Source of the DNA: Marinomonas pollencensis
GTDB lineage: Bacteria; Pseudomonadota; Gammaproteobacteria; Pseudomonadales; Marinomonadaceae
Reading direction: 5' to 3'
Assembly (NCBI RefSeq): GCF_003387375.1
Contig: NZ_QUNG01000009.1
Span: 62,001 to 126,000 of the forward strand
DNA: 64,000 nucleotides
Part shown: positions 1 to 64,000 of the stretch, piece by piece
Position numbering within the stretch: position 1 is the stretch's first letter
Layout of the letters: every line of letters begins with the position of its first letter
Notes under the pieces: model-generated
Seen by the model: the letters and a program-made list of their open reading frames with translations, nothing else
Databases searched by the model: none
What the model was told of the DNA's origin: nothing
Position numbers and translations under genes: made by a program

Positions 1-287
1 CCACGTTAAGTTACAACATGAATATTTTGCAGGGCTTTGACAGTGAGACAAGCTACATTGTAACGCTCAATCAAACAGAAATGATCGACGCTAGAAAAAT
101 ATTGGGGCGCTACCAATACGCGCACCCCACTTTTACCTTAAGTGGCATTGAAGCCCAACAGCGTTGGCATGAGATTAATGGTGTTAATAACACTTGGTTT
201 TGTGGCGCGTATTGGCGTAATGGTTTTCATGAGGATGGCTGCTGGAGCGGGGTGCGAGTCGCAAATGGCTTGGGAGTGCAGTGGTAA
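1..287 (+). CDS. FAD-dependent amine-oxidase-like oxidoreductase, C-terminal part (5' end outside window)
   Basis: The reading frame is open from the window edge, and an internal Met at 18 is not the real start. About 95 C-terminal residues are visible. They carry the typical tail of the NAD(P)/FAD-binding amine-oxidase-like proteins that sit beside DUF1365 and CFA-synthase genes: a 'SYNMN.LQ' stretch, then '[15 protein letters not shown]' and 'SGVRVA..LG' near the end, the part of the fold that closes over the FAD. The stop TAA overlaps the ATG of the next gene (TAATG), so the two are translationally coupled. By analogy with the cluster it probably acts on unsaturated fatty acyl chains of membrane phospholipids (desaturation or oxidation). 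The family call is confident; the substrate is inferred. Confidence 0.8.
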
Positions 288-1078
288 TGGCTAAGATCAA
301 CAACCGCGACCCTTATCACAGCGCCATTTACTATGGCACTGTGAGACATCGCCGATTCGAGCCCAAAAAACATGCTTTTTGTTATCAAGTATTCATGATG
401 TATTTTGACTTAGATGAATTGGATACGGTGCTAGGTTTGAGCCCATGGTGGTCCAAAAAGGCATTTCATCTGGCACGGTTTAAACGTCAGGATTATTTCG
501 GTGAGGAGTCAGTTCCGTTAAAAGAAGCGGTACTCAAAGCCGTTAATACTAAGCTTGGTACCCACTTAGACGGCCCTGTCAGAGTGCTGACAAATTGTCG
601 TTATTTCGGCTTTATTATTAATCCTATTACGCTGTATTACTGCTTCAATGGGCAAGAAGAGTTGTGTGCCATCTTGCTAGAGGTTACCAATACACCTTGG
701 CGGGAGCGAGTAACTTATGTGCTTTCATGTGATCCGACTCGCCGCTCTCAGCGTATTGTTTTTAACAAGGAAATGCATGTTTCACCATTTCATCCGATGA
801 ATCATTTTTATGACTGGCGCAGTACCTTGCCTGGTAAAACATTGGCGGTTCACATGCAGAATAAAGAACACGATGACAATGAGGCGTGCGTGTTTGATGC
901 CACATTAACATTATCACGAAGGGGTATTTCTCGTTTGTCTTTGGCGAAAGTGTTGTTCGGTTACCCAGTTATGACATTGAAGGTTGTTGCGGGTATTTAC
1001 TGGCAAGCTTTGCGGTTATGGCTTAAAAAAGTACCTTTTTATTCCCATCCAAACGACGCGTCATCTCATCATAAATGA
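287..1078 (+). CDS. DUF1365 domain-containing protein
   Basis: This 263-residue protein matches the DUF1365 family, with an N-terminal '[20 protein letters not shown]' segment and a central '[19 protein letters not shown]' segment. No function has been shown for the family as far as I know. It nearly always lies between an FAD-dependent oxidoreductase and a CFA-synthase-like methyltransferase, as here, which suggests a role in fatty-acid modification. A GTG six bases upstream (281) is in frame, but the ATG at 287 that overlaps the preceding stop is the more natural start. It is third from last in ordering only; its 3' neighbour begins 23 bases downstream, consistent with one transcript. Confidence 0.85.
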
Positions 1079-1101
1079 TCTAGAAAAAGGGGCATGGCTA
1101 G

Positions 1102-2373
1102 ATGAATTCAGTGAGTATAAATGAGCAGAAAGTTAATAAAAGTCGCCGCAGTGAGTGGTTTGATCAATTGGCCAAACGTGTTGTTTTTGGCATGCTAAAA
1201 AAACTCAATGTTGGGCATTTAACGCTGGAAGACGAAGGGCAAATTTATGAGTTTGGTGAGCCGAAAGAAAGCGCTCGTTATCATGCACACATACAGCTTC
1301 ATAATAAGGGCGCATATCGGGATGTTTTCCTGAATAGCAGTATTGGCTCCGGAGAAGCTTACATGAAAGGCTGGTGGAGCTCACCGGATATAGTAGGTGT
1401 CATCCGACTGATGGTGGCAAACCTGAATGTTATTAATAGGATGGACGCAAAAAGGCCTATTTGGAGCAGACTTGGAGCCAAAATAGTCCATAAATTGAAC
1501 GCCAATAGCCAACGCGGGGCAAAGAAAAATATCTCGGCGCATTATGACTTAGGCAATGATTTCTTCTCGTTATTTCTTGACCCTAGCATGATGTATTCAG
1601 CCGCTGTTTATCCCAATGCTGAGGCCTCTTTGGAGGAGGCAGCGGTGCATAAATTGGATCGAATTTGCCAGAAATTGCAGTTGTCTGCGGGTGACCATTT
1701 GTTGGAAATTGGTACTGGTTGGGGAGGAATGGCAATGCACGCGGCGCAGCATTATGGCTGTCGAGTGACCACCACGACCATTTCCAAAGAACAATATGAG
1801 TTTGCCAAGCATCGCGTAGCCGCTGCGGGGTTGAGCGACAAAATTACGTTGTTACTAAAAGATTATCGTGAATTAACCGGTGAATACGACAAGTTGGTTT
1901 CCATTGAAATGATCGAGGCCGTAGGACATGAATACTACGACAGTTACTTTAGTAAGTGCAGTGAACTGCTAAAACCCCATGGAGTGATGGTGATACAAGC
2001 CATTACCATCGCTGATCAACGCTATGACTACGCACGTGAGTCTGTGGATTTTATTCAACGTTATATTTTCCCTGGAGGCTGCCTGCCATCCAACCAAGTT
2101 ATTGCGCACAAATTAGCGCAGAAAACGGATATGCAGATCATTGGTTTAGAGGACATTACTGAGCATTACGCGAAAACACTGTCTGATTGGCGGAAGCGTT
2201 TTCATCATGCCCGACGGGAAGTACTTGATATGGGATTTGATGATGTGTTTTGTCGGATGTGGGATTTTTATTTAGCCTACTGTGAAGGTGGTTTTAAAGA
2301 GCGAGCGATTAGTACCGGGCAATTTGTTTTTGCGAAACCAGAGCACCGTTTTGCCTTATCGCAAAGAGGCTAA
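1102..2373 (+). CDS. cfa: Cyclopropane-fatty-acyl-phospholipid synthase family SAM methyltransferase
   Basis: The 423-residue protein belongs to the CFA synthase/mycolic acid methyltransferase family. A SAM-binding motif 'LLEIGTGWGG' lies near residue 200, followed by 'TTTTISKEQYEFA', the acidic 'SIEMIEAVGHEYY' loop and 'QRYIFPGGCLPS', all typical of the family. It transfers a methylene or methyl group from SAM to double bonds of unsaturated acyl chains in membrane phospholipids. The surrounding oxidoreductase and DUF1365 genes are not part of the classical E. coli cfa locus. They resemble clusters in which a CFA homologue makes branched methylated fatty acids, possibly as furan-fatty-acid precursors. 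The exact product cannot be read from sequence, so the symbol is a family label. Confidence 0.85.
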   Translation: MNSVSINEQKVNKSRRSEWFDQLAKRVVFGMLKKLNVGHLTLEDEGQIYEFGEPKESARYHAHIQLHNKGAYRDVFLNSSIGSGEAYMKGWWSSPDIVGVIRLMVANLNVINRMDAKRPIWSRLGAKIVHKLNANSQRGAKKNISAHYDLGNDFFSLFLDPSMMYSAAVYPNAEASLEEAAVHKLDRICQKLQLSAGDHLLEIGTGWGGMAMHAAQHYGCRVTTTTISKEQYEFAKHRVAAAGLSDKITLLLKDYRELTGEYDKLVSIEMIEAVGHEYYDSYFSKCSELLKPHGVMVIQAITIADQRYDYARESVDFIQRYIFPGGCLPSNQVIAHKLAQKTDMQIIGLEDITEHYAKTLSDWRKRFHHARREVLDMGFDDVFCRMWDFYLAYCEGGFKERAISTGQFVFAKPEHRFALSQRG

Positions 2374-2379
2374 GAAGCG

Positions 2380-2904
2380 ATGAAAGCCATCATTAACGCC
2401 ATTTTATTTCAAGGTGTGTGGCTGGCTTGTGTGCTCGGAGGGAGTACTGTGGCGTTGCTGATTACGCCACTGTACTTATTTTTGCATGATCATTACTTTA
2501 TGAATAAACGTTGCGAGTGGCGTTTAGTGTTACTGTTTTTCTTCTTGGGCGTCCTAGTCGATGGCAGTTTTTTCCAGTTTGGTATTTTCTCCTACTCAGC
2601 GGACGCGCAATATTTTGGTAACTTCCCGCCAATATGGTTGTTATGTTTATGGGGGGCGGTTGCGACTTTATTTGCCCATAGTTTAGCTTTTTTAAGAAGC
2701 CGCTATTATTTGAGTGCTATGTTGGGCTTTATTGGACCAACAGTTAGCTACATCGCAGGAGCAAAACTAGCCGGTATTACCTTAGCTGAACCTAGCTTTT
2801 TTTCGGCTTTTGCTGTGGCTTTGGTTTGGTCGTTGATTTTGCCCGCAGGTGTTTATTACTGTGAAAAATGGGCTTTGTATACGAAAGAGGATAAGCCGTT
2901 ATGA
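2380..2904 (+). CDS. DUF2878 domain-containing membrane protein
   Basis: This 174-residue, very hydrophobic protein has about five predicted membrane segments and matches DUF2878 in length and in the 'W..VLLFFFLGVLVDGSFFQFGIF' region. The family is uncharacterised and recurs downstream of CFA-synthase-like genes. It starts 6 bases after the methyltransferase stop and ends with a 4-base ATGA overlap into the next gene, so it is cotranscribed and probably translationally coupled with its neighbours. A role in the membrane or lipid modification process is inferred from context only. Confidence 0.75.
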   Translation: MKAIINAILFQGVWLACVLGGSTVALLITPLYLFLHDHYFMNKRCEWRLVLLFFFLGVLVDGSFFQFGIFSYSADAQYFGNFPPIWLLCLWGAVATLFAHSLAFLRSRYYLSAMLGFIGPTVSYIAGAKLAGITLAEPSFFSAFAVALVWSLILPAGVYYCEKWALYTKEDKPL

Positions 2905-3629
2905 TCAAGCAAGCTATTATTCGTAAGCCATCTTTGCCTTTATTAATTACTCTGCTTTTAGGAGGCTTTAGCCAATTAGCATCGGCACAGGAGAGCTTTC
3001 AGAAAGTGGTTGGCTCAGCTTACAGCGTCAAATCTGGTGCGCTTTTATACCGAGAAACACATACGTTGAGTGCGAATGGTACGCATAATGTAGAGTATTC
3101 AGAGCCAGACGGCTTGGTGTTTGGCCATAAAGTGCTTGATGATAGTCTGTCTAAAATCGCCCCCAGTTTCACGCAAACCAATATGCGCAATGGCGAAGAA
3201 ATTAAAGTAGACAGTGGTGCAAAAACGATTGTTGTTGATTACAAAAAAGACCGGAGTTCAGAACGGAAAGAGGCCGATATTAGTTACGAGCCAGGTATGG
3301 TAGTTGATGCGGGCTTTAATGCTTTTGTTCGTGAATATTGGCAGTCGTTAGAGAATGACACCAAAATGAAAATTCAATTTGTGGTGCCAAGCCGACAATC
3401 GACAGTAGGCTTTACCGTGAGTCGTAGTTTATGTAAGCCGGATACTCAAAAAGGAGCTGAGTGTTTTGTGCTTACGCCAAATTCTTGGTTGGTAAAAATG
3501 TTGGTCGATCCTATTTTGTTAGCGTATGACTCAGATTCAAAGCGTTTATTACGTTTTACCGGGCGTGCCAATATTGCGGATAAAAATGGTGACTACCAAG
3601 CGGTGGATATTCAATACCGCTATTACTGA
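2901..3629 (+). CDS. Secreted protein of unknown function in lipid-modification operon
   Basis: The 242-residue product begins with a signal peptide (basic start, hydrophobic core, probable cleavage after 'ASA' near residue 29), so it should be exported to the periplasm. The mature part is rich in beta-type sequence, with one Cys pair ('SLCKPDTQKGAEC', near residues 178-188) that could form a disulfide. I do not recognise a named domain. It overlaps the DUF2878 gene by 4 bases and precedes a DUF3833 lipoprotein, so a periplasmic or envelope role linked to the modified lipids is plausible but unproven. Confidence 0.65.
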   Translation: MIKQAIIRKPSLPLLITLLLGGFSQLASAQESFQKVVGSAYSVKSGALLYRETHTLSANGTHNVEYSEPDGLVFGHKVLDDSLSKIAPSFTQTNMRNGEEIKVDSGAKTIVVDYKKDRSSERKEADISYEPGMVVDAGFNAFVREYWQSLENDTKMKIQFVVPSRQSTVGFTVSRSLCKPDTQKGAECFVLTPNSWLVKMLVDPILLAYDSDSKRLLRFTGRANIADKNGDYQAVDIQYRYY

Positions 3630-3652
3630 GTGACTTTAAGGGGAAGCCGGAC

Positions 3653-4213
3653 ATGACTTTACTTGCAGTGAGAATAGTGTGGTTTAAAGGTGTAGTGTTT
3701 GCGAGTTTTATTGGTCTGCTTGGCTGTTCCTCCCCCACCGTTTCGGATTATGCCAATAACACCCCAGAGTTTTCTCTAGCTCAATTCTTTTCCGGGCACC
3801 TAACAGCACAGGGCATTTTAAAAAACCGTAGTGGTAAGGTAATTCGCTATTTTAATGCCGATTTGCATGGCGAATGGGTCGATGGGGTAGGCACATTAAA
3901 AGAAGACTTTGTCTTTGATGACGGGGAAAAACAACAGCGTACCTGGACGATGACCCCCAATGAAAATGGACAATATATCGCAACCGCAAATGATGTAATT
4001 GGTTATGGAGTCACGCATCAGTCAGGTAATGCCCTCTTCATGAACTACGTGTTACGAGTTCCTTATAATGACGATTCGCTTGATGTGAGTGTTGATGACC
4101 GCATGTACCGAGTGAATGAGAATGTTGTGATTAATGAATCTACCTTGAGTAAGTTTGGTTTCGAAGTAGGCTACTTAACGCTTGTGATAACAAAAGTCAC
4201 TGCGCCAGAATAA
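3653..4213 (+). CDS. DUF3833 family lipoprotein
   Basis: The 186-residue protein has a lipoprotein signal with lipobox 'GLLGC' (Cys near residue 25) followed by 'SSP'; the absence of Asp at +2 suggests outer-membrane sorting. The mature region, with 'GHLTAQGILKNRSGKVIR.F', 'G.W.DGVGTLKEDFVFDDGE' and 'D.MYRVNENVVINES', fits DUF3833, a small beta-barrel-like family. It is the last gene of the FAD-oxidoreductase/DUF1365/CFA/DUF2878 operon, a combination found in several marine gammaproteobacteria. Molecular function is unknown. Confidence 0.8.
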   Translation: MTLLAVRIVWFKGVVFASFIGLLGCSSPTVSDYANNTPEFSLAQFFSGHLTAQGILKNRSGKVIRYFNADLHGEWVDGVGTLKEDFVFDDGEKQQRTWTMTPNENGQYIATANDVIGYGVTHQSGNALFMNYVLRVPYNDDSLDVSVDDRMYRVNENVVINESTLSKFGFEVGYLTLVITKVTAPE

Positions 4214-4289
4214 GCGAGGCGATTGTATTTTCTAAGGGCTTCTCTTATCCTTGCGCCGTTCTCTTCCGATTGATGACAAAAGGCGTGTT

Positions 4290-4640
4290 ATGGCTACTCT
4301 GGTTTTTCGACTTAAATATGTACCTGATGAAGAAGCGGACGATATTCGCCAGTTGCTGTTTGATAATGACATTCCTTTTTACGAAACATCAGCAGGACGC
4401 TGGCAGATCTCCTTGGCGGGTATCTGGGTAAAGGAGAAAGAACAGGCGAAGGCAGCTTTATTGTTAATTCGTGAAGATCAGGCTAAACGAGTAACCAATA
4501 GAAAGCCGCCAACCCCATGGGAGTGGTTAGTAGGTTATGTCCAACATGCTAGACAAAATCCAGCGGAAAGTCTGTTTACATTAGTTGCGATCTTAATGAT
4601 TTTAACTGTCTCTGTGTTGCCTTTTTGGGCATGGCTCTAA
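4290..4640 (+). CDS. DUF6164 family small membrane protein
   Basis: The product is 116 residues. It starts with a soluble 'MATLVFRLKYVPDEEADDIRQLL' ferredoxin-like segment, the pattern in which a protein senses or binds through a 'DNDIPFYET' turn, and ends with one C-terminal membrane segment ('FTLVAILMILTVSVLPFWAWL'). This matches the uncharacterised DUF6164 family. A TTG at 4251 would add 13 residues, but family members begin at MATLVF-like sequence and AAGG lies shortly before the ATG. Its stop overlaps the stop of the convergent CBS-domain gene by 4 bases. Confidence 0.7.
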   Translation: MATLVFRLKYVPDEEADDIRQLLFDNDIPFYETSAGRWQISLAGIWVKEKEQAKAALLLIREDQAKRVTNRKPPTPWEWLVGYVQHARQNPAESLFTLVAILMILTVSVLPFWAWL

Positions 4641-5053
4641 ACGGGAACACACTTCTCTTGGCTTTGAATTAATGCCCGTACAACGTGCTTACGGGTAATT
4701 ACACCAATCAAGCGGGTTCCTTCCACTACCGGGTACACTTTCGGCTTAGCTTCCATCATTAGTTTGGCGACTTGTAACACATGCTGGTTTGGGCTGACGC
4801 TCAGTACATTATGCTGCATGACACTGTCCACTCGGTTTGACTCATCACAATAATAAACGCTTTGTACTAATGCCGAGAGCATATCCTGCTCAGACACAAA
4901 GCCAATTAAATTACCATGTTGGTCAGCCACTGGAGCACCAGAAAGGTTGTGTTGAACTAAGCCCAATACGCATTGAGTGATACTATTTTCTGGGTGCACG
5001 AAAAAAGTATCTTTGGACATAATATCTTTCACTAAAAGAGCTTCTGTTGCCAT
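4637..5053 (-). CDS. CBS domain-containing protein
   Basis: The 138-residue protein is a tandem CBS pair and nothing else. The first repeat is 'VKDIMSKDTFFVHPENSITQCV' to about residue 60 with 'GAPVADQHGNLIGFVSEQDML', and the second runs from about 77 to 132 with 'VYPVVEGTRLIGVITRKHVV'. Such stand-alone proteins bind adenine nucleotides and act as energy or signal sensors, but the partner is unknown. It is monocistronic, convergent with the DUF6164 gene and more than 100 bases from the next gene upstream. Confidence 0.85.
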   Translation of the reverse strand: MATEALLVKDIMSKDTFFVHPENSITQCVLGLVQHNLSGAPVADQHGNLIGFVSEQDMLSALVQSVYYCDESNRVDSVMQHNVLSVSPNQHVLQVAKLMMEAKPKVYPVVEGTRLIGVITRKHVVRALIQSQEKCVPV

Positions 5054-5160
5054 ATCGTTCTCCTTATGAGAAACCCATTAAGATGCGATCTTGCCACTCT
5101 TTTAGTGTAGTTCGCTATTATCAGCTCTGCTGCTTTTTTCGTTGTTTCAAAAGAAAAGTA

Positions 5161-6129
5161 TCAGGCTGTTTCTAATGGCGGTTTAATGCCAGCTAAGTGC
5201 TTTTTGCGTTGCATGGAGGCACTAATAAACTGCACGCTGATCGCACTGACTATGACTAATAACATACCAAATAAACTCAACGCATCCGCATGGGAGGACT
5301 GGATGATTTCTGGCCAAAATCCCCATGCTACACAGACTTCAGTCAGAATAAATGAAGTCACAGGTGTTAACGCTACGGCAGCACTGACCTGAACAGTTTG
5401 CCAATAGCGCAATGCTTGGGCAAAAGCTCCATAAGCGATCAAGGTATTGAGACAGCAAAATGCCGCCACCATGCCATCCGTAAAAGACATCTTGGTTAGC
5501 TCCGCAGGGGAAGAAAAGGGCAACATAACCACCAGAGCATAGCCATAAATAGCGAGCAATATGTTGGATGGCGATAGCTGAGTAAAAAGCGATTTTTGCA
5601 GCAATGCGTAGAGTGACCAAGCTAATGCAGACATCTGCACAATGGCGAAGCCAAGCCAAATGGTACTGCCTTGGTTACTCGAAAAAATCGGGTGGAAGAA
5701 CACCATCATACCGGCGCTAAGCAAGGCAAAGCAGCCCCATTGTTTAATATGAATAGTCTCTTTTAAAAAGATCAGCCCACCTAGCGCTAAAAAGAGCGGC
5801 GCGATTTGAAAACTTAATTGGGCAGAACCTGGGAGTAAAAACTGAAGGCTCCAGGCAAAGCTGGTGTAATTGATAATTAAGAAAGTTCCTGCGGTTGCAA
5901 GACGTCCCCAATCCTTTTTTGACAGGCTTTTAAACTCGGTGAGATTTCCTCGCTGCCATTGCCACAGTCCTAAAATAATGCCGGCTACAGAAAAACGCAG
6001 CCAAGTTAATGTGACCGGATCTGAAAACCCAGAAGACAGCTTTAAGGCGATTGGTAGCATTCCCCAAAACAACACAGTAATGCCGCTAAAAAACAGGCCA
6101 GATAGGAAAACTTGCTTTGGTGTTGGCAT
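5161..6129 (-). CDS. EamA/DMT-family transporter
   Basis: A 322-residue integral membrane protein with about ten transmembrane helices arranged as two EamA repeats. The first repeat has 'WGMLPIALKLSSGFSDPVTLTWLRFSVAG' and the second 'ALAWSLYALLQKSLF' and 'YGAFAQALRYWQTVQVSAAVALTPV'. Members of the drug/metabolite transporter superfamily export amino acids or metabolites; the substrate cannot be told from sequence. It is divergent from a LysR regulator across a 111-base gap, the standard arrangement for a regulator controlling the neighbouring transporter. Confidence 0.85.
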   Translation of the reverse strand: MPTPKQVFLSGLFFSGITVLFWGMLPIALKLSSGFSDPVTLTWLRFSVAGIILGLWQWQRGNLTEFKSLSKKDWGRLATAGTFLIINYTSFAWSLQFLLPGSAQLSFQIAPLFLALGGLIFLKETIHIKQWGCFALLSAGMMVFFHPIFSSNQGSTIWLGFAIVQMSALAWSLYALLQKSLFTQLSPSNILLAIYGYALVVMLPFSSPAELTKMSFTDGMVAAFCCLNTLIAYGAFAQALRYWQTVQVSAAVALTPVTSFILTEVCVAWGFWPEIIQSSHADALSLFGMLLVIVSAISVQFISASMQRKKHLAGIKPPLETA

Positions 6130-6240
6130 AACAAAGACCTTTCAAGAAAAAGTAAAAACAAGCGTACATGATGGCTTTCTATTACGATGAAATCCAATGC
6201 ATAATAGGTCTAAGTATTATGCACAAATCGAGATTTACTC

Positions 6241-7188
6241 ATGATTCCTAGCGCACTACAACATTTAGATTTGAAAGCACTGACAGGGCTTCTTTACTTG
6301 CTAGAAGAGCGTAATGTCGGACGTGCTGCACAACGTTTATTTTTAAGTCAATCGGCCATGAGCAGGCAGTTAAACCGTTTACGCAATGCATTTGATGACC
6401 CTTTGGTTATTCGCACGTCAAAAGAAATGGTACCGACTTCAACAGCATTGGCCTTAGAGGCCCCGCTGAAGTTGATGTTAGAGCAAATGGCAGGACTCGG
6501 TTCTCAATCGGAGTTTCAACCCCAAAGTAGTCAGCGTACCTTTCGCATTCAAACAACCCATTATCAAGCCCAAGCTTATATTCCTGCTATTGCAGAATTG
6601 TTTTATCAAGAAGCGCCGTTTGCTTCATTAGAAACCAGTACGCTCACCGAGACCAGTTTACTGAGTCAGGCGGAGCATTCACTCGACCTTGTTTTATGTA
6701 GTGATTACATACAGCTGCCAAATCGATTTGAAAAGCGCCTATTAGGGCGTGAGAAGTTCCGCTGTATAATGTCATCCAGTCATGAGTTAGCGAAACAAGA
6801 AACCATCAGCGTGGATGACTATTTGGCTTATTCACATGTCTTGGTTAATTTAGGTGGGCCGACACCTGTCGTCAGTGATGTATGGCTTGGCGAGCGTGCT
6901 CGAGAGCGCCATTTTGCGTTTCGTACCCCGTATTTGCTGGCCGCGTTTGAGACCGTTGGTCGCACTTCTTTATTGATGAGCAATAGCGGTTTGTTGCCTG
7001 AGCGCTTTAAATCTCAGTTTGGCTTGGTGATAAAAGATTTACCAATGGAATCTCCACTCCTGAATTATTATTTGGGTTGGCCGAAATCTATGGAAAATGA
7101 TCCTGGTGTTATCTGGTTTAGAGACCTTTGTGAGCGCGTTGTTAAAGGGTTAATTCCTTATCCTGTCGGTTTGGATGAGGAGAGTTAG
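6241..7188 (+). CDS. LysR-family transcriptional regulator
   Basis: A 315-residue LTTR. The winged helix-turn-helix occupies residues 10-65 ('LTGLLYLLEERNVGRAAQRLFLSQSAMSRQLNRLR'), followed by a linker helix and a periplasmic-binding-protein-like effector domain from about residue 95. The HTH resembles the NahR/LinR-type subgroup. It starts 111 bases from the divergent EamA transporter gene, which is its most likely target, and probably autoregulates from the shared intergenic region. The effector is unknown. Confidence 0.88.
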   Translation: MIPSALQHLDLKALTGLLYLLEERNVGRAAQRLFLSQSAMSRQLNRLRNAFDDPLVIRTSKEMVPTSTALALEAPLKLMLEQMAGLGSQSEFQPQSSQRTFRIQTTHYQAQAYIPAIAELFYQEAPFASLETSTLTETSLLSQAEHSLDLVLCSDYIQLPNRFEKRLLGREKFRCIMSSSHELAKQETISVDDYLAYSHVLVNLGGPTPVVSDVWLGERARERHFAFRTPYLLAAFETVGRTSLLMSNSGLLPERFKSQFGLVIKDLPMESPLLNYYLGWPKSMENDPGVIWFRDLCERVVKGLIPYPVGLDEES

Positions 7189-7243
7189 TCCAACTTAAAG
7201 GCAAACTCAGTTATACTAATCTTTTGATCAAATCGACGACATT

Positions 7244-8233
7244 ATGGCGGCATTGAAAAACCAACAACCTAAAGGGCGACGTACTAATAAGCTTGAGTTA
7301 CATCCACGTAACCCACATCAAGCGCGCTATGACTTTTCGCTATTAGCAGACTCCTGTCCAGAGCTATCCCGTTTTATTAAGCCTAATCAGTATGGCAATG
7401 AGTCCGTAGACTTTGCCAACCCTGATGCCGTCAAAACTTTAAACCGGGCTCTATTGAGTCATTTCTATGGGGTCTCATTTTGGGATATCCCACCAGGATA
7501 TTTGTGTCCTCCAATTCCCGGCCGCGCTGACTATATACATTATTTGGCCGACTTACTCGCCAGCAGTAATAATGGTGTCATCCCAAGGGGGAAAAGCGTT
7601 AGAGCATTGGATATTGGTGTAGGAGCAAACTGCGTCTATCCCATCATTGGTCATCAAGAGTACGGCTGGCAGTTCGTTGGCTCTGATGTGAATCCGGTCG
7701 CGATCGCAACCTGCGATACCATTATTAAGTCAAATGCTTGCTTGAAAGGCGTTGTCAGTGCGCGCTTACAAAGCAATGCAGCCAAATTATTTGATGGCAT
7801 TTGGCTGCCCAAAGAACGTTTTGATCTGGTGCTGTGCAACCCTCCTTTTCATACCAGTGAGGCGGTGATGCAGAGTGAGTCAAAACGGAAGTGGCGAGGG
7901 GTCAAAGGGAAAGCGGAAAAGAATAATCAGAAGCCAGTGTTGAACTTTGGTGGTACGGCAGCAGAATTATGGTGTGACGGTGGTGAAGCAGGCTTTGTTT
8001 CTCGCATGATCAAAGAAAGCCTTCAGTATGCAGATAATTGCTTTTGGTTTACTTCTCTCGTGGCTAGGCAAAGCAATCTAGAGGTGATTTACCGGACTTT
8101 AAAAGAAGTCGGTGCTAGACAAATAAAAACGATTGAAATGGCTCAGGGGCAAAAAGTCAGCCGCTTCGTGGCTTGGAGCTTCTTACAAGACAACCAAATA
8201 GATTACTGGCAAGACAACTACTGGCAGCATTAA
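7244..8233 (+). CDS. rlmF: 23S rRNA (adenine(1618)-N(6))-methyltransferase
   Basis: The 329-residue protein matches RlmF throughout. The N-terminal 'LHPRNPHQARYDFSLL' and 'FWDIPPGYLCPPIPGRADYIHYLADLL' are family hallmarks. 'ALDIGVGANCVYPIIG' is the SAM-binding motif I and 'LVLCNPPFHTS' contains the catalytic NPPF of N6-adenine methyltransferases. RlmF methylates A1618 of 23S rRNA during 50S assembly. The C-terminal third ('CFWFTSLVARQSNL', 'IKTIEMAQGQKVSRFVAWSF') is also typical. It appears monocistronic. Confidence 0.95.
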   Translation: MAALKNQQPKGRRTNKLELHPRNPHQARYDFSLLADSCPELSRFIKPNQYGNESVDFANPDAVKTLNRALLSHFYGVSFWDIPPGYLCPPIPGRADYIHYLADLLASSNNGVIPRGKSVRALDIGVGANCVYPIIGHQEYGWQFVGSDVNPVAIATCDTIIKSNACLKGVVSARLQSNAAKLFDGIWLPKERFDLVLCNPPFHTSEAVMQSESKRKWRGVKGKAEKNNQKPVLNFGGTAAELWCDGGEAGFVSRMIKESLQYADNCFWFTSLVARQSNLEVIYRTLKEVGARQIKTIEMAQGQKVSRFVAWSFLQDNQIDYWQDNYWQH

Positions 8234-8296
8234 TGTCGCTTGCTTACCAGTAGGTTGTGCATCAGTTTTTTTAAGTCTTTATGCTCGATATTTCTT

Positions 8297-9232
8297 CTAT
8301 ATCAATGGCAATGATGTGCTTGTCGCTGTTAACTGTTGAGCGATTTTGGCAGCCAACCTCGCATTGTTAAAAACCAGCTGAATGTTGCTTGCTAAACTGT
8401 CACCAGCGGTGAGTTCGGCAACCCGTGAAAGCAGGAAGGGAGTGGTGTCCTTACCTAAGATATGCAGCTCATTGGCTTCGTTTAATGCTTGTTCGATAAC
8501 CTTATCAATGACCTTTTTATCCATGGCAAACTCTTCAGGAATTGGATTGGCGATGACCGCACCGCCAGTCAAATTCATGGCCCACTTGGTGGTTAAAAAG
8601 TCACTTAGGCTTTGGGGTGAAGAGAAGTTGAAATCAACCGTTTGGTCACTTTCTCTGGTGTAAAACCCAGGTAAAAAGTCCGTGTTATAGCCCAATATAG
8701 GCACTCCAAGCGTTTCCAAGTATTCACGAGTCAGAGCCAAATCTAAAATAGATTTGACCCCTGCGCATACGACGGCCACGCTAGTTTTGGCAAGCTCTTG
8801 TAGGTCTGCTGAAATATCAAAGGTTTGTTGAGCGCCACGGTGGACGCCGCCAATCCCTCCGGTAGCAAATATTCTAATCCCTGCCATTTCTGCAATAATC
8901 ATAGTGGCAGCTACCGTCGTTGCTCCGTGCTGCTGGGTGGCTACCACGAAAGGCAAATCTCGGCGTGAGCATTTCATAACAGATTGTCCGGCTTGCCCTA
9001 ACGTATTTATTTCCTGTTCGTTTAACCCCACTTTTAAGCGACCATCAATAATTGCAATTGTCGCAGGAATAGCCCCATTGTCTCGAATCACTTGTTCGAC
9101 GGCTTTGGCTGTTTGGGCATTTTCAGGCCACGGCATACCATGGGAAATAATAGTGCTTTCTAAAGCAACGACGGGTTGATTATTTGCTAATGCATAAGCT
9201 ACTTCAGCGCTAATATCCAGATAATCATTCAT
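8297..9232 (-). CDS. psuG: Pseudouridine-5'-phosphate glycosidase
   Basis: The 311-residue PsuG cleaves (reversibly) the C-C glycosidic bond of pseudouridine 5'-phosphate to give uracil and ribose 5-phosphate, using a metal and a catalytic Lys. Family signatures are 'ALESTIISHGMPWPEN' near the start, 'TVAATMIIAEMAGIRIFATGGIGGVHRG' in the middle, 'VVCAGVKSILDL.LT.EYLET.GVP' and 'NPIPEEFAM'. The start at 9232 makes an ATGA overlap with the stop of psuK; an in-frame ATG at 9247 would add five residues. With psuK it forms a two-gene pseudouridine catabolic operon. Confidence 0.95.
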   Translation of the reverse strand: MNDYLDISAEVAYALANNQPVVALESTIISHGMPWPENAQTAKAVEQVIRDNGAIPATIAIIDGRLKVGLNEQEINTLGQAGQSVMKCSRRDLPFVVATQQHGATTVAATMIIAEMAGIRIFATGGIGGVHRGAQQTFDISADLQELAKTSVAVVCAGVKSILDLALTREYLETLGVPILGYNTDFLPGFYTRESDQTVDFNFSSPQSLSDFLTTKWAMNLTGGAVIANPIPEEFAMDKKVIDKVIEQALNEANELHILGKDTTPFLLSRVAELTAGDSLASNIQLVFNNARLAAKIAQQLTATSTSLPLI

Positions 9233-10305
9233 CTTGTTTTCATCCATGTGTGTATTGTTGGGTCGTTTAGGTTTGGGTGGTTAGCGTGTTGGCACTCTAA
9301 GGTAATGCCGGCACAAGCGAGACTAAAGTTCAGTTGTTCTTTAAGAGGCCATTCTTTGTTTCGAGCATGGATGAAGCCTGCAAGTAAGGCATCTCCTGCG
9401 CCTGTATCGCTTATCGGGGTGGTCTGGTAGCAAGGGATTTCTAGGCTTTGTGTTTTATCTTGATACAGCATTCCTTGGTCCCCTAAACTGAGTAGTACCG
9501 CGGACACCCCTGTGTCTAGTAATTCACTCGCCAAGGCAGTTGGCTGTTGAGCTGAAGAATCTAAAATAGCACGTGCTTCATCTTGGTTTACTTTTAGTAG
9601 GTTAAGCCTACTGAGAATAGGTCTTAAGCGAGGGGCTTTGCTCGCCGAGACAGCATCAGCGACCCAGAATGTTTGGAAAGGCTGATGGCTAAACCACTCA
9701 ATGACACTAGACGTAAGGTTTGCTTCGATTATTAGGCATTGAGCTGAATGAAAAAGAGATGTTTTAGTATTGAGTAAGCTTGAGTCCAGAGCATCAATAA
9801 TTCGCATATCGGCAATGGCTGCAACCAGTTGTCCCTGGTCATCATTGACTGCAAGATAAGTGCTGGTTGGGTACTCAGGGTGTTGAATAATGTTTTCTGT
9901 ATTTACGCCCGAGAGCTGGGTTTGCTCAATGACCCAGTCGCCAGAAGGATCCATACCCACCATAGAGAGTAGAGTGGTTGGTTCTCCTAAATGCGCTAGA
10001 TTTTCGGCAATATTTCTTCCAACTCCCCCAGGGCTTTGTATAACATCCCCAGGGTTGGAGTCTTCTAGACACAAAGGAGAGCGACTTTTGCCATGAATAT
10101 CTAAGTTGCTTCCACCCACAATAACGATGCCATTTTGGCTAGGTACAATATAGCCTTTCCCAAGTATGAGGCCTTGTCTTGTTAGGCGCATAATATGCCC
10201 GGCAATGGACTCTCTGCTCATCCCTAGCAGGTCCGCAAGCTGTTGTTGGGACGCCATAGGGTGCCGCTTCACTGCGTTAAATACCCTGGATTCTACTTCC
10301 GTCAT
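9229..10305 (-). CDS. psuK: Pseudouridine kinase with N-terminal HTH domain
   Basis: The 358-residue protein has an N-terminal winged helix-turn-helix (residues 1-55, 'QQQLADLLGMSRESIAGHIM') followed by a PfkB-family sugar kinase. 'GGSNLDIHGKS' and 'PGGVGRNIAENLAHLG' bind substrate and 'DTGAGDALLAGF' is the PfkB signature with the catalytic Asp. It phosphorylates pseudouridine to supply PsuG, whose gene follows with a 4-base overlap. The fused HTH suggests the kinase also represses its own operon; a repeated TATGTTATT element lies just upstream of the start. No pseudouridine transporter gene is adjacent, unlike some psuT-containing loci. Confidence 0.9.
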   Translation of the reverse strand: MTEVESRVFNAVKRHPMASQQQLADLLGMSRESIAGHIMRLTRQGLILGKGYIVPSQNGIVIVGGSNLDIHGKSRSPLCLEDSNPGDVIQSPGGVGRNIAENLAHLGEPTTLLSMVGMDPSGDWVIEQTQLSGVNTENIIQHPEYPTSTYLAVNDDQGQLVAAIADMRIIDALDSSLLNTKTSLFHSAQCLIIEANLTSSVIEWFSHQPFQTFWVADAVSASKAPRLRPILSRLNLLKVNQDEARAILDSSAQQPTALASELLDTGVSAVLLSLGDQGMLYQDKTQSLEIPCYQTTPISDTGAGDALLAGFIHARNKEWPLKEQLNFSLACAGITLECQHANHPNLNDPTIHTWMKTR

Positions 10306-10320
10306 AAAATCACCATAACT

Positions 10321-10348
10321 TATGTTATTAAATTAAACATATGTTATT
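10321..10348. promoter_or_regulatory. Candidate psuKG operator
   Basis: TATGTTATT occurs twice in direct orientation (10321-10329 and 10340-10348), 19 bases apart or nearly two helical turns. The first copy lies in the inverted repeat ATAAC-TTAT-GTTAT and the second overlaps the palindrome AACATATGTT. They sit 16-43 bases upstream of the psuK start. PsuK carries an HTH, so autoregulation at this site is a reasonable inference. Confidence 0.4.
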
Positions 10349-10644
10349 GGTTATAAAATAGCCAATAAAAAATTCAAGATGTCTTTTCAAACTCTTTATT
10401 GATCCTGAGGGATGGATCAATGAACAAAAAAAGGATAATTTCTAATAACACACTCGGTGCTTGCGTTTCTTATGCTGAAGCATGGTGATGTTATGAGCGG
10501 TGAGGGGAGGTATGAACAGCTTCTCTTGCCTTATTATGTGGATAAAAGTTTGCTGCTCGCGGCGAGCCTTGGATGTGAATAGTCGACCTATTGACGAGAT
10601 TCTTAACAAAGCATATTGATATAAACACAAAGGGATATAAATAG
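10349..10644. other. Intergenic region between psuK and GGDEF/EAL gene
   Basis: This gap separates two divergently oriented genes and presumably holds both promoters. A perfect 7-base inverted repeat TTGATCC/GGATCAA with an 8-base loop is present at 10399-10420. A 62-codon minus-strand frame at 10442-10630 has no recognisable features and was not called. A ribosome-binding-like AAAGGGAT precedes the downstream ATG at 10645. Confidence 0.4.
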
Positions 10645-12942
10645 ATGTTAGCCAGCTTTCGCTCCCGATTACTTGCTTTACTGTTAGGTATGCTCGCGAT
10701 GGTTCAATTAGGTACTGGTGTTGCGGTACTTAGTTCATTAAAAGAAGACAATTATAAACAGGGTGTTCAAGCCATTGAGGTGGCGAAGAATGTCTTTGAT
10801 TCCTCGCTGGACAGTCGGGTGGATCAGTTAACCAAGAGTGTAAAAATTCTAGCCTCAGACTTCGGCTTTAAACAAGCGGTAGCGACACAAGAGATTGGTA
10901 CGATACGCTCGGTGCTGGCAAATCATGGTGCGCGTATTAGTGCCGATGTGTCGTTACTGATCGCACCAGATGGCAAGATAGTTGCTGCAACAAAAGAACT
11001 TAATATTGATCAGCAAGTGACGCAATTAGTGCGCTCAGCGCGTCGAACTGGCAGCGCTTCAATCAGTACCATGATCTCATTTTCAGGGCAGGCTTATCAG
11101 TTAGTGTTAGTCCCCGTTAAAGCGCCTAATATCATTGCGTGGGTAGGGATGGCATTTTTACTGGATAAAGCGCTAGCGGAACAGCTAAAGGCCGTGACAG
11201 GTTTTGAAATCAGTTTTGTCGGCAACCCTCGTGATGGAAATAAACTCACTGGGTATTCAACTTTACCGGAGCAAGATAAAGCGGCTTTATTTCAACAAGC
11301 ACAGCACCTTAATAGCCTAGCGCAGCAGCCGACATTTACTAATAATGACAAATACCTCTCGTTGAGTATTAACTTGGCGGCCAAGAATCAATGGGGCGTT
11401 TTACACTTACCTTACCAACCTTGGCTGGAGAGCTATAACCGCACCCGCACTCAGTTACTGTGGATTTTTACTGGTGGTTTGGCATTTGCTTTGTTGGTGG
11501 GGATTTTTCTGGCACGTAATTTAACTGCACCGATTGAGCGTTTGGTTGAGTTTGCTCGGCAAATAGGTTTGGTGGGCAGTGATGCCAAAGCCCCAGCTGT
11601 GACGGGGGAGTTTGGTGTGTTATCCAATACCATGATGGCAATGCAAAGCTCCATCGCTCTGCGCGAGGAGGAGCTTACTAGCCGTGCTTTGCACGATTTG
11701 CATACTGGGTTATATAACCGAAATGCCGTAGAGCAATATCTAACTAAGGTGTTGCCACGGCATAATGGTTGTCTAGTGCTGGTGGATATCCGCCATTTCA
11801 AAGACCTTAATAACTTGTTGGGGTTTGATCATGGAGATGCGCTGCTGCTGGGGGTCACAGAGCGCTTATTAGGCTGGGGAAGTGGTGCAGTAATGCAAGC
11901 TCGCATTGCCGGTGATCAGTTTTTATTAGTCTTTGATGAAGAGATCAACGGCGCACAATGTCATTCACTGTGTGCCTGTTTTGAACCTGCTTTCATTGTT
12001 GATGGCTCTGAAGTGCATTTGTCTGTGGCGGTCGGTGTGCTGCCTTTTGAAGCAACGATACTCAGTGCCAATGACGCCATGAGGCGCTTAGACATTACCT
12101 TGGATCGATCAAAAGAAGCGTCCGCCAGTTGTGCTTTTTATCAGACGGGGCAGGATGAAAGTCATCAGCGCCAGCTGCGGATTATCGGCGATTTGACTGA
12201 GGCCTTGGTGTCGCAACAAATGTTCGTTGTCTACCAACCCAAAGTCAGTGTTGCTGAAAAAGATTGCCATGAAGTAGAGGCCTTAGTTCGCTGGCAGCAC
12301 CCGGAACTAGGTTTTATTCCGCCTGATGAGTTTATTTCGCTTTTAGAGCAAGCGGGGAATATACAGCAGTTGACGCAATGGGTGATCGAAACCGTGTTGT
12401 CTCAGTTACAAGTATGGTGGCGTAATGGGCACCAGATTCGAGCCGCGATTAACTTGTCTGTACACGATCTCGTTAATGAACAACTTCCCGCTTATATTGC
12501 TCAGGCATTAGAAGACAAAGCCCTGCCAGTAACAGCCCTAGCGTTAGAAGTCACAGAAAGTGCTGTGATGAAAGATCGTAATAAAGTGATTCAGGTGTTA
12601 AATGGTTTGCAGTCATTAGGCATTCATTTAGCGATTGATGATTTTGGAACAGGGCAGTCGTCATTGGCCTATTTACGTGAGCTGCCGGTCAATGAGGTAA
12701 AGATAGATCGCGCTTTTATCCAATTCATTGATACCAACAAAGGAGATGAATTTATTGTTAAGGCATCCATTGAAATGTCTCATAGCTTGGGCCTTCAGGT
12801 GACGGCTGAAGGCGCTGAAAATGCTTCAGGTGTCGCGCTCCTTGAGCATTATCAATGTGATAAGATTCAAGGCTATTATTTTTCTAAGCCATTAATCTCA
12901 GAAGATTTTCTTCGGTGGCTGGACGATTTTCGCAAGGTTTAG
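10645..12942 (+). CDS. Membrane-bound GGDEF/EAL c-di-GMP protein with periplasmic sensor
   Basis: The 765-residue protein has an N-terminal membrane helix, a periplasmic Cache-like sensor (about residues 30-265), a second helix near 270-290, a HAMP segment ('LARNLTAPIERLVEFARQIG'), a GGDEF domain and a C-terminal EAL domain. The GGDEF signature is degenerate (AGDQF, residues 422-426), so cyclase activity is unlikely. The EAL domain retains E545-A-L, 'INLSV', 'LEVTES', 'IDDFGTG', 'EVKIDRAFI' and 'QGYYFSKPL', so it is probably an active c-di-GMP phosphodiesterase or a c-di-GMP receptor. Its signal and target process are unknown. Confidence 0.88.
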   Translation: MLASFRSRLLALLLGMLAMVQLGTGVAVLSSLKEDNYKQGVQAIEVAKNVFDSSLDSRVDQLTKSVKILASDFGFKQAVATQEIGTIRSVLANHGARISADVSLLIAPDGKIVAATKELNIDQQVTQLVRSARRTGSASISTMISFSGQAYQLVLVPVKAPNIIAWVGMAFLLDKALAEQLKAVTGFEISFVGNPRDGNKLTGYSTLPEQDKAALFQQAQHLNSLAQQPTFTNNDKYLSLSINLAAKNQWGVLHLPYQPWLESYNRTRTQLLWIFTGGLAFALLVGIFLARNLTAPIERLVEFARQIGLVGSDAKAPAVTGEFGVLSNTMMAMQSSIALREEELTSRALHDLHTGLYNRNAVEQYLTKVLPRHNGCLVLVDIRHFKDLNNLLGFDHGDALLLGVTERLLGWGSGAVMQARIAGDQFLLVFDEEINGAQCHSLCACFEPAFIVDGSEVHLSVAVGVLPFEATILSANDAMRRLDITLDRSKEASASCAFYQTGQDESHQRQLRIIGDLTEALVSQQMFVVYQPKVSVAEKDCHEVEALVRWQHPELGFIPPDEFISLLEQAGNIQQLTQWVIETVLSQLQVWWRNGHQIRAAINLSVHDLVNEQLPAYIAQALEDKALPVTALALEVTESAVMKDRNKVIQVLNGLQSLGIHLAIDDFGTGQSSLAYLRELPVNEVKIDRAFIQFIDTNKGDEFIVKASIEMSHSLGLQVTAEGAENASGVALLEHYQCDKIQGYYFSKPLISEDFLRWLDDFRKV

Positions 12943-13007
12943 AGCGCAGTAAATCTTAGTGAATAAACTCAAGATTCCTACTATTTGAGGACAAGGTAAA
13001 GATTAGT

Positions 13008-13748
13008 ATGCTGTTTTTAATTCGAATGTTTTTATTACTGATTTTAATTGTTGGCGTGACGCTCTTCGGTTTTATTTTCTGTTTGCTCATATTGCGCTCT
13101 AAAAACCGCGTGTATTATCTTGGAAAAGTATTTGCTCGGGTGGCACCTTTATTTGGCTTAACGGTAGAAGGGCGAGTCTCTCCAGAGGCAAAAGAAGTGC
13201 CCCAAGCCGTTTATATCGGTAATCATCAGAATAATTTTGATCTGTTTACCTTAGCGGCAGTGGTGCCTGAAGGGGTAGTGACAGTGGGTAAAAGTAGTTT
13301 GCGTTGGGTTCCCTTTTTTGGCGCGCTGTATTGGGCCAGTGGCAATATTTTAATCAATCGTGATAATCGAAAAAAAGCCATCGCAACAATAGATCAAGTG
13401 GTAAGAAGTATGAAAAGCACAGGCTTATCTATTCTAATGTTCCCTGAAGGAAGCCGCAGTCGCGGACGCGGTTGGCTGCCTTTCAAGCGAGGTGCTTTCC
13501 ATGCAGCAGTACAAGCTGGTGTGCCAATTATTCCGATTGTTTGCAGTAATACTCACGAACAGGTCAAGGTAAATCGTTGGCATAACGGTAAGGTGATTGT
13601 GTCAGTGTTACCACCGATTGATACCACAGGTTTGCATGAAACCGATGTTGTGCATTTGATGAAACAGTGTGAAACACTGATGCATGAAACAAAACAAAAG
13701 TTAGATGATGAGCTGCAGCAGAACCCTCACCACTCATTATCACAGTGA
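13008..13748 (+). CDS. 1-acyl-sn-glycerol-3-phosphate acyltransferase (PlsC family)
   Basis: The 246-residue protein has a hydrophobic N-terminal anchor (residues 1-30) and the PlsC acyltransferase motifs: motif I NHQNNFD (H-x4-D, catalytic His and Asp) near residue 73, 'FGALYWASGNILINR' (motif II region), 'FPEGSRSRGRG' (motif III) and 'VPIIPIVCSNT' (motif IV). It acylates lysophosphatidic acid to phosphatidic acid at the inner membrane in phospholipid synthesis. It may be the main PlsC or a paralogue, so no symbol is given. It is convergent with the DUF3482 GTPase gene, 4 bases between the stops. Confidence 0.9.
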   Translation: MLFLIRMFLLLILIVGVTLFGFIFCLLILRSKNRVYYLGKVFARVAPLFGLTVEGRVSPEAKEVPQAVYIGNHQNNFDLFTLAAVVPEGVVTVGKSSLRWVPFFGALYWASGNILINRDNRKKAIATIDQVVRSMKSTGLSILMFPEGSRSRGRGWLPFKRGAFHAAVQAGVPIIPIVCSNTHEQVKVNRWHNGKVIVSVLPPIDTTGLHETDVVHLMKQCETLMHETKQKLDDELQQNPHHSLSQ

Positions 13749-13752
13749 AAGG

Positions 13753-15138
13753 CTAGCGTTCATTTGTCTTGATAAGAGGGCTTAGCAAACGGCTAATGGC
13801 TTGTTTGCTAGCGTGATCTTTAGCTAAATCTTGTTCAGCCCATTCTGGATGCTGCTGGGCATTTTTCCAGAATGGCGTTAACGTATTGAGCAGAGATTTC
13901 CGTTGTTTAACTAACTCAGTCTGTTCTTCCAGCGCGCTGTTGTTCAGGGTAAAAATCTGCTGGGAGGCATGGCCTCGTTGATCAAGATGGGCAATCAGTG
14001 CTAACCCGCGTAGACATAAAAGGCTCAAGGTGGATGTGTCGACACACAGGTAATAGCGTCCTGTAAGCTTGCTTTTTAAGGTGTCTTTGTAGTGACGACC
14101 AGTTTGCCAAGACGCCCCCAAGATAGCGCCCAGTGTGGCTGCGGCGCCTAACGATAATCCCCCCGTCATCACATCAATCCCTGCGCCAAGCGCAGCGCCT
14201 GTCATGGCACTGGCCCCAGTGCTTAATCCCCATTCTTTAAGTGTTTCTAAGGCAAAAATATCTTGTTGCCAGGTGCCGCTTTTAACCGAGAAAGTGTCGG
14301 GTAACACGTCCTCATCTTGAAACGCATAAAGCTGCAGTAACCTATGAATAAAGTGATTTTCCAAATCTCTGATTTGGTTTTCAAATGCATTGATATCGGA
14401 CTGAATAGGGGGGTGTTGAGAACAACGTTTACGGCTACTAGCGGCTTTGATTTGCAGCTCAGAAAGTAGTTCAATGGCTGCAGAGCGACGTGATTTGGCG
14501 GCTTCTTCACGACTTTTTAGCAGGCTTTCAATGTCGTCATAATGGTCGGGCATTAAGCTTTGTATGCTTTGATAAAGTCGTTTCTCATCTTCAAAATAAA
14601 ACGCCACAGAGTCGTAGCGTATCACCGCATGGAGATGGCGCTCGGCAAGGGTTTTACGCCATGTTTCTAAATGTGCACTAGGAGAAGCGCTGAAATTCAA
14701 AATGGGGACAATGGGTTTACTGGCACTGGCCAATAGGGTTAATTCATCGAGGTATTTGCCCAAAGGCGCTTGGCGGATGTCCACCACATACAGAATGATA
14801 TCGCAGCGATTCAGCTGTTTAAGGATTTTGGCTTCTTGCTCGAATTCATCTTGGGCCAACTGGCTCTGGCAAAAATAAGCTATCCAGTCTGCGCCAGAGT
14901 AGGATGAGAATGGCGTTTGCTGGCGAGCGTTCCACAGGCCAATGGAATCTTCGAAACCTGGAGTGTCTGTTAAGGTCAGCAATGTCTTACCTGACAAGGT
15001 AAGCGCGGCGCTTTCAACATGACGGGTTGTGCCAGCTTGATTACTGATTTCACCAAATGATTGCTGGCGCAGTAAAGTTCGGATTAAAGACGTTTTTCCG
15101 GTATTGGCATGACCGACTACCAAAAGAGAAATCGACAC
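13753..15138 (-). CDS. DUF3482-family GTPase
   Basis: The 461-residue protein starts with a TRAFAC-class G domain: P-loop GHANTGKT at residues 9-16, G2-like 'AGTTRHVES', G3 'DTPGFED' near residue 60. The canonical NKxD is not visible; 'PILNFSAS' sits where it would be expected. The C-terminal half matches DUF3482, with a Gly/Ala-rich helical stretch ('GLSTGASAMTGAALGAGIDV' onward, about residues 305-345) that may insert into or associate with the membrane. It is paired with the DUF2868 membrane protein upstream (2-base gap), an association seen across pseudomonads. No cellular role is established for the pair as far as I know. Confidence 0.85.
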   Translation of the reverse strand: MSISLLVVGHANTGKTSLIRTLLRQQSFGEISNQAGTTRHVESAALTLSGKTLLTLTDTPGFEDSIGLWNARQQTPFSSYSGADWIAYFCQSQLAQDEFEQEAKILKQLNRCDIILYVVDIRQAPLGKYLDELTLLASASKPIVPILNFSASPSAHLETWRKTLAERHLHAVIRYDSVAFYFEDEKRLYQSIQSLMPDHYDDIESLLKSREEAAKSRRSAAIELLSELQIKAASSRKRCSQHPPIQSDINAFENQIRDLENHFIHRLLQLYAFQDEDVLPDTFSVKSGTWQQDIFALETLKEWGLSTGASAMTGAALGAGIDVMTGGLSLGAAATLGAILGASWQTGRHYKDTLKSKLTGRYYLCVDTSTLSLLCLRGLALIAHLDQRGHASQQIFTLNNSALEEQTELVKQRKSLLNTLTPFWKNAQQHPEWAEQDLAKDHASKQAISRLLSPLIKTNER

Positions 15139-15140
15139 AT

Positions 15141-16523
15141 CTACTCCTTATCATCCTGTAGGGTAAAAAGCTGATCTGGGCGAATACCAGACTCTAGCCC
15201 AGTGCGTTGCCAAGCGTTTGAGAAGCTGCCGTTGGTGATGACCAGAGATGCGTCGGGGAACGAGGCGCACAGGCTCAACAAAAAACGCCGGGAGCCGCGA
15301 TCAGGGCTGTGTTCACCATCCACTAAAATATACACAGGTTGCGGGTGAGATGCGGCCAAAAAGTCTTGCTGTTGGCTGGCGTCATTCAGTACGCAGCGAT
15401 CTTGTACGCCAGTTAGACGCTCAGGGATCGGTTGGCTCCATTCAAACAGCCCCCAAGTGTTGTTGAGTGAGGCATTGGGAATGGCGCTGAGGCAGCTTTG
15501 CTGATGAAGGCCGGAGGCGTTCAGGTGCTGATCCTGTGCGTCTTTGTTGAGCTTCTCTTTATCCAGTATCTGGCTACGACTTTGTTCTTGATAGCGGCGT
15601 TCAATAGCCAGTTCTTGTGTTGTTTTTGGTAGCGTTAAGCGCTTTAAGCGATACATAAAAACACTAAATAGCCCTAATAGAAAGCGAGGTAATACGCCGT
15701 ATAAGATTAAGCTTGCGAGCAGCAAGTTAGCCCAATGCTGTCTGGTATTGGGTGCTTGAGAAACTATGTCTATGCGACTGGCTAGAATGTCCACTTGGTC
15801 TGGCACCGCGATCCCCAGCAGATTAGGCAATACGCTTAATTGTTGGGTAAGCCAAAGAAATTGCTGCTCCCCTAATAAAGTGGTTTCCCAAACAAAATTG
15901 ACTTGATTGGTAAGCAGTAGTAATAGGGTCATCAGAAAACCAGCAAACAAATAGCAGCACCAAGCGGTATGGGAAATAGCGCTTAGCAGCCAAGGATTGG
16001 AGTGTTTAGAGCATTGCCAATGCCAAAATGCAGTGCTGCTGAGTGAGTTTATATGTGAATACTTACCAATCTTGTTGCTTATCAATATAAGGCTCCCAAG
16101 TAGGATTCCTTTTGAGCGTGTTGCGCCTCGCCCCAGCGCCAGTAAAGCAATGAACCAGATTAAGAGGTTCACTCCATGAAAACCCAACAGGACAATGAGT
16201 AGCCAGAAAATATTGACTGTGCCAGAAGCTGAGACGGCAAACGCAGGTGGCACTGCTAATAAGCCTAAAACAAAGGTAAGGGCAAAAATAAGCCACAAAC
16301 CACGCTGAAAATAACGTGCTAATTGTGTCACTTGAACAAGATAACTTTGCTCTTTTGGCGTGTTATTGAGTGCTTGTAAAGCGCTGTCTAAATTTGCTGC
16401 CTGATGGGGCAAGCGAAAATCCGTATGAGATTCTAACCACGCCGCAACAGACAGACGAGCACGTAAAGAAAGACGGCTAGTTGATGCCTCAAAAGAGAGG
16501 TTTTTTTCAGGCAGGGAAGTCAT
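15141..16523 (-). CDS. DUF2868 domain-containing membrane protein
   Basis: The 460-residue protein has an N-terminal soluble region and about four transmembrane helices (near residues 75-95, 100-130, 180-205 and 265-295), followed by a cytoplasmic C-terminal domain from about residue 320. It fits DUF2868. It starts directly after the stop of the deaminase gene, with no gap, and its stop lies 2 bases before the DUF3482 GTPase start. The fixed partnership suggests that this is the membrane partner of the GTPase. Cotranscription with the deaminase looks likely from spacing, but a functional link to it is not obvious. Confidence 0.8.
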   Translation of the reverse strand: MTSLPEKNLSFEASTSRLSLRARLSVAAWLESHTDFRLPHQAANLDSALQALNNTPKEQSYLVQVTQLARYFQRGLWLIFALTFVLGLLAVPPAFAVSASGTVNIFWLLIVLLGFHGVNLLIWFIALLALGRGATRSKGILLGSLILISNKIGKYSHINSLSSTAFWHWQCSKHSNPWLLSAISHTAWCCYLFAGFLMTLLLLLTNQVNFVWETTLLGEQQFLWLTQQLSVLPNLLGIAVPDQVDILASRIDIVSQAPNTRQHWANLLLASLILYGVLPRFLLGLFSVFMYRLKRLTLPKTTQELAIERRYQEQSRSQILDKEKLNKDAQDQHLNASGLHQQSCLSAIPNASLNNTWGLFEWSQPIPERLTGVQDRCVLNDASQQQDFLAASHPQPVYILVDGEHSPDRGSRRFLLSLCASFPDASLVITNGSFSNAWQRTGLESGIRPDQLFTLQDDKE

Positions 16524-17765
16524 TTATAAACGAACTCTATGGGTAACTTTGGAGGGCTGGCGTTGCATCAATATTTTGCCATGACGCATGTTTAATAAGA
16601 CTTCTCCTTGATTACGTAGCACGCTGTAATCGTCTTCTCCGCTTAACAAAATCGCATTGGCTGGGTGGCCGACGGCAATGCCGTAATCTTCCAGTTGCAT
16701 CAGTTTGGCGCTGTTGTCGGTGATAAAATCCAAAGCATGGACAAAGTCGTCATAGCCCATCATTTGGCAGATGTGTAAGCCAAAATCCAATGAGCGCAGC
16801 AGCTTGCCATTGCCGAGGGAATACCAAGGGTCAAAAATAGAGTCCTGCGCTAAACCGACGTTCATGCCGGCGGCGGTGAGCTCTTTCACTCGGGTCAAAC
16901 CACGACGTTTTGGGTAAGAATCAAAGCGGCCTTGTAGGTGAATACTTTCGGTTGGGCAAGATACAAAATGAATTCCTGAATGCTTCAACAAACGAAACAG
17001 TTTTGAACAGTAGGCGTTATCATATGAATGCATCGCGGTCGTGTGACTCGCAGTGACTCGATCGCCAATACCTGCTTGCATTGCTTCGTGGGCGAGAAAC
17101 TCCAAAAAACGCGAATTTGGGTCGTCGATCTCATCACAATGCACATCCACTAAGCGATCGTACTTCAGCGCTAATTGAATTAAGCTCTTAACGGACTTTT
17201 CACCTAGCTCGCGAGTGTATTCAAAGTGTGGAATGCCACCGACCACGTCGGCGCCGATCTCCATGGCTTGCTCCATTAGCGCTTCGCCATTTGGGTAAGA
17301 GTGGATGCCTTCTTGTGGAAACGCGACGACTTGAATATCCACCGCCTCTTTCAGTTCGTCACGCAGTTCACATAAAGTATGCATAGCAATCAGAGAAGGG
17401 TCTGTGGTGTCGATATGAGTTCGAATATGCTGCACACCGTTGTCGATCAGCAGTGACACGGTTTGTTTCACTCGGCGGCGAATATCCTCACGGTTAAGCA
17501 TAGGCTTGCGTTGTGACCAGCGCTCGATGCCTTCAAACAAGGTGCCGCTGCGGTTCCATTCTGGTTCGCCGGCGGTTAAGGCCGCATCAAGATGAATGTG
17601 AGGCTCTACCAATGGCGCGCACAAGAGTTGGCCATGGGCATCGATATCCTGATCCGAAGCACAGACAGATTCTTCCTGTGGCGAAATGGCAGCGAACACG
17701 CCATCTTTGATCAGAATCGTATAAAGCCCATCCTTTTGTCTTAATCGCGCGTTAATGACCTTCAT
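16524..17765 (-). CDS. Cytosine-deaminase-family enzyme, predicted 5-methylcytosine deaminase type
   Basis: The 413-residue protein aligns along its length with E. coli CodA: 'VEPHIHLD' (metal ligands H56 and H58), 'SGTLFEGIERW', 'HCDEID' (H209 and catalytic Glu), 'VTASHTTAMHSY', 'IHLQGRFDSYPKRRG' and 'DPWYSLG'. It should hydrolytically deaminate a pyrimidine base with a divalent metal. CodA has HDD in the loop before 'FDPWY'; this protein has QDS. The metal and catalytic Asp is kept (D308), but CodA Asp314 is Ser (S309). Family work tied loss of Asp314 to use of 5-methylcytosine, so the cytosine assignment is uncertain. An AGGAGT places the start at the second ATG, 6 bases away; the first ATG (17771) abuts it. 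It follows an Lrp regulator by 35 bases. Confidence 0.88.
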   Translation of the reverse strand: MKVINARLRQKDGLYTILIKDGVFAAISPQEESVCASDQDIDAHGQLLCAPLVEPHIHLDAALTAGEPEWNRSGTLFEGIERWSQRKPMLNREDIRRRVKQTVSLLIDNGVQHIRTHIDTTDPSLIAMHTLCELRDELKEAVDIQVVAFPQEGIHSYPNGEALMEQAMEIGADVVGGIPHFEYTRELGEKSVKSLIQLALKYDRLVDVHCDEIDDPNSRFLEFLAHEAMQAGIGDRVTASHTTAMHSYDNAYCSKLFRLLKHSGIHFVSCPTESIHLQGRFDSYPKRRGLTRVKELTAAGMNVGLAQDSIFDPWYSLGNGKLLRSLDFGLHICQMMGYDDFVHALDFITDNSAKLMQLEDYGIAVGHPANAILLSGEDDYSVLRNQGEVLLNMRHGKILMQRQPSKVTHRVRL

Positions 17766-17800
17766 CTTCATACTCCTAGACTGGCGTTTTTTTCGTTAGG

Positions 17801-18277
17801 CTATGCCTTTGTTTTACCTGATGCTTTTATTAAAGGCAAAGGGGCTGCTGTTTTCACCGTTCGAATTGCAAAATGGCTTTGAATATCTTTTACGTGTGGT
17901 AAACATTGTAGTCTTTTAAGAATGCGTTCGTAGTCTTGCAGGTCTACAGCGACGACTTCTAAGCGATAATCCGCGCTGCCAGAAACAAGGTGTGCACTGA
18001 TAATTTCACCAACTTCTAAAATCGCCTTTTCAAAAGCAATGTGCTTATCATCAGCGTGGCTTTTTAAGCGTACCTCAACAAAGACGGTCATTGAAAAACC
18101 CGCCTTCTGGCGGTCAATACGAGCGTGATAGCCCTCGATTACGCCCGCGTCTTCTAATTGCTTTACACGACGCAAACAAGGGGAAGGTGATAGGTGTATT
18201 TCTTCCGCTAGTGCTACGTTGGTGAGACGTCCATCGGATTGAAGATGAGACAGAATATCTATGTCGGTTTTGTCCAT
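17801..18277 (-). CDS. Lrp/AsnC-family transcriptional regulator
   Basis: The 158-residue protein has an AsnC-type HTH (residues 1-60, 'MDKTDIDILSHLQSDGRLTN' then 'EEIHLSPSPCLRRVKQLEDAGVIEGYHA') and a C-terminal RAM ligand-binding domain ('EIISAHLVSGSADYRLEVV.DL..YE'). The ATG at 18277 gives the family's usual MDKTD start; an in-frame ATG at 18292 would add five residues. It lies upstream of the deaminase gene on the same strand and is divergent from an EamA transporter, both likely targets. The effector (an amino acid or, by context, a nucleobase-related metabolite) is not known. Confidence 0.87.
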   Translation of the reverse strand: MDKTDIDILSHLQSDGRLTNVALAEEIHLSPSPCLRRVKQLEDAGVIEGYHARIDRQKAGFSMTVFVEVRLKSHADDKHIAFEKAILEVGEIISAHLVSGSADYRLEVVAVDLQDYERILKRLQCLPHVKDIQSHFAIRTVKTAAPLPLIKASGKTKA

Positions 18278-18411
18278 GTTGGCATACTTCATGTTTTATG
18301 GGTTTATTTAGGGTGCTGTATGCTAAAAAATAGCCTTATATAAGGTGTAATAGCAAGGACATGCCTAGGCGACAGCGAAGATAATGGCTTATCGATTTCC
18401 GTGAGGTAGCC

Positions 18412-19371
18412 ATGACACAAAGTTATTTTGAAAAGCCGCAAAACCTATCAGCATCTGTTCCCCCAAAATATAAGCAATATGCCACAGGGTGGGGGCTCCG
18501 CCTTGGTTTATTAGCCGCGTTAGTGAGCATTTTAATTTGGGCTTCTTGGTTGGTCAGTATGCGTGCTGGGATGACCAACGCATTAACTGCGTTTGATCTA
18601 GGCATTTTGCGTTTTTCGCCACCGGCATTATTGTTGTGGCCGATTCTTTGGCGCGCTCGTGCGCAAGTTAAAGCGGTATCGCCGATATTATTGCTGGGCA
18701 TTGTGTGTGGCGCAGGCGTCCCTTTTTTCTACCTAAGCGCCACCGGCTTAAAATATGCGCCAGCGTCCCATGCGGGCTTGTTGATCCTCGGCGCTTATCC
18801 ATTTTTTGTGACTTTATTGGCGGTGCTTTTTTATCAAGAGAAGGTCAGCCCTGCGCGTAAAATTGGTTTGAGTTTTGTTTGCGCTGGCGTTGTGGTGTTA
18901 ATGGTGTTGTCGTTATTGAGTGCGCCAGCAGGCACCTGGATAGGGGATTTGATGTTGCTAGGTGCTAGTGTGTTCTGGGCGATATATACCGTCAGCCTCC
19001 GTATTGCTGGGCTACCACCCTTGGTCTCTACCGCTTTAATGGGGCTCTCATCCACATTGGTTCTTTTGTTTATGTACGCCACAGGAATGGTGTCTAGCGG
19101 ATTGGCAGATGCCTCCTGGGATATGCTCGCAGGGCAGGTTCTTGTGCAGAGTTTACTGGTGGGCTTGCTCACTGGGTTTACCTACGGGTATGCCATTCAT
19201 AAATTAGGCGCAGAAAGTATGGCGGCCATTGGGGCTTTTACGCCAGTACTCGCCGCGCTTATTGCCATCCCTGTGCTTGGTGAACAACTCGAAGGTTACT
19301 CCATCGTTGGGCTTATTCTGGTTAGCCTTGGTGTTGTTATTGCCAGTGGCATCTTGAAAAAACGTCCGTGA
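18412..19371 (+). CDS. EamA/DMT-family transporter
   Basis: The 319-residue protein has about ten transmembrane helices in two EamA repeats ('SILIWASWLVSMRAGM...LTAFDLGILRFSPPA' and 'LLGASVFWAIYTVSLRIAGL', 'GAESMAAIGAFTPVLAALIAIPVLGEQL'). A DMT exporter divergent from an Lrp-type regulator is a recurrent pairing for amino-acid or metabolite efflux. A clear 'GTGAGGTAGCC' lies before the ATG. Substrate unknown. The spacing of 120-135 bases from the Lrp start leaves room for a shared operator. Confidence 0.85.
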   Translation: MTQSYFEKPQNLSASVPPKYKQYATGWGLRLGLLAALVSILIWASWLVSMRAGMTNALTAFDLGILRFSPPALLLWPILWRARAQVKAVSPILLLGIVCGAGVPFFYLSATGLKYAPASHAGLLILGAYPFFVTLLAVLFYQEKVSPARKIGLSFVCAGVVVLMVLSLLSAPAGTWIGDLMLLGASVFWAIYTVSLRIAGLPPLVSTALMGLSSTLVLLFMYATGMVSSGLADASWDMLAGQVLVQSLLVGLLTGFTYGYAIHKLGAESMAAIGAFTPVLAALIAIPVLGEQLEGYSIVGLILVSLGVVIASGILKKRP

Positions 19372-19442
19372 TCAAACCACCACTATTACGACTCTATGAC
19401 CGGTAGGCTAGTTAAAGCAATGTCTATCGGGAGGAAATAACT

Positions 19443-19689
19443 CTGCGTAAATTTGATGCCTTACTTGTATTTATGGTTTCATCCTAGGGTAGGTCAAGGC
19501 TTTAAGGCTCATCAACAAACGGTCACCAGCGTTTTCTACACCATGCTTAAACGCCAGTGACAAGCGCGTTAACAATGGGGGCAAGGCGAACGCCTTCAAG
19601 ATGCTGTGCTGAAAATACTGTCATTGGCTGAAAAAGACATTGATGTGATGGCCGAGCTCGTCAAACGTTATCGATGGAGTATTGGATGA
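19443..19689 (+). pseudogene. Decayed HigA-like antitoxin gene
   Basis: The DNA resembles the intact HigA-like gene located 1.6 kb downstream. 'CTGCGTAAATTTGATGC' corresponds to its 'ATGCGTAAGTTTGATGC', a middle block around 'TTAAACGCCAGTGACAAGCG' matches 'CTAAACGTCAGTGATAAACT', and the end translates as 'QGERLQDAVLKILSLAEK' against 'QGESKPRGAALKMLSLAEK'. The frame is broken at least twice between these blocks and a large part of the HTH is scrambled. No toxin remnant was seen before it. It is a relic of a second toxin-antitoxin locus or of a duplication. The last in-frame stop overlaps the start of the DUF2971 pseudogene. Confidence 0.7.
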
Positions 19690-20344
19690 ATCTATATAAG
19701 TTTCAAACGATCAATAACCTCTCGTTAGAAGGGTTAATCAAACATAGCCTATATTTTGCCAGAACTGATCAGTTAAATGACCCAACAGAAGGCATGTTTG
19801 CTTTAGAGGGGCACAGTAAAGATTTAAAAAAATTTGGCATTCTTAGTATGACGAAAGGGGAGCCTTCTCAAATAGAAAACTCCCCTTTTATGTGGGCGCA
19901 TTACAGCAATGAATTAAAAGGTTTCTGTTTGGCTTCGACAGCTTTGTTTCAAGCATAGAGAGTGCCGTTTTATTCAATGGAGATGTGCATTATCAATCGG
20001 GTAGAACCTTGTTAGATCCCTTGTCTAGCGACCAAGGGCCAGAGCCGCTATCCGGTGTTGATCATGAGGTTTTGCGCGACAAAAACATGTATCGAAACCT
20101 CTTTTTCCAAAAGCCGAAAGAATTTGAGAATGAAAAGGAATATCGTTTTATAACGGAAAAATCCGACTCTCTGCAATATGATCAGAAGTCCTTGTCTAAA
20201 ATCATCACCGGCGAGCGGATGGAGAGCTGCGATGAAACCGTCTTACTGAGCGTGCTAGGAAACTTAGGGCTGTTAAACAAAGTAGAATACGCGTTCGTAC
20301 AAAAAGACAGTTTTAAGATCCAGATCGGAAAACTCTTCCTCTAA
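19686..20344 (+). pseudogene. Frameshifted DUF2971-family gene
   Basis: Two frames together make one DUF2971-like protein of about 218 residues. The first frame gives 'MNLYKFQTINNLSLEGLIKH', 'LYFARTDQLNDPTEG' and 'FMWAHYSNELKGFCL', the conserved N-terminal part. It then stops at 19956-19958. Adding one G in the run near 19931 restores 'GFCLGFDSFVSSIESAVLF' and continues to the stop at 20342-20344, including 'RNLFFQKPKEFENEKEYRFI'. DUF2971 proteins are uncharacterised and common in accessory and defence-rich islands. One missing base could also be a sequencing error. Confidence 0.75.
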
Positions 20345-20594
20345 CCCCCTCAAAAATCGATAAAACCACCCTCTTTATGTCTTAAAAGCCGCTCCTATTT
20401 TTGAAAACGGCTTCTCATTTCTAACCCTACACGATCGCACTGCGTTGCAAACGCATAACTTGAGCCATAGCGATCGGCTTTTAATGTGCTTAGTTGAAGT
20501 ATCTAAAAGAGTGCTACAGTGAAATAGATGGCAAGATAAAACAAACACAGGATGTGTAGAGTATTGTTGAAATACTACCCAAGGAGGGTATACT
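20345..20594 (+). promoter_or_regulatory. higBA-like promoter region with inverted-repeat operator
   Basis: A 6-base inverted repeat AGTATT-GTTGA-AATACT lies at 20560-20576, 19 bases before the toxin start, a typical place for an antitoxin-bound operator. AAGGAGG at 20581-20587 is a strong ribosome-binding site 7 bases before the TTG start at 20595. A possible -35 (TTGAAG, 20494-20499) has no convincing -10 at proper spacing. Confidence 0.45.
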
Positions 20595-20984
20595 TTGATT
20601 TATAAGACAAGAGCGTTTTGTTCTTTAACTAAGAAAGAAGGCATGTCTGATGCTGATTTGATTCAGGCATGTGACGAAATAAAGCGAGGTTTGATCGATG
20701 CGGACTTGGGCGGATCACTTTATAAAAAGAGAGTTGCGTCAGGAAACAAAGGTAAGAGTGGAGGCTTTCGTACCCTGATTGGTGCGGTTATTGGTGAGAG
20801 GTACTTCTTCTTATATGCATTTGCCAAGAATCAACGAGCAAATATTTCTCATCAAGAAAAACTCGCACTTCGAGAGTTGGCTCAAACTTTTATTTCTTTC
20901 GATTCGGAAGAGATAGATCGCCTGATCTTGTCTGGCGAATTAACGACAGTCGGTGCTAGTGGGAAAGGAGAGGATCATGAATGA
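20595..20984 (+). CDS. HigB-like toxin (RelE/ParE superfamily)
   Basis: The 129-residue protein starts at TTG with an AAGGAGG site 7 bases upstream. It matches the HigB2/RelE-type family fused to a short tail: 'DADLGGSLYKKRVASGNKGKSGGFRTLI' and 'RYFFLYAFAKNQRANIS..EKLALRELA'. These are the conserved RNase-fold segments of mRNA interferases that cleave ribosome-bound mRNA. Its stop overlaps the antitoxin start by 8 bases, toxin first, the usual order in higBA loci. It is part of the accessory island between an EamA transporter gene and ettA. Confidence 0.85.
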   Translation: MIYKTRAFCSLTKKEGMSDADLIQACDEIKRGLIDADLGGSLYKKRVASGNKGKSGGFRTLIGAVIGERYFFLYAFAKNQRANISHQEKLALRELAQTFISFDSEEIDRLILSGELTTVGASGKGEDHE

Positions 20985-21279
20985 TATTTTAACATCTGTA
21001 CATAAAACGGCCAAAGGGCTAAGCAAAGCTGGTGTGATAGACAAAACGACTATGCGTAAGTTTGATGCATTGTGCCTCACGTCTATCCATGAATTTACGC
21101 CTGAGAAAGTTCGTCAACTGCGACTGGCTAACAACCTCTCTCAACCTGTTTTTGCTCAATACCTAAACGTCAGTGATAAACTCGTCAAAAAATGGGAACA
21201 AGGCGAAAGCAAGCCTAGAGGCGCGGCGCTGAAAATGCTGTCGCTGGCTGAGAAAAAAGGGATAGAAGTGATTGCTTAG
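20977..21279 (+). CDS. HigA-like antitoxin with HTH (XRE family)
   Basis: The 100-residue protein has an N-terminal toxin-binding region and a C-terminal XRE-type helix-turn-helix ('RQLRLANNLSQPVFAQYLNVS' then 'VKKWEQGESKPRGAALKML'). It neutralises the adjacent toxin and represses the operon by binding the inverted repeat upstream. The ATG at 20977 overlaps the toxin reading frame by 8 bases and follows 'GGAAAGGAGAGG'. A degenerate paralogue of this gene lies at about 19443-19689. Confidence 0.88.
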   Translation: MNDILTSVHKTAKGLSKAGVIDKTTMRKFDALCLTSIHEFTPEKVRQLRLANNLSQPVFAQYLNVSDKLVKKWEQGESKPRGAALKMLSLAEKKGIEVIA

Positions 21280-21299
21280 TTTTATAATTTTAAGCGTAC

Positions 21300-22406
21300 T
21301 TATTGTAATCCAGTAGCTAACATCAGCTTCACTTTAAGGAACGTCAAGTTTCTTTCATCAATTTCACTGAAATTGAATTTATGATTAGTGACATCATTAA
21401 ATCTTTCAATATAGAACTCAAGAAGCGCATCATTTCTACCAGTATAGATCCAAGAGTAGAACTTAGGCAGCTCATAAATAAATTCTTTTCTTAGGTCTGA
21501 GCTAGATCCCAGATCAGAACCAACTTTTAAATCAACAATGTTCATTGATTGAAGATTCGTTTTAATCTCTTCAATAGCAGGTAGAAGTGATTTTCTATAC
21601 GAGTTAGCCAGAGCTACAAGCTCAATATTAGTTATTTCTGCTTCGAATATCATAATCAGGTCTTCAATTTCACCGTTATAATAGTCATTATCTAATCGCT
21701 TTTTTGATTCGCTTCTTAGAATATAGAGCTGTTCTAGAGGGTCAGGTTTAGTCTCAATAGCCTGTTTAGAAAGATCTGTTTGATGTTTTTTAAATAAGGC
21801 CTGAATCTTTTCAGCAATTTCATCAAGATATTCATAACGAGTTCTGAGAAATTCCAGTAATTCATTTATGTAGAGATCCAAAGTTAAATCCTCTTCATCA
21901 ACCTCTCTGCTAAATAAATGAACCGTTAAATCTGCTTTTTTTAAGAGGCTTTTAAATGGCCAACTAGCAAAGCGTTTTGAGTCTAATTGGTTTAATGAAA
22001 CAGGGTGAGCGCCGAAACAAGCTCTTAGAGTTTTAAAGTAGGTGTTGTCATCTTCTCTCTCAATTAGGCGATTATGAAAACATAACTTTTCGCCCTTGAA
22101 GGGTTCAGTTTTCTCATTTACAAATACTCTGTGAAGTTGCTTGACTGACTCTAGGATGAGGTCAATAGATGATATGAGGGAATAAACTTGCATGCATTTT
22201 ACGTCTATATTTGAATCAAGTTCAGGCGCATTTTCTAAATGCCGAACTGAGACACTGATCCAGTCCATACAAGAGCAAACGAGGTTAAAGAGGTTTTTGC
22301 CGCCCTTGTCTTTGTAAATATGATAAACGAACTTTGAATTGGAATTAACTAAATCTCTAAAGTCTGAGATTTTTTTATCACTTACAATACCTTTCATTTT
22401 GACCAC
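21300..22406 (-). CDS. AT-rich orphan protein with HEPN-like motif
   Basis: This 368-residue, mainly helical and charged protein has no domain I recognise. The stretch 'YFKTLRACFGAHPVSLN' holds R128-x5-H134, the R-x4-6-H pattern of HEPN RNase active sites. A coiled-coil-like region spans about residues 185-260. Base composition is clearly more AT-rich than in flanking core genes, which together with the adjacent toxin-antitoxin pair and pseudogenes suggests horizontal transfer. It may be a defence or stress RNase, but the motif alone is weak evidence. The ATG at 22406 or the Met three codons later could be the start. Confidence 0.7.
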   Translation of the reverse strand: MVKMKGIVSDKKISDFRDLVNSNSKFVYHIYKDKGGKNLFNLVCSCMDWISVSVRHLENAPELDSNIDVKCMQVYSLISSIDLILESVKQLHRVFVNEKTEPFKGEKLCFHNRLIEREDDNTYFKTLRACFGAHPVSLNQLDSKRFASWPFKSLLKKADLTVHLFSREVDEEDLTLDLYINELLEFLRTRYEYLDEIAEKIQALFKKHQTDLSKQAIETKPDPLEQLYILRSESKKRLDNDYYNGEIEDLIMIFEAEITNIELVALANSYRKSLLPAIEEIKTNLQSMNIVDLKVGSDLGSSSDLRKEFIYELPKFYSWIYTGRNDALLEFYIERFNDVTNHKFNFSEIDERNLTFLKVKLMLATGLQ

Positions 22407-22480
22407 ACACCCATTCCTAGAATTGGCCTAAATTTTAATTATTCCTACAGCCTTAGTATCAAAATCAGTTAAGAAATTAG

Positions 22481-22536
22481 AAAAAGTTAGAGAGTCGCCC
22501 TATAACTACCGTTATTAGTGAACTCTCTAACTTTTT
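22481..22536 (-). terminator. Terminator-like 15-bp inverted repeat after ettA
   Basis: AAAAAGTTAGAGAGT (22481-22495) and ACTCTCTAACTTTTT (22522-22536) form a perfect 15-base stem with a 26-base loop. It lies 59 bases beyond the ettA stop and the T-run end suits minus-strand termination; the A/T ends make it usable in either direction. The rest of the 188-base gap shows nothing else. Confidence 0.6.
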
Positions 22537-22594
22537 ACCTAAATCAAATCTGAGTTAGATGTATTTTTATATTCAACAATCCTATTAACTAGAA

Positions 22595-24256
22595 CTAGGC
22601 ATCAATACGTTTGTATTTGATACGGGTTGGTGTCGCGTCGTTACCGGTACGTTGTTTGTAGTCGGCTTCGTATTCTGCGTAGTTACCTTCAAAGAACACT
22701 GCTTTCGAGTCACCTTCGTACGCAAGGATGTGTGTTGCGATACGGTCTAGGAACCAACGGTCATGGGAAATAACAATCGCGGCGCCTGGGAAGGCAAGAA
22801 GCGCGTCTTCCAGTGCACGTAAGGTTTCTACGTCAAGGTCGTTGGTCGGCTCATCCAGTAGCAATACGTTGCCGCCTTCTTTGAGCAGTTTTGCAAGGTG
22901 CAAACGGTTACGCTCACCACCAGACAGATGCTTAACCAATTTTTGTTGATCAGACCCTTTGAAGTTAAAGCGACCGATGTAAGCTCGAGACGGTACTTTG
23001 TAGTTGTGAACCGTGATCATGTCTTGGCCGTCGGCGATTTCTTCAAAAACGGTTTTATCACCGTCCAGTTCACGCATTTGGTCAACGTAAGCCAGTTGCA
23101 CTGTGTCGCCTAGAGTGACTGTACCTGTGTCTGGTTGTTCGATGCCTGCGATCATTTTGAACAGGGTAGATTTACCCGCGCCGTTACCACCAACCACACC
23201 AACGATCGCACCTTGTGGCACTACCATGTTGAAGTCTTCTAGTAGCATCTTGTGTTCGAAGCTTTTGCTCACGCCTTCGATTTCGATGACTTTAGAACCA
23301 AGACGTGGTCCTGGTGGAATGTACAATTCGTTGGTTTCGTTACGATCTTGGAACTCTTGGGAGTTCATTTCTTCGAAGCGAGCCAAACGTGCTTTGGATT
23401 TCGACTGACGGCCTTTGGCGTTTTGACGAACCCATTCAAGCTCAGATTTAATGGCTTTCTGGTGAGAAGCTTGTTGTTTCGCTTCGGCTTGCAGTCGAGC
23501 GTCTTTTTGCTCCAACCAAGAAGAATAGTTGCCTTCGTATGGAATACCGTGTCCACGGTCAAGTTCCAGAATCCAGCCAGCGGCGTTGTCTAGGAAGTAA
23601 CGGTCGTGGGTAATTGCCACAACGGTGCCTGGATAATCTTTCAAGAAGCGCTCTAGCCAAGCAACGGATTCTGCATCCAAGTGGTTAGTCGGTTCGTCTA
23701 GAAGGATCATGTCGGGTTTGTTTAGCAATAGACGACAAAGCGCAACACGGCGACGTTCACCACCAGAAAGGTGCTCTACTTTAGCGTCCCAGTGAGGCAG
23801 GCGAAGGGCGTCGGCGGCTACTTCTAGCGCGCGCTCTAGGTTGTGGCCTTCTTTCGCTTCGATCAAGGCTTCAAGTTGACCTTGCTCTTTTGCTAGGGCG
23901 TCGAAGTCTGCATCTGGCTCGGCGTATTCCGCGTAAACCGCATCCAAACGTGCCATCGCTTCGATCACATCACTGAAAGCTTCTTCAACGATACCACGGA
24001 CATTTTTTGTCGGATCAAGGTGAGGTTCTTGCTCTAGGTAGCCGATTTTGATGCCAGGCATAGGGCGAGCTTCGCCGTTATGTTCTGTGTCGACACCTGC
24101 CATGATGCGAAGTAGTGTGGATTTACCAGAACCGTTAAGGCCCAATACACCAATTTTGGCGCCAGGGAAGAAAGAAAGAGAGATGTCTTTAAGAATCTCG
24201 CGTTTAGGAGGTACGACTTTCCCTACGCGGTTCATGCTGTAAACAAACTGAGCCAT
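22595..24256 (-). CDS. ettA: Energy-dependent translational throttle protein EttA (ABC-F ATPase)
   Basis: The 553-residue ABC-F protein has two ATP-binding domains with Walker A 'GLNGSGKST' and 'GGNGAGKST', signatures 'LSGGERRR' and 'LSGGERNR', and Walker B 'LLDEPTNHLD' and 'LLDEPTNDLD'. The linker between them (about residues 245-315) is the P-site tRNA interaction motif, and the arm insertion is present in domain 1. It binds the ribosomal E site and gates the first peptide bond according to the ATP/ADP ratio. Length and ends match E. coli EttA (555 residues). It is monocistronic. Confidence 0.95.
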   Translation of the reverse strand: MAQFVYSMNRVGKVVPPKREILKDISLSFFPGAKIGVLGLNGSGKSTLLRIMAGVDTEHNGEARPMPGIKIGYLEQEPHLDPTKNVRGIVEEAFSDVIEAMARLDAVYAEYAEPDADFDALAKEQGQLEALIEAKEGHNLERALEVAADALRLPHWDAKVEHLSGGERRRVALCRLLLNKPDMILLDEPTNHLDAESVAWLERFLKDYPGTVVAITHDRYFLDNAAGWILELDRGHGIPYEGNYSSWLEQKDARLQAEAKQQASHQKAIKSELEWVRQNAKGRQSKSKARLARFEEMNSQEFQDRNETNELYIPPGPRLGSKVIEIEGVSKSFEHKMLLEDFNMVVPQGAIVGVVGGNGAGKSTLFKMIAGIEQPDTGTVTLGDTVQLAYVDQMRELDGDKTVFEEIADGQDMITVHNYKVPSRAYIGRFNFKGSDQQKLVKHLSGGERNRLHLAKLLKEGGNVLLLDEPTNDLDVETLRALEDALLAFPGAAIVISHDRWFLDRIATHILAYEGDSKAVFFEGNYAEYEADYKQRTGNDATPTRIKYKRIDA

Positions 24257-24384
24257 AGCGAGTAATAATCCTGAAAGTAGTTAATTAAATAAGATGAAAC
24301 ACGCTTCGTCTGTTATGACTTTTTAATCATTCGAAACCAAGGGTGCTGATGAAACAAAGTGGCATAAGGATAGCACAGCTGACC

Positions 24385-25290
24385 TTAATGCAGAATAATC
24401 AGCGCGGCGCCTAGCACAACTAAAATTGCGCCTAACCAAGCGCCAAAGGAAGGAACCTGCCGAGTGGTAATCCACAGCCCAGGTAAGATCAAAACGGGTA
24501 CCGTAGCCGACAAGGTTGTCACTAAGCCCACATCAGAATGACCAATCCCCCAGACTAGAACACTCATGCCAATGACCATACCAACAACCGAAATTGTGAT
24601 CAGCCCTAACGCATCTTTATGTGTCAGTTGTTTAATTGGCAAAGCATTTGTGGGTAAGTGGTGGCGGTAATAAAGACCATAGGCCAAGGCAAGAGCAATC
24701 GCACCTGTTGATACCCGTAAAGCTGAAACGGCAATAGGGTCTGCGCCATCGAGCAGTGCGGGTTTGCTGAGCAATGCGCCACTGGCCTGACCGAGTGCGC
24801 CGCCCAAGGCCATTAGAATACCAATACTCAAACGGCCTTTTGTTTGTTCCCAGTCATGGGCTTGTGAGCGTTTTCCAAACAGAATGGCAATGATGACGCC
24901 ACTGAGCACCAAAGCACAGGCAAAAAGCTGCCATAAGGTGAGCACTTCATCTAAAAACAACCAGCTTAATAAAATCGAAATGGGGGCGTTAGTGGCAAAT
25001 AAAATACCAGCCCGCCTTGGGCCGAGTCGATGTACGGCGCTGAATAAACAGGTGTCACCTAAAAAGATGCCAAGTATTCCAGACAGCATAATGCCATTTT
25101 TGTGCGCCCATAAAGTAGGGTCAAAGCGCTGGGTGAGGACACTAATAAAGAGCAAAACCGTGCTAGCGGTGATGATTCGAAAAGTATTGAATCGCATGGT
25201 GCCAAAGCGGTCAATTAATCTAGGCGCCATTAAGCTAGAAATGGTCCAGCACAGTGCTGCGACGAGCCCAGATAATTCTGCGAAAGGCAT
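24385..25290 (-). CDS. EamA/DMT-family transporter
   Basis: The 301-residue protein has about ten transmembrane helices with two EamA repeats ('LVAALCWTISSLMAPRLIDRFG', 'FLGDTCLFSAVHRLGPRRAG' and 'ALGGALGQASGALLSKPALL'). The 'LGDTCLF.A..RLGPRRA' stretch is typical of one DMT subgroup. The substrate is unknown. It is transcribed alone; ettA lies 128 bases downstream. Confidence 0.85.
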   Translation of the reverse strand: MPFAELSGLVAALCWTISSLMAPRLIDRFGTMRFNTFRIITASTVLLFISVLTQRFDPTLWAHKNGIMLSGILGIFLGDTCLFSAVHRLGPRRAGILFATNAPISILLSWLFLDEVLTLWQLFACALVLSGVIIAILFGKRSQAHDWEQTKGRLSIGILMALGGALGQASGALLSKPALLDGADPIAVSALRVSTGAIALALAYGLYYRHHLPTNALPIKQLTHKDALGLITISVVGMVIGMSVLVWGIGHSDVGLVTTLSATVPVLILPGLWITTRQVPSFGAWLGAILVVLGAALIILH

Positions 25291-25584
25291 GTTATGTCCT
25301 TATTAAAATACGAATGATAGACGCGAGTAGAAAACCTGGTGGTATCTATTGTTTGCTTGGTCGCATTGTACAAAGGTCTGAGTTTATAAATCCAATGCTT
25401 CTTTATATAGTGCCCATGGTGGTCACAAAGCGCATGATGCCAGCCATGATCCAAATCATTTTATAGGCGGATGCTAGGCTGCCGTTTGGTAGCTATATTA
25501 GGATGAGGTTGGTATTATTCTGGTTAGAAAATAGAGCCGTTTAGACGGTTTTTTCATCCTTTTTACTGTCATTCTGGAAACGCC
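25291..25584. other. Intergenic region upstream of nrdR
   Basis: This gap separates divergent genes and should hold both promoters. A short hairpin CCGT-TTAG-ACGG followed by TTTTTT (25534-25551) resembles a weak terminator or attenuator in front of nrdR. No recognisable riboswitch, such as an FMN element, was found ahead of the riboflavin genes. Confidence 0.35.
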
Positions 25585-26085
25585 ATGCGATGTCCATTTT
25601 GCGGAACGCAAGATACCAAAGTTGTAGATTCCCGCCTAGTCTCAGAAGGCTCTCAAGTGCGCCGTCGTCGTGCTTGTAGCCATTGTCAGGAGCGCTTTAC
25701 TACATTTGAAGTAGCTGAGTTACAGATGCCAAAGCTGATCAAAAGTGATGGTAGTCGAGAGCTCTTTAACGAAGAAAAATTACGCAGTGGTATTTTAAAA
25801 GCCATTGAAAAACGCCCTGTAAGTATTGAAGCGGTAGAAACTGCTATTACTCGTATTATGGAAAAAATGCAGGCCACAGGAGAGCGTGAACTGCCTTCAC
25901 GTTGGACCGGTGAGGCGGTCATGGAAGAATTACAGCGTCTAGACCAAGTGGCTTATGTGCGTTTTGCCTCCGTCTATCGGAGCTTCAAAGACATTAGCGA
26001 ATTTCGCGATGCCATTGATCATTTAGAAAGCAATAAAGAAGACGATCAATCATCCCCTGTTTTGAAAGAAGAGAATAAATCATGA
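25585..26085 (+). CDS. nrdR: Transcriptional repressor NrdR
   Basis: The 166-residue NrdR has an N-terminal zinc ribbon ('[17 protein letters not shown]' and '[14 protein letters not shown]') and an ATP-cone (about residues 49-139, 'VIKSDG'-like '[20 protein letters not shown]'). It represses ribonucleotide reductase genes in response to dATP/ATP. It is the first gene of a nrdR-ribD-ribE-ribB-ribH-nusB cluster, an order common in gammaproteobacteria. Its stop overlaps the ribD start by 4 bases. Confidence 0.97.
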
Positions 26086-27245
26086 CCTACAATCACGAAT
26101 ACTGGATGGCTAAAGCGCTGCAATTGGCTCGTAAAGGCTTGTACTCCACGCACCCAAATCCAAGAGTAGGCTGTGTGATTGTGAAAGACGACGAGTTGAT
26201 TGGTGAAGGTTATCATGTACGGTCTGGTGAAGGTCATGCCGAAGTGAATGCCCTTGCTAATGCCAGCCAAGATGTCGCAGGTGCTACGGCTTATGTGACA
26301 TTAGAGCCTTGTAGTCATCAGGGTAAAACGCCGCCTTGTGCTGACGCGCTGATCAAAGCTGGTGTCGTGCGTGTTGTGTTTGGTATGCAAGACCCTAACC
26401 CTGCGGTGTCAGGTAGCGGTTTGGCAAAACTAAATAACGCCGGAATCGAAGTGGTCGGGCCGGTTTTAGAAGCGGATTGTGAAGCGCTGAATCCTGGTTT
26501 TATTAAGCGGATGCGCGAAGGCCTACCCTTTATTCGAGTGAAATTGGCCATGAGCGTGGATGGTCGTACGGCGATGGAATCCGGAGAAAGCCAATGGATT
26601 ACCGGAGCGGAAGCGCGCCAAGATGTGCAGCGTCTGCGTGCGCAGAGCGATGCCATCATTACCGGAATTGGTTCTGTGTTGGCCGATAACCCCAGTATGA
26701 CAGTGCGTATTAATGATGCTGATCAAGCGGTAGATGCCAAGCAGGTTCGTCAGCCATTGCGTGTGGTGATGGATACCGCATTATCGATCCTTCCCGAAGC
26801 CAAGATTCTCTACCCAACGAAACAGGCGTGTGTGTTTGTGTTGGAAGATGAGGTGGAGTCTGAGCATCTAGATGTTTTACAAGATAAAGGCGTCAGTGTG
26901 CGCTTTGCGCCACGTGGTGATGACGGTCGTTTAGACCTACTGGATGCGATGGAACAATTGGCTGACGCGGGCATTAATGAAGTGTTAGTGGAGACGGGTG
27001 CTGAGCTTGCTGGTGGTTTTTTACAAGCCGGTTTAGTCGATGAGATCGTTGTCTATATGGCGCCTAAATTAATGGGCTCCAGCGCTCGCCCTATGTTTCA
27101 ACTACCCTTAGATAAAATGGACGAAGCGCTGAATTTAGAATTAACCTCAGTACGCCAAATAGGTGAAGATTTACGTTTGGTGTATGTGCCTCAATATCTA
27201 GAATTTGAAGAAGATGACAGCAACTTAGGCGAAGAGGCTGAATAA
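26082..27245 (+). CDS. ribD: Bifunctional riboflavin deaminase/reductase RibD
   Basis: The 387-residue enzyme catalyses the second and third steps of riboflavin synthesis: deamination of the pyrimidine nucleotide, then NADPH reduction of the ribosyl group. The deaminase domain has the zinc site 'GHAEVNAL' and '[11 protein letters not shown]' (residues about 50-85). The reductase domain from about residue 148 has '[14 protein letters not shown]' and '[15 protein letters not shown]'. The family usually has about 365-380 residues; the acidic C-terminal tail is slightly long. It is coupled by a 4-base overlap to nrdR and abuts ribE. Confidence 0.97.
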
Positions 27246-27932
27246 ATGTTTACAGGTATCGTGGAGTCGCTAGGTGACGTTGCTCAAATAGTACGCAAGG
27301 GCGGTGATTTAAGTCTGAAGGTACGTACTGGTAGCTTGTCTATGGCAGAGGTCGTATTGGGCGATAGTATTGCGACGAACGGCGTTTGTTTGACGGTGAC
27401 ACGCCTTGAAGGAGACGCTTTTTGGGCTGATGTATCGGCAGAAACACTGGCTCATACCACCTTATCGGACTGGCATGTGGGGCGTCGTGTTAACTTAGAA
27501 AAAGCCTTGCAACCTCATTCCCGTTTGGGAGGCCACCTAGTGAGTGGGCATGTGGACGGTGTTGGCGAAGTGCTGGCAATTTGGCCTGATGCACGAAGCG
27601 TACGTTACCGTATCAAGAGTGTGCCAGCCTTAATGCGTTATATTGCATTAAAAGGCTCGGTTTGCATCGATGGTACTAGCCTAACGGTAACCGCATTACG
27701 AGACGATACTTTTGAATTAAGCATAGTGCCTCATACGGCGCAAAAAACAGTAATGGAATCTTATCAAGTTGGTGATAAGGTGAATATCGAAGTCGATCAA
27801 ATTGCGCGCTATCTCGAGCGTTTGTTACTGAGCAATCAAGGCTCGCTTGTCGACACGGTGAAAGAAGAAAAAGACTCATCAATTACCGAGGCTTTTTTAG
27901 CTGAACAAGGGTTTATGGGGCGTCGCCGCTAA
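27246..27932 (+). CDS. ribE: Riboflavin synthase alpha subunit RibE
   Basis: The 228-residue trimeric enzyme dismutates two 6,7-dimethyl-8-ribityllumazine molecules to riboflavin. The two lumazine-binding repeats are clear: 'MFTGIVESLGDV' with 'SIATNGVCLTVT' and 'LGGHLVSGHVDGVG', then 'GSVCIDGTSLTV' and 'IVPHTAQKT'. It has a C-terminal extension of about 20 residues beyond E. coli RibC. Its ATG directly follows the ribD stop. Confidence 0.97.
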   Translation: MFTGIVESLGDVAQIVRKGGDLSLKVRTGSLSMAEVVLGDSIATNGVCLTVTRLEGDAFWADVSAETLAHTTLSDWHVGRRVNLEKALQPHSRLGGHLVSGHVDGVGEVLAIWPDARSVRYRIKSVPALMRYIALKGSVCIDGTSLTVTALRDDTFELSIVPHTAQKTVMESYQVGDKVNIEVDQIARYLERLLLSNQGSLVDTVKEEKDSSITEAFLAEQGFMGRRR

Positions 27933-27995
27933 CGGGCGTCTTGGCGTATTTTAGAATACATACAACGATAACCATGAATAAGAAGTGAGACCAAC

Positions 27996-29138
27996 ATGGC
28001 GTTAAATAGTGTAGATGAAATTTTAGCCGATTTCCGTCAAGGTAAAATGGTCATTTTGATGGACGATGAAGATCGCGAAAATGAAGGTGATTTAATCGTT
28101 GCAGCAGAATGTATTACGCCGGAAATTATTAATTTTATGGCGGTTCACGCCCGTGGCCTGATCTGCTTAACCTTAACACCACAGCGTTGCCAACAGCTGA
28201 ATTTGCCTTTGATGGTTAATGATAACGGCACCGTTTACTCAACTAACTTCACCCTCTCCATTGAAGCAGCAGAAGGAGTTACCACTGGTATTTCTGCAGC
28301 TGACCGAGCCCTGACTGTTAAGCGCGCTGTGATGGCGAATGCGAAGCCAAGTGATATTGTCCAACCGGGCCATGTGTTTCCATTAATGGCCCGAGCTGGC
28401 GGGGTGCTAAGTCGTGCAGGACACACTGAAGCAGGCTGTGATTTGGCACGAATGGCAGGTTATGAAGGGGCTTCTGTTATCGTTGAAATAATCAATGATG
28501 ATGGAACTATGGCGCGTCGACCAGATTTAGAGAAGTTTGCCGAGAAACACGACATAAAAATTGGTACAATCGCCGATCTGATACATTATCGTACGCTGAA
28601 TGAGACCACAGTGGTTCGTGAAGACGAACGTACAGTGCAAACGGAAGCGGGCGAATTCAACCTGATTACCTATCGCGATACCGTTCAGGGCTTGTCGCAT
28701 CTGGCTTTTGTGAAAGGTGAGATTAAAGCCGATGAGCCGAGCTTAGTTCGTGTTCATGTGGCAGATCCAGCACGAGATTTTGCCGGTATTGTCAGCGACT
28801 CGGATGAACCTCGTTGGTCAATGAGTAAGTCACTGGAATACGTAGGTAAAGCTGGACAAGGTGTGGTTGTTTTGATCGACAGCCCAGAAAAAACGAATGA
28901 TTTAGCGAGTAGTTTTGCGGCTTCGCTATCTCCATCTACTGGCAAAGGGGCAGATCAAAGCGGTTCTGGCACCTATTTGACAGTCGGTACTGGGTCACAA
29001 ATTTTGCGGGACCTTGGTATTCGTAAAATGCGTTTATTAAGCTCACCGAAGAAATTTTCGGTGACGGGCTTCGATTTAGAAGCGGTTGAATTTATTCCTT
29101 ATCCGGGTGCAGATACTGCAGCCGTGAAACAAGATTAA
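27996..29138 (+). CDS. ribB: 3,4-dihydroxy-2-butanone-4-phosphate synthase fused to degenerate RibA-like domain (RibBX type)
   Basis: The first 200 residues are a full DHBP synthase ('[13 protein letters not shown]', '[16 protein letters not shown]', '[18 protein letters not shown]'), which makes dihydroxybutanone phosphate for lumazine synthesis. The second half has the RibA fold pattern, but the GTP cyclohydrolase II zinc cysteines (normally VHSEC...C.C) are missing: here it reads '[20 protein letters not shown]'. Such proteins, called RibBX, are known in many Proteobacteria and are thought not to open GTP, so ribA must be elsewhere. Position between ribE and ribH is standard. Confidence 0.93.
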
Positions 29139-29149
29139 GAGAGATGATA

Positions 29150-29626
29150 ATGAACGATATTACTACTTACGAAGGTCACTTCGCGGCACCTGGTGCGAAA
29201 TTCGCGTTGGTTGTTGGTCGCTTTAATAGCTACATTGTTGAAAGTTTATTAGAAGGTGCTGTGGATACATTAGTACGCCACGGTATTCGCAAAGAAGATT
29301 TAACCATTGTTCGTGCACCAGGTGCATTTGAAATTCCAGTGGTAGTAAAAAAAGTGGCAGATCAAGGAAAGCATGATGCCATTATCGCATTAGGTGCGGT
29401 GATTCGTGGTGGTACGCCACATTTTGAATATGTGGCAGGTGAATGTGTGAAAGGCCTAGGCCAATTAGCGCTACAATATGGTATTCCGGTATCTTTCGGC
29501 GTGTTGACCGTAGATACCATTGAGCAGGCGATTGAGCGTGCGGGCACAAAAGCGGGTAATAAAGGAGCAGAAGCCGCAATTTCTGCTCTAGAAACCGTGG
29601 CTGTCCTACGTAGTCTGGATAACTGA
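29150..29626 (+). CDS. ribH: 6,7-dimethyl-8-ribityllumazine synthase RibH
   Basis: The 158-residue RibH condenses dihydroxybutanone phosphate with the ribitylaminopyrimidine. Family motifs include '[19 protein letters not shown]', '[15 protein letters not shown]' and '[17 protein letters not shown]'. It forms a 60-mer or pentamer in the cytoplasm. An AAGAGAG site lies 6 bases before the ATG at 29150; the ATG at 29144 is too close to it. It is followed by nusB after 8 bases. Confidence 0.97.
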
Positions 29627-29634
29627 GGCAGAAA

Positions 29635-30138
29635 ATGAGCGAAGTGGAAACAACAAACGACCAAAATCCGGCACCGAAGAAACGTAAGGCTAAAAAACCT
29701 TCTCGTTCTCAAATGCGCAGTGCTTCTCGTCGTTTGGCATTACAAGCGATTTATCAATGGCAGATGAACCATTCATCGGTCAACGAAATCGAAACACAAT
29801 TCACCCTAGACCAAGACATGAGCGATTGTGACAAGGCCTATTTCCGTGAGTTGTTGCAAGGTGTGACTAGCCGTGCAAAAAAATTAGACGATTTGTTCGA
29901 AGAGCTATTAGACCGTTCTTTGAGTGAATTAGACTCTATTGAGCTTGCCGTAATGCGTATCGGTGCGTTCGAATTGTCTGAACGTTTGGATGTTCCATAT
30001 CGTGTTGTTATCAATGAAAGTGTTGAACTGGCGAAAGGCTTTGGTGCAACTGAAAGCCATAAATACGTAAATGGTATTCTTGATAAGCTAGCACAGCGTG
30101 TGCGTCGCGAAGAAATTGCAGCGCGTCGCAACAGCTAA
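29635..30138 (+). CDS. nusB: Transcription antitermination factor NusB
   Basis: The 167-residue all-helical protein binds boxA RNA with S10 (NusE) and promotes rRNA antitermination. Visible motifs are 'RRLALQAIYQWQMN', 'RAKKLDDLFEELLDRSLSELDSIELAVMRIGAFEL' and 'RVVINESVELAKGFGATESHKYVNGILDKL'. The N-terminal 25 residues form a basic Lys-rich extension ('PKKRKAKKPSRSQ') not found in E. coli NusB. It ends the rib operon; a strong terminator lies about 100 bases downstream. Confidence 0.96.
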   Translation: MSEVETTNDQNPAPKKRKAKKPSRSQMRSASRRLALQAIYQWQMNHSSVNEIETQFTLDQDMSDCDKAYFRELLQGVTSRAKKLDDLFEELLDRSLSELDSIELAVMRIGAFELSERLDVPYRVVINESVELAKGFGATESHKYVNGILDKLAQRVRREEIAARRNS

Positions 30139-30236
30139 TTTTCTATGAGGTTTGTGTGACAATGCTTAAACCTCGAAGGTAATAGCTGTTTAGCAACAAC
30201 AGTGACAATGAATAGCGCTATCAATAGATAGCCAAG

Positions 30237-30281
30237 AGCCCCCATAGGAGCGCTGAAAAGCAAAACCTAGGGGGCTTTTTT
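30237..30281 (+). terminator. Rho-independent terminator after nusB
   Basis: AGCCCCC (30237-30243) pairs with GGGGGCT (30270-30276), extended by ATAGG/CCTA after one bulge, giving an 11-pair stem with a 17-base loop and a T6 tail. It ends the nrdR-rib-nusB transcript. Confidence 0.8.
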
Positions 30282-30542
30282 ATGTCGGTAACCTGACGTT
30301 GGTGTGAGTCGAAATACCTCTTAGTTGTGCGGCTTCTTAACCTGATATAAGGCGAAGACTCGATAAAATCATGAATACGCGAGTAGAGGTCGTTTTTAGG
30401 CAGAGCGATAGGCAAAGAAACATGCTATTTTCGCTTGGGTTGGCTGCTGTTTTGGGCGTCACCTTGATGGAAATAATCGTGTTTTGGCCTCTTGTTGCAG
30501 GCAAAAACTTGCTGCTTGTCATCCGTGTGGATAAGGATATTT
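30282..30542. other. Intergenic region between nusB terminator and MFS gene
   Basis: After the terminator there is no clear gene. Out-of-frame small frames overlap the MFS gene start and were rejected. AAGGAT (about 30534-30539) serves as a ribosome-binding site for the ATG at 30543. A promoter is expected here, but no clear -35/-10 pair was identified. Confidence 0.35.
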
Positions 30543-31841
30543 ATGGTTCAAGTCTTAATGACAGTTTGGGCTCTGTTGCTGGGTGTTGTGCTGATTATGC
30601 TGGGCAACGGCATGCAATTTACACTGATTGGTTTGCGCGGTGGAATTGAGGGGTTTTCATCGGCCGAACTCGCGATTATTACCTCAGGTTATTATGTTGG
30701 CTTCTTGTTGGGCGCGCGATTCTCGCCGGCCTTAATTCGCCGAGTTGGACATGTTCGTGTATTTGCTGCACTGGGCAGTTTTATGTCAGCTGGGGTCATT
30801 GCGTTACCATTACTGGCTGAGCCTTGGGCGTGGACAATATTGCGCCTGCTATTAGGCTTTTGTATGTCTGGCATTTATGTGGTGGCTGAAAGTTGGTTGA
30901 ATGCGGCGGCAAGTAATGCCACACGAGGTAAGGTGTTATCAGCTTACATGATTGCTCAAACCTTAGGCGTAATTGGCGCGCAAGGTTTGTTAGGGTTTGG
31001 TGATGCGAGTAACTCAGCATTATTTATTGGTGCTTCAATTTTAGTGTCGATTTCATTTGCCCCGATTCTTCTGTCGGTGTCCTCTGTACCTGTAGTGGAA
31101 GTGGCGAAGCCGATGTCCCTACGCACCCTCTTTTCAGGCTCCCCGTTGGGCACAGTAGGTATATTTCTGCTGGGTGGTGTGTATGCCGCTCAAACGGGTA
31201 TGGGGGCCGTTTTTGGCAGTCAAATAGGCATGAGTGCGAACAGTATCGCGTTGTTTGTTGCCATGTTGTTTGCTGGTGCGCTGATTCTACAATATCCCAT
31301 TGGTTGGCTATCAGACCGAGTTGATCGTAGTAAGTTGATCCTTGGACTGTCCTGTATTGGTTGCCTCTTTTGTGTGATGGGTTGGTTATTAGGCAATGTT
31401 TTTTGGTCTTTAATGGTGGCGGCTTTCTTTTCAGGAGGGGTCACTGTTCCTCTGTATTCGCTGTTTCTTGCTTACACTAATGACTCTTTATCAACCGATG
31501 ATATGCCCGCGGCTTCTGGTGGTTTGGTATTTACCTTTGGTTTAGGTGCTATTGGTGGCCCCTTGATTAGTGGTTGGATGATGCAGGTTTTTGGCCCTTT
31601 TGTGTTTTGGTTGGCGATGGCTGTGACGTTTGCTTGTATTGCGCTTTATGCCCTGTATTACATGGCTCAGAAAGGGGCCGTTGTACCAGTGGAAGAAACA
31701 GACAGCTACTTGGGTGTATTGCCAACGGCTTCGGTTGTTGCTGTTGAAGCGGCTGGTGAGTGGGCTGTTGAGCATAGTGAAGCAGAGGCAGCAGAAGCAG
31801 AGGCAGAGGCAGAAGCTAAGAATAAAGACCAGAAAAGTTAG
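30543..31841 (+). CDS. MFS transporter (YcaD-like)
   Basis: The 432-residue major facilitator has about twelve transmembrane helices; 'GYYVGFLLGARFSPALIRRVGHVRVFAALG' is the A-like loop 2-3 motif and 'WLSDRVDRSKLILGLS' the repeat loop 8-9. It resembles YcaD and related predicted efflux proteins; the substrate is unknown. The start at 30543 follows AAGGAT, and an upstream in-frame start at 30492 adds a non-family leader. The last 25 residues are a low-complexity Glu/Ala repeat from a GCAGAG-type tract (31784-31815), probably slipped-strand expansion. Confidence 0.85.
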   Translation: MVQVLMTVWALLLGVVLIMLGNGMQFTLIGLRGGIEGFSSAELAIITSGYYVGFLLGARFSPALIRRVGHVRVFAALGSFMSAGVIALPLLAEPWAWTILRLLLGFCMSGIYVVAESWLNAAASNATRGKVLSAYMIAQTLGVIGAQGLLGFGDASNSALFIGASILVSISFAPILLSVSSVPVVEVAKPMSLRTLFSGSPLGTVGIFLLGGVYAAQTGMGAVFGSQIGMSANSIALFVAMLFAGALILQYPIGWLSDRVDRSKLILGLSCIGCLFCVMGWLLGNVFWSLMVAAFFSGGVTVPLYSLFLAYTNDSLSTDDMPAASGGLVFTFGLGAIGGPLISGWMMQVFGPFVFWLAMAVTFACIALYALYYMAQKGAVVPVEETDSYLGVLPTASVVAVEAAGEWAVEHSEAEAAEAEAEAEAKNKDQKS

Positions 31842-31911
31842 GTGAAGGGCGCTAGATAAATTTACTGTGTTTTACAGTACTATAGCGTCACTGAATGATT
31901 GATAGAGAGAC

Positions 31912-32208
31912 ATGAGTATACCGATTAAAAATATCACCGAGTCTGAGGTGTCTTGCTCTAACTGTGAGGCGTGTTGTTGTCGCCTAGAAGTGATGATCAT
32001 TACTGACACGGGAGTGCCAGAAGAGCATATCTCGGTTGATGAGTGGGGCGCTGAAACCATGCTTCGTTTAGACGACGGCTGGTGTTCTGCAGTCGATCGT
32101 GAAACCTTGATGTGTACTATTTATGAGAATCGCCCTTGGATTTGTCGTGAATTTGAGATGGGGTCTTATGAGTGTTTGGATGAAAGGGCTGAGATTTTAG
32201 GTCGTTAA
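31912..32208 (+). CDS. YkgJ-family cysteine cluster protein
   Basis: The 98-residue protein has a Cys-rich N-terminus 'SCSNCEACCCRLEVMII' and a later 'MCTIYENRPWICREFEMG', the CxxCxxCC...C...RPxxCR pattern of the YkgJ (UPF0153) family, likely binding a zinc ion or iron-sulfur cluster. Function is not established; family proteins are often near RNA- or nucleotide-metabolism genes. It lies between the MFS gene and thiL with a 70-base gap to the former. Confidence 0.85.
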   Translation: MSIPIKNITESEVSCSNCEACCCRLEVMIITDTGVPEEHISVDEWGAETMLRLDDGWCSAVDRETLMCTIYENRPWICREFEMGSYECLDERAEILGR

Positions 32209-32380
32209 CGCCGAATCAAAGTAACGATCATCAACCTGCTTTGCGCGTTTTCGAGTCGCAGCTGTCGCGCCAATGGGGTATCCTCTTTACGGATCAATAG
32301 CAGCCTCTATAGAGATCAGTGTGAAGCAGGTATAGGGCTGTAATTAAGGCATTACGTCGTATCAGAAAAAGGGCATTCTA

Positions 32381-33331
32381 TTGAAAGAATTTGAGTTAAT
32401 ACAAAACATCTTTCAAGCGTCAATGATGGCCAACACCCAAGGTCGCGATGATATTTTAGTCGGCATTGGGGATGATTGCGCCCAGGTGGCTGTGCCGCCA
32501 GGACAGAGTTTGGTGTTTTCCATGGATACCTTGGTAGAAGGACGCCATTTTCCGTTAGACGCTGACCCCGTTGATATCGGCTATCGCGCCGTCGCAACCT
32601 GTGTCAGTGATTTGGCCGCGATGGGGGCCAAGCCTGCCTTTTTTACCTTGGCATTAACCATCCCCGAATCCGACCCTCAATGGCTTGCTGGGCTTGCTCA
32701 AGGAATGGCAGAGTTAGCGGAGCCAATCGGTTTGATTTTAGTGGGTGGCGACACCACAAAAGGGCCACTAACCCTGACCTTGCAAGTGCATGGTTATGTA
32801 GAAGCAGGGCAGACAGCATTGCGTTCTCACGCTAAGCTTGGGGACGATATTTATGTCACTGGATTACTCGGTGATGCTTCGGCCGCGGTGCCGATCGTGA
32901 CCGGAGAAGTACAAGTATCCAGTGAACGATTTGATTACTTCTACGATCGTTTTTGGCGCCCTGCGCCACGCCTTATTGCAGGTATGGCGTTAAAGCGAGT
33001 AGTGCATGCCATGATGGATATCTCCGATGGACTCGCACAAGATCTACAACACATCCTTAAGGCGTCTGGAGTAGGGGCAAAGTTAGATGCTCACGCTCTG
33101 CCTATTTCTGATACCTTGTGTCAGTGGCAACCAGAAGCCGCAGTTACGCTAGCACTAACCGGTGGCGATGATTACGAGCTTTGTTTTACCGCAGCACCTG
33201 AGATGGCAGATGAGATTGCTTTGATTACTCAAACATTACACCTGCCTTGCACGAAAGTCGGCAAAATTGTTGCGTCTGGTTTTGATATCGATGGTTATCA
33301 GGGCGAGCGACATGGCTGGCAACATTTTTAA
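32381..33331 (+). CDS. thiL: Thiamine-monophosphate kinase ThiL
   Basis: The 316-residue kinase phosphorylates thiamine monophosphate to thiamine diphosphate with ATP. Motifs: 'GIGDDCAQV' near residue 28, 'FSMDTLVEGRHFP', 'YRAVATCVSDLAAMGA' and 'VGGDTTKGPL', and 'DISDGLAQDLQHIL' of the PurM-like fold. The start is TTG with AGGG 8 bases upstream, and no suitable ATG exists near the conserved N-terminus. In many gammaproteobacteria thiL directly follows nusB; here two genes are inserted between. No TPP riboswitch was seen. Confidence 0.95.
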   Translation: MKEFELIQNIFQASMMANTQGRDDILVGIGDDCAQVAVPPGQSLVFSMDTLVEGRHFPLDADPVDIGYRAVATCVSDLAAMGAKPAFFTLALTIPESDPQWLAGLAQGMAELAEPIGLILVGGDTTKGPLTLTLQVHGYVEAGQTALRSHAKLGDDIYVTGLLGDASAAVPIVTGEVQVSSERFDYFYDRFWRPAPRLIAGMALKRVVHAMMDISDGLAQDLQHILKASGVGAKLDAHALPISDTLCQWQPEAAVTLALTGGDDYELCFTAAPEMADEIALITQTLHLPCTKVGKIVASGFDIDGYQGERHGWQHF

Positions 33332-33388
33332 GAGTCGATGAGACTCATCGATTCGCATATAGATTTTAATAAACACGGAAAAACATTC

Positions 33389-33871
33389 ATGGCTCACCCT
33401 GTTCCCCGCTCCATTTGGCGCAACCCTATTCACTTCTTAGCCTTCGGTTTAGGCTCTGGTGCCGCTCCCAAAGCACCTGGTACTTTTGGTACTCTAGCGG
33501 CCATTATCCCTTTCTTTTTTGTGTTACAGCACCTTAATGCCCAGCAATACTTACTGATGCTGGTGGTCACTTCCTTAATTGGTATTTTCTTGTGCCACAA
33601 AACCGCTAAAGACTTAGGCGTGCATGATCATTCTGGGATCGTCTGGGATGAGTTTGTTGGCTTCTGGATTACTATGTGGCTCGCGCCAACGGGTTGGTTA
33701 TATATCTTGTTGGGTTTTGTGCTGTTTCGCTTGTTTGATATTCTGAAGCCTTGGCCAATTTCTTGGTTGGATAAACACGTCCATGGTGGCTTTGGCATTA
33801 TGATCGATGACATTCTGGCCGGTGTTATGTCGTTTGTTGTGCTTCAGGCTCTTATCTATTTTGTTTTTTAG
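33389..33871 (+). CDS. pgpA: Phosphatidylglycerophosphatase A
   Basis: The 160-residue membrane protein dephosphorylates phosphatidylglycerol phosphate. Typical features: 'NPIHFLAFGLGSGAAPKAPGTFGTLAA', 'HDHSGIVWDEFVGFWITM' and 'RLFDILKPWPISWLDKHVHGGFGIMIDDILAG'. The downstream ATG at 33389 was chosen: the ATG at 33338 sits within the perfect hairpin CGATGAG-A-CTCATCG and adds 17 non-family residues. It follows thiL as in E. coli. Confidence 0.93.
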   Translation: MAHPVPRSIWRNPIHFLAFGLGSGAAPKAPGTFGTLAAIIPFFFVLQHLNAQQYLLMLVVTSLIGIFLCHKTAKDLGVHDHSGIVWDEFVGFWITMWLAPTGWLYILLGFVLFRLFDILKPWPISWLDKHVHGGFGIMIDDILAGVMSFVVLQALIYFVF

Positions 33872-33919
33872 TCGATTTAGCTAGCCGAATTATTGTCAGA
33901 AAAAAGAGTACTTATCCAA

Positions 33920-34366
33920 ATGTATGCTATCTCAGCAAAAGAGGTTTTATCTTACTTTTTAGGGGACTGGAAAGTGGAGCGGACGATTTCGGGGTTTGGT
34001 GATGTCTCTGGGGAAGCCCATTTTCATCGCCATGCTGACAATGAACAATGGCTCGACTTCCAAGAGGCTATGGTATTGCCTGGTTCTGAGGCGCATAAAC
34101 CCAATGCGTTTAGACGCTATACTTATCGTATGACAGAAGCGGGCTTTGACATTTACTTTTCTGACGGCGCAACAGATGGAGCATTATTTTTAAGCTTCGC
34201 GTTTACTCAGGCCAGCCTGCTAACCTCTCATCATCTTTGTATAAAAGATCATTATAATGCCAAGTTTGAGTTTCTCTCCGAGCAGGAATTTGTACTGAGC
34301 TTTACGGTGGAAGGCCCCAAAAAAGATTATTCCATTCACACTCGTTTTATCAAGCAGCTAGGCTAA
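33920..34366 (+). CDS. DUF6314 family protein
   Basis: The 148-residue protein has the DUF6314 layout: 'YFLGDWKVERTISGF' then 'GEAHFHRHADNEQWLDFQEAM', 'RRYTYRMTEAGFDIYFSDG' and 'HHLCIKDHYNAKFEF'. This uncharacterised family is predicted to be a small lipocalin-like beta barrel. The start at 33920 fits homologous proteins better than the in-frame TTG at 33893. It closes the thiL-pgpA group and is convergent with the ABC permease gene. Confidence 0.7.
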   Translation: MYAISAKEVLSYFLGDWKVERTISGFGDVSGEAHFHRHADNEQWLDFQEAMVLPGSEAHKPNAFRRYTYRMTEAGFDIYFSDGATDGALFLSFAFTQASLLTSHHLCIKDHYNAKFEFLSEQEFVLSFTVEGPKKDYSIHTRFIKQLG

Positions 34367-34409
34367 ACGTCCGCCTATATAAGGTATGACGTTTTATGAG
34401 CCTTATTGG

Positions 34410-35216
34410 TTAATGTCGATCGTTGCGTCTAAGATGCGCTTCAAAACCGCGAATAATCAGCGATAAGGTCAGGGTTAGTACCAAGTACATAAAAGCCACG
34501 ACATTATAAGTCTCAAAAAATTGAAATGATGATGCGCTGAATATCTTGCCCAGCTGCGTGATGTCTTGTACGCCGAGTACCGATACCAAGGCAGAATCTT
34601 TGATCATGGCCACAAAGTCGTTGCCCAGTGGCGGCAGGATCTTACGAATAGCCTGTGGAAAGACAATAAAACGAAAACGTTGCCAATTGGATAAGCCAAG
34701 TGCTTGAGCGGCTTCAACTTGCCCTTTACTGACCTCTTGAATGCCGGCACGAAACACCTCTGCGATGAATGCACTGTAACTAATGGATAAGGCAAAAACT
34801 GCGCGCCATAGCATGCTGAAATCGCGACTTCTAGCTTTGTCGATTAAGCCTGCCTCTATCGGTATTTGCAGTGCCCAGTTGTACAGCTTCACTAATTCTG
34901 GGGCGCCAACAAAAGCAATGTAGAACAATAAGACAAGCACAGGTATGCCGCGAATGATCTCCACATAGAAACGACTGCATTCTCGTACAATACGCCATCG
35001 AGAGAAGCCTGCAACGGCCACCAATAAGCCTATAATAGAGGCTAATAAGAATGCGCTTAAAGTCACGCCTAAGGTAGTTAGTAAGCCTTTACTTAGGGTG
35101 TTCGCAATACGCTGGTAGCTTTGGTCTGCGACCATGTGCCAAAGTAGCGTTACAGAAATGATAATGGTTGCGACTAGCCACCAAGGCGTGCGTTCTAAGG
35201 TGTTTTTAAAGGGCAT
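34410..35216 (-). CDS. Polar amino acid ABC transporter permease
   Basis: The 268-residue permease has an HAAT/His-Glu-Met family fold with about five helices, the Q-box 'GLLTTLGVTLSAFLLASIIGL' near residue 45 and the EAA loop 'QEVSKGQVEAAQALGLSNWQRFRFIVFPQAI'. It forms the membrane channel of a polar amino-acid importer and needs an ATPase. The start at the ATG (35216) is preferred over a TTG at 35225. It is downstream of the substrate-binding gene with a strong hairpin in between. No ATP-binding gene is adjacent. Confidence 0.88.
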   Translation of the reverse strand: MPFKNTLERTPWWLVATIIISVTLLWHMVADQSYQRIANTLSKGLLTTLGVTLSAFLLASIIGLLVAVAGFSRWRIVRECSRFYVEIIRGIPVLVLLFYIAFVGAPELVKLYNWALQIPIEAGLIDKARSRDFSMLWRAVFALSISYSAFIAEVFRAGIQEVSKGQVEAAQALGLSNWQRFRFIVFPQAIRKILPPLGNDFVAMIKDSALVSVLGVQDITQLGKIFSASSFQFFETYNVVAFMYLVLTLTLSLIIRGFEAHLRRNDRH

Positions 35217-35263
35217 AATGATCAAAATAGCTAGACCGCCGGATGCGATCGGATGAGTTCAAA

Positions 35264-35299
35264 CTGGGCCATCGCGTTATGAATAACGCGATGGCCCAG
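35264..35299 (-). promoter_or_regulatory. Strong hairpin between ABC binding-protein and permease genes
   Basis: A perfect 17-base inverted repeat, CTGGGCCATCGCGTTAT (35264-35280) and ATAACGCGATGGCCCAG (35283-35299), with only 2 bases between, lies 6 bases after the stop of the binding-protein gene. It lacks a T-run, so it is probably an mRNA-stabilising or partial-termination element that keeps the binding protein in excess over the permease. Confidence 0.65.
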
Positions 35300-35304
35300 A
35301 AGGC

Positions 35305-36099
35305 TTAGTGGTGTTGATTGTAATCAAAGAACCATTTTTGATTTAGCGCGTCCATTGTTCCATCTTTTTGCATGCTCATAATGGCGGCATTAATAGGTTG
35401 TCGCAAATCAGATCCTGGCGTCAGAATAAAACCAAAATCTTCAGTTCCAAGCGGGCCGCCGACGATTTTAAAAGCGCCTGGGTTAGCGCCGATATAACCA
35501 CGAGCGGATGTTGCGTCCATTAATACGCTGTCTACATCGCCAGTCTTTAGTGCTTGAACGGACGCGCCAAAGGTTTCGAGCAAGGTGATTCTTGGGTTGT
35601 CTTCGTTGCCATCCAAGACATCGTACACCGCCACGTAAAAGTTTGTGGTACCAGGTTGGGCGCCAAATTGAAGATCTTTATTAGCTGCAAAGGATTTTGC
35701 ATCATCAAAGCGAGTTTCGTCGGCTCTTACCAGCATAAATTGTTGTGAGGTCATATATGGAATCGAAAAGTCGATTTGCTGCGCACGTTCTGCATTGATC
35801 GTGATGCCGTCCATACCAATGTCATATTGGCCTTGTTTCACCCCTTGGATCATGGTGTCCCAGCTACTGAGTTGCCAATCGACTTTAGCATTTAAGCGGC
35901 GGGCAATTTCATTCATAGCATCATATTCCCAGCCAATACCTTCGCCTGTAGTTGGGTCCACGAAGTTGAGAGGGGTGTAAGCATTTTCTGTTACGGCGAC
36001 AATGGTGCGACCTTTTAGGTCTGGTAAATTCTCTGCTTGGCTTAGTCCACTGAAGGTGACAGCGACAGCAAGAGCAAGACATGAAATAAGAGATTTCAT
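35305..36099 (-). CDS. Amino acid ABC transporter substrate-binding protein
   Basis: The 264-residue protein has a Sec signal peptide (residues 1-22, 'ALAVAVTFSGLSQA' cleavage before Glu) and the type II periplasmic binding protein fold (SBP_bac_3): 'IVAVTENAYTPLNFVDPTTGEGIGWEYD', 'YDIGMDGITINAERAQQIDFS' and 'VDSVLMDATSARGYI'. It binds a polar amino acid and delivers it to the permease encoded next on the same strand. The precise amino acid cannot be told. Confidence 0.9.
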   Translation of the reverse strand: MKSLISCLALAVAVTFSGLSQAENLPDLKGRTIVAVTENAYTPLNFVDPTTGEGIGWEYDAMNEIARRLNAKVDWQLSSWDTMIQGVKQGQYDIGMDGITINAERAQQIDFSIPYMTSQQFMLVRADETRFDDAKSFAANKDLQFGAQPGTTNFYVAVYDVLDGNEDNPRITLLETFGASVQALKTGDVDSVLMDATSARGYIGANPGAFKIVGGPLGTEDFGFILTPGSDLRQPINAAIMSMQKDGTMDALNQKWFFDYNQHH

Positions 36100-36352
36100 G
36101 AATGGTTATCCTTCGAAGGCAAAGAGTTTTTGGGATGATCGATCATTTTGTTGGGATTATACACAGGTCAAGAATGACCGACTACGCCATCCTTATAGAG
36201 TTAATCAATGAAGGTCTAAAAACAAGATTAAGTAGGTATGAAGTGGTAAGTTTTCGGCTAAAAGCGTATATTCCCCTCTTTATTAAGGTTTGCAAAGACG
36301 CGCTGAAAATTGCCCTAATGGCCGTGTCTTTGCTGGAACAATAAAGGCTGCT

Positions 36353-37174
36353 ATGACGCGCGAATTAGATCAAAAACAAGCTTTTCAAACACATTGTTTG
36401 GCTCAAATGGGAGTGACCTCTTGGTTGTCTGCTTCGAGTGAGGTTGTGGGTCATGTGTTTTACGCGCCTCAGCCCTGGGCGATGGATCAAGCTTTTGAAG
36501 CAAGCGTAACGCCAGCTTTGGATACCTCAGCACCGACGCAAGGTTTTAGCGCCGGTTTGCCAGATACTGAGCCTAAAATTATTGCGCCAGAAGAGAAAGA
36601 GCAGTCCGTAGCGCACTTACGAGAGCAGCTAAGCGCTGGCCCTGAAATTGTAGTTGAAGACCTGCAGCCAATTGAAGAGCTAGCTGTAGATATCGAGGTT
36701 GCGATTGAAGAGGTGCCCACAACGAGTAGCATTTCGCAGATTGAATTGCGGGCCTATGCATTGGCTGGAGAACTGTTGATTGTAAGTGAGGTACCAGTCT
36801 CCTTTACTCAGCAAGAGGATATTGATCATTTGGCAGTTAAAATGGGACAGGCATTATTAAAAACGCCAGTCGATGAGTGGACAAGTCGAGGCTTGTCCTG
36901 GCCTGGAGCATTAAGAAACCCCTACTTTCTGACGCGACAAGATTGGTTGCTAGGCGCGTTAGAAAGTTTTCTAAATGGCTTGGTTGGCACATTTACTCGA
37001 GCGCCTAAAGTTGTTCTTGCCGGGGATCATATTGCCACACTGTATGATGAATTATCAGACGACTGTGTGATTAAAGCGTTTCCTGTCGCGCGTATTGTGA
37101 GTTTGCCAGAACTGTATCGTATACCAGAACTGCGTAAAGACGCTTGGCAAGTTATGCAGCGAGCACTATTTTAG
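36353..37174 (+). CDS. holD: DNA polymerase III psi subunit, cryptic pseudomonad type (HolD-like)
   Basis: The 273-residue protein lies directly before rimI, the position of holD in E. coli and of the larger 'cryptic' psi subunit in Pseudomonas. Its N-terminus 'HCLAQMGVTSW' (residues 14-24) matches the chi-binding start of E. coli HolD ('LQQLGITQW'). The middle, about residues 60-150, is acidic and low in complexity, and the C-terminal part ('LSWPGALRNPYFLTRQDWLLGALESF') is globular. Psi links chi to the clamp-loader core. The internal GC and frame are clean. The assignment rests on synteny plus the N-terminal motif, so moderate confidence. Confidence 0.65.
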   Translation: MTRELDQKQAFQTHCLAQMGVTSWLSASSEVVGHVFYAPQPWAMDQAFEASVTPALDTSAPTQGFSAGLPDTEPKIIAPEEKEQSVAHLREQLSAGPEIVVEDLQPIEELAVDIEVAIEEVPTTSSISQIELRAYALAGELLIVSEVPVSFTQQEDIDHLAVKMGQALLKTPVDEWTSRGLSWPGALRNPYFLTRQDWLLGALESFLNGLVGTFTRAPKVVLAGDHIATLYDELSDDCVIKAFPVARIVSLPELYRIPELRKDAWQVMQRALF

Positions 37175-37258
37175 GCCATTGCTTTAATCTTGTTCCCTTT
37201 GTTTGGCTCGTATTTAGTTAGTAGCTTCTTTCACCATTAATCATGGATTTTTTTAGTG

Positions 37259-37717
37259 ATGCCCTCGTTTACAACCCGCCCTGCTACAGAGAAAGATTTC
37301 GCTGCGATTTTGCGCTTGGATCAAAGCTCGAACCCTTACCCTTGGAGTGATGCATTGATAGAAGAGGCATTGGCTTCGCGGTTTAATTGGCTGGTTGAGC
37401 AAAACACTGGGACAAGCGAAGCCAGAGTGGTAGCTTGGTTAACGGCTTCGATGTTACTGGAACAATCAGAATTAGAGTTAATCGTGGTGGATCAAACTCA
37501 GCGCCGCCAAGGATTGGGTAGGAAATTACTGGAGACTTGGATTGAGCAGATGGTAGCTAAAGGTGTGCTTGAATGTTTGTTAGAAGTACGTGAATCAAAC
37601 CTTGGCGCTATCCATTTATACCGTTCTCTGGGTTTTATAGAGGTGGGACGCCGGAAGAATTATTATGCGACAGAGCAGGGTAAAGAAGCGGCATGCTTGT
37701 TTACCTTAACGATTTAA
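37259..37717 (+). CDS. rimI: Ribosomal protein S18 alanine N-acetyltransferase RimI
   Basis: The 152-residue GNAT protein contains the acetyl-CoA pyrophosphate loop 'QTQRRQGLGRKLLETWI' and 'LEVRESNLGAIHLYRSLGFIEVGRRKNYY', both hallmarks of RimI, which acetylates the N-terminal alanine of ribosomal protein S18. A GTG three bases upstream (37256) is also in frame. It follows the holD-like gene with an 84-base gap. Confidence 0.92.
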   Translation: MPSFTTRPATEKDFAAILRLDQSSNPYPWSDALIEEALASRFNWLVEQNTGTSEARVVAWLTASMLLEQSELELIVVDQTQRRQGLGRKLLETWIEQMVAKGVLECLLEVRESNLGAIHLYRSLGFIEVGRRKNYYATEQGKEAACLFTLTI

Positions 37718-37778
37718 ACGAGTCGTTGCGAAACCTCTCTAGATATTGAATAGCAGCAACAGAAAAAGGAATCAGATC

Positions 37779-38330
37779 ATGAGTCAAGTATTAGTGCCGA
37801 TTGCCAATGGCAATGAGGAAATTGAAGCGATCACCATTATCGATGTTTTACGCCGTGGCGGCGTTGATGTAACGGTAGCCAGCATTCATGAGGCAAAAAG
37901 CATCACGGGAGCGAATGGTTGCAAAATTGAAGCGGACACCCTGCTAACAGAAGTATCAGCAGTGCAGTACGATGCGATTGTATTACCAGGTGGTATGCCA
38001 GGCGCGGAGCATTTGCGTGATTGTGAGCTTTTGGTCGATATGTTGGAAAAGCATGACATACAGGATGCTTTATTGGCGGCTATTTGTGCTTCTCCTGCGC
38101 TGGTCTTTGGTACTCATGGTTTTGTGGTAGATAAGCAAGCAACTTGTTATCCAGGTTTTGAAGCTGGCTTGACTGGCGCAGAATACATTGCCGATCAACC
38201 GGTTGTTATGGACGATAATATTATTACCGGACAAGGACCAGCAGCGGCCATGACATTTTCTTTGGCGGTATTGGCAAATTTGAAAGGCTACGAAGCTGCT
38301 CAAGAAGTAGCCAATGGGCTTTTGTGTTAA
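37779..38330 (+). CDS. yajL: DJ-1/PfpI family protein YajL-like
   Basis: The 183-residue protein has the DJ-1/ThiJ fold: 'VLVPIANGNEEIEAITIIDVLRRGG', catalytic elbow 'AAICASPALVFG' with the nucleophilic Cys, and 'GQGPAAAMTFSLAVL' near the end. YajL acts in deglycation or protection against carbonyl and oxidative stress in E. coli. The start at 37779 follows AAAAAGGAATCAG; a further ATG 33 bases upstream is in frame but unlikely. Function within this genome is inferred from family only. Confidence 0.88.
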   Translation: MSQVLVPIANGNEEIEAITIIDVLRRGGVDVTVASIHEAKSITGANGCKIEADTLLTEVSAVQYDAIVLPGGMPGAEHLRDCELLVDMLEKHDIQDALLAAICASPALVFGTHGFVVDKQATCYPGFEAGLTGAEYIADQPVVMDDNIITGQGPAAAMTFSLAVLANLKGYEAAQEVANGLLC

Positions 38331-38496
38331 CGCAGCCGGGCGCAATGATTATTCCTGACCAAAAAGTCAATTAAAAAATGCACGAAAGGCTTATTTTTTC
38401 TCTATTTCCGCGGCTTTGCGGTGGACGCTAAGGGCTGATCGGAGTAAAATTGGGCAGATTTTTTGAACGCGAGATCTATTAATAATTGGTTAATAG

Positions 38497-38558
38497 ATGA
38501 ACGGCAAAAACGCAAATTCTTAAAAGCGAGATGGGCCGGTGGCTTGTCTCGCTTTTTT
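38497..38558 (+). promoter_or_regulatory. carAB leader: short ORF and attenuator hairpin
   Basis: An eight-codon frame (38497-38523, MNGKNANS) precedes and touches a 10-pair hairpin (38522-38531 with 38547-38556, loop 15 bases) that ends in a T-run, a classic intrinsic terminator shape. It lies 33 bases before the carA start. This looks like transcription attenuation of carAB. The peptide lacks a strong ribosome-binding site and obvious regulatory codons. Confidence 0.5.
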
Positions 38559-38590
38559 GCAACCTGATAGGCTCTAAATGGGAGGTTCCT

Positions 38591-39721
38591 TTGGCAACAT
38601 CAGCGATTCTAGCTCTGGAAGACGGCACTGTATTTAAAGGGGTGTCGATCGGAGCGGATGGCTCCTCAACGGCCGAAGTGGTTTTCAACACTTCGATGAC
38701 TGGTTATCAAGAAATTCTTACTGACCCTTCCTATGCTCGACAAATGGTCACTTTGACCTATCCCCATATTGGGAATACTGGCGTTAACTCTGAAGATGAA
38801 GAATCCAATAATGTTTGGTGTGAAGGTCTGATCATTCGTGATCTTCCTTTAGTCTCTAGCAGCTGGCGCGCAGAAGAGTCATTAGATTCTTATCTAAAAC
38901 GTAAAGGTGTTGTTGGTATCGCAGACATTGATACGCGTAAGTTAACACGTATTCTGCGAGAAAAAGGGGCGTTAGCAGGTTGCATCATGGCGGGTGACAA
39001 TCTAGATGAGGCCGCAGCGATTGCCGCAGCAAAAGGCTTCCCTGGCCTAAAAGGCATGGATCTAGCCAAAGAAGTATCTGTTAAAGAGTCTTATCAGTGG
39101 ACTGAGTCGACTTGGGATCTAGTGAAAGGCCATACAACACCTGAATCTTTTGATTTCCATGTTGTTGCCTACGATTTCGGTGTTAAGCAAAACATCTTAC
39201 GCATGTTGGTTGAGCGTGGCTGCCGCCTTACGGTTGTGCCAGCGCAAACACCAGCAAGCGATGTGCTAGCGTTGAATCCAGATGGTGTTTTCTTATCCAA
39301 TGGACCGGGTGACCCTGAGCCATGTGATTACGCAATCCAGGCAATTAAAGAGATCCTAGAAACAGAGATTCCTGTTTTTGGTATCTGTCTTGGTCATCAG
39401 CTTTTGGCTTTGGCTTCAGGCGCTAAGACTAAGAAAATGAAATTTGGTCACCATGGTGCCAACCATCCAGTACAAGCCATTGCAAAAGGCACTGTGATGA
39501 TTACTAGCCAGAACCACGGTTTCGCAGTAGATGAAGACACACTTCCTGCTAACCTTGAAATGACACATAAATCCTTGTTCGATGGTTCTTTGCAGGGAAT
39601 TTCCCGTACTGATAAGAGCGCATTCAGCTTCCAAGGTCATCCGGAAGCGAGCCCGGGGCCACATGACGTTGCGCCACTGTTCGATCAGTTCATCGAAAAC
39701 ATCAAAGCCTCCAAAGCCTGA
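38591..39721 (+). CDS. carA: Carbamoyl-phosphate synthase small subunit
   Basis: The 376-residue glutamine amidotransferase subunit supplies ammonia for carbamoyl phosphate, feeding arginine and pyrimidine synthesis. Class I GATase features are '[10 protein letters not shown]', '[12 protein letters not shown]' (nucleophilic Cys) and '[13 protein letters not shown]'. The start is TTG at 38591, with GGAGG 5 bases upstream (38581-38585); a distant in-frame ATG at 38531 lies inside the leader hairpin and is not used. It is followed by carB 16 bases later. Confidence 0.97.
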
Positions 39722-39737
39722 GCAGGAACGAAATACT

Positions 39738-42700
39738 ATGCCAAAGCGTACTGACATAAAAAGCGTCTTAATTTTGGGTGCAGGTCCTATCGTCATCGGT
39801 CAGGCCTGTGAATTTGACTATTCTGGTGCTCAAGCGTGTAAAGCGCTGCGTGAAGAAGGTTTCCGCGTTATTCTGGTGAACTCTAACCCAGCGACCATCA
39901 TGACTGACCCAGTGATGGCTGATGCGACTTACATTGAGCCAATCGAATGGCAAACAGTAGAAAAAATCATTGAGAAAGAGCGTCCAGATGCGGTTCTACC
40001 GACTATGGGCGGTCAAACTGCACTGAACTGTGCATTGGATCTAGAGCGTCACGGCGTTCTAGCAAAACACAAGGTTGAAATGATTGGTGCGACGGCGGAT
40101 GCCATCGACAAAGCGGAAGACCGTAATCGTTTTGACCAAGCAATGAAAGCGATTGGTCTTGAATGTCCACGCGCAGGTATTGCTCACAATATGGAAGAAG
40201 CGCTAGGCGTCCAACGTGAAGTAGGCTTCCCATGTATCATTCGTCCTTCTTTCACCATGGGTGGTACCGGTGGTGGTATCGCTTACAACATGGAAGAGTT
40301 CGAAGAAATCTGTACGCGTGGTTTGGACTTGTCGCCAACCAACGAATTGCTAATCGATGAGTCATTGATCGGTTGGAAAGAGTACGAGATGGAAGTTGTC
40401 CGTGACAAAAAAGACAACTGCATCATTGTTTGTGCGATTGAAAACTTTGACGCCATGGGGGTTCACACAGGTGACTCCATTACCGTTGCGCCAGCGCAAA
40501 CGCTAACAGACAAAGAATACCAAATCATGCGTAACGCTTCTTTGGCGGTATTGCGTGAGATCGGTGTGGAAACTGGCGGCTCGAACGTACAGTTCGGTAT
40601 GGATCCGAAAACAGGCCGTTTGGTTGTCATCGAGATGAACCCTCGTGTGTCTCGCTCTTCTGCACTTGCTTCTAAAGCGACTGGCTTTCCGATTGCGAAA
40701 ATCGCCGCAAAATTGGCGATCGGCTACACTCTAGATGAATTGCAAAATGACATTACTGGTGGTCAAACACCAGCGAGTTTCGAGCCAGCAATTGACTACG
40801 TTGTAACAAAAATCCCTCGCTTCACTTTTGAAAAATTCCCAACGGCTAATGATCGTCTAACGACGCAAATGAAGTCTGTGGGTGAAGTGATGGCGATTGG
40901 CCGTACCTTCCAAGAGTCTTTGCAAAAAGCATTGCGTGGTTTGGAAGTGGGCTCAGATGGCTTTAATCCACAACTGGATTTCGCCGAAGAAAACAGCAAA
41001 GAGAAGCTAGCTTACGAATTGCAAAACCCAGGTGCTGATCGCATTTGGTACATTGGTGATGCATTCCGTTCTGGCATGACGATCGATGAAATTTACGCCG
41101 TTACTGGTGTGGACCATTGGTTCCTAGTTCAGATCGAAGACTTGATCAAAGAAGAGCAAGCTTTGGCGGATCAAGGCTTGGTCGACATGACGCACGATGT
41201 GATGCGTCGTTTGAAGCGTAAAGGCTTCTCCGATTCACGTCTTGCAAGCTTGTTGCAAGTGACTGAGAAATCATTGCGTGAACGCCGTTACTTGGTGGAT
41301 GTGCATCCTGTCTACAAGCGAGTTGATACTTGTTCTGCTGAGTTTGCGACCAACACAGCGTACATGTACTCTACTTATGAAGAAGAGTGTGAAGCTGCAC
41401 CAACGGACAAAGATAAAATTATTATTCTAGGTGGTGGTCCAAACCGTATCGGTCAAGGTATCGAGTTTGACTACTGCTGTGTGCACGCGGCATTAGGCTT
41501 GCGTGACGCGGGTTACGAAACCATCATGGTAAACTGTAACCCTGAAACCGTATCGACCGATTACGATACCTCTGACCGTTTGTACTTCGAGCCAGTTACC
41601 TTAGAAGATGTGCTTGAAATCGTCCGTAAAGAGAAGCCAAAAGGCGTGATTGTTCAGTTTGGTGGTCAAACACCGCTGAAAATTGCTCGCGCTTTGCAAA
41701 ACGAAGGCGTACCTATCATTGGTACTACGCCAGAAGCGATTGACCGTGCGGAAGACCGTGAACGTTTCCAAAGCATGATTCAGCGTTTGGGTTACAAGCA
41801 GCCGCATAATGCGACTGTTCGTAGCGTTGACCAAGCCGCAATGAAAGCCGCAGAAATCGGTTATCCGCTTGTTGTTCGCCCATCTTATGTACTAGGTGGA
41901 CGTGCCATGGAAATCGTGTATAACGAAAAAGAATTGATGCGTTACATGACGACTGCGGTAAAAGTCTCTAACGACAGCCCAGTATTGTTGGATCACTTCT
42001 TGAACGCGGCGATCGAGATCGATATCGACTGTATCAGTGATGGTGAGCAAGTTGTGATCGGTGGCATCATGCAGCATATCGAGCAAGCAGGTGTTCACTC
42101 TGGTGACTCTGCGTGTTCTTTGCCTCCTTACTCATTGCCTGCGAATGTCCAAGATGACATCCGTGAAATGATTAAGAAAATGGCGCTTGAGCTTGGTGTT
42201 ATCGGCTTGATGAACACTCAGCTTGCAGTGCAAGATGGTGAAATCTACGTGATCGAGGTTAACCCTCGCGCTTCACGTACGGTACCGTTTGTTTCCAAAT
42301 GCATCGGCCGCTCTTTAGCCCAAGTTGCTGCATTGGTTATGTCTGGTAAGACATTGGAAGAGCTTGGTTTCACTAGCGAAATCATTCCTTCTTACTACAG
42401 TGTGAAAGAAGCTGTCTTCCCGTTCAACAAGTTCCAAGGTGTTGACCCGATTCTTGGCCCTGAAATGAAATCGACTGGTGAAGTCATGGGTGTTGGCGAT
42501 ACATTCGCTGAAGCCTTTGGCAAAGCGGTTCTAGGTGGTGGTACCGTATTACCAACGTCTGGCCGTGCGTTTATCAGTGTTCGTGACATGGACAAAGAAG
42601 GTGCGGTTGATGTGGCGCGTCGTTTAGTCGAGCTAGGTTTTGATATTGTGGGTACTGAAGGTACCGCAAAATTCTTAACTGAGCGTGGTGTAGAAGCGCG

Positions 42701-42953
42701 TAAAGTGAACAAGGTGAACGAAGGTCGTCCACACATTGTTGATATGCTGAAAAACGGCGAGATTGATTACATTATCAACACAACTTCAGGCACCCAGGCG
42801 ATTGCTGACTCTTCGGTTATTCGTCGCACAGCATTGCAGCGCAAGGTTTGTTACACTACAACATTGGCTGGCGCTGAAGCGACTAGCATGGCGATCAGTC
42901 TGAAAGGTGAAACCAAAGTTAGAAGACTGCAAGATTTGCACTTGGGGAAATAA
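39738..42953 (+). CDS. carB: Carbamoyl-phosphate synthase large subunit
   Basis: The 1071-residue enzyme has two homologous ATP-grasp halves ('[20 protein letters not shown]' at the N-terminus, '[19 protein letters not shown]' about residue 560), an oligomerization domain and a C-terminal MGS-like regulatory domain ('[14 protein letters not shown]'). It makes carbamoyl phosphate from bicarbonate, ATP and ammonia. Length is as in E. coli CarB (1073). A much longer in-frame extension upstream overlaps carA and is ruled out by the MPKRTD start. Its TAA overlaps the greA ATG. Confidence 0.98.
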
Positions 42954-43429
42954 TGAAAAAAGTACCAATGACGGTAGAAGGTGAAGCAAGTCTACGTGAA
43001 GAGCTTAACCATTTGAAAACCGTAGTTCGTCCTCGCGTGATTGCGGATATCGCAACGGCTCGCGAGCACGGCGATTTGAAAGAAAATGCAGAATATCACG
43101 CTGCCCGTGAAGAGCAGGGCTTTGCTGAAGGTCGTATCAAAGAGATCGAAGGTAAGTTATCTGATTCACAAGTGATCGACGTTAAGGCAATGCCAGCAAC
43201 GGGTAAAGTTGTGTTTGGTACCACTGTTACCTTATATAACGTAGATACTGAAGCGACCGTGACTTACCGTATCGTAGGTGATGACGAAGCAGACGTGAAG
43301 TTGAAGAAAATTTCTTATGCTTCACCTATTGCTAAAGCCATTATTGGGAAAGAAGAGGGTGATGAAGTCCTTGTGAAAATTCCAAGCGGTGAAGCAACGT
43401 ACGAGATTGAGAAAGTCGAATACATCTAA
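42953..43429 (+). CDS. greA: Transcription elongation factor GreA
   Basis: The 158-residue GreA stimulates cleavage of backtracked RNA by RNA polymerase. It has the N-terminal coiled coil with '[26 protein letters not shown]' (tip acidic residues intact) and the C-terminal FKBP-like domain ('[19 protein letters not shown]'). The ATG shares one base with the carB stop, so greA is translated from the carAB mRNA. A strong terminator follows. Confidence 0.97.
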
Positions 43430-43455
43430 TTTGTATTAGCTAATTTCATTCTTTT

Positions 43456-43488
43456 AAAAGCCACGATGTGAAAGCATCGTGGCTTTTT
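43456..43488 (+). terminator. Rho-independent terminator after carAB-greA
   Basis: AAAAGCCACGATG (43456-43468) pairs with CATCGTGGCTTTT (43475-43487), 13 pairs and a 6-base loop, followed by a T. It resembles the terminator of the nitroreductase gene downstream in stem and loop. Confidence 0.85.
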
Positions 43489-43624
43489 GTTTGCCCAGCG
43501 AAGCAAGTAAACTATTAACAAAAAGTTTAAAGAGTTTAGTACATTTGACTAATTATAAAGTTTAAATGATGTATTTATAATGGCTTCAATTCGTTATTAC
43601 CCTTATAACTCGTTGGAGAAGATG

Positions 43625-44281
43625 ATGACTCATCAAATTATTCAAGACTTGAACAGTCGCTATACTGCTAAAAAATACGATGCGGATAAGCGTATCTCTC
43701 CTGAAAACCTAGAGGTGATCAAAGAAGCGATCCGCTTATCAGCTTCTTCTATCAACTCTCAGCCATGGAAATTTGTCTTAGTAGAAAGTGATGAAGGTAA
43801 GCAGCGTTTACACGACACTTTTGCTAATAAACACCAGTTTAACCAGCTGCATGCGAAAGAAGCTTCTCATACGTTATTGCTAGCCTACGATCCTGCGTTT
43901 ACCAAAGACAAATTTAGAAAGCGTGTTGATGCTGAAGTAAGTTCAGGTCATTTGCCTGCTGAAATGTACGACAGCTTTATGGGGGCTTATGCTTTCGCTG
44001 AAATGAACACAGACGAACACGGCAATAATGCAAGCTGGACCAAAGCACAAGTTTACTTGGCATTAGGTAACATCATGCATACCCTAGCCCGTTTAGGCAT
44101 TGCTTCTACACCGATGGAAGGGGTTGATCCTGAATTGATTGGTGAGAAATTTGCGGCAGAATTAGATGGCCATGTGTGTGAAGTTGCCTTGGCAATGGGT
44201 TACCACAAAGACGGCGATGATTGGAACCACGGTCTGCCAAAAGCCCGCCTAGCGATGGATGATATTATCGCCACAGCCTAA
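43625..44281 (+). CDS. NAD(P)H nitroreductase family protein (NfsB-like)
   Basis: The 218-residue flavoprotein resembles E. coli NfsB (217 residues): 'MTHQIIQDLNSRYTAKKYD', 'SSINSQPWKFVLVES' (FMN phosphate site), 'WTKAQVYLALGNIMHTLARLGIASTPMEG' and the C-terminal 'KARLAMDDII'. It is predicted to reduce nitroaromatics or quinones with NAD(P)H. Two adjacent ATGs (43622 and 43625) follow GGAGAAG, the second with the better spacing. A flavoenzyme; the physiological substrate is unknown. Confidence 0.85.
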   Translation: MTHQIIQDLNSRYTAKKYDADKRISPENLEVIKEAIRLSASSINSQPWKFVLVESDEGKQRLHDTFANKHQFNQLHAKEASHTLLLAYDPAFTKDKFRKRVDAEVSSGHLPAEMYDSFMGAYAFAEMNTDEHGNNASWTKAQVYLALGNIMHTLARLGIASTPMEGVDPELIGEKFAAELDGHVCEVALAMGYHKDGDDWNHGLPKARLAMDDIIATA

Positions 44282-44313
44282 TCAAACCGTTAAACATTTA
44301 TCTTTGATAATGG

Positions 44314-44341
44314 AAGCCACCTTGTGAAAGCAAGGTGGCTT
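44314..44341 (+). terminator. Terminator after the nitroreductase gene
   Basis: AAGCCACCTTG (44314-44324) and CAAGGTGGCTT (44331-44341) form an 11-pair stem with a 6-base loop (TGAAAG) and a short T tail. It differs from the greA terminator by compensatory changes only. Confidence 0.8.
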
Positions 44342-44353
44342 TTGTTTTACTAT

Positions 44354-44383
44354 AAAAAACACCGGTTTCGCCGGTGTTTTTTT
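44354..44383 (-). terminator. Bidirectional terminator at the convergent junction
   Basis: AAAAAACACCGG (44354-44365) and CCGGTGTTTTTT (44371-44382) form a 12-pair stem with a 5-base loop and A/T flanks on both sides. It lies 24 bases after the stop of the minus-strand iron gene and can serve both converging transcripts. Confidence 0.8.
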
Positions 44384-44406
44384 ATAGGCTGTTATTTAGG
44401 AAGTCG

Positions 44407-44946
44407 TTAAGACTGTGGGTATTTGAATTTGAAATCGACTTTAAATGGCTTAAACCAATCTGCGACACCAGTGGCTTTGTCTACGTGGTGCAAAAAGCCT
44501 TTTTCGTCTGGTGCTGTATATTCAAGATGAGCTATGTAGGTGCCTTTACCTTTCAGCTGTACTGAGTGTGCGTAGTGTGGACCATCGCCAGCCGTCATGG
44601 GCAGCATTTGGCCGTATTCCATAAAGCTTGGATCTCCTACTTTTGTTACGACGTAATTAATGCTCATATAGGGAATCCATGCACCATTTGGAAAGCCCCA
44701 TTTGTTGTCTTGAGTTGCGTGTACGTCAGATTCAAGGTGTACCACATCTTTGCCTGTTATCATTGAGGCTGGTGAGGGGGCGGTCTTAATATCGACTAAA
44801 TAAGACGAAGCGATTTCCATTCCATCTTTATGGATGGGACCACCAACTGGGTATTCTCGGGCGCTTGCGTATTGGCTTATGAGGGCAGCGCTACAAAGTA
44901 ACGCGGTGAAGGAAAGCGCTTTTTTCACGTTATTAGTGAGTTGCAT
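44407..44946 (-). CDS. Periplasmic iron transport protein FtrA/P19-Tp34 type
   Basis: The 179-residue protein has a signal peptide (cleavage after 'QYASA' near residue 29) and matches the iron-transporter family P19/Tp34/FtrA: 'YPVGGPIHKDGMEIASSYLVDI', 'VHLESDVHATQDNKWGFPNGAWIPYM', and 'MTAGDGPHYAHSVQL'. The several Met, His and Glu residues are the metal and copper site. With a cupredoxin and an FTR1 permease it forms a high-affinity ferrous iron importer. Its ATG overlaps the FTR1 gene end by 14 bases. Confidence 0.88.
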   Translation of the reverse strand: MQLTNNVKKALSFTALLCSAALISQYASAREYPVGGPIHKDGMEIASSYLVDIKTAPSPASMITGKDVVHLESDVHATQDNKWGFPNGAWIPYMSINYVVTKVGDPSFMEYGQMLPMTAGDGPHYAHSVQLKGKGTYIAHLEYTAPDEKGFLHHVDKATGVADWFKPFKVDFKFKYPQS

Positions 44947-45769
44947 CTAGAGTGTCCTTATTTTGTTTGTGGCTTTGTTTAAGTCGTTGAGTGGTTAGAG
45001 AAATAACGCATAAAACGGCACACCAGGTGAGTATTTGTAGCCCCATGGGGGTTGCGGTATAACCAATGACAGAGTGAGCTAATACCCCAGCCCAGCTGTT
45101 ATTGGATAAGAGGAAAGAGCTATTCCACACTTGTGAACCTAATTGTGGCAAGAAACCAATGTTGGCAAGAATACCCACTGCTTGGCTGGATAAGCCTGCG
45201 GCTATGAGGGATAGAATCAAATTACTAGAGGAGAAAATGTAACGTAAAGGGATCATCACAATGCCACGGTACAGAGAATAGGTGACGAAAGCCCCCAGTG
45301 CGGTACCGAGTAAGCCGCCCAGTAACATGCTGTTTTCGGTTAACCCAGAAGACAGGAAAAGGCTGTACAAGAAGAGTACGACTTCTGAGCCTTCACGTAA
45401 TACAGCAATGGCAATGACGATCACAATAGCAAAGCTGCCTTTGCCATCGAGTAATAAGCCTTTGATATTTTCCTTGCTTCTCTCGGCCATTTCACGGCCT
45501 TTGGCTGACATCCAGATATTTTGCCAAGCCAGCATCAGTGCTGCGATGGCTAAAATACCCGCGTTAAAAATTTCTTGCCCGTAACCAGACAATGCGGCTT
45601 CTATCAAGCTGGTGAATTTAGCCAACAGTAGCGCACCAAATAAGCCAAGTGCGATGCCAGTGCATACTTGAAGGCGAATAGTTATGCCTTTACATGCGGC
45701 CGCTATGATGGAAATAACTAAGCCAGCCTCGAGCACTTCTCTAAATACAATGAGTAAAACAGCGAGCAT
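44933..45769 (-). CDS. FTR1-family iron permease
   Basis: The 278-residue permease has seven predicted helices and the two iron-binding RExxE motifs: 'REVLE' near residue 11 and 'REGSE' near residue 131. It passes iron, after oxidation by the cupredoxin partner, across the inner membrane. The ATG at 45769 follows AAGGAAA and begins exactly with the first RExxE helix. An in-frame upstream ATG (45832) overlaps the cupredoxin gene and is unlikely. Confidence 0.92.
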   Translation of the reverse strand: MLAVLLIVFREVLEAGLVISIIAAACKGITIRLQVCTGIALGLFGALLLAKFTSLIEAALSGYGQEIFNAGILAIAALMLAWQNIWMSAKGREMAERSKENIKGLLLDGKGSFAIVIVIAIAVLREGSEVVLFLYSLFLSSGLTENSMLLGGLLGTALGAFVTYSLYRGIVMIPLRYIFSSSNLILSLIAAGLSSQAVGILANIGFLPQLGSQVWNSSFLLSNNSWAGVLAHSVIGYTATPMGLQILTWCAVLCVISLTTQRLKQSHKQNKDTLDATH

Positions 45770-45782
45770 GTGAACGCTTTCC

Positions 45783-46115
45783 TTAAGGTCGTTTGACGTG
45801 AACAATGCCAACAACATTCGTGGCATAATCATTAAAAAAACGGTATTGGCCAGCTTTCAAAGGTCCAGTAAAGACGGTGATTTTTCCCTTTGGCACGACA
45901 ATTTTTTCGAATTTCATATCGTAGCTTTCTAGTTCTGCTACTTTGTTTGTGTTGTTAATGAGTTCAATTTTGATGGCCTTGTTTGGTGGGAGGCTAAAGG
46001 CTTTGGGAGTGAATCCCTTGTTATTAAGCTGCAATTGAAGAGCAAGCCTTTCGGCGTAGGCGGGCAGGCTAGCCAGAGAAAAAATAGAGAACAGAAGCAA
46101 GCAGCGTACAAACAT
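45783..46115 (-). CDS. Cupredoxin-domain periplasmic protein (FtrB/EfeO-N-like)
   Basis: The 110-residue secreted protein has a signal peptide ('LLLFSIFSLASLPAYA') and a cupredoxin fold: 'LQLNNKGFTPKAFSLPPNKAIKIELINNTN', 'ESYDMKFEKIVVPKGKITVFTGPLKAGQYRFFND'. It resembles the cupredoxin part of EfeO or FtrB and should handle Cu- or Fe-dependent oxidation before FTR1 transport. It is first in the ftr-type operon, behind a Fur-like box. The start at 46115 fits the signal peptide; an ATG at 46136 is in frame. Confidence 0.8.
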   Translation of the reverse strand: MFVRCLLLFSIFSLASLPAYAERLALQLQLNNKGFTPKAFSLPPNKAIKIELINNTNKVAELESYDMKFEKIVVPKGKITVFTGPLKAGQYRFFNDYATNVVGIVHVKRP

Positions 46116-46540
46116 AGTGGGTGTCTCGTGATGCATTAAAAAACGAATGCGTTAAAAAAGAGCGAACTATGATGATAACTATTATTATCATGACCTTTTT
46201 ATTTTCCTGCTGGCTAGGGATTTGGGTCAATAAGATTGAGCGTAAGGTCTTGCTTTGTCGGTAATGTTTACCCGATAGCAAAATAGTGGAGCGAATTGGG
46301 CTAGACAGTAATGTTTCTGTTTTAATGGTGATATGAAACGGCTTTTATATTGCTTATAGAAACAGGGTTTAGTGGTTAACTTTCTTTATAATCGACAAAA
46401 TTGCCTAAACTTAAGGTGAAATAGAAAAAACCAAAAGAACCTAAGTGATAGAAAAAGTACAATAGATGACTGAGCCAAGCAGACTTTTGTGCTGGCACAC
46501 CGTTCACCCCTTTTTATTATGGAAGTTGAGTTCATCTTTT
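46116..46540. other. Divergent promoter region between the iron operon and yjdM
   Basis: This region holds the promoters of two divergent transcripts. The Fur-like box (listed separately) is nearest the iron operon. The frame with an upstream start at 46466 runs into yjdM but lacks family similarity before its Met26. No other gene-like signal was found. Confidence 0.4.
46171..46191 (-). promoter_or_regulatory. Fur box upstream of the iron importer
   Basis: GATGATAACTATTATTATC (46171-46189) matches 14 of 19 positions of the Fur consensus GATAATGATAATCATTATC, and contains the perfect inverted repeat ATGATAA-CTATTA-TTATCAT. It lies 56-76 bases before the cupredoxin start. Iron repression by Fur is likely. 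Confidence 0.7.
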
Positions 46541-46879
46541 ATGTCTTATCCAGCCTGCCCCCATTGTCATTCAGAGTATGTTTATCAAGATCAAAGTAAT
46601 CTAGTTTGTCCGGAATGCGCTTATGAATGGAACCCAGAAGAGCTGGCTGCAGAGCAAGCTAATAAGGCAGTAAAAGACGCCAATGGTACAGTGCTAGAAG
46701 AAGGGGATAAGGTTACTTTAGTGAAGGATCTGAAAGTAAAGAGTAGTTCTTTGGTATTAAAAATAGGTACTAAAGCCGTCATAAAACGACTCTTTGACAA
46801 AAAAGATCATCAACTTGACTGCAAGGTTGATGGTGTTGGTGACATGATGATTACGGCAAAGTTTGTAAAAAGAGCCTAG
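46541..46879 (+). CDS. yjdM: Zinc-ribbon protein YjdM (PhnA family)
   Basis: The 112-residue protein has an N-terminal zinc ribbon ('PACPHCHSEYVYQD' and 'LVCPECAYEW') and a C-terminal PhnA/YjdM domain ('VLEEGDKVTLVKDLKVKSSSLVLKIGTKA', 'IDCKVDG'-like 'LDCKVDGVGDMMITAKFVKRA'). Despite the old name it is not required for phosphonate use; its function is unclear. The start is set at the Met just before the zinc ribbon. Confidence 0.9.
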   Translation: MSYPACPHCHSEYVYQDQSNLVCPECAYEWNPEELAAEQANKAVKDANGTVLEEGDKVTLVKDLKVKSSSLVLKIGTKAVIKRLFDKKDHQLDCKVDGVGDMMITAKFVKRA

Positions 46880-46906
46880 CCGGCTTTTGGGGATGTTATA
46901 AGCATA

Positions 46907-46935
46907 AAAAAACACCAGCCGAGGCTGGTGTTTTT
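46907..46935 (+). terminator. Bidirectional terminator between yjdM and pgi
   Basis: AAAAAACACCAGCC (46907-46920) pairs with GGCTGGTGTTTTT (46923-46935), a 13-pair stem with a minimal loop and A/T tails on both sides. It serves the convergent yjdM and pgi transcripts. Confidence 0.85.
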
Positions 46936-46959
46936 AGCGTATTACGACGCTGCTAGGGG

Positions 46960-48606
46960 TTAGGCTTGCGCTTTTTTAAAGGCGTTGATCAACGCTTGAG
47001 TAGAAGCATCTAGCGCACTGTTGTCACTGTCGCTTACTAGGCGGTTGAAGATGTCCGTCCCCAATACTTTACCTAGTTCCACACCCCATTGGTCAAATGA
47101 GTTGATGCCCCAGATTGTGCCCTGTACAAAAGTACGGTGCTCATACAAGGCGATCAAGGCACCAACGGTCGCTGGTGTCATTTTATCGGTTAATAGAGTG
47201 TTGCTTGGGCGATTACCTTTGATTACCTTGTGCGGTGCAATCGCAGCCACTTGAGCATCTGTAGCACCCGCATCACGCAGTTCTTGTTCTGCTTGTTCTA
47301 GGGTTTTACCCACCATCAATGCTTGAGACTGACTTAGGCAGTTAGCAAACAATTGTGCGTGGTGATCTTTGATTGGATTGTGTGACGCCAATGGCGCAAT
47401 GAAATCCACAGGTACAAGGCGTGTACCTTGATGCAATAGCTGGTGATAAGCGTGCTGACCATTTGTACCAGCGCCACCCCAGATGATTGGGCCAGTGTCT
47501 GTTTCAACGCCGTCACCATTCAATAGGTTTGCTTTACCATTACTTTCCATGTCTAGCTGTTGGATGTGAGCAGGCATAGCGCGTAGGTAATGATCGTAAG
47601 GGATCAAAGCATGAGTTTGTGCGTTATGGAAATTGATGTACCACACACCAAGAGCGCCCATGATGACAGGTAGATTTTCTTCCAGAGGGGCAGTGCGGAA
47701 GTGCTCATCCATCTGATGTGCACCATCTAGCAAGGCGTAGAAGTTGTCCATTCCCACGGCAATGGCAACGGGTAGTCCAATGGCTGACCAAAGAGAGTAA
47801 CGACCACCAACCCAATCCCACATAGGGAAGATGTTCTCTTCCGCCATGCCGAAATCAACCGCTTTCTTCACGTTAGAGCTTACTGCTGCAAAGTGCTTGC
47901 TGACAGAGTCTTGTGAACCGCCATTGGCTAGGAACCAATCACGTGCTGCATTAGCATTGGATAAGGTCTCTAGGGTGCCAAAGGTCTTAGAAGAAATAAC
48001 AAAGACAGTGGTTTCTGGATTTAGCTGTTTTAGCTTGCCAGTAATATCGGAGCCATCGATGTTGGCAACGAAATGCACCTTGATGTCTTCTTTTTTGTAA
48101 GGCGTTAGCGCTTCCGCTACGACTTTTGGTCCAAGGTAAGAGCCACCGATACCGATAGAAACAACATCAGTAATGTTTTTACCTGTGTAACCTTTCCATT
48201 CGCCGCTGTGAAGCTGAGCAACAAATTGCTCCATTTGTTTTAGCGTAGCGCGAACTTCAGCTAATACGTTAACACCGTCCACCATCAAAGATTCTTGAGC
48301 TTGGCTGGCACGTAACGCAATGTGCAATACAGAGCGATCTTCTGTGTTATTTATGTGGTCACCGCTAAACATGCCTTTAATGGCTGTCGCTAAACCGGCT
48401 TCTTTAACCAGATCGTTTAACAGTGAAAATGTTTTGTCGTTTGCGCGGTTTTTCGCGTAATCCAATGTCCAGCCAGCAGCTTGGATAGTGTATTTAGCGG
48501 CGCGATCTTTGTCCTCTTCAAACAAGGATTTTATGTCTACAGAAGCAATTTCTTTTTGGTGCTCTGTCAGTGCTTGCCAAGCACTAAGTTCAGTAGGTGA
48601 ATGCAT
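46960..48606 (-). CDS. pgi: Glucose-6-phosphate isomerase
   Basis: The 548-residue enzyme interconverts glucose 6-phosphate and fructose 6-phosphate. Signatures: '[18 protein letters not shown]' (phosphosugar isomerase), '[40 protein letters not shown]' (contains the catalytic Glu and His) and '[14 protein letters not shown]'. The length matches E. coli Pgi (549). It follows panC in the same direction with a 27-base gap, as in Pseudomonas. Confidence 0.98.
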
Positions 48607-48633
48607 TACAATCTCCCTTAGTCTTAAAGTGAG

Positions 48634-49485
48634 TTAGGCCAGTTCAATACGCATATTATCGATCAAACGTGCGCTGCCTAGGTATGCCGCAGCCAAAATG
48701 ACCAGGCTTTTCTCTTCTTCTGACGGTGTTTGTAAATTATCTTGTGCGCGGATTTCAAAATAATCACGACGGAAACCAGCCGCTTCAAGCTTCTGTTGAG
48801 CTTGTTCGCAGATGTCCTCGTGACTCGCACTGTTTTCTAGTAGCGCTTCTTTTGCCCATAGCAAGGTTTGATAGATTGCAGGGGCGATGCGTCTTTCTTC
48901 TTCTGTTAGGTAGCCATTGCGTGAGCTCATGGCTAAGCCATCTTCGTTGCGTGCGATATCGACACCTATGATACGGACGTTAGAGCTTAAATCGCGCACC
49001 ATATCTTCAATAACTTTTAGCTGTTGGAAGTCTTTGTTGCCGAATATGGCACAGTCTGGCTGAACAATGTTAAACAATTTTGTCACAACGGTGGAAACAC
49101 CAACAAAATGCCCAGGGCGAGAAGCACCACACAAAATATCAGATAAGCCGACCACTTCAATTTGTGTTTGGCTGCGCTTGCCATCTGGGTACATTTCTTT
49201 TGCATCTGGGGCAAACAAATACTGACAGCCATTTGCGGCTAAGACTTTTTTATCTTCTTCCAGTGTTTTTGGGTAGCGCTCTAAGTCTTCATTGGCAGAG
49301 AACTGCATGGGATTAACGAAGATAGAGGAAACCACAACATCCCCTTCTTTGACAGCGCGACGGATGAGCGACATGTGGCCATCGTGCAAATTGCCCATAG
49401 TAGGAACGAACGCAATGCTTTTGTCTTGTAGGCGCTCTTTTTTTAAGGCAGCACGAAGTTCAGCAACAGTGTGAAAGGTTTTCAT
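48634..49485 (-). CDS. panC: Pantothenate synthetase
   Basis: The 283-residue PanC joins pantoate and beta-alanine with ATP to make pantothenate. Motifs: 'VPTMGNLHDGHMSLIR' (HxGH nucleotide site), 'FVNPMQFSANEDLERYPKTLEED', and 'SSRNGYLTEEERRIAP' (KMSKS-like). It overlaps panB by 4 bases, so they are cotranscribed. The aspartate decarboxylase gene panD is not in this window. Confidence 0.97.
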   Translation of the reverse strand: MKTFHTVAELRAALKKERLQDKSIAFVPTMGNLHDGHMSLIRRAVKEGDVVVSSIFVNPMQFSANEDLERYPKTLEEDKKVLAANGCQYLFAPDAKEMYPDGKRSQTQIEVVGLSDILCGASRPGHFVGVSTVVTKLFNIVQPDCAIFGNKDFQQLKVIEDMVRDLSSNVRIIGVDIARNEDGLAMSSRNGYLTEEERRIAPAIYQTLLWAKEALLENSASHEDICEQAQQKLEAAGFRRDYFEIRAQDNLQTPSEEEKSLVILAAAYLGSARLIDNMRIELA

Positions 49486-50309
49486 GATTTAAATCCGTGT
49501 TCTGGTGCAGGGAATTGTTGGTTCTTGACTTCATAAACATAGGCTTCAAATGCCTCTTGAATGCTGCGGCCGTTAGTCAGGAAGTTTTTTACAAAGCGTG
49601 GACGTTTGCCTATGTTAGCACCAAGCATATCGTGCATTACCAAGACTTGACCGTCTGTGTGTGGGCCTGCGCCAATGCCAATGGTGGGTACCGGAACGGC
49701 CTCTGTTAGTGTTTTTCCAAGCTCGCTAGGAATGCATTCGTAAAGCAGAATATCCGCGCCAGCCGCAACCAATGCAAGGGAATCTGCCAACAGCAAATCA
49801 GCGGCTTGTTGGCCTTTACCTTGCACTTTGTAACCACCTAATTTGTTAACGAACTGAGGTGTTAGACCAAGGTGAGCACACACCGGAATACCGCGATCAC
49901 TCAGCGCTTTAATAATATCTTTTAGCCATGCCGCGCCTTCAATTTTGACCATGTTAGCGCCAGCTTGCATCAACTTGCCTGCATTCTCCAAAGCGTGTTC
50001 AGTGGAGTTGTAGGTCATAAAAGACATGTCGGCGAGAATAAAGGCGTTTGTGTTGCCTCGCTTGACCGCCGCTGTGTGGTAACACATGTCTTCAATGGTA
50101 ACAGGTAAGGTGCTGTCTTGACCCTGAATCACCATGCCAAGAGAGTCGCCAATCAGAATAGTTTCAACGCCTGCTTGATTCATAACATGAGTAAATGTTG
50201 CGTCATAACTGGTTAAGCAGGTGAACTTTTCTTTGTTTTCCTTCATTTGTTTTAGGTCTGACAAAGAGATTGGACGGCTGAGCTTTTTTTCAGAGTTATT
50301 TGAATACAT
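49482..50309 (-). CDS. panB: 3-methyl-2-oxobutanoate hydroxymethyltransferase
   Basis: The 275-residue PanB adds a hydroxymethyl group from methylenetetrahydrofolate to ketoisovalerate, the first pantoate step. 'FTCLTSYDATF', 'ILIGDSLGMVIQGQDSTLPVT', 'VKIEGAAW' and 'IGIGAGPHTDGQVLVMHDMLG' are family motifs. Gene order pcnB-folK-panB-panC is conserved in pseudomonads; the 4-base overlap with panC indicates translational coupling. Confidence 0.97.
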   Translation of the reverse strand: MYSNNSEKKLSRPISLSDLKQMKENKEKFTCLTSYDATFTHVMNQAGVETILIGDSLGMVIQGQDSTLPVTIEDMCYHTAAVKRGNTNAFILADMSFMTYNSTEHALENAGKLMQAGANMVKIEGAAWLKDIIKALSDRGIPVCAHLGLTPQFVNKLGGYKVQGKGQQAADLLLADSLALVAAGADILLYECIPSELGKTLTEAVPVPTIGIGAGPHTDGQVLVMHDMLGANIGKRPRFVKNFLTNGRSIQEAFEAYVYEVKNQQFPAPEHGFKS

Positions 50310-50312
50310 AGA

Positions 50313-50798
50313 TCATTCTTCTTCTATAGAAACCAAATCACTGGTATCAAGTTGGCGTAAATGCTCAGTGACGGTTTTGCCGTTCGTTAAGAGCATTTCT
50401 GGTGCCAGATCCATAAGGGGACGGATGACGAACCCTCTTTCTAGCATATAAGGATGAGGAACGGTAAGACGCGGTAAATCAATGGTCTCATTGTTGTATA
50501 GTAATAAATCAAGGTCCAATGTGCGTGGCCCCCAATGGCGCTCACGAACACGCTGATGATCTTGTTCAATACTCTGTAATAAGTCGAGTAACTCGATGGG
50601 CGTTAATTGTGTTCGTAGCGCCGCAACGGAATTTACATAATCCGGCTGGTCTTGAGGGCCAACCGGTTTACTAGAGTAGAGCGCAGAGACGCGAAAATCT
50701 ACCAAATCTGGGTGTGTAGACAATTGCTCAATAGCGCTATTCATTTGAGCTATTGGGTTTGCTAAGTTACTACCAAGTCCAATATAAGCCAGTTTCAC
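50313..50798 (-). CDS. folK: 7,8-dihydro-6-hydroxymethylpterin pyrophosphokinase
   Basis: The 161-residue HPPK transfers pyrophosphate to hydroxymethyl dihydropterin in folate synthesis. 'YIGLGSNLANP', 'SALYSSKPVGPQDQPDYVNSVAAL', 'RERHWGPRTLDLDLLLY' and 'LTVPHPYMLERGFV' are typical, including the Mg-binding 'DLDLL'. It follows pcnB by 11 bases and precedes panB by 3 bases. Confidence 0.97.
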   Translation of the reverse strand: MKLAYIGLGSNLANPIAQMNSAIEQLSTHPDLVDFRVSALYSSKPVGPQDQPDYVNSVAALRTQLTPIELLDLLQSIEQDHQRVRERHWGPRTLDLDLLLYNNETIDLPRLTVPHPYMLERGFVIRPLMDLAPEMLLTNGKTVTEHLRQLDTSDLVSIEEE

Positions 50799-50809
50799 TC
50801 TGGTCCCTC

Positions 50810-52240
50810 TTATTTTTCAGGAGTTTCTCTTTGTGGCGCATTGCTTTTTCTGCGGCGACGTGGACGGCGCTTTTTAGGGCCTTCTTTGTCGTTCGAACGA
50901 GCATCGATGCTTTTAATGAGCTCTCTCTGTTCATGTTCGCTGGCAAATTGAAATGCTTCCCACCAAGCGCCCAGTCCACCCATTTCTGTGCCACTTAACT
51001 CGCGAATCAGCAAGAAATCAAATGCGGCACGAAAACGTGGGTGCTCAAGCAACACGAACGCCCGTTTACCGTAGCGTTTTGGTAAGCGGAATTGCATATC
51101 CCAAATTTCTCGCATTGGGGTAGAAAAGCGTCGCGGGATGGCCGTAGAAGCAACTTGGTTGTCTAGCACCATGCTAGCAGCCTGGTGTAAAGCTGGAGTG
51201 ATAGGCATGCCTTGGGCTTGGAATTCTTCATGGCGAAGCACAACGCTTGGCCATAACATCACCGCATATAAGAAGTAAGGCGCAGTAGTTTTACCTGCCT
51301 GTAGGCGCTTGTCTGTATTTTCTAAGCCTTGAAGAATAAAAGCTTCAGGGTTTATATCATCACGCTTCCAACCACTAACCAAGAGGGCTTCAGTGTCTGG
51401 GAACAGGTATTTGAAGAGACCGTATTGGCGTAATAAATGGAAAGTTTTAATGCCATTACCGCTGCCTAATAGTTTAAGGACTTCTTCAAACAAGCGTGCC
51501 GGTGGAATATGGTCCAGTAGGTGAGCCATTTCTTTTATTGGTGCGGCCGTTTCTTCTTCTATATCAAAGCCCAGTTTGCCAGCAAAGCGGATTGCGCGGA
51601 GCATACGTACCGGGTCTTCTTGATAGCGCTCTCTTGGGTCACCAATAATACGTATTTTTTTGTTTTCAATGTCTTCTAAGCCGCCACAATAATCATGGAT
51701 GCTAAAGTCCTGAACATTGTAATACAGAGCATTAAAGGTAAAGTCGCGACGTTCCGCGTCTTCTTCAATACTGCCATAGACATTATCACGGAGCATGATG
51801 CCGTGGGCAGAACGTGCCGAGTCTTTTCCTTTTAGCGATTCTTGCGGCTTACTCGCGCTATCATCTTTCGCTGAGTTGGCTCGGAATGTAGATACTTCGA
51901 TAATTTCACGGCCAAATGTCACGTGTACAAGACGAAAGCGTCGACCTATCAGTCGTGAATTGGAAAATAGATCGTGAATTTCTTCAGGAGTCGCGTTGGT
52001 AACGACGTCGAAATCTTTCGCATTAACGCCGATCAAGTGGTCACGAATACAGCCGCCAACAAGGTAAGCATCAAAGCCTGCTTTGTTTAAGCGATAAAGG
52101 ACCTTGACCGCGTTTGGGCTTAACTGCTGGCGAGATAAGCTGTGATCACTGCGCGGAATAATAATGGGATAAGTCTGAGCCTTAGGAGAGGCAAAGATTG
52201 AGGTGGCTTTACGTACCAGAGATTTTAATCCTGTAAGCAT
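50810..52240 (-). CDS. pcnB: Poly(A) polymerase I
   Basis: The 476-residue enzyme adds 3' poly(A) tails to RNA. It has the class II nucleotidyltransferase head ('YLVGGCIRDHLIGVNAKDFDVVTNATPEEI', 'RRFRLVHVTFG'), 'RDFTFNALYYN' and the RNA-binding neck ('EDPVRMLRAIRFAGKLGFDIEEET'), and ends with a basic Arg/Lys-rich tail ('KKRRPRRRRKSNAP') that suits RNA binding. The start at 52240 has the usual N-terminal extension. It lies downstream of the predicted CrcZ-like RNA and the CbrB-like gene, as in pseudomonads. Confidence 0.96.
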   Translation of the reverse strand: MLTGLKSLVRKATSIFASPKAQTYPIIIPRSDHSLSRQQLSPNAVKVLYRLNKAGFDAYLVGGCIRDHLIGVNAKDFDVVTNATPEEIHDLFSNSRLIGRRFRLVHVTFGREIIEVSTFRANSAKDDSASKPQESLKGKDSARSAHGIMLRDNVYGSIEEDAERRDFTFNALYYNVQDFSIHDYCGGLEDIENKKIRIIGDPRERYQEDPVRMLRAIRFAGKLGFDIEEETAAPIKEMAHLLDHIPPARLFEEVLKLLGSGNGIKTFHLLRQYGLFKYLFPDTEALLVSGWKRDDINPEAFILQGLENTDKRLQAGKTTAPYFLYAVMLWPSVVLRHEEFQAQGMPITPALHQAASMVLDNQVASTAIPRRFSTPMREIWDMQFRLPKRYGKRAFVLLEHPRFRAAFDFLLIRELSGTEMGGLGAWWEAFQFASEHEQRELIKSIDARSNDKEGPKKRRPRRRRKSNAPQRETPEK

Positions 52241-52353
52241 TAGACAACAAATTTTAGTTAGCGAAAACTGTATTCTACACGTGTGGCAAAGAAGTTACAC
52301 GAGTAATAGAGCATTCAAAATGGAAGATTTATAGTAAGACGAGCGTAGGGGAG

Positions 52354-52656
52354 AAGCGATTATTCGAAAACAAAATAATCGCTTTGGATACATGAAGATA
52401 CTAGTTCCGAAAACAAAGTGGGTGCTGCTTATGCAGTTCTACTCAGGTTTTATTTTTATTATTGCAATGTTTTCATTGCCCGAAGGCTTCTATATCTAAA
52501 AAAATCAATTATCCAAAGCGATTTTCTATCCATAGCCTCAAGTTTTTATTTTTGTTTTAAGAGGCTACGGTGTTCCTATATCTTATTTTTATTGTTAAGA
52601 ACTTACACACGACGACTAACTTATTCTTATTCTTGGTCAATCTTATTATCGTTGTG
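52354..52656 (-). ncRNA. Predicted CrcZ-like Hfq-sequestering sRNA
   Basis: The gap between the CbrB-like gene and pcnB, where Pseudomonas encodes CrcZ, has no reading frame of quality but has these signals on the minus strand. A sigma-54 promoter at 52682-52667 places the transcript start near 52656. Downstream are four 15-base tracts each readable as five ARN triplets (52634-52620, 52596-52582, 52556-52542, 52463-52449), the Hfq distal-site pattern. Between them are a GCAATG-AAAA-CATTGC hairpin (52479-52464) and an 11-pair hairpin (52384-52354) used here as the provisional 3' end. The end is uncertain since no T-run follows it. Function inferred: titrate Hfq/Crc and relieve catabolite repression. 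Confidence 0.55.
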
Positions 52657-52682
52657 ATCTATATAAGGCATTTCTTGTGCCA
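52657..52682 (-). promoter_or_regulatory. Sigma-54 (-24/-12) promoter of the sRNA
   Basis: On the minus strand TGGCACAAGAAATGCC (52682-52667) fits TGGCACG-N4-TTGCW with GG and GC at the correct 24/12 spacing, differing at only a few less critical positions. The predicted start is near 52656. It lies about 100 bases past the end of the CbrB-like gene, whose product is a sigma-54 activator. Confidence 0.6.
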
Positions 52683-52760
52683 AAAATCATAATTCGTTGA
52701 ATTATATGGTTTTTGCGTTTTTCTTGTTCATATTTTTTACAATATCTTGCTCATTATTTG

Positions 52761-52797
52761 TGTTATTTGGTAACAAGTGTTACTTATTATTTGTTAC
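52761..52797. promoter_or_regulatory. Putative CbrB-type enhancer sites
   Basis: Half-sites TGTTAT (52761-52766), GTAACA (52770-52775), TGTTAC (52778-52783) and TGTTAC (52792-52797), including the palindrome GTAACA-AG-TGTTAC, lie 105-141 bases upstream of the predicted sRNA start. TGTTAC/GTAACA is, as I recall, the sequence bound by Pseudomonas CbrB. The last half-sites overlap the end of the CbrB-like coding region. Confidence 0.5.
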
Positions 52798-54216
52798 TTT
52801 TTTGGGTATACCAAGCTTTTGCCGTCTTTCCCATAGGCTTTTTCGAGAGATGCCCAAGGATTGGGCAAGTTGAGTCTCTGTCATCTTGTGTTGGTGCGTT
52901 AACACGAAATGTTTGAAATAGTCATCCAGGGTAGTGCCCTCTAATGGGGTCAATTGCTCACTGGTTTTGGTCGTTGTTTGCTGCGTTTTACTGCCGCTTA
53001 GGTGGGTAATCAATTTTAAGTTAGCGGCTTCAATCCGGTGAGGTGGGCTAAGAATAACAGCCCGTTCGATAGCGTTTTCTAGCTCACGGACATTGCCTGG
53101 CCAATTATGAGCTCGGATCGCTTTATCAAACTCTTTGTTGTAGTCCAGAGGTACGCGGTTGTGCTTTTTACAGGCCTTCTCAAGGAGGAATTTTGCAATC
53201 ATCGAAATGTCGTCACTGCGTTCGCGTAATGGTGGAAGCAGTAGTTCCATGACATAGAGGCGATAGTATAAATCTTCGCGAAAATAGCCCTTGCGAACCA
53301 TGTCGATTAGATCTCTGTGTGTCGCGGTGACCAAACGTACATTTACCTTGGTTGATTGAATCGCGCCGACTCGGCGGATTTCGCCTTCCTGTAGGACCCG
53401 CAGCAGTCTAGCTTGTGCTTCGAGAGGTAATTCACCGATTTCATCGAGGAATAAAGTGCCATTGTCTGCGGCGTATATTAACCCATCTCGTGCCGAGACC
53501 GCGCCAGTAAATGCCCCTTTCTCATGACCGAAAAGCTCTGATTCTATTAGGTTTTCTGGGATGGCTGCGCAGTTGACGCTGATCAATGGGTTGTTATGTC
53601 TGGTGCTTAAGTTGTGCAGCGCTTTGGCAACCAATTCCTTACCTGTACCCGATTCACCACGAATCAATACGGTAACGTCAGTGCTGGCTACTTTGCGAAT
53701 ATCGCTGAAAAGCTCGCGCATCGGCTCACAGTTACCAATGATGCCACTATCTAGCGCGCCTAAATTGTCGGCTTCTTGTTCTTTCTCAGAACGTGCAAAG
53801 AGCAGCGGAGGGATTGCTTCAGGTTCTGCTGTTTGTTTTGCCTTAGATGCTGGCGTGGTGTTTTCTAAGGCATCGATAACATGCTTTAGCAAATGCTCTG
53901 AGTCGGTGGGCAAAGGCAGGTAATACTTTGCTCCCATCGCCATCGCGTCGATGCCGCTATTTAGGCTAGGGCGAGCGTCTAGAACTAAGCGTGGAGGCGT
54001 CCCTTCGAGTGCTGACATATTGTCAGTGAATAAGGCTAAAATGGCTTGGTCTATAAGAAGTAGATCGAAGTCGGCCAGTTCATAGTATTTTTTCGCTTGT
54101 TCAAGGGTGTAGCATAGATTGACTTGAAAGCCATAGCGAGAGAGCCACCTGTCAGCTTCTTTGAGTGGTGAGTCTTCGGGACAAATTATCATAATATGAT
54201 GCATTTTTGGTGTCAC
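52780..54216 (-). CDS. cbrB: CbrB-like sigma-54 response regulator with degenerate receiver
   Basis: The 478-residue NtrC-class activator has a receiver-like N-terminus (residues 1-120), a sigma-54 AAA+ domain ('[14 protein letters not shown]', '[13 protein letters not shown]', '[22 protein letters not shown]') and a Fis-type HTH ('[22 protein letters not shown]'). It sits where cbrB sits in Pseudomonas (gluQ upstream, pcnB downstream). The receiver has kept the likely phospho-acceptor Asp ('DLLLID') but lost the switch Thr and Lys (positions read 'VLDA' and 'YLPLP') and the N-terminal acidic pair appears as CP or ED out of place. No cbrA lies before it. It may work without phosphorylation. 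Confidence 0.8.
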
Positions 54217-54221
54217 CTCTT

Positions 54222-54260
54222 GTAACCAATGTAACGATTATACACATCACTTGGGTAACA
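54222..54260. promoter_or_regulatory. GTAAC repeats upstream of the CbrB-like gene
   Basis: GTAAC(C) at 54222, GTAAC(G) at 54231 and GTAACA at 54255-54260 lie immediately upstream of the gene start at 54216, in one orientation. They resemble the half-sites beside the sRNA and could permit autoregulation. With only five to six bases each, chance is possible. Confidence 0.3.
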
Positions 54261-54293
54261 GCTAGAGGGAAGAAGTGTGCACGGCCTGACAAA

Positions 54294-55175
54294 CTATAAA
54301 AAGTGAAGATCTTTTGGGGCAATTACCGTGGTGGTTTGTTGGCTTAGGCGTTGTGGTTTCCAGTTTTGAATAGCAACCGCCAAGGCTTCTGTGATGCTGG
54401 TTGCGTTTTGGGCGTCTATTTTCAAATAGCTCAATGCGCGTATTAGAGTGTCTAGGTCGCCATTTGGAATGGGCTTGGCGTGATTTTGCTTGCTGATTTT
54501 CTCAGCATCTTGATTGACGACCAGTGGGATGTGTCCGATCTGAGGGACTTGCCAGCCAAAAAGGTGGTACAGATGCAGCTGTTGTGCCGTGGTATCGATT
54601 AAATCAGCACCGCGTATTAGATGGGTGATACCTTGTAGATGATCGTCTACTACCACCGCAAGTTGATAGGAGAAATAGCCGTCTTTGCGTTTTAATACGG
54701 GATGATTACCATCTAAGTCGTCAGCAAAAGACATTGCGCCTTGAATCAGGTCTTGATAGTGATATTCCTCGTGATTGGTTCTTAGGCGCCAAGAGTGAGG
54801 TTGCGTTTCTGTGCTTTGACAAACGTGAGGGTGTAGGCCTGAATAAGCTTGTAAGGATTTTCTTGTGCAATTACAAGGAAAGACATTTTGACTCTGCTTG
54901 AGCTGGGTCAGATACGCTTCATAGCTGGCTGTGTGTTCGTATTGTAAGCGAACCGCCTCGTCAGAGATGAGTTGGTAACTTTCTAGTGTTGCTAGAATTT
55001 GCTGAGTGTATTCAGGGCGACATCGAACGGCATCGACATCTTCGATGCGGACTATCCAAGTACCTTGATGGTACTTTGCATCCACATAGCTCGCGAGTGC
55101 AGCGACTAGCGAGCCTAAGTGGAGTGGGCCGGTTGGCGAAGGTGCGAAACGGCCACGGTAACCTGATGAGATCAA
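54294..55175 (-). CDS. gluQ: Glutamyl-Q tRNA(Asp) synthetase
   Basis: The 293-residue GluQRS attaches glutamate to queuosine in the anticodon loop of tRNA(Asp). It has the class I synthetase catalytic core: 'RGRFAPSPTGPLHLGSLVAAL' (HIGH equivalent), 'RIEDVD', zinc-site 'FPCNCTRKSL' region with further Cys/His, and 'KISKQNHAKP' (KMSKS equivalent). It lacks an anticodon domain, as in GluQRS. It lies 1 base after dksA. Confidence 0.95.
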   Translation of the reverse strand: MISSGYRGRFAPSPTGPLHLGSLVAALASYVDAKYHQGTWIVRIEDVDAVRCRPEYTQQILATLESYQLISDEAVRLQYEHTASYEAYLTQLKQSQNVFPCNCTRKSLQAYSGLHPHVCQSTETQPHSWRLRTNHEEYHYQDLIQGAMSFADDLDGNHPVLKRKDGYFSYQLAVVVDDHLQGITHLIRGADLIDTTAQQLHLYHLFGWQVPQIGHIPLVVNQDAEKISKQNHAKPIPNGDLDTLIRALSYLKIDAQNATSITEALAVAIQNWKPQRLSQQTTTVIAPKDLHFL

Positions 55176-55176
55176 G

Positions 55177-55611
55177 TTAGCCGCCGATTTGCTTCTCTTT
55201 GATCTCAGCCAATGTTTTGCAATCGATGCACATTGTTGCTGTAGGACGTGCTTCTAATCGGCGAATACCGATTTCGATGCCACATTCGTCACAAAAGCCA
55301 TAATCGTCTTCGTTGATGCGCTCAATGGTTTGAGAAATTTTCTTAACCAGTTTGCGTTCACGATCACGAGCTCGCAACTCAAGGCTGAATTCTTCTTCTT
55401 GGCTGGCGCGGTCATTAGGATCTGCGTAGTTTACTGCTTCTTCCTTAAGATGGTTAACGGTACGGTCAACCTCTTCCATTAGCCCCTGCTTCCAGTTAAG
55501 CAAAATGCTTTTGAAATGCGCCAACTGGTTCTCGTTCATGTATTCTTCACCTTCCTTAGCATCGTAAGGTGTGAAGTCCTTCATTAATGATTCCGGGTTC
55601 GTACTTGGCAT
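55177..55611 (-). CDS. dksA: RNA polymerase-binding transcription factor DksA
   Basis: The 144-residue DksA binds the RNA polymerase secondary channel with ppGpp. It has the coiled coil ('NENQLAHFKSILLNWKQGL' to 'NDRASQEEEFSLELRARDRERKL', with the essential Asp-rich tip 'DPNDRASQ') and the four-Cys zinc finger ('GFCDECGIEIGIRRLEARP', 'CIDCKTLAEIKEKQ'). Start at 55611 is chosen because GAGG lies 8 bases before it; ORF extension to 55734 adds non-family residues. Confidence 0.97.
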   Translation of the reverse strand: MPSTNPESLMKDFTPYDAKEGEEYMNENQLAHFKSILLNWKQGLMEEVDRTVNHLKEEAVNYADPNDRASQEEEFSLELRARDRERKLVKKISQTIERINEDDYGFCDECGIEIGIRRLEARPTATMCIDCKTLAEIKEKQIGG

Positions 55612-55772
55612 ACGCATTGCCTCATTTCGCAGGTTTCCCTTTATGGTAACCTGTAAACTATAAAGATTAAGTGGTTTATTTTTCGGCCGGAAACTTACCA
55701 GATAATTTGGCGTTAAACCACTTTTTTTGCGCAAATATTCATGAAAATGTTGAATTAAGTTGAGAAACCTAT

Positions 55773-56939
55773 ATGTCTAAGCAGAAGTTAGCCTCGCGAG
55801 TTGGGAAAATATCACCTTTTCAGGTGATGGCGGTAATGGAGAGAGCAAAGCAGTTACAGGCCGATGGCAATGATGTGATTCATTTGGAAGTAGGAGAGCC
55901 GGATTTCGTTGCCCCACAAGCCATAAACGAGGCAGGTATCCAGTCTATTGAAGCGGCGAAAACAGGCTATACGCCCGCAACCGGACTACCTGAACTTAAG
56001 CACGCGATTAGCCAGCATTATCGTACTCGTTATCAAGTAGAGGTCGCGCCAGAGCGTATTATTGTAACGCCAGGTGCGTCGGGTGCTTTATTGTTGATGG
56101 CTTCCCTAATGGTGAACGAAGGGGAAGAGGTGTTGATGCCAGATCCTTGCTACCCATGTAATCGCCACTTCTTAATTCAAGCCGGTGGCCAAGCAAAGAT
56201 GATCGAAACTTCAGCGGAGCAAGCGTTTGAAGTGAAGCTAGATACATTGCCTTCTCATTGGAGTGAAAACACCACAGGTCTTTGGCTAGCATCTCCTTCT
56301 AACCCTACTGGCGCTGTACTGAGTAAAGACTATGTGGCGCAAGCATGGCAGCAAATTCAAGCATTAGGTGGACATCTCTTAGTCGATGAAATTTATCAGG
56401 GGTTGGTCTTTGAAGGAGAGGACTTTACTGCCTTGTCATTGGATGACGATATTTTTGTGATTAATAGCTTTTCTAAGTATTTTGCCATGACGGGCTGGCG
56501 ATTGGGTTGGATTGTGGTGCCAGAATGGGCCATTGAAGGCGCCACAAAACTGGCTCAAAACCTCTTTATATCAGCCTCAAGCGTTGCTCAATATGCTGCG
56601 ATAGCAGCATTCGAACCGACCGTTCTGGAAGAATGTGAGAAGCGTCGGCAGACACTGAATCGTCGTCGCTTAACTTTATTGGAAGGGTTGGAACGTGTTG
56701 GTTTGCCAGTGGTTGCGCCAGCGCAAGGGGCGTTTTATGCGTACGTCGATGTATCAAGTGTTACAGAGGATGCCATGTCTTGGTGCTTACGCTTATTGGA
56801 AGAGGAAAAAGTGGCACTGACACCAGGAGCGGATTTTGGCATGAAGGATGCGCATAAATACGTTCGTTTTGCCTATACCTGTGACGAGCAACGTCTTAAC
56901 GAAGCGCTTACTAGGATTGAACGCTTTATTCAATCCTAG
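55773..56939 (+). CDS. Class I/II pyridoxal-phosphate aminotransferase
   Basis: The 388-residue enzyme has the fold-type I aminotransferase features 'EVGEPDFVAPQAINEAGIQS', 'GASGALLLMASLMVNEGEEVL' (PLP phosphate loop), 'SPSNPTGAVLSKD' and 'INSFSKYFAMTGWRLGW' containing the PLP-binding Lys, and the substrate Arg 'VRFAYTCDEQRL'. It likely transaminates an amino acid such as aspartate, alanine or an aromatic one; sequence does not specify which. It is divergent from dksA and convergent with lptG (11-base gap). Confidence 0.9.
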   Translation: MSKQKLASRVGKISPFQVMAVMERAKQLQADGNDVIHLEVGEPDFVAPQAINEAGIQSIEAAKTGYTPATGLPELKHAISQHYRTRYQVEVAPERIIVTPGASGALLLMASLMVNEGEEVLMPDPCYPCNRHFLIQAGGQAKMIETSAEQAFEVKLDTLPSHWSENTTGLWLASPSNPTGAVLSKDYVAQAWQQIQALGGHLLVDEIYQGLVFEGEDFTALSLDDDIFVINSFSKYFAMTGWRLGWIVVPEWAIEGATKLAQNLFISASSVAQYAAIAAFEPTVLEECEKRRQTLNRRRLTLLEGLERVGLPVVAPAQGAFYAYVDVSSVTEDAMSWCLRLLEEEKVALTPGADFGMKDAHKYVRFAYTCDEQRLNEALTRIERFIQS

Positions 56940-56950
56940 TGCTGTTTCTT

Positions 56951-58012
56951 TTAGCCTCGACGTCTCATTAAGAGAATGCCAGATAGCAAACAAATAGCGA
57001 TAGGAATACTAACGCCGACGGCGGGGGGGAAGCCTGTCGCGATGCTCATTCGGCCAAATAAGTTTAATCCGTTTTGAAAGGCCAAGCCAATCATGACACC
57101 AGAGAAGATTCGTCCACCCATGGTAGATGAACGTAACGGCCCAAAGACGCTGGACAGCGCAACCAGCACCAGTGCGATACAAGCAACAGGGCGCAGCGCT
57201 TTACTCCAGAACTCCAGAGCGTACTGTGCGCCATCCTGTTTTTGCTCATCAAGGTAAAGTTGATAAGTGCGCAACTGGCTTAGTGACAAAAAGTCAGGCT
57301 CTTGTGATGCTAGGTACAGATGTTCTGGTTTTATGCTTACTGACCACTTCTCAGTTGGCAGGTTTTGTACCTTCACGTGATCTGGGTAAAAAACAGTCTT
57401 GCTAACGCCATCTAAAAGCCATTGGTTTTCGTTAATGTGAATAGCGGTTTTCGCATCAGTAATACTTTTTAGGTGTTGCCCATCTGGGGTGAAAATTTTA
57501 ATGCCATAGAGCTTGCCCGATCGGTCCGCTGCATTAATGTAGACAAAGTTGTTGTCGGCCTTTAGCCATACGCCGCCAGTTAGCGCAAAATTCCCTTCTT
57601 TTTGATCTTGTAGCTTTTCTACTAGGTTGGCTTTTTGTTCTGCTACAGGGGCAACAAATTCGGATAACCCCATGCCAAATAAGGCAATGAAAATAATAGG
57701 CTGGCAAGCCGATAAGCCAATACGCCAGATTGGCATACCGGCCGCACGCATAACGGTTAATTCAGAAGTAGAGGCTAGGGTGCCTAGCCCCATTAGGGTG
57801 CCAATAAGAGAAGATATCGGCACGTATTCGGCGAATTTGCCCGGCAAACGATAAAGCAGTACTTGCAGAATGGACTGTACCGTATAGTCATCACTGACTT
57901 TCTTGATCTGGTCAATGAAGGCAATGGCCGTGTCTAATCCCAGCAGTACAAACATAACGATCAAGAAAGACCAGAGAACACTGGTGGCGACATATTTGTC
58001 TATTTTATTCAT
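56951..58012 (-). CDS. lptG: LPS export ABC transporter permease LptG
   Basis: The 353-residue inner-membrane protein has six transmembrane helices (about 12-35, 60-85, 100-120 near the N-terminus and three at the C-terminus) with a periplasmic beta-jellyroll domain between (about residues 130-275). 'LGTLASTSELTVMRAAGMPIWRIGLSA' is the coupling helix region of YjgP/YjgQ proteins. With LptF and LptB it extracts lipopolysaccharide for transport to the outer membrane. Its ATG overlaps lptF by 8 bases. Confidence 0.93.
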   Translation of the reverse strand: MNKIDKYVATSVLWSFLIVMFVLLGLDTAIAFIDQIKKVSDDYTVQSILQVLLYRLPGKFAEYVPISSLIGTLMGLGTLASTSELTVMRAAGMPIWRIGLSACQPIIFIALFGMGLSEFVAPVAEQKANLVEKLQDQKEGNFALTGGVWLKADNNFVYINAADRSGKLYGIKIFTPDGQHLKSITDAKTAIHINENQWLLDGVSKTVFYPDHVKVQNLPTEKWSVSIKPEHLYLASQEPDFLSLSQLRTYQLYLDEQKQDGAQYALEFWSKALRPVACIALVLVALSSVFGPLRSSTMGGRIFSGVMIGLAFQNGLNLFGRMSIATGFPPAVGVSIPIAICLLSGILLMRRRG

Positions 58013-59141
58013 TACTTAAACTCTTATCTTGAGGGTCAGGAGTTTGTGGCGTGGGCAATTGAGCATTTTTTCTATTAAATACTTGATTGTATTGGACAAA
58101 TAACCCAAGAGCGATACAGAGAAAAATGCCATGGATCCACCAAAGTCCCAAATAGTCAGGGATTTTGCCCTTGCCTATGGCGGTTTTTCCCCAAATGAGT
58201 AACGCCATGTAAAGGATCATCAAAAGAATCGCTGGCAGCATTTTAAAGAAGCGGCCTTGCCTTGGATTTACTTGGCTAAGGGATAAACCAATGATCGATA
58301 GAATAGGGATCATCACCACTAACGCGATTCGCCACTGAAGTTCTTCTTGGTCTTCTGGGTCATCACTGCTCAGTAAATAGAGGGTGCTGCGTGTTTCTGG
58401 GTCTGTAATGGATTCTTGCGGGGCGCTTTCCATGCGCATCGCATAAGTGTCGAATTCAGTGACACGATAGGAAGCGGTGCCAGGGATGCCTTCATAGCGT
58501 ACGCCATTTTTAAAGACCAGATAGTCTTGGCCGTTTTTAGAATCCATTTTGATTTCTTCGGCATAGGAAGCGAGCATTTGTACTGGTATGGATTTGCCGT
58601 TGTCGCGTACGAAGTCAGATAAGAAAACATCGTTCATCCAGCCCTCATCAGGGGTGAAGCTATCGATATAAGTCGTGCGTTGGCCGTCACCTTGAAAGCG
58701 TCTTGGCAATAAAAACGAAAAGGTAGAAAGTTGGCCTTGTTCGTCTGCTGCTTTAACTGCGTGATATTCGCTGGTTGGGGTTAGCCAGAAATTCAGTCCC
58801 GCACTAATGCTAAACACAATGCCGGCAATGCCCAGAGTGTAGCCTGCTAATTTTAGTTTGCTGATGCCGCTGGAAAATAGCACGGACATTTCATTTTCAA
58901 TGTAGAGCCGACCAAACGTTAGCAATAATGAGAGAAAAAAGGCAATGGGCAAAATGATTTGAACAAAAGATGGCACATGAAAGCCGAGAATAGTAAAAAG
59001 AAACTCAAAGGTCATTTTGCCTTCAGTTGCTCGTCCTAAATAGGATACAAATCGGCTGCTTAAAATAACGAGAAGTAAAATTAGCGTCACTCCGGCAGTT
59101 GACACTAACACTTCTTTCGCCAAGTATCTGAATAGTCTCAA
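58005..59141 (-). CDS. lptF: LPS export ABC transporter permease LptF
   Basis: The 378-residue partner of LptG has the same layout: 'ILGFHVPSFVQIILPIAFFLSLLLTFGRLYIENEMSVLFSSGI' and 'LTPTSEYHAVK' before the periplasmic domain, then three C-terminal helices. The TTG at 59141 is preceded by GAGGTGACT (GAGG 5 bases before) and gives the normal family length; the in-frame TTG at 59165 adds eight residues. It is divergent from pepA, the usual neighbour. Confidence 0.93.
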   Translation of the reverse strand: MRLFRYLAKEVLVSTAGVTLILLLVILSSRFVSYLGRATEGKMTFEFLFTILGFHVPSFVQIILPIAFFLSLLLTFGRLYIENEMSVLFSSGISKLKLAGYTLGIAGIVFSISAGLNFWLTPTSEYHAVKAADEQGQLSTFSFLLPRRFQGDGQRTTYIDSFTPDEGWMNDVFLSDFVRDNGKSIPVQMLASYAEEIKMDSKNGQDYLVFKNGVRYEGIPGTASYRVTEFDTYAMRMESAPQESITDPETRSTLYLLSSDDPEDQEELQWRIALVVMIPILSIIGLSLSQVNPRQGRFFKMLPAILLMILYMALLIWGKTAIGKGKIPDYLGLWWIHGIFLCIALGLFVQYNQVFNRKNAQLPTPQTPDPQDKSLSNE

Positions 59142-59265
59142 AGTCACCTCTGTAGGATGCCGCAATGTGCGGAGAGTTGATTACAAATCTAAAGCCCCCA
59201 TTATCTCGTGGTAAGAAGGACATTATCCAGTTTTTTTTAAAAGTTATTATTTTGAGGAAGCACTC

Positions 59266-60729
59266 ATGAATACGACACTATTTGATCGCGTCTCTGCGGT
59301 TCAGGCAGATTTGCTCGTCACTTTTGTTCCAAGTGAAGGCGCGTTCCCTGAGTCAACTGCTTGGGTTGATGGTAATGCAGATGGCCAGTTGTCACAATTG
59401 CGAGAAAGCGGTGTTTTTAAAGGTGGCTTAGCGCAAACTTTATTATTGCCTAGCATTACCCAAGATTTCGCGCAGCCAGTGTTGCTGGTTGGTATCGGCA
59501 AAGATGCCGAATTAAGTGACATGCAAGCACGCAAAGTCATTGCTGCTGTGGCAGCACAGATTAAGTCGCTGCCTTACGCGTCTGTTGCACTAGCAAGTCG
59601 TGCTCTCGTTTTAAAGAAACGCACACAAAGTGAAGTAACCGCCCTGATTGCCCAATGGTTGAATGAAGGTTTTTATAACTTTCTTGGCTTTAAGCAAGAC
59701 GATGCAGAAAAAGCGACTAAGGTCACTGATCTATTGATTGAAGGCGACGATGAAGCCGCTTTAGCAATCGGCACAGCAACCGCGAATGGCTCTGCGTTTG
59801 CGCGCCAGTTAGGAAACTTGCCTGGTAACGTATGTACGCCGAACTACCTTGCCTCTAAAGCTCAGCACTTTGGTGAAGAGTACGGCATTGATGTTGAGTT
59901 GCTAGACGAAACAAAAATGGACGAGCTGGGCATGCATTGCCTGCTATCAGTCGGTCGTGGCAGTGATCAACCAAGTTACTTGATTGTAATGCATTACCGT
60001 GGCGGAGAAGAAGGCGAAGCCCCGCATGTTTTGCTAGGTAAAGGTATTACCTTTGATACAGGTGGTATTTCTCTGAAACCTGGTCCAAAAATGGATGAGA
60101 TGAAATACGATATGTGTGGTGCGGCAAGTGTATTCGGCACCATGAAAGCGATTTGTGAACTTAAGCCGAAATTGAACTTCACCGCAGTGGTTGCGGCGGC
60201 AGAAAATATGCCAAGTGCGCGTGCAACCAAGCCTGGCGATATTGTAAAAACCATGTCTGGTAAAACGGTTGAAGTGCTTAATACTGACGCCGAAGGCCGT
60301 CTCGTATTGTGTGATGCGTTAACCTACATTGAGCGCTTTAAGCCTAAATCGGTTGTGGATGTCGCGACTTTAACTGGCGCTTGTGTTGTGGCTTTGGGAA
60401 GTGTGAACTCTGGGATGTACGCAAATGACGACGCAGTAGCTGAGTCATTAAAGGCAGCCAGCCAGATTTCTGCTGATAAAATTTGGCAGATGCCGCTGAA
60501 TGAAGAGTACCAACAGCAGCTAGACAGCAACTTTGCAGATATCGGTAATATCGGTGGCCCAGAAGCTGGCTCTGTGACAGCGGCCTGTTTCTTGTCACGC
60601 TTTACCGCTTCTTACCCTTGGGCGCATTTAGACATTGCAGGTGTAGCCTGGAGTGGTGGTGCGGCTAAAGGTGCGACAGGTCGTCCCGTTGCGCTATTGA
60701 CGCGTTACTTGTTAGATAAAGCAAGTTAG
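59266..60729 (+). CDS. pepA: Leucyl aminopeptidase PepA
   Basis: The 487-residue M17 aminopeptidase has the two-metal site: '[18 protein letters not shown]' (Lys and Asp), '[13 protein letters not shown]' and '[16 protein letters not shown]' (Asp and Glu, with the catalytic Arg). It removes N-terminal residues from peptides and in E. coli also binds DNA for Xer recombination and carAB control. In other gammaproteobacteria pepA is followed by holC and valS; here holC is absent. Confidence 0.97.
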
Positions 60730-60761
60730 CATCTGCTTGTAGCAAAACGATCGGTTTTTAT

Positions 60762-60797
60762 AAAAAGCAGCAATGATGTTCATTGTTGCTTTTTTTA
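60762..60797 (+). terminator. Rho-independent terminator after pepA
   Basis: AAAAAGCAGCAATG (60762-60775) pairs with CATTGTTGCTTTTT (60781-60794), one G-T wobble, loop 5 bases, followed by further Ts. It lies 32 bases after the pepA stop. Confidence 0.8.
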
Positions 60798-61003
60798 TGA
60801 ATAAAAAGAGTGAGATAAGGTTTCTTTGTATGCCTAAGGTGTGCACTTTAAGAAGTCGGAAGTAGGCTTGTGGAAGGTGAGAGGGTGGACATTTTCAGTC
60901 CCGAATGCGAAAGTTGAAGCATGGATTTCGAACAATGAACCTCAGTTGTTTATTTGTTGTCGCTTCTATTTCTTATTTTTACTATTTTATTGGTTAGTGT
61001 CCT
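60798..61003. other. Gap between pepA terminator and acidic-protein gene
   Basis: This 206-base stretch contains no gene. In most relatives holC would be found here or just after; no holC-like sequence was seen in any frame. A promoter for the next gene is presumably present, with no clear consensus. Confidence 0.35.
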
Positions 61004-61462
61004 ATGCCTGATTTAGCCTCACAAATTGAAGAAAGTGTTCTAAATGACTGCGCTTTAGAGGAAGGTGTTTGTCAGGACGAGGTGCTCGGAGATAACCAAT
61101 GTGAGCCTGATGAGCACACGCTGATTAGCGCCTTGCGTAACCAAGATGATATTCCAATCCTTATGGATATTGTCGCTGAAAAGCTATCGGCGACGGTCAG
61201 TCAGGAAACACAGTTTTCTGAAGCAATGGAAAGTTTTGAACACATTCAAGATGATGCAATTCCCGTGTTGCTGGATGAAGAACAAGCGTCAGCCTCAGCT
61301 GAGCCTGACACAAAACTTGATAAGGTACAGCAAGAAGATAGCGTTACTGATCGGCAAGATATTATTGCTCAAGCCATTGCAAGCGTGCTTGAAAAGCGTT
61401 TGCCCGATCTAGTCCAAGAAGTGCTTCAAACGATGGACGAATTGTCTACTCAAGCAAAATGA
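61004..61462 (+). CDS. Acidic protein of unknown function between pepA and valS
   Basis: The 152-residue protein is strongly acidic and Glu/Asp/Gln-rich, with no signal peptide or membrane segment. Two short similar units, 'NQDDIPILMDIV' (about residues 46-57) and 'QDDAIPVLLDEEQ' (about 86-98), point to a repeat of the form D-x-IP-hydrophobic-x-D. The C-terminal 35 residues ('IIAQAIASVLEKRLPDLVQEVLQTMDELS') form an amphipathic helix. I do not recognise a named domain. It occupies the slot where holC normally occurs and is not similar to HolC. Confidence 0.7.
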   Translation: MPDLASQIEESVLNDCALEEGVCQDEVLGDNQCEPDEHTLISALRNQDDIPILMDIVAEKLSATVSQETQFSEAMESFEHIQDDAIPVLLDEEQASASAEPDTKLDKVQQEDSVTDRQDIIAQAIASVLEKRLPDLVQEVLQTMDELSTQAK

Positions 61463-61581
61463 TTAACCAATCGGCGGATTCGATATCATCGACAAGCCGC
61501 AGGTTATTCTTTATCTTGCGATGACGCGCTATAATTCACCAAATTCAATTTACCTCTCTACATGAGCTTTAAGACACCATA

Positions 61582-64000
61582 ATGGAAAAGACCTACCAAC
61601 CACAGAGTATTGAACAGCCTATTTACAAACGTTGGGAAGAGGGTGGTTATTTTGCCCCTCAAGGCAACGGCACCCCTTTCTCCATCATGATTCCGCCACC
61701 AAATGTTACCGGTAGCCTTCACATGGGGCATGCTTTTCAGCATACCTTGATGGACGCAATGATTCGCCGCGAGCGCATGAAGGGTAAACGCACCTTATGG
61801 CAGCCAGGCAGTGACCATGCAGGTATTGCGACACAAATGGTGGTTGAGCGTCAATTAGCGGCACAAAATACCACTCGTCATGATTTAGGTCGTGAAAAAT
61901 TCCTAGAGAAAGTGTGGGAATGGAAAGGCCAATCTGGCGGTACTATCTCAGACCAGATGCGTGTCTTGGGAGATTCTGTAGATTGGCAGAAAGAGCGCTT
62001 TACGATGGACCCAGGTATGTCTGCCGCGGTACAAGAAGTATTTGTTCGCTTGTATGACGAAGGCATTATTTACCGTGGCCAGCGCTTGGTTAACTGGGAC
62101 CCTATTCTGCACACAGCGATTTCTGACCTAGAAGTTATCTCTGAAGAAGAAAATGGCTTTATGTGGTATTTCCGCTATCCATTAGCCGATGGCGCGAAAA
62201 CAGCAGATGGCAAAGATTATATAGTCGTGGCAACGACGCGTCCGGAAACCATGTTTGGTGATGCGGCTGTGGCTGTAGCACCGGATGATGAGCGCTTCAC
62301 TGACCTAGTGGGTAAAGAAGTTGAACTGCCACTTGTTGGTCGTCGTATTCCCATTGTTGCGGATGAATATGTAGACAAGGAATTTGGTACCGGTTGTGTA
62401 AAAATCACACCAGCTCATGATTTTAATGACTACGAAGTAGGTAAACGCCATGATATGCCGTTAATCAACATCCTCACGGATGATGCGGCTATCAATAATA
62501 CAGCACCAGAAAAGTACCGCGGCATGGATCGCTTTGTGGCGCGTAAAGCTGTGGTAGCTGATTTTGATGAGCTTGGTTTACTTGAAAAGGTAGTGGACCA
62601 TAAATTAAAAGTGCCTCGTGGCGAGCGTGGTAACACTGTCATTGAGCCTTACCTAACTCAGCAATGGTATGTGGCAGTTGAGACACTAGCGAAACCTGCG
62701 ATCGAAGCGGTAGAAAACGGTGATATTCAGTTTGTGCCCAAGCAGTGGGAAAATACTTACTTTGCTTGGATGCGCGACCTGAATGATTGGTGTATTTCTC
62801 GTCAACTATGGTGGGGACATCAAATTCCGGCTTGGTATGATGCTGATGGCAAATTCTATGTCGGTAAGGATGAGGCAGAGGTACGTACTAAGTACAATCT
62901 GGCTGACGATATCACACTGACTCAAGATGAAGACGTGTTAGACACCTGGTTCTCTTCGGCATTGTGGACCTTTGCAACGCAAGGTTGGCCTGAAGAAACT
63001 CAAGACTTTAAAGAGTTTAGTGAGTCTGATGTACTGGTAACTGGGTTTGATATTATTTTCTTCTGGGTTGCCAGAATGATCATGATGACCTTGAAGTTTA
63101 CTAATAAAGTCCCTTTCAAAACGGTTTACATTACCGGGCTTATCCGTGATGAGCGTGGCGATAAAATGTCGAAGTCGAAAGGTAACGTTATCGATCCATT
63201 GGATCTGATTGGCGGCATCGATATTGAGTCCCTAGTGAAAAAGCGTACCTACGGCATGATGCAGCCGCGCCTTGCTGAAAAAGTGGAAAAGAATACTCGT
63301 GAAACCTACCCAGAAGGTATTCAGGCCTATGGTACTGACGCTCTGCGTTTCACCTTGTGTTCATTGGCTTCTGGCGGGCGTGATATTAAGTTCGACCTAA
63401 ATCGCCTTGAAGGTTACCGTAATTTCTGTAACAAAATTTGGAACGCTACCCGTTACGTTCTGATGAACACAGAAGATCAAGATTGTGGTCAAAACGGCAC
63501 AGACGTTGAACTGTCATTGGCGGATAAATGGATCATTTCTCGCTTACAACATACGGAAGATGCGGTAAATCGCGCGTTTGAAACCCATCGTTATGACCTT
63601 GCTTCACAAGCCTTGTATGAGTTTATGTGGCACGAATACTGTGATTGGTATTTGGAGCTTTCTAAGCCAGTACTGTGGGACGAAAATGCGACCGCGGCTC
63701 AATTAACTGGTACGCGTCGTACCTTGGTTCGCGTATTGGAAACTTTCCTTCGCTTAGCCCATCCTATGATGCCATTCTTGACCGAAGAAATTTGGCAGCG
63801 AGTTGCACCATTGGCAGGTGTTGAAGGCGATACGGTTATGCTGATGGAATACCCAGAAGCGAATGAAGCTAAAAAAGATGCGCAAGCCGAAGCCGACATT
63901 GAGTGGCTCAAAGGTGTCATTGAAGGGGTGCGAAATATTCGTGGCGAAATGAACATTGCGCCATCTAAACCGTTAACGGTTTTGTTCCGTAATGGTACGG
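61582..64000 (+). CDS. valS: Valyl-tRNA synthetase (3' end outside window)
   Basis: About 806 codons are visible of an enzyme usually near 950 residues. The ATG at 61582 begins '[20 protein letters not shown]'. Class Ia motifs: '[16 protein letters not shown]' (HIGH equivalent), the editing (CP1) domain from about residue 190, '[12 protein letters not shown]', 'FWVARMIMM' and '[13 protein letters not shown]' (KMSKS). The anticodon-binding domain starts near residue 650. It charges tRNA(Val) with valine and edits threonine. The window cuts the C-terminal coiled coil; the frame is open to the last base. Confidence 0.98.

Follow-up and report, generated by a model that had tools for sequence, protein, structure and literature searches.

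The DNA studied here is a 64,000-nt stretch of the Marinomonas pollencensis genome (GCF_003387375.1, NZ_QUNG01000009.1, 62,001-126,000), hereafter the window, to which all coordinates refer. On its minus strand, the AT-rich gap between cbrB and pcnB orthologues contains four (ARN)5 tracts together with a -24/-12 promoter and CbrB-type subsites, and the candidate RNA lies between these two genes on the same strand, which is the location of CrcZ (Table 1). The flanking genes had been named in an earlier note on this DNA, and profile and reciprocal-match evidence agrees: the cbrB product matches Pfam Sigma54_activat (E 8.6e-72) and is the reciprocal best match of CbrB from a genome that carries Rfam CrcZ (G054), and pcnB matches TIGR01942 with 539 bits. 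The position upstream of cbrB, held here by gluQRS, is taken in most other families sampled by cbrA, a frame some 1000 aa long. The gap had also been described as having no reasonable ORF, which holds for its minus strand, where no ORF of at least 60 aa was found; on the plus strand the gap is overlapped by two mechanical ORFs, of 79 and 67 aa. A sigma70 scan gave sites no more frequent than chance. Ahead of pcnB, at 52299-52272 (-), lies a conserved block, GTGTAACTT...CACGTGTAGAAT, that may be pcnB's own promoter.

Table 1. Features of the cbrB-pcnB locus, in window coordinates
Feature	Position	Strand	Remarks
gluQRS	54294..55175	-	directly upstream of cbrB
cbrB orthologue	52780..54216	-	sigma54 activator; AAA+ and HTH conserved, receiver degenerate
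CbrB-type subsite GTAACA	52792..52797	-	inside the cbrB frame; sequence match to subsite in an excerpt of PMC6296734
CbrB-type subsite GTAACA	52778..52783	-	overlaps the cbrB stop codon
CbrB-type subsite TGTTAC	52770..52775	-	sequence match
-24/-12 (sigma54) promoter TGGCACAAGAAATGCC	52667..52682	-	kept in 35/35 same-genus genomes
Putative CrcZ-like RNA	52365..52656	-	start and end predicted; conservation, fold z -6.33, covariation
Predicted hairpin 1	52606..52656	-	ARN5 tract 52634-52620 in loop
Predicted hairpin 2	52572..52602	-	ARN5 tract 52596-52582 partly in loop, partly beside it
Predicted hairpin 3	52530..52570	-	ARN5 tract 52556-52542 in loop; 7/10 pairs changed on both sides
Predicted genus-specific 3' domain	52370..52529	-	long closing stem; contains ARN5 tract 52463-52449; U-rich stretch after
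pcnB (poly(A) polymerase)	50810..52240	-	TIGR01942, 539 bits

The -24/-12 promoter is present where it had been reported, with the correct GG-N10-GC spacing, and the predicted start of the RNA at 52656 is derived from its position. The consensus of the sigma54 -12 element is TTGC; that of TGGCACAAGAAATGCC is ATGC. Upstream of it lie three copies of the CbrB subsites, given as TGTTAC and GTAACA in an excerpt of PMC6296734. Such subsites number 130 within 250 bases upstream of 54 promoters, with 8.3 expected from base composition and at least one upstream of each of the 54; the 54 comprise 35 in the genus, which are not independent of each other, and 19 at loci of 17 other families. This count omits L039, L043 and L051, in which the promoter is not recognisable, and includes two promoters placed by hand (L040, which has GT for GC at -12, and L049). 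Because the GTAACA pair of the genus overlaps the end of cbrB, coding constraint contributes to its conservation. A sigma54 promoter with CbrB subsites, as expected of CrcZ, is thus found at the level of sequence. The genome has 59 matches to YTGGCAYN6TGC, which were all compared, as a control, over 300 bases downstream (289 at one site) and 200 upstream. The candidate promoter is followed by four ARN5 runs and each of the other 58 sites by none, and it alone has at least two subsites within 200 bases upstream. The same pattern read backwards has 19 matches in the genome, so about a third of the 59 sites may be chance.

The four ARN5 stretches that the earlier note counted in the 207 bases after the predicted start do exist, but that count is one base short: three of them lie within 207 bases, and the fourth is complete at 208. 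Across 5000 dinucleotide-preserving shuffles of the 207-base stretch the mean was 0.20 runs, with P(>=3) = 0.0002; for a 290-base stretch, with its four runs, the shuffle mean was 0.16 and four were reached in 0/5000. The four tracts correspond to the several (ARN)n repeats, with n of at least 4, that are expected of CrcZ. The combination of tracts and promoter is real and far above chance. When close relatives were compared for loss of either element, none was seen: the promoter is present in 35/35 same-genus genomes, and so is at least one ARN5 tract. Single ARN5 runs in three of these loci (L025, L028 and L032) are reached by 13-21% of shuffles and are not beyond chance.

In the same-genus alignment, identity per 20 columns is 0.76-0.99 across 52679-52380 and 0.52-0.76 in the hundred bases upstream of this conserved segment. 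It falls to 0.29-0.49 over 52359-52300, and a second conserved block (0.68-0.73) follows near pcnB. Searched across the genome collection, an exact 22-base pattern of the RNA occurs in 37 stretches, of which 36 are from Marinomonas and one is from Maribrevibacterium harenarium. Part of the genus has an extra AATCGCTT copy after the RNA (52370-52355, -), which could fold into a hairpin at the expense of the closing stem.

The RNA of the window has a predicted fold of -74.1 kcal/mol, and none of 200 shuffles was equally stable. In the 35-sequence alignment 99.6% of cells are paired, against 37-46% in slid controls, a comparison that favours the true register because the structure was predicted on the same alignment. 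Changes on both sides occur at 10 pairs (shuffles 3.1 +/- 1.2) and in 43 cells (shuffles 10.6 +/- 4.8); further pair types number 27, no excess over shuffles (mean 26.0; 162/500 reach 27). Seven of the ten doubly changed pairs are in hairpin 3 and one is in hairpin 1, of which the inner 7 pairs belong to the consensus fold and the outer pairs to the fold of the window sequence alone. In the 3' domain, each of two inner helices has a single covarying pair, seen in two sequences for one helix and in one sequence for the other. Hairpin 2 is missing from the RNAalifold result because the aligner shifted it; by anchored text count it has at least 5 contiguous pairs in 35/35. Three of the four tracts lie in predicted hairpin loops in 5/5 genus RNAs tested. 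At 17 loci of other families (19 units), hairpin loops hold 16 of the 59 ARN4 tracts, where shuffles average 6.2 and never exceed 13; in several lineages outside the genus no ARN4 tract lies in such a loop.

The 3' domain is where the decoy interpretation, set out below, meets its strongest competitor, namely that the RNA binds Hfq and works mainly through this domain, by pairing with mRNAs or through another protein, with the ARN tracts serving stability or recruitment. A simple decoy does not need a 3' domain that is nearly invariant, and this counts against the decoy reading: 13 of 14 pairs (columns 143-156 with 281-294) are identical in 35/35 sequences, while hairpin 3 varies at 7/10 pairs on both sides. 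The closing stem hardly varies on either arm and so gives by itself no covariation support. By its exact 22-base pattern the domain is seen only in Marinomonas and Maribrevibacterium, which counts in the same direction. That pattern was not found order-wide, whereas the promoter and ARN tracts were, and no second copy of the RNA was found in the same genome (next best E 0.28). On balance we consider a function mainly through the 3' domain unlikely, though it is the alternative to be taken most seriously.

That the conserved segment is instead a cis element, either the 3' end of the cbrB mRNA or the pcnB leader, seems very improbable. Such an element would fit a position between two genes on one strand, and a scan of the gap found no terminator-like site, including at the predicted 3' end of the RNA, where the conserved closing stem is followed by a U-rich stretch. 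However, the segment is served by a conserved sigma54 promoter of its own, with subsites, and the little-conserved stretch described above splits it from the second conserved block upstream of pcnB, possibly a promoter. Slightly less probable still is that the segment codes for a peptide of only about 24 residues, starting near 52533. In 24/35 same-genus sequences there is such a frame, 24-25 codons long and opening with ATG or GTG, but in 9/35 (L028-L032, L034-L037) the start or the frame is missing, truncated or changed, L024 and L026 have different starts, the few changes in the invariant stretch lack third-codon-position bias, and the GAGG is only 2 bases from the ATG. This small ORF of the 3' domain, which in the window has 24 codons (52533-52459, -), was judged unlikely. 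As for A-rich tracts arising by chance in AT-rich DNA with no RNA made, the gap is indeed AT-rich, but the earlier note was right to find AT-richness alone a poor explanation, and the shuffles, the 58 control sites and the covariation contradict a chance origin so consistently that we give it almost no weight.

We therefore return to the decoy reading. The segment 52656-52365 (-) is likely a small RNA and the positional orthologue of CrcZ, acting as a decoy for Hfq (and Crc). In this scenario the CbrB orthologue would bind the GTAACA and TGTTAC subsites about 90-115 bases upstream, and bound CbrB would activate the sigma54 promoter of the CrcZ-like RNA, which would titrate Hfq (and Crc) through its ARN tracts and so switch carbon use. 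From the promoter, subsites, tracts, fold, conservation and the presence of hfq and crc, all features read from genomes, we infer transcription, CbrB binding, Hfq binding and the decoy effect.

The RNA shares with Pseudomonas CrcZ (RF01675) its place between cbrB and pcnB, the CbrB-type subsites, the sigma54 promoter, several (ARN)n tracts, genomes that encode Hfq and Crc, and an A-rich 5' end (CACAACGATAATAAG in the Marinomonas RNA, CACAACAACAATAACAAG in locus L038). It differs in a predicted length of about 290 nt, against 407 nt for CrcZ in an excerpt of PMC4063720, which describes CrcZ as having six (ARN)n repeats in P. aeruginosa and as titrating Hfq by binding its distal face through A-rich tracts. 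It also differs in its genus-specific structured 3' domain, in the lack of a full-length CbrA and in the degenerate receiver of CbrB. A search of the window at the Rfam gathering level gave no match, and permissive matches to snoR29, SpF10, SSRC34_2 and RFPL3-AS1_2 were treated as chance. The covariance search against the CrcZ model that had been suggested as a check gave at most 11.5 bits (E 1 or worse) against the RF01675 cut-off of 95. The RNA is thus CrcZ-like by the evidence above, yet is not filed under RF01675. Among 38 loci tested, the cut-off was reached at five, from two families only.

Two further kinds of RNA invite comparison. CsrB and RsmZ display their motifs in hairpin loops and bind CsrA/RsmA through GGA motifs. 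The Marinomonas RNA resembles them as a putative decoy with repeated protein-binding motifs, but has ARN tracts predicted to serve Hfq, not GGA motifs for CsrA/RsmA; the comparison of such decoys is drawn in an excerpt of PMC4063720. CrcY and CrcX, named for P. putida and P. syringae in excerpts of PMC6296734 and PMC8871633, are alike in kind of RNA and control, but the Marinomonas genome is without a second RNA copy. In two loci of other genomes (L047 and L048), two tandem units of sigma54 promoter and ARN tracts lie between cbrB and pcnB and resemble a CrcZ/CrcY pair.

Both protein partners expected of a CrcZ are encoded. Hfq was found in 3/3 genomes tested. In this genome it has SIFLVNG where Hfq of G054 has SIYLVNG, a conservative change that we take to fall at distal-face Tyr25. 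The genome encodes two Xth-type proteins, one of them 46% identical to G054 Crc and with Crc (4jg3) as its best PDB match (8.4e-78); Crc is present in 35/35 same-genus genomes and was matched in 17/21 other families.

The control expected of CrcZ, a CbrA-CbrB phosphorelay, is not what the genus encodes. No full-length CbrA was found in the 35 same-genus genomes, where the best matches (177-221 bits) cover the transporter part only; a CbrA match above 700 bits was found in 17/21 other families sampled, in one of them (G055) as two pieces. CbrB identity to the L038 protein is 155/223 (70%) in the AAA+ domain, 34/58 (59%) in the C-terminal HTH and 30/119 (25%) in the receiver, so that the receiver columns that follow rest on a weak alignment. 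In that alignment the phospho-Asp column keeps Asp in 35/35, and Leu stands in the conserved Lys column and Asp in the Thr column in 35/35. The first column of the acidic pocket is acidic in 0/34 and the second in 1/34 of the sequences with letters there, with acidic residues one or two columns beyond. Given that full-length CbrA is gone and that the receiver lacks the conserved Lys and Thr/Ser, control of the RNA is probably not by CbrA phosphorylation, and the amount of CbrB or another signal probably takes its place. Two further families (G048, with a 236-bit partial CbrA match, and G046, with none) likewise lack a full-length CbrA match; in their CbrB (L054 and L057) Glu replaces the phospho-Asp and could mimic phosphorylation.

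The proposal of a CrcZ-type sRNA in the earlier note is supported by the conserved promoter and tracts, the subsites, Hfq and Crc, and is qualified by the low Rfam score, the lack of a full-length CbrA and the degenerate receiver. More tentatively, we consider it possible that Marinomonas has a rebuilt CrcZ cut loose from CbrA, with an orphan CbrB that is not switched by phosphorylation, Hfq sites in hairpin loops and a 3' domain with a second partner, and that the circuit came from an ancestor of the whole order rather than from Pseudomonadaceae.

NCBI taxonomy places Marinomonas in Oceanospirillales, and the genome grouping used here puts it in one order with G054, where Rfam CrcZ lies at the corresponding place (306.8 bits). 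From this order 115 genomes were drawn, and CbrB was matched in 100 of them with E at or below 1e-105. Among these 100, pcnB is next in 85, and 82 have a promoter preceded by a subsite at a distance of 60-160 bases. The full arrangement of subsite, promoter and at least one ARN5 tract after cbrB occurs in 77/100 genomes and 37/44 families, and at least two tracts with promoter and subsite occur in 67/100. Without Marinomonas's own family and that of G054, the full arrangement is still present in 70/93 genomes and 35/42 families. Downstream of the 82 promoters there are 223 ARN5 runs in total, where shuffles average 15 and reach at most 24. The full arrangement is missing in 23 of the 100 CbrB-bearing genomes: contigs end too soon in G035, G243, G290 and perhaps G299; tracts without a promoter and subsite by pattern are found in G040, G041, G258, G294, G317 and G322; a promoter with subsite but without an ARN5 tract in G042, G326, G046, G269 and G281; and neither in G051, G062, G257, G265, G266, G274, G293 and G306.

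Outside the order, 30 sampled genomes of the class have a CbrB-like match at 1e-95, and 19 of the 30 loci were analysed. Promoter, subsite and ARN tracts occur together in none of the 19, a promoter plus subsite in one, and any ARN5 run within 900 bases in one; pcnB was not found in the stretches analysed. CbrAB-like pairs in other gammaproteobacterial orders (L112-L131, minus L116) are without pcnB or the RNA; shortly after cbrB, GTAACA or TGTTAC sites occur in five of these loci (L113, L119, L123, L124 and L127).

Excerpts of PMC6296734 and PMC8871633 state that CbrAB is exclusive to Pseudomonadaceae; our survey disagrees at the level of gene content. The extension of the CrcZ range that the earlier note had foreseen is, by sequence, order-wide (77/100 genomes) rather than a matter of one new genus. 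A literature search found no paper on CrcZ in Marinomonas, an absence that is weak because most subscription journals were not covered. A control system reported from Pseudomonas and its near relatives thus appears to be present, by sequence, across many related families. If this is true, carbon control by an Hfq decoy would be ancient in a large bacterial order and not a Pseudomonas speciality, and would be open to testing in many organisms. The Marinomonas case, by parting the decoy RNA from the sensor kinase, would make the signal that sets the level of a CrcZ-type RNA directly testable, and the many natural variants could be used to ask how the display of ARN tracts captures Hfq. In two of the loci, the Rfam family P36 matches at L193 1377-1439 and L194 2945-3005, some 95-157 bases before CrcZ begins and near the expected position of the CbrB subsites.
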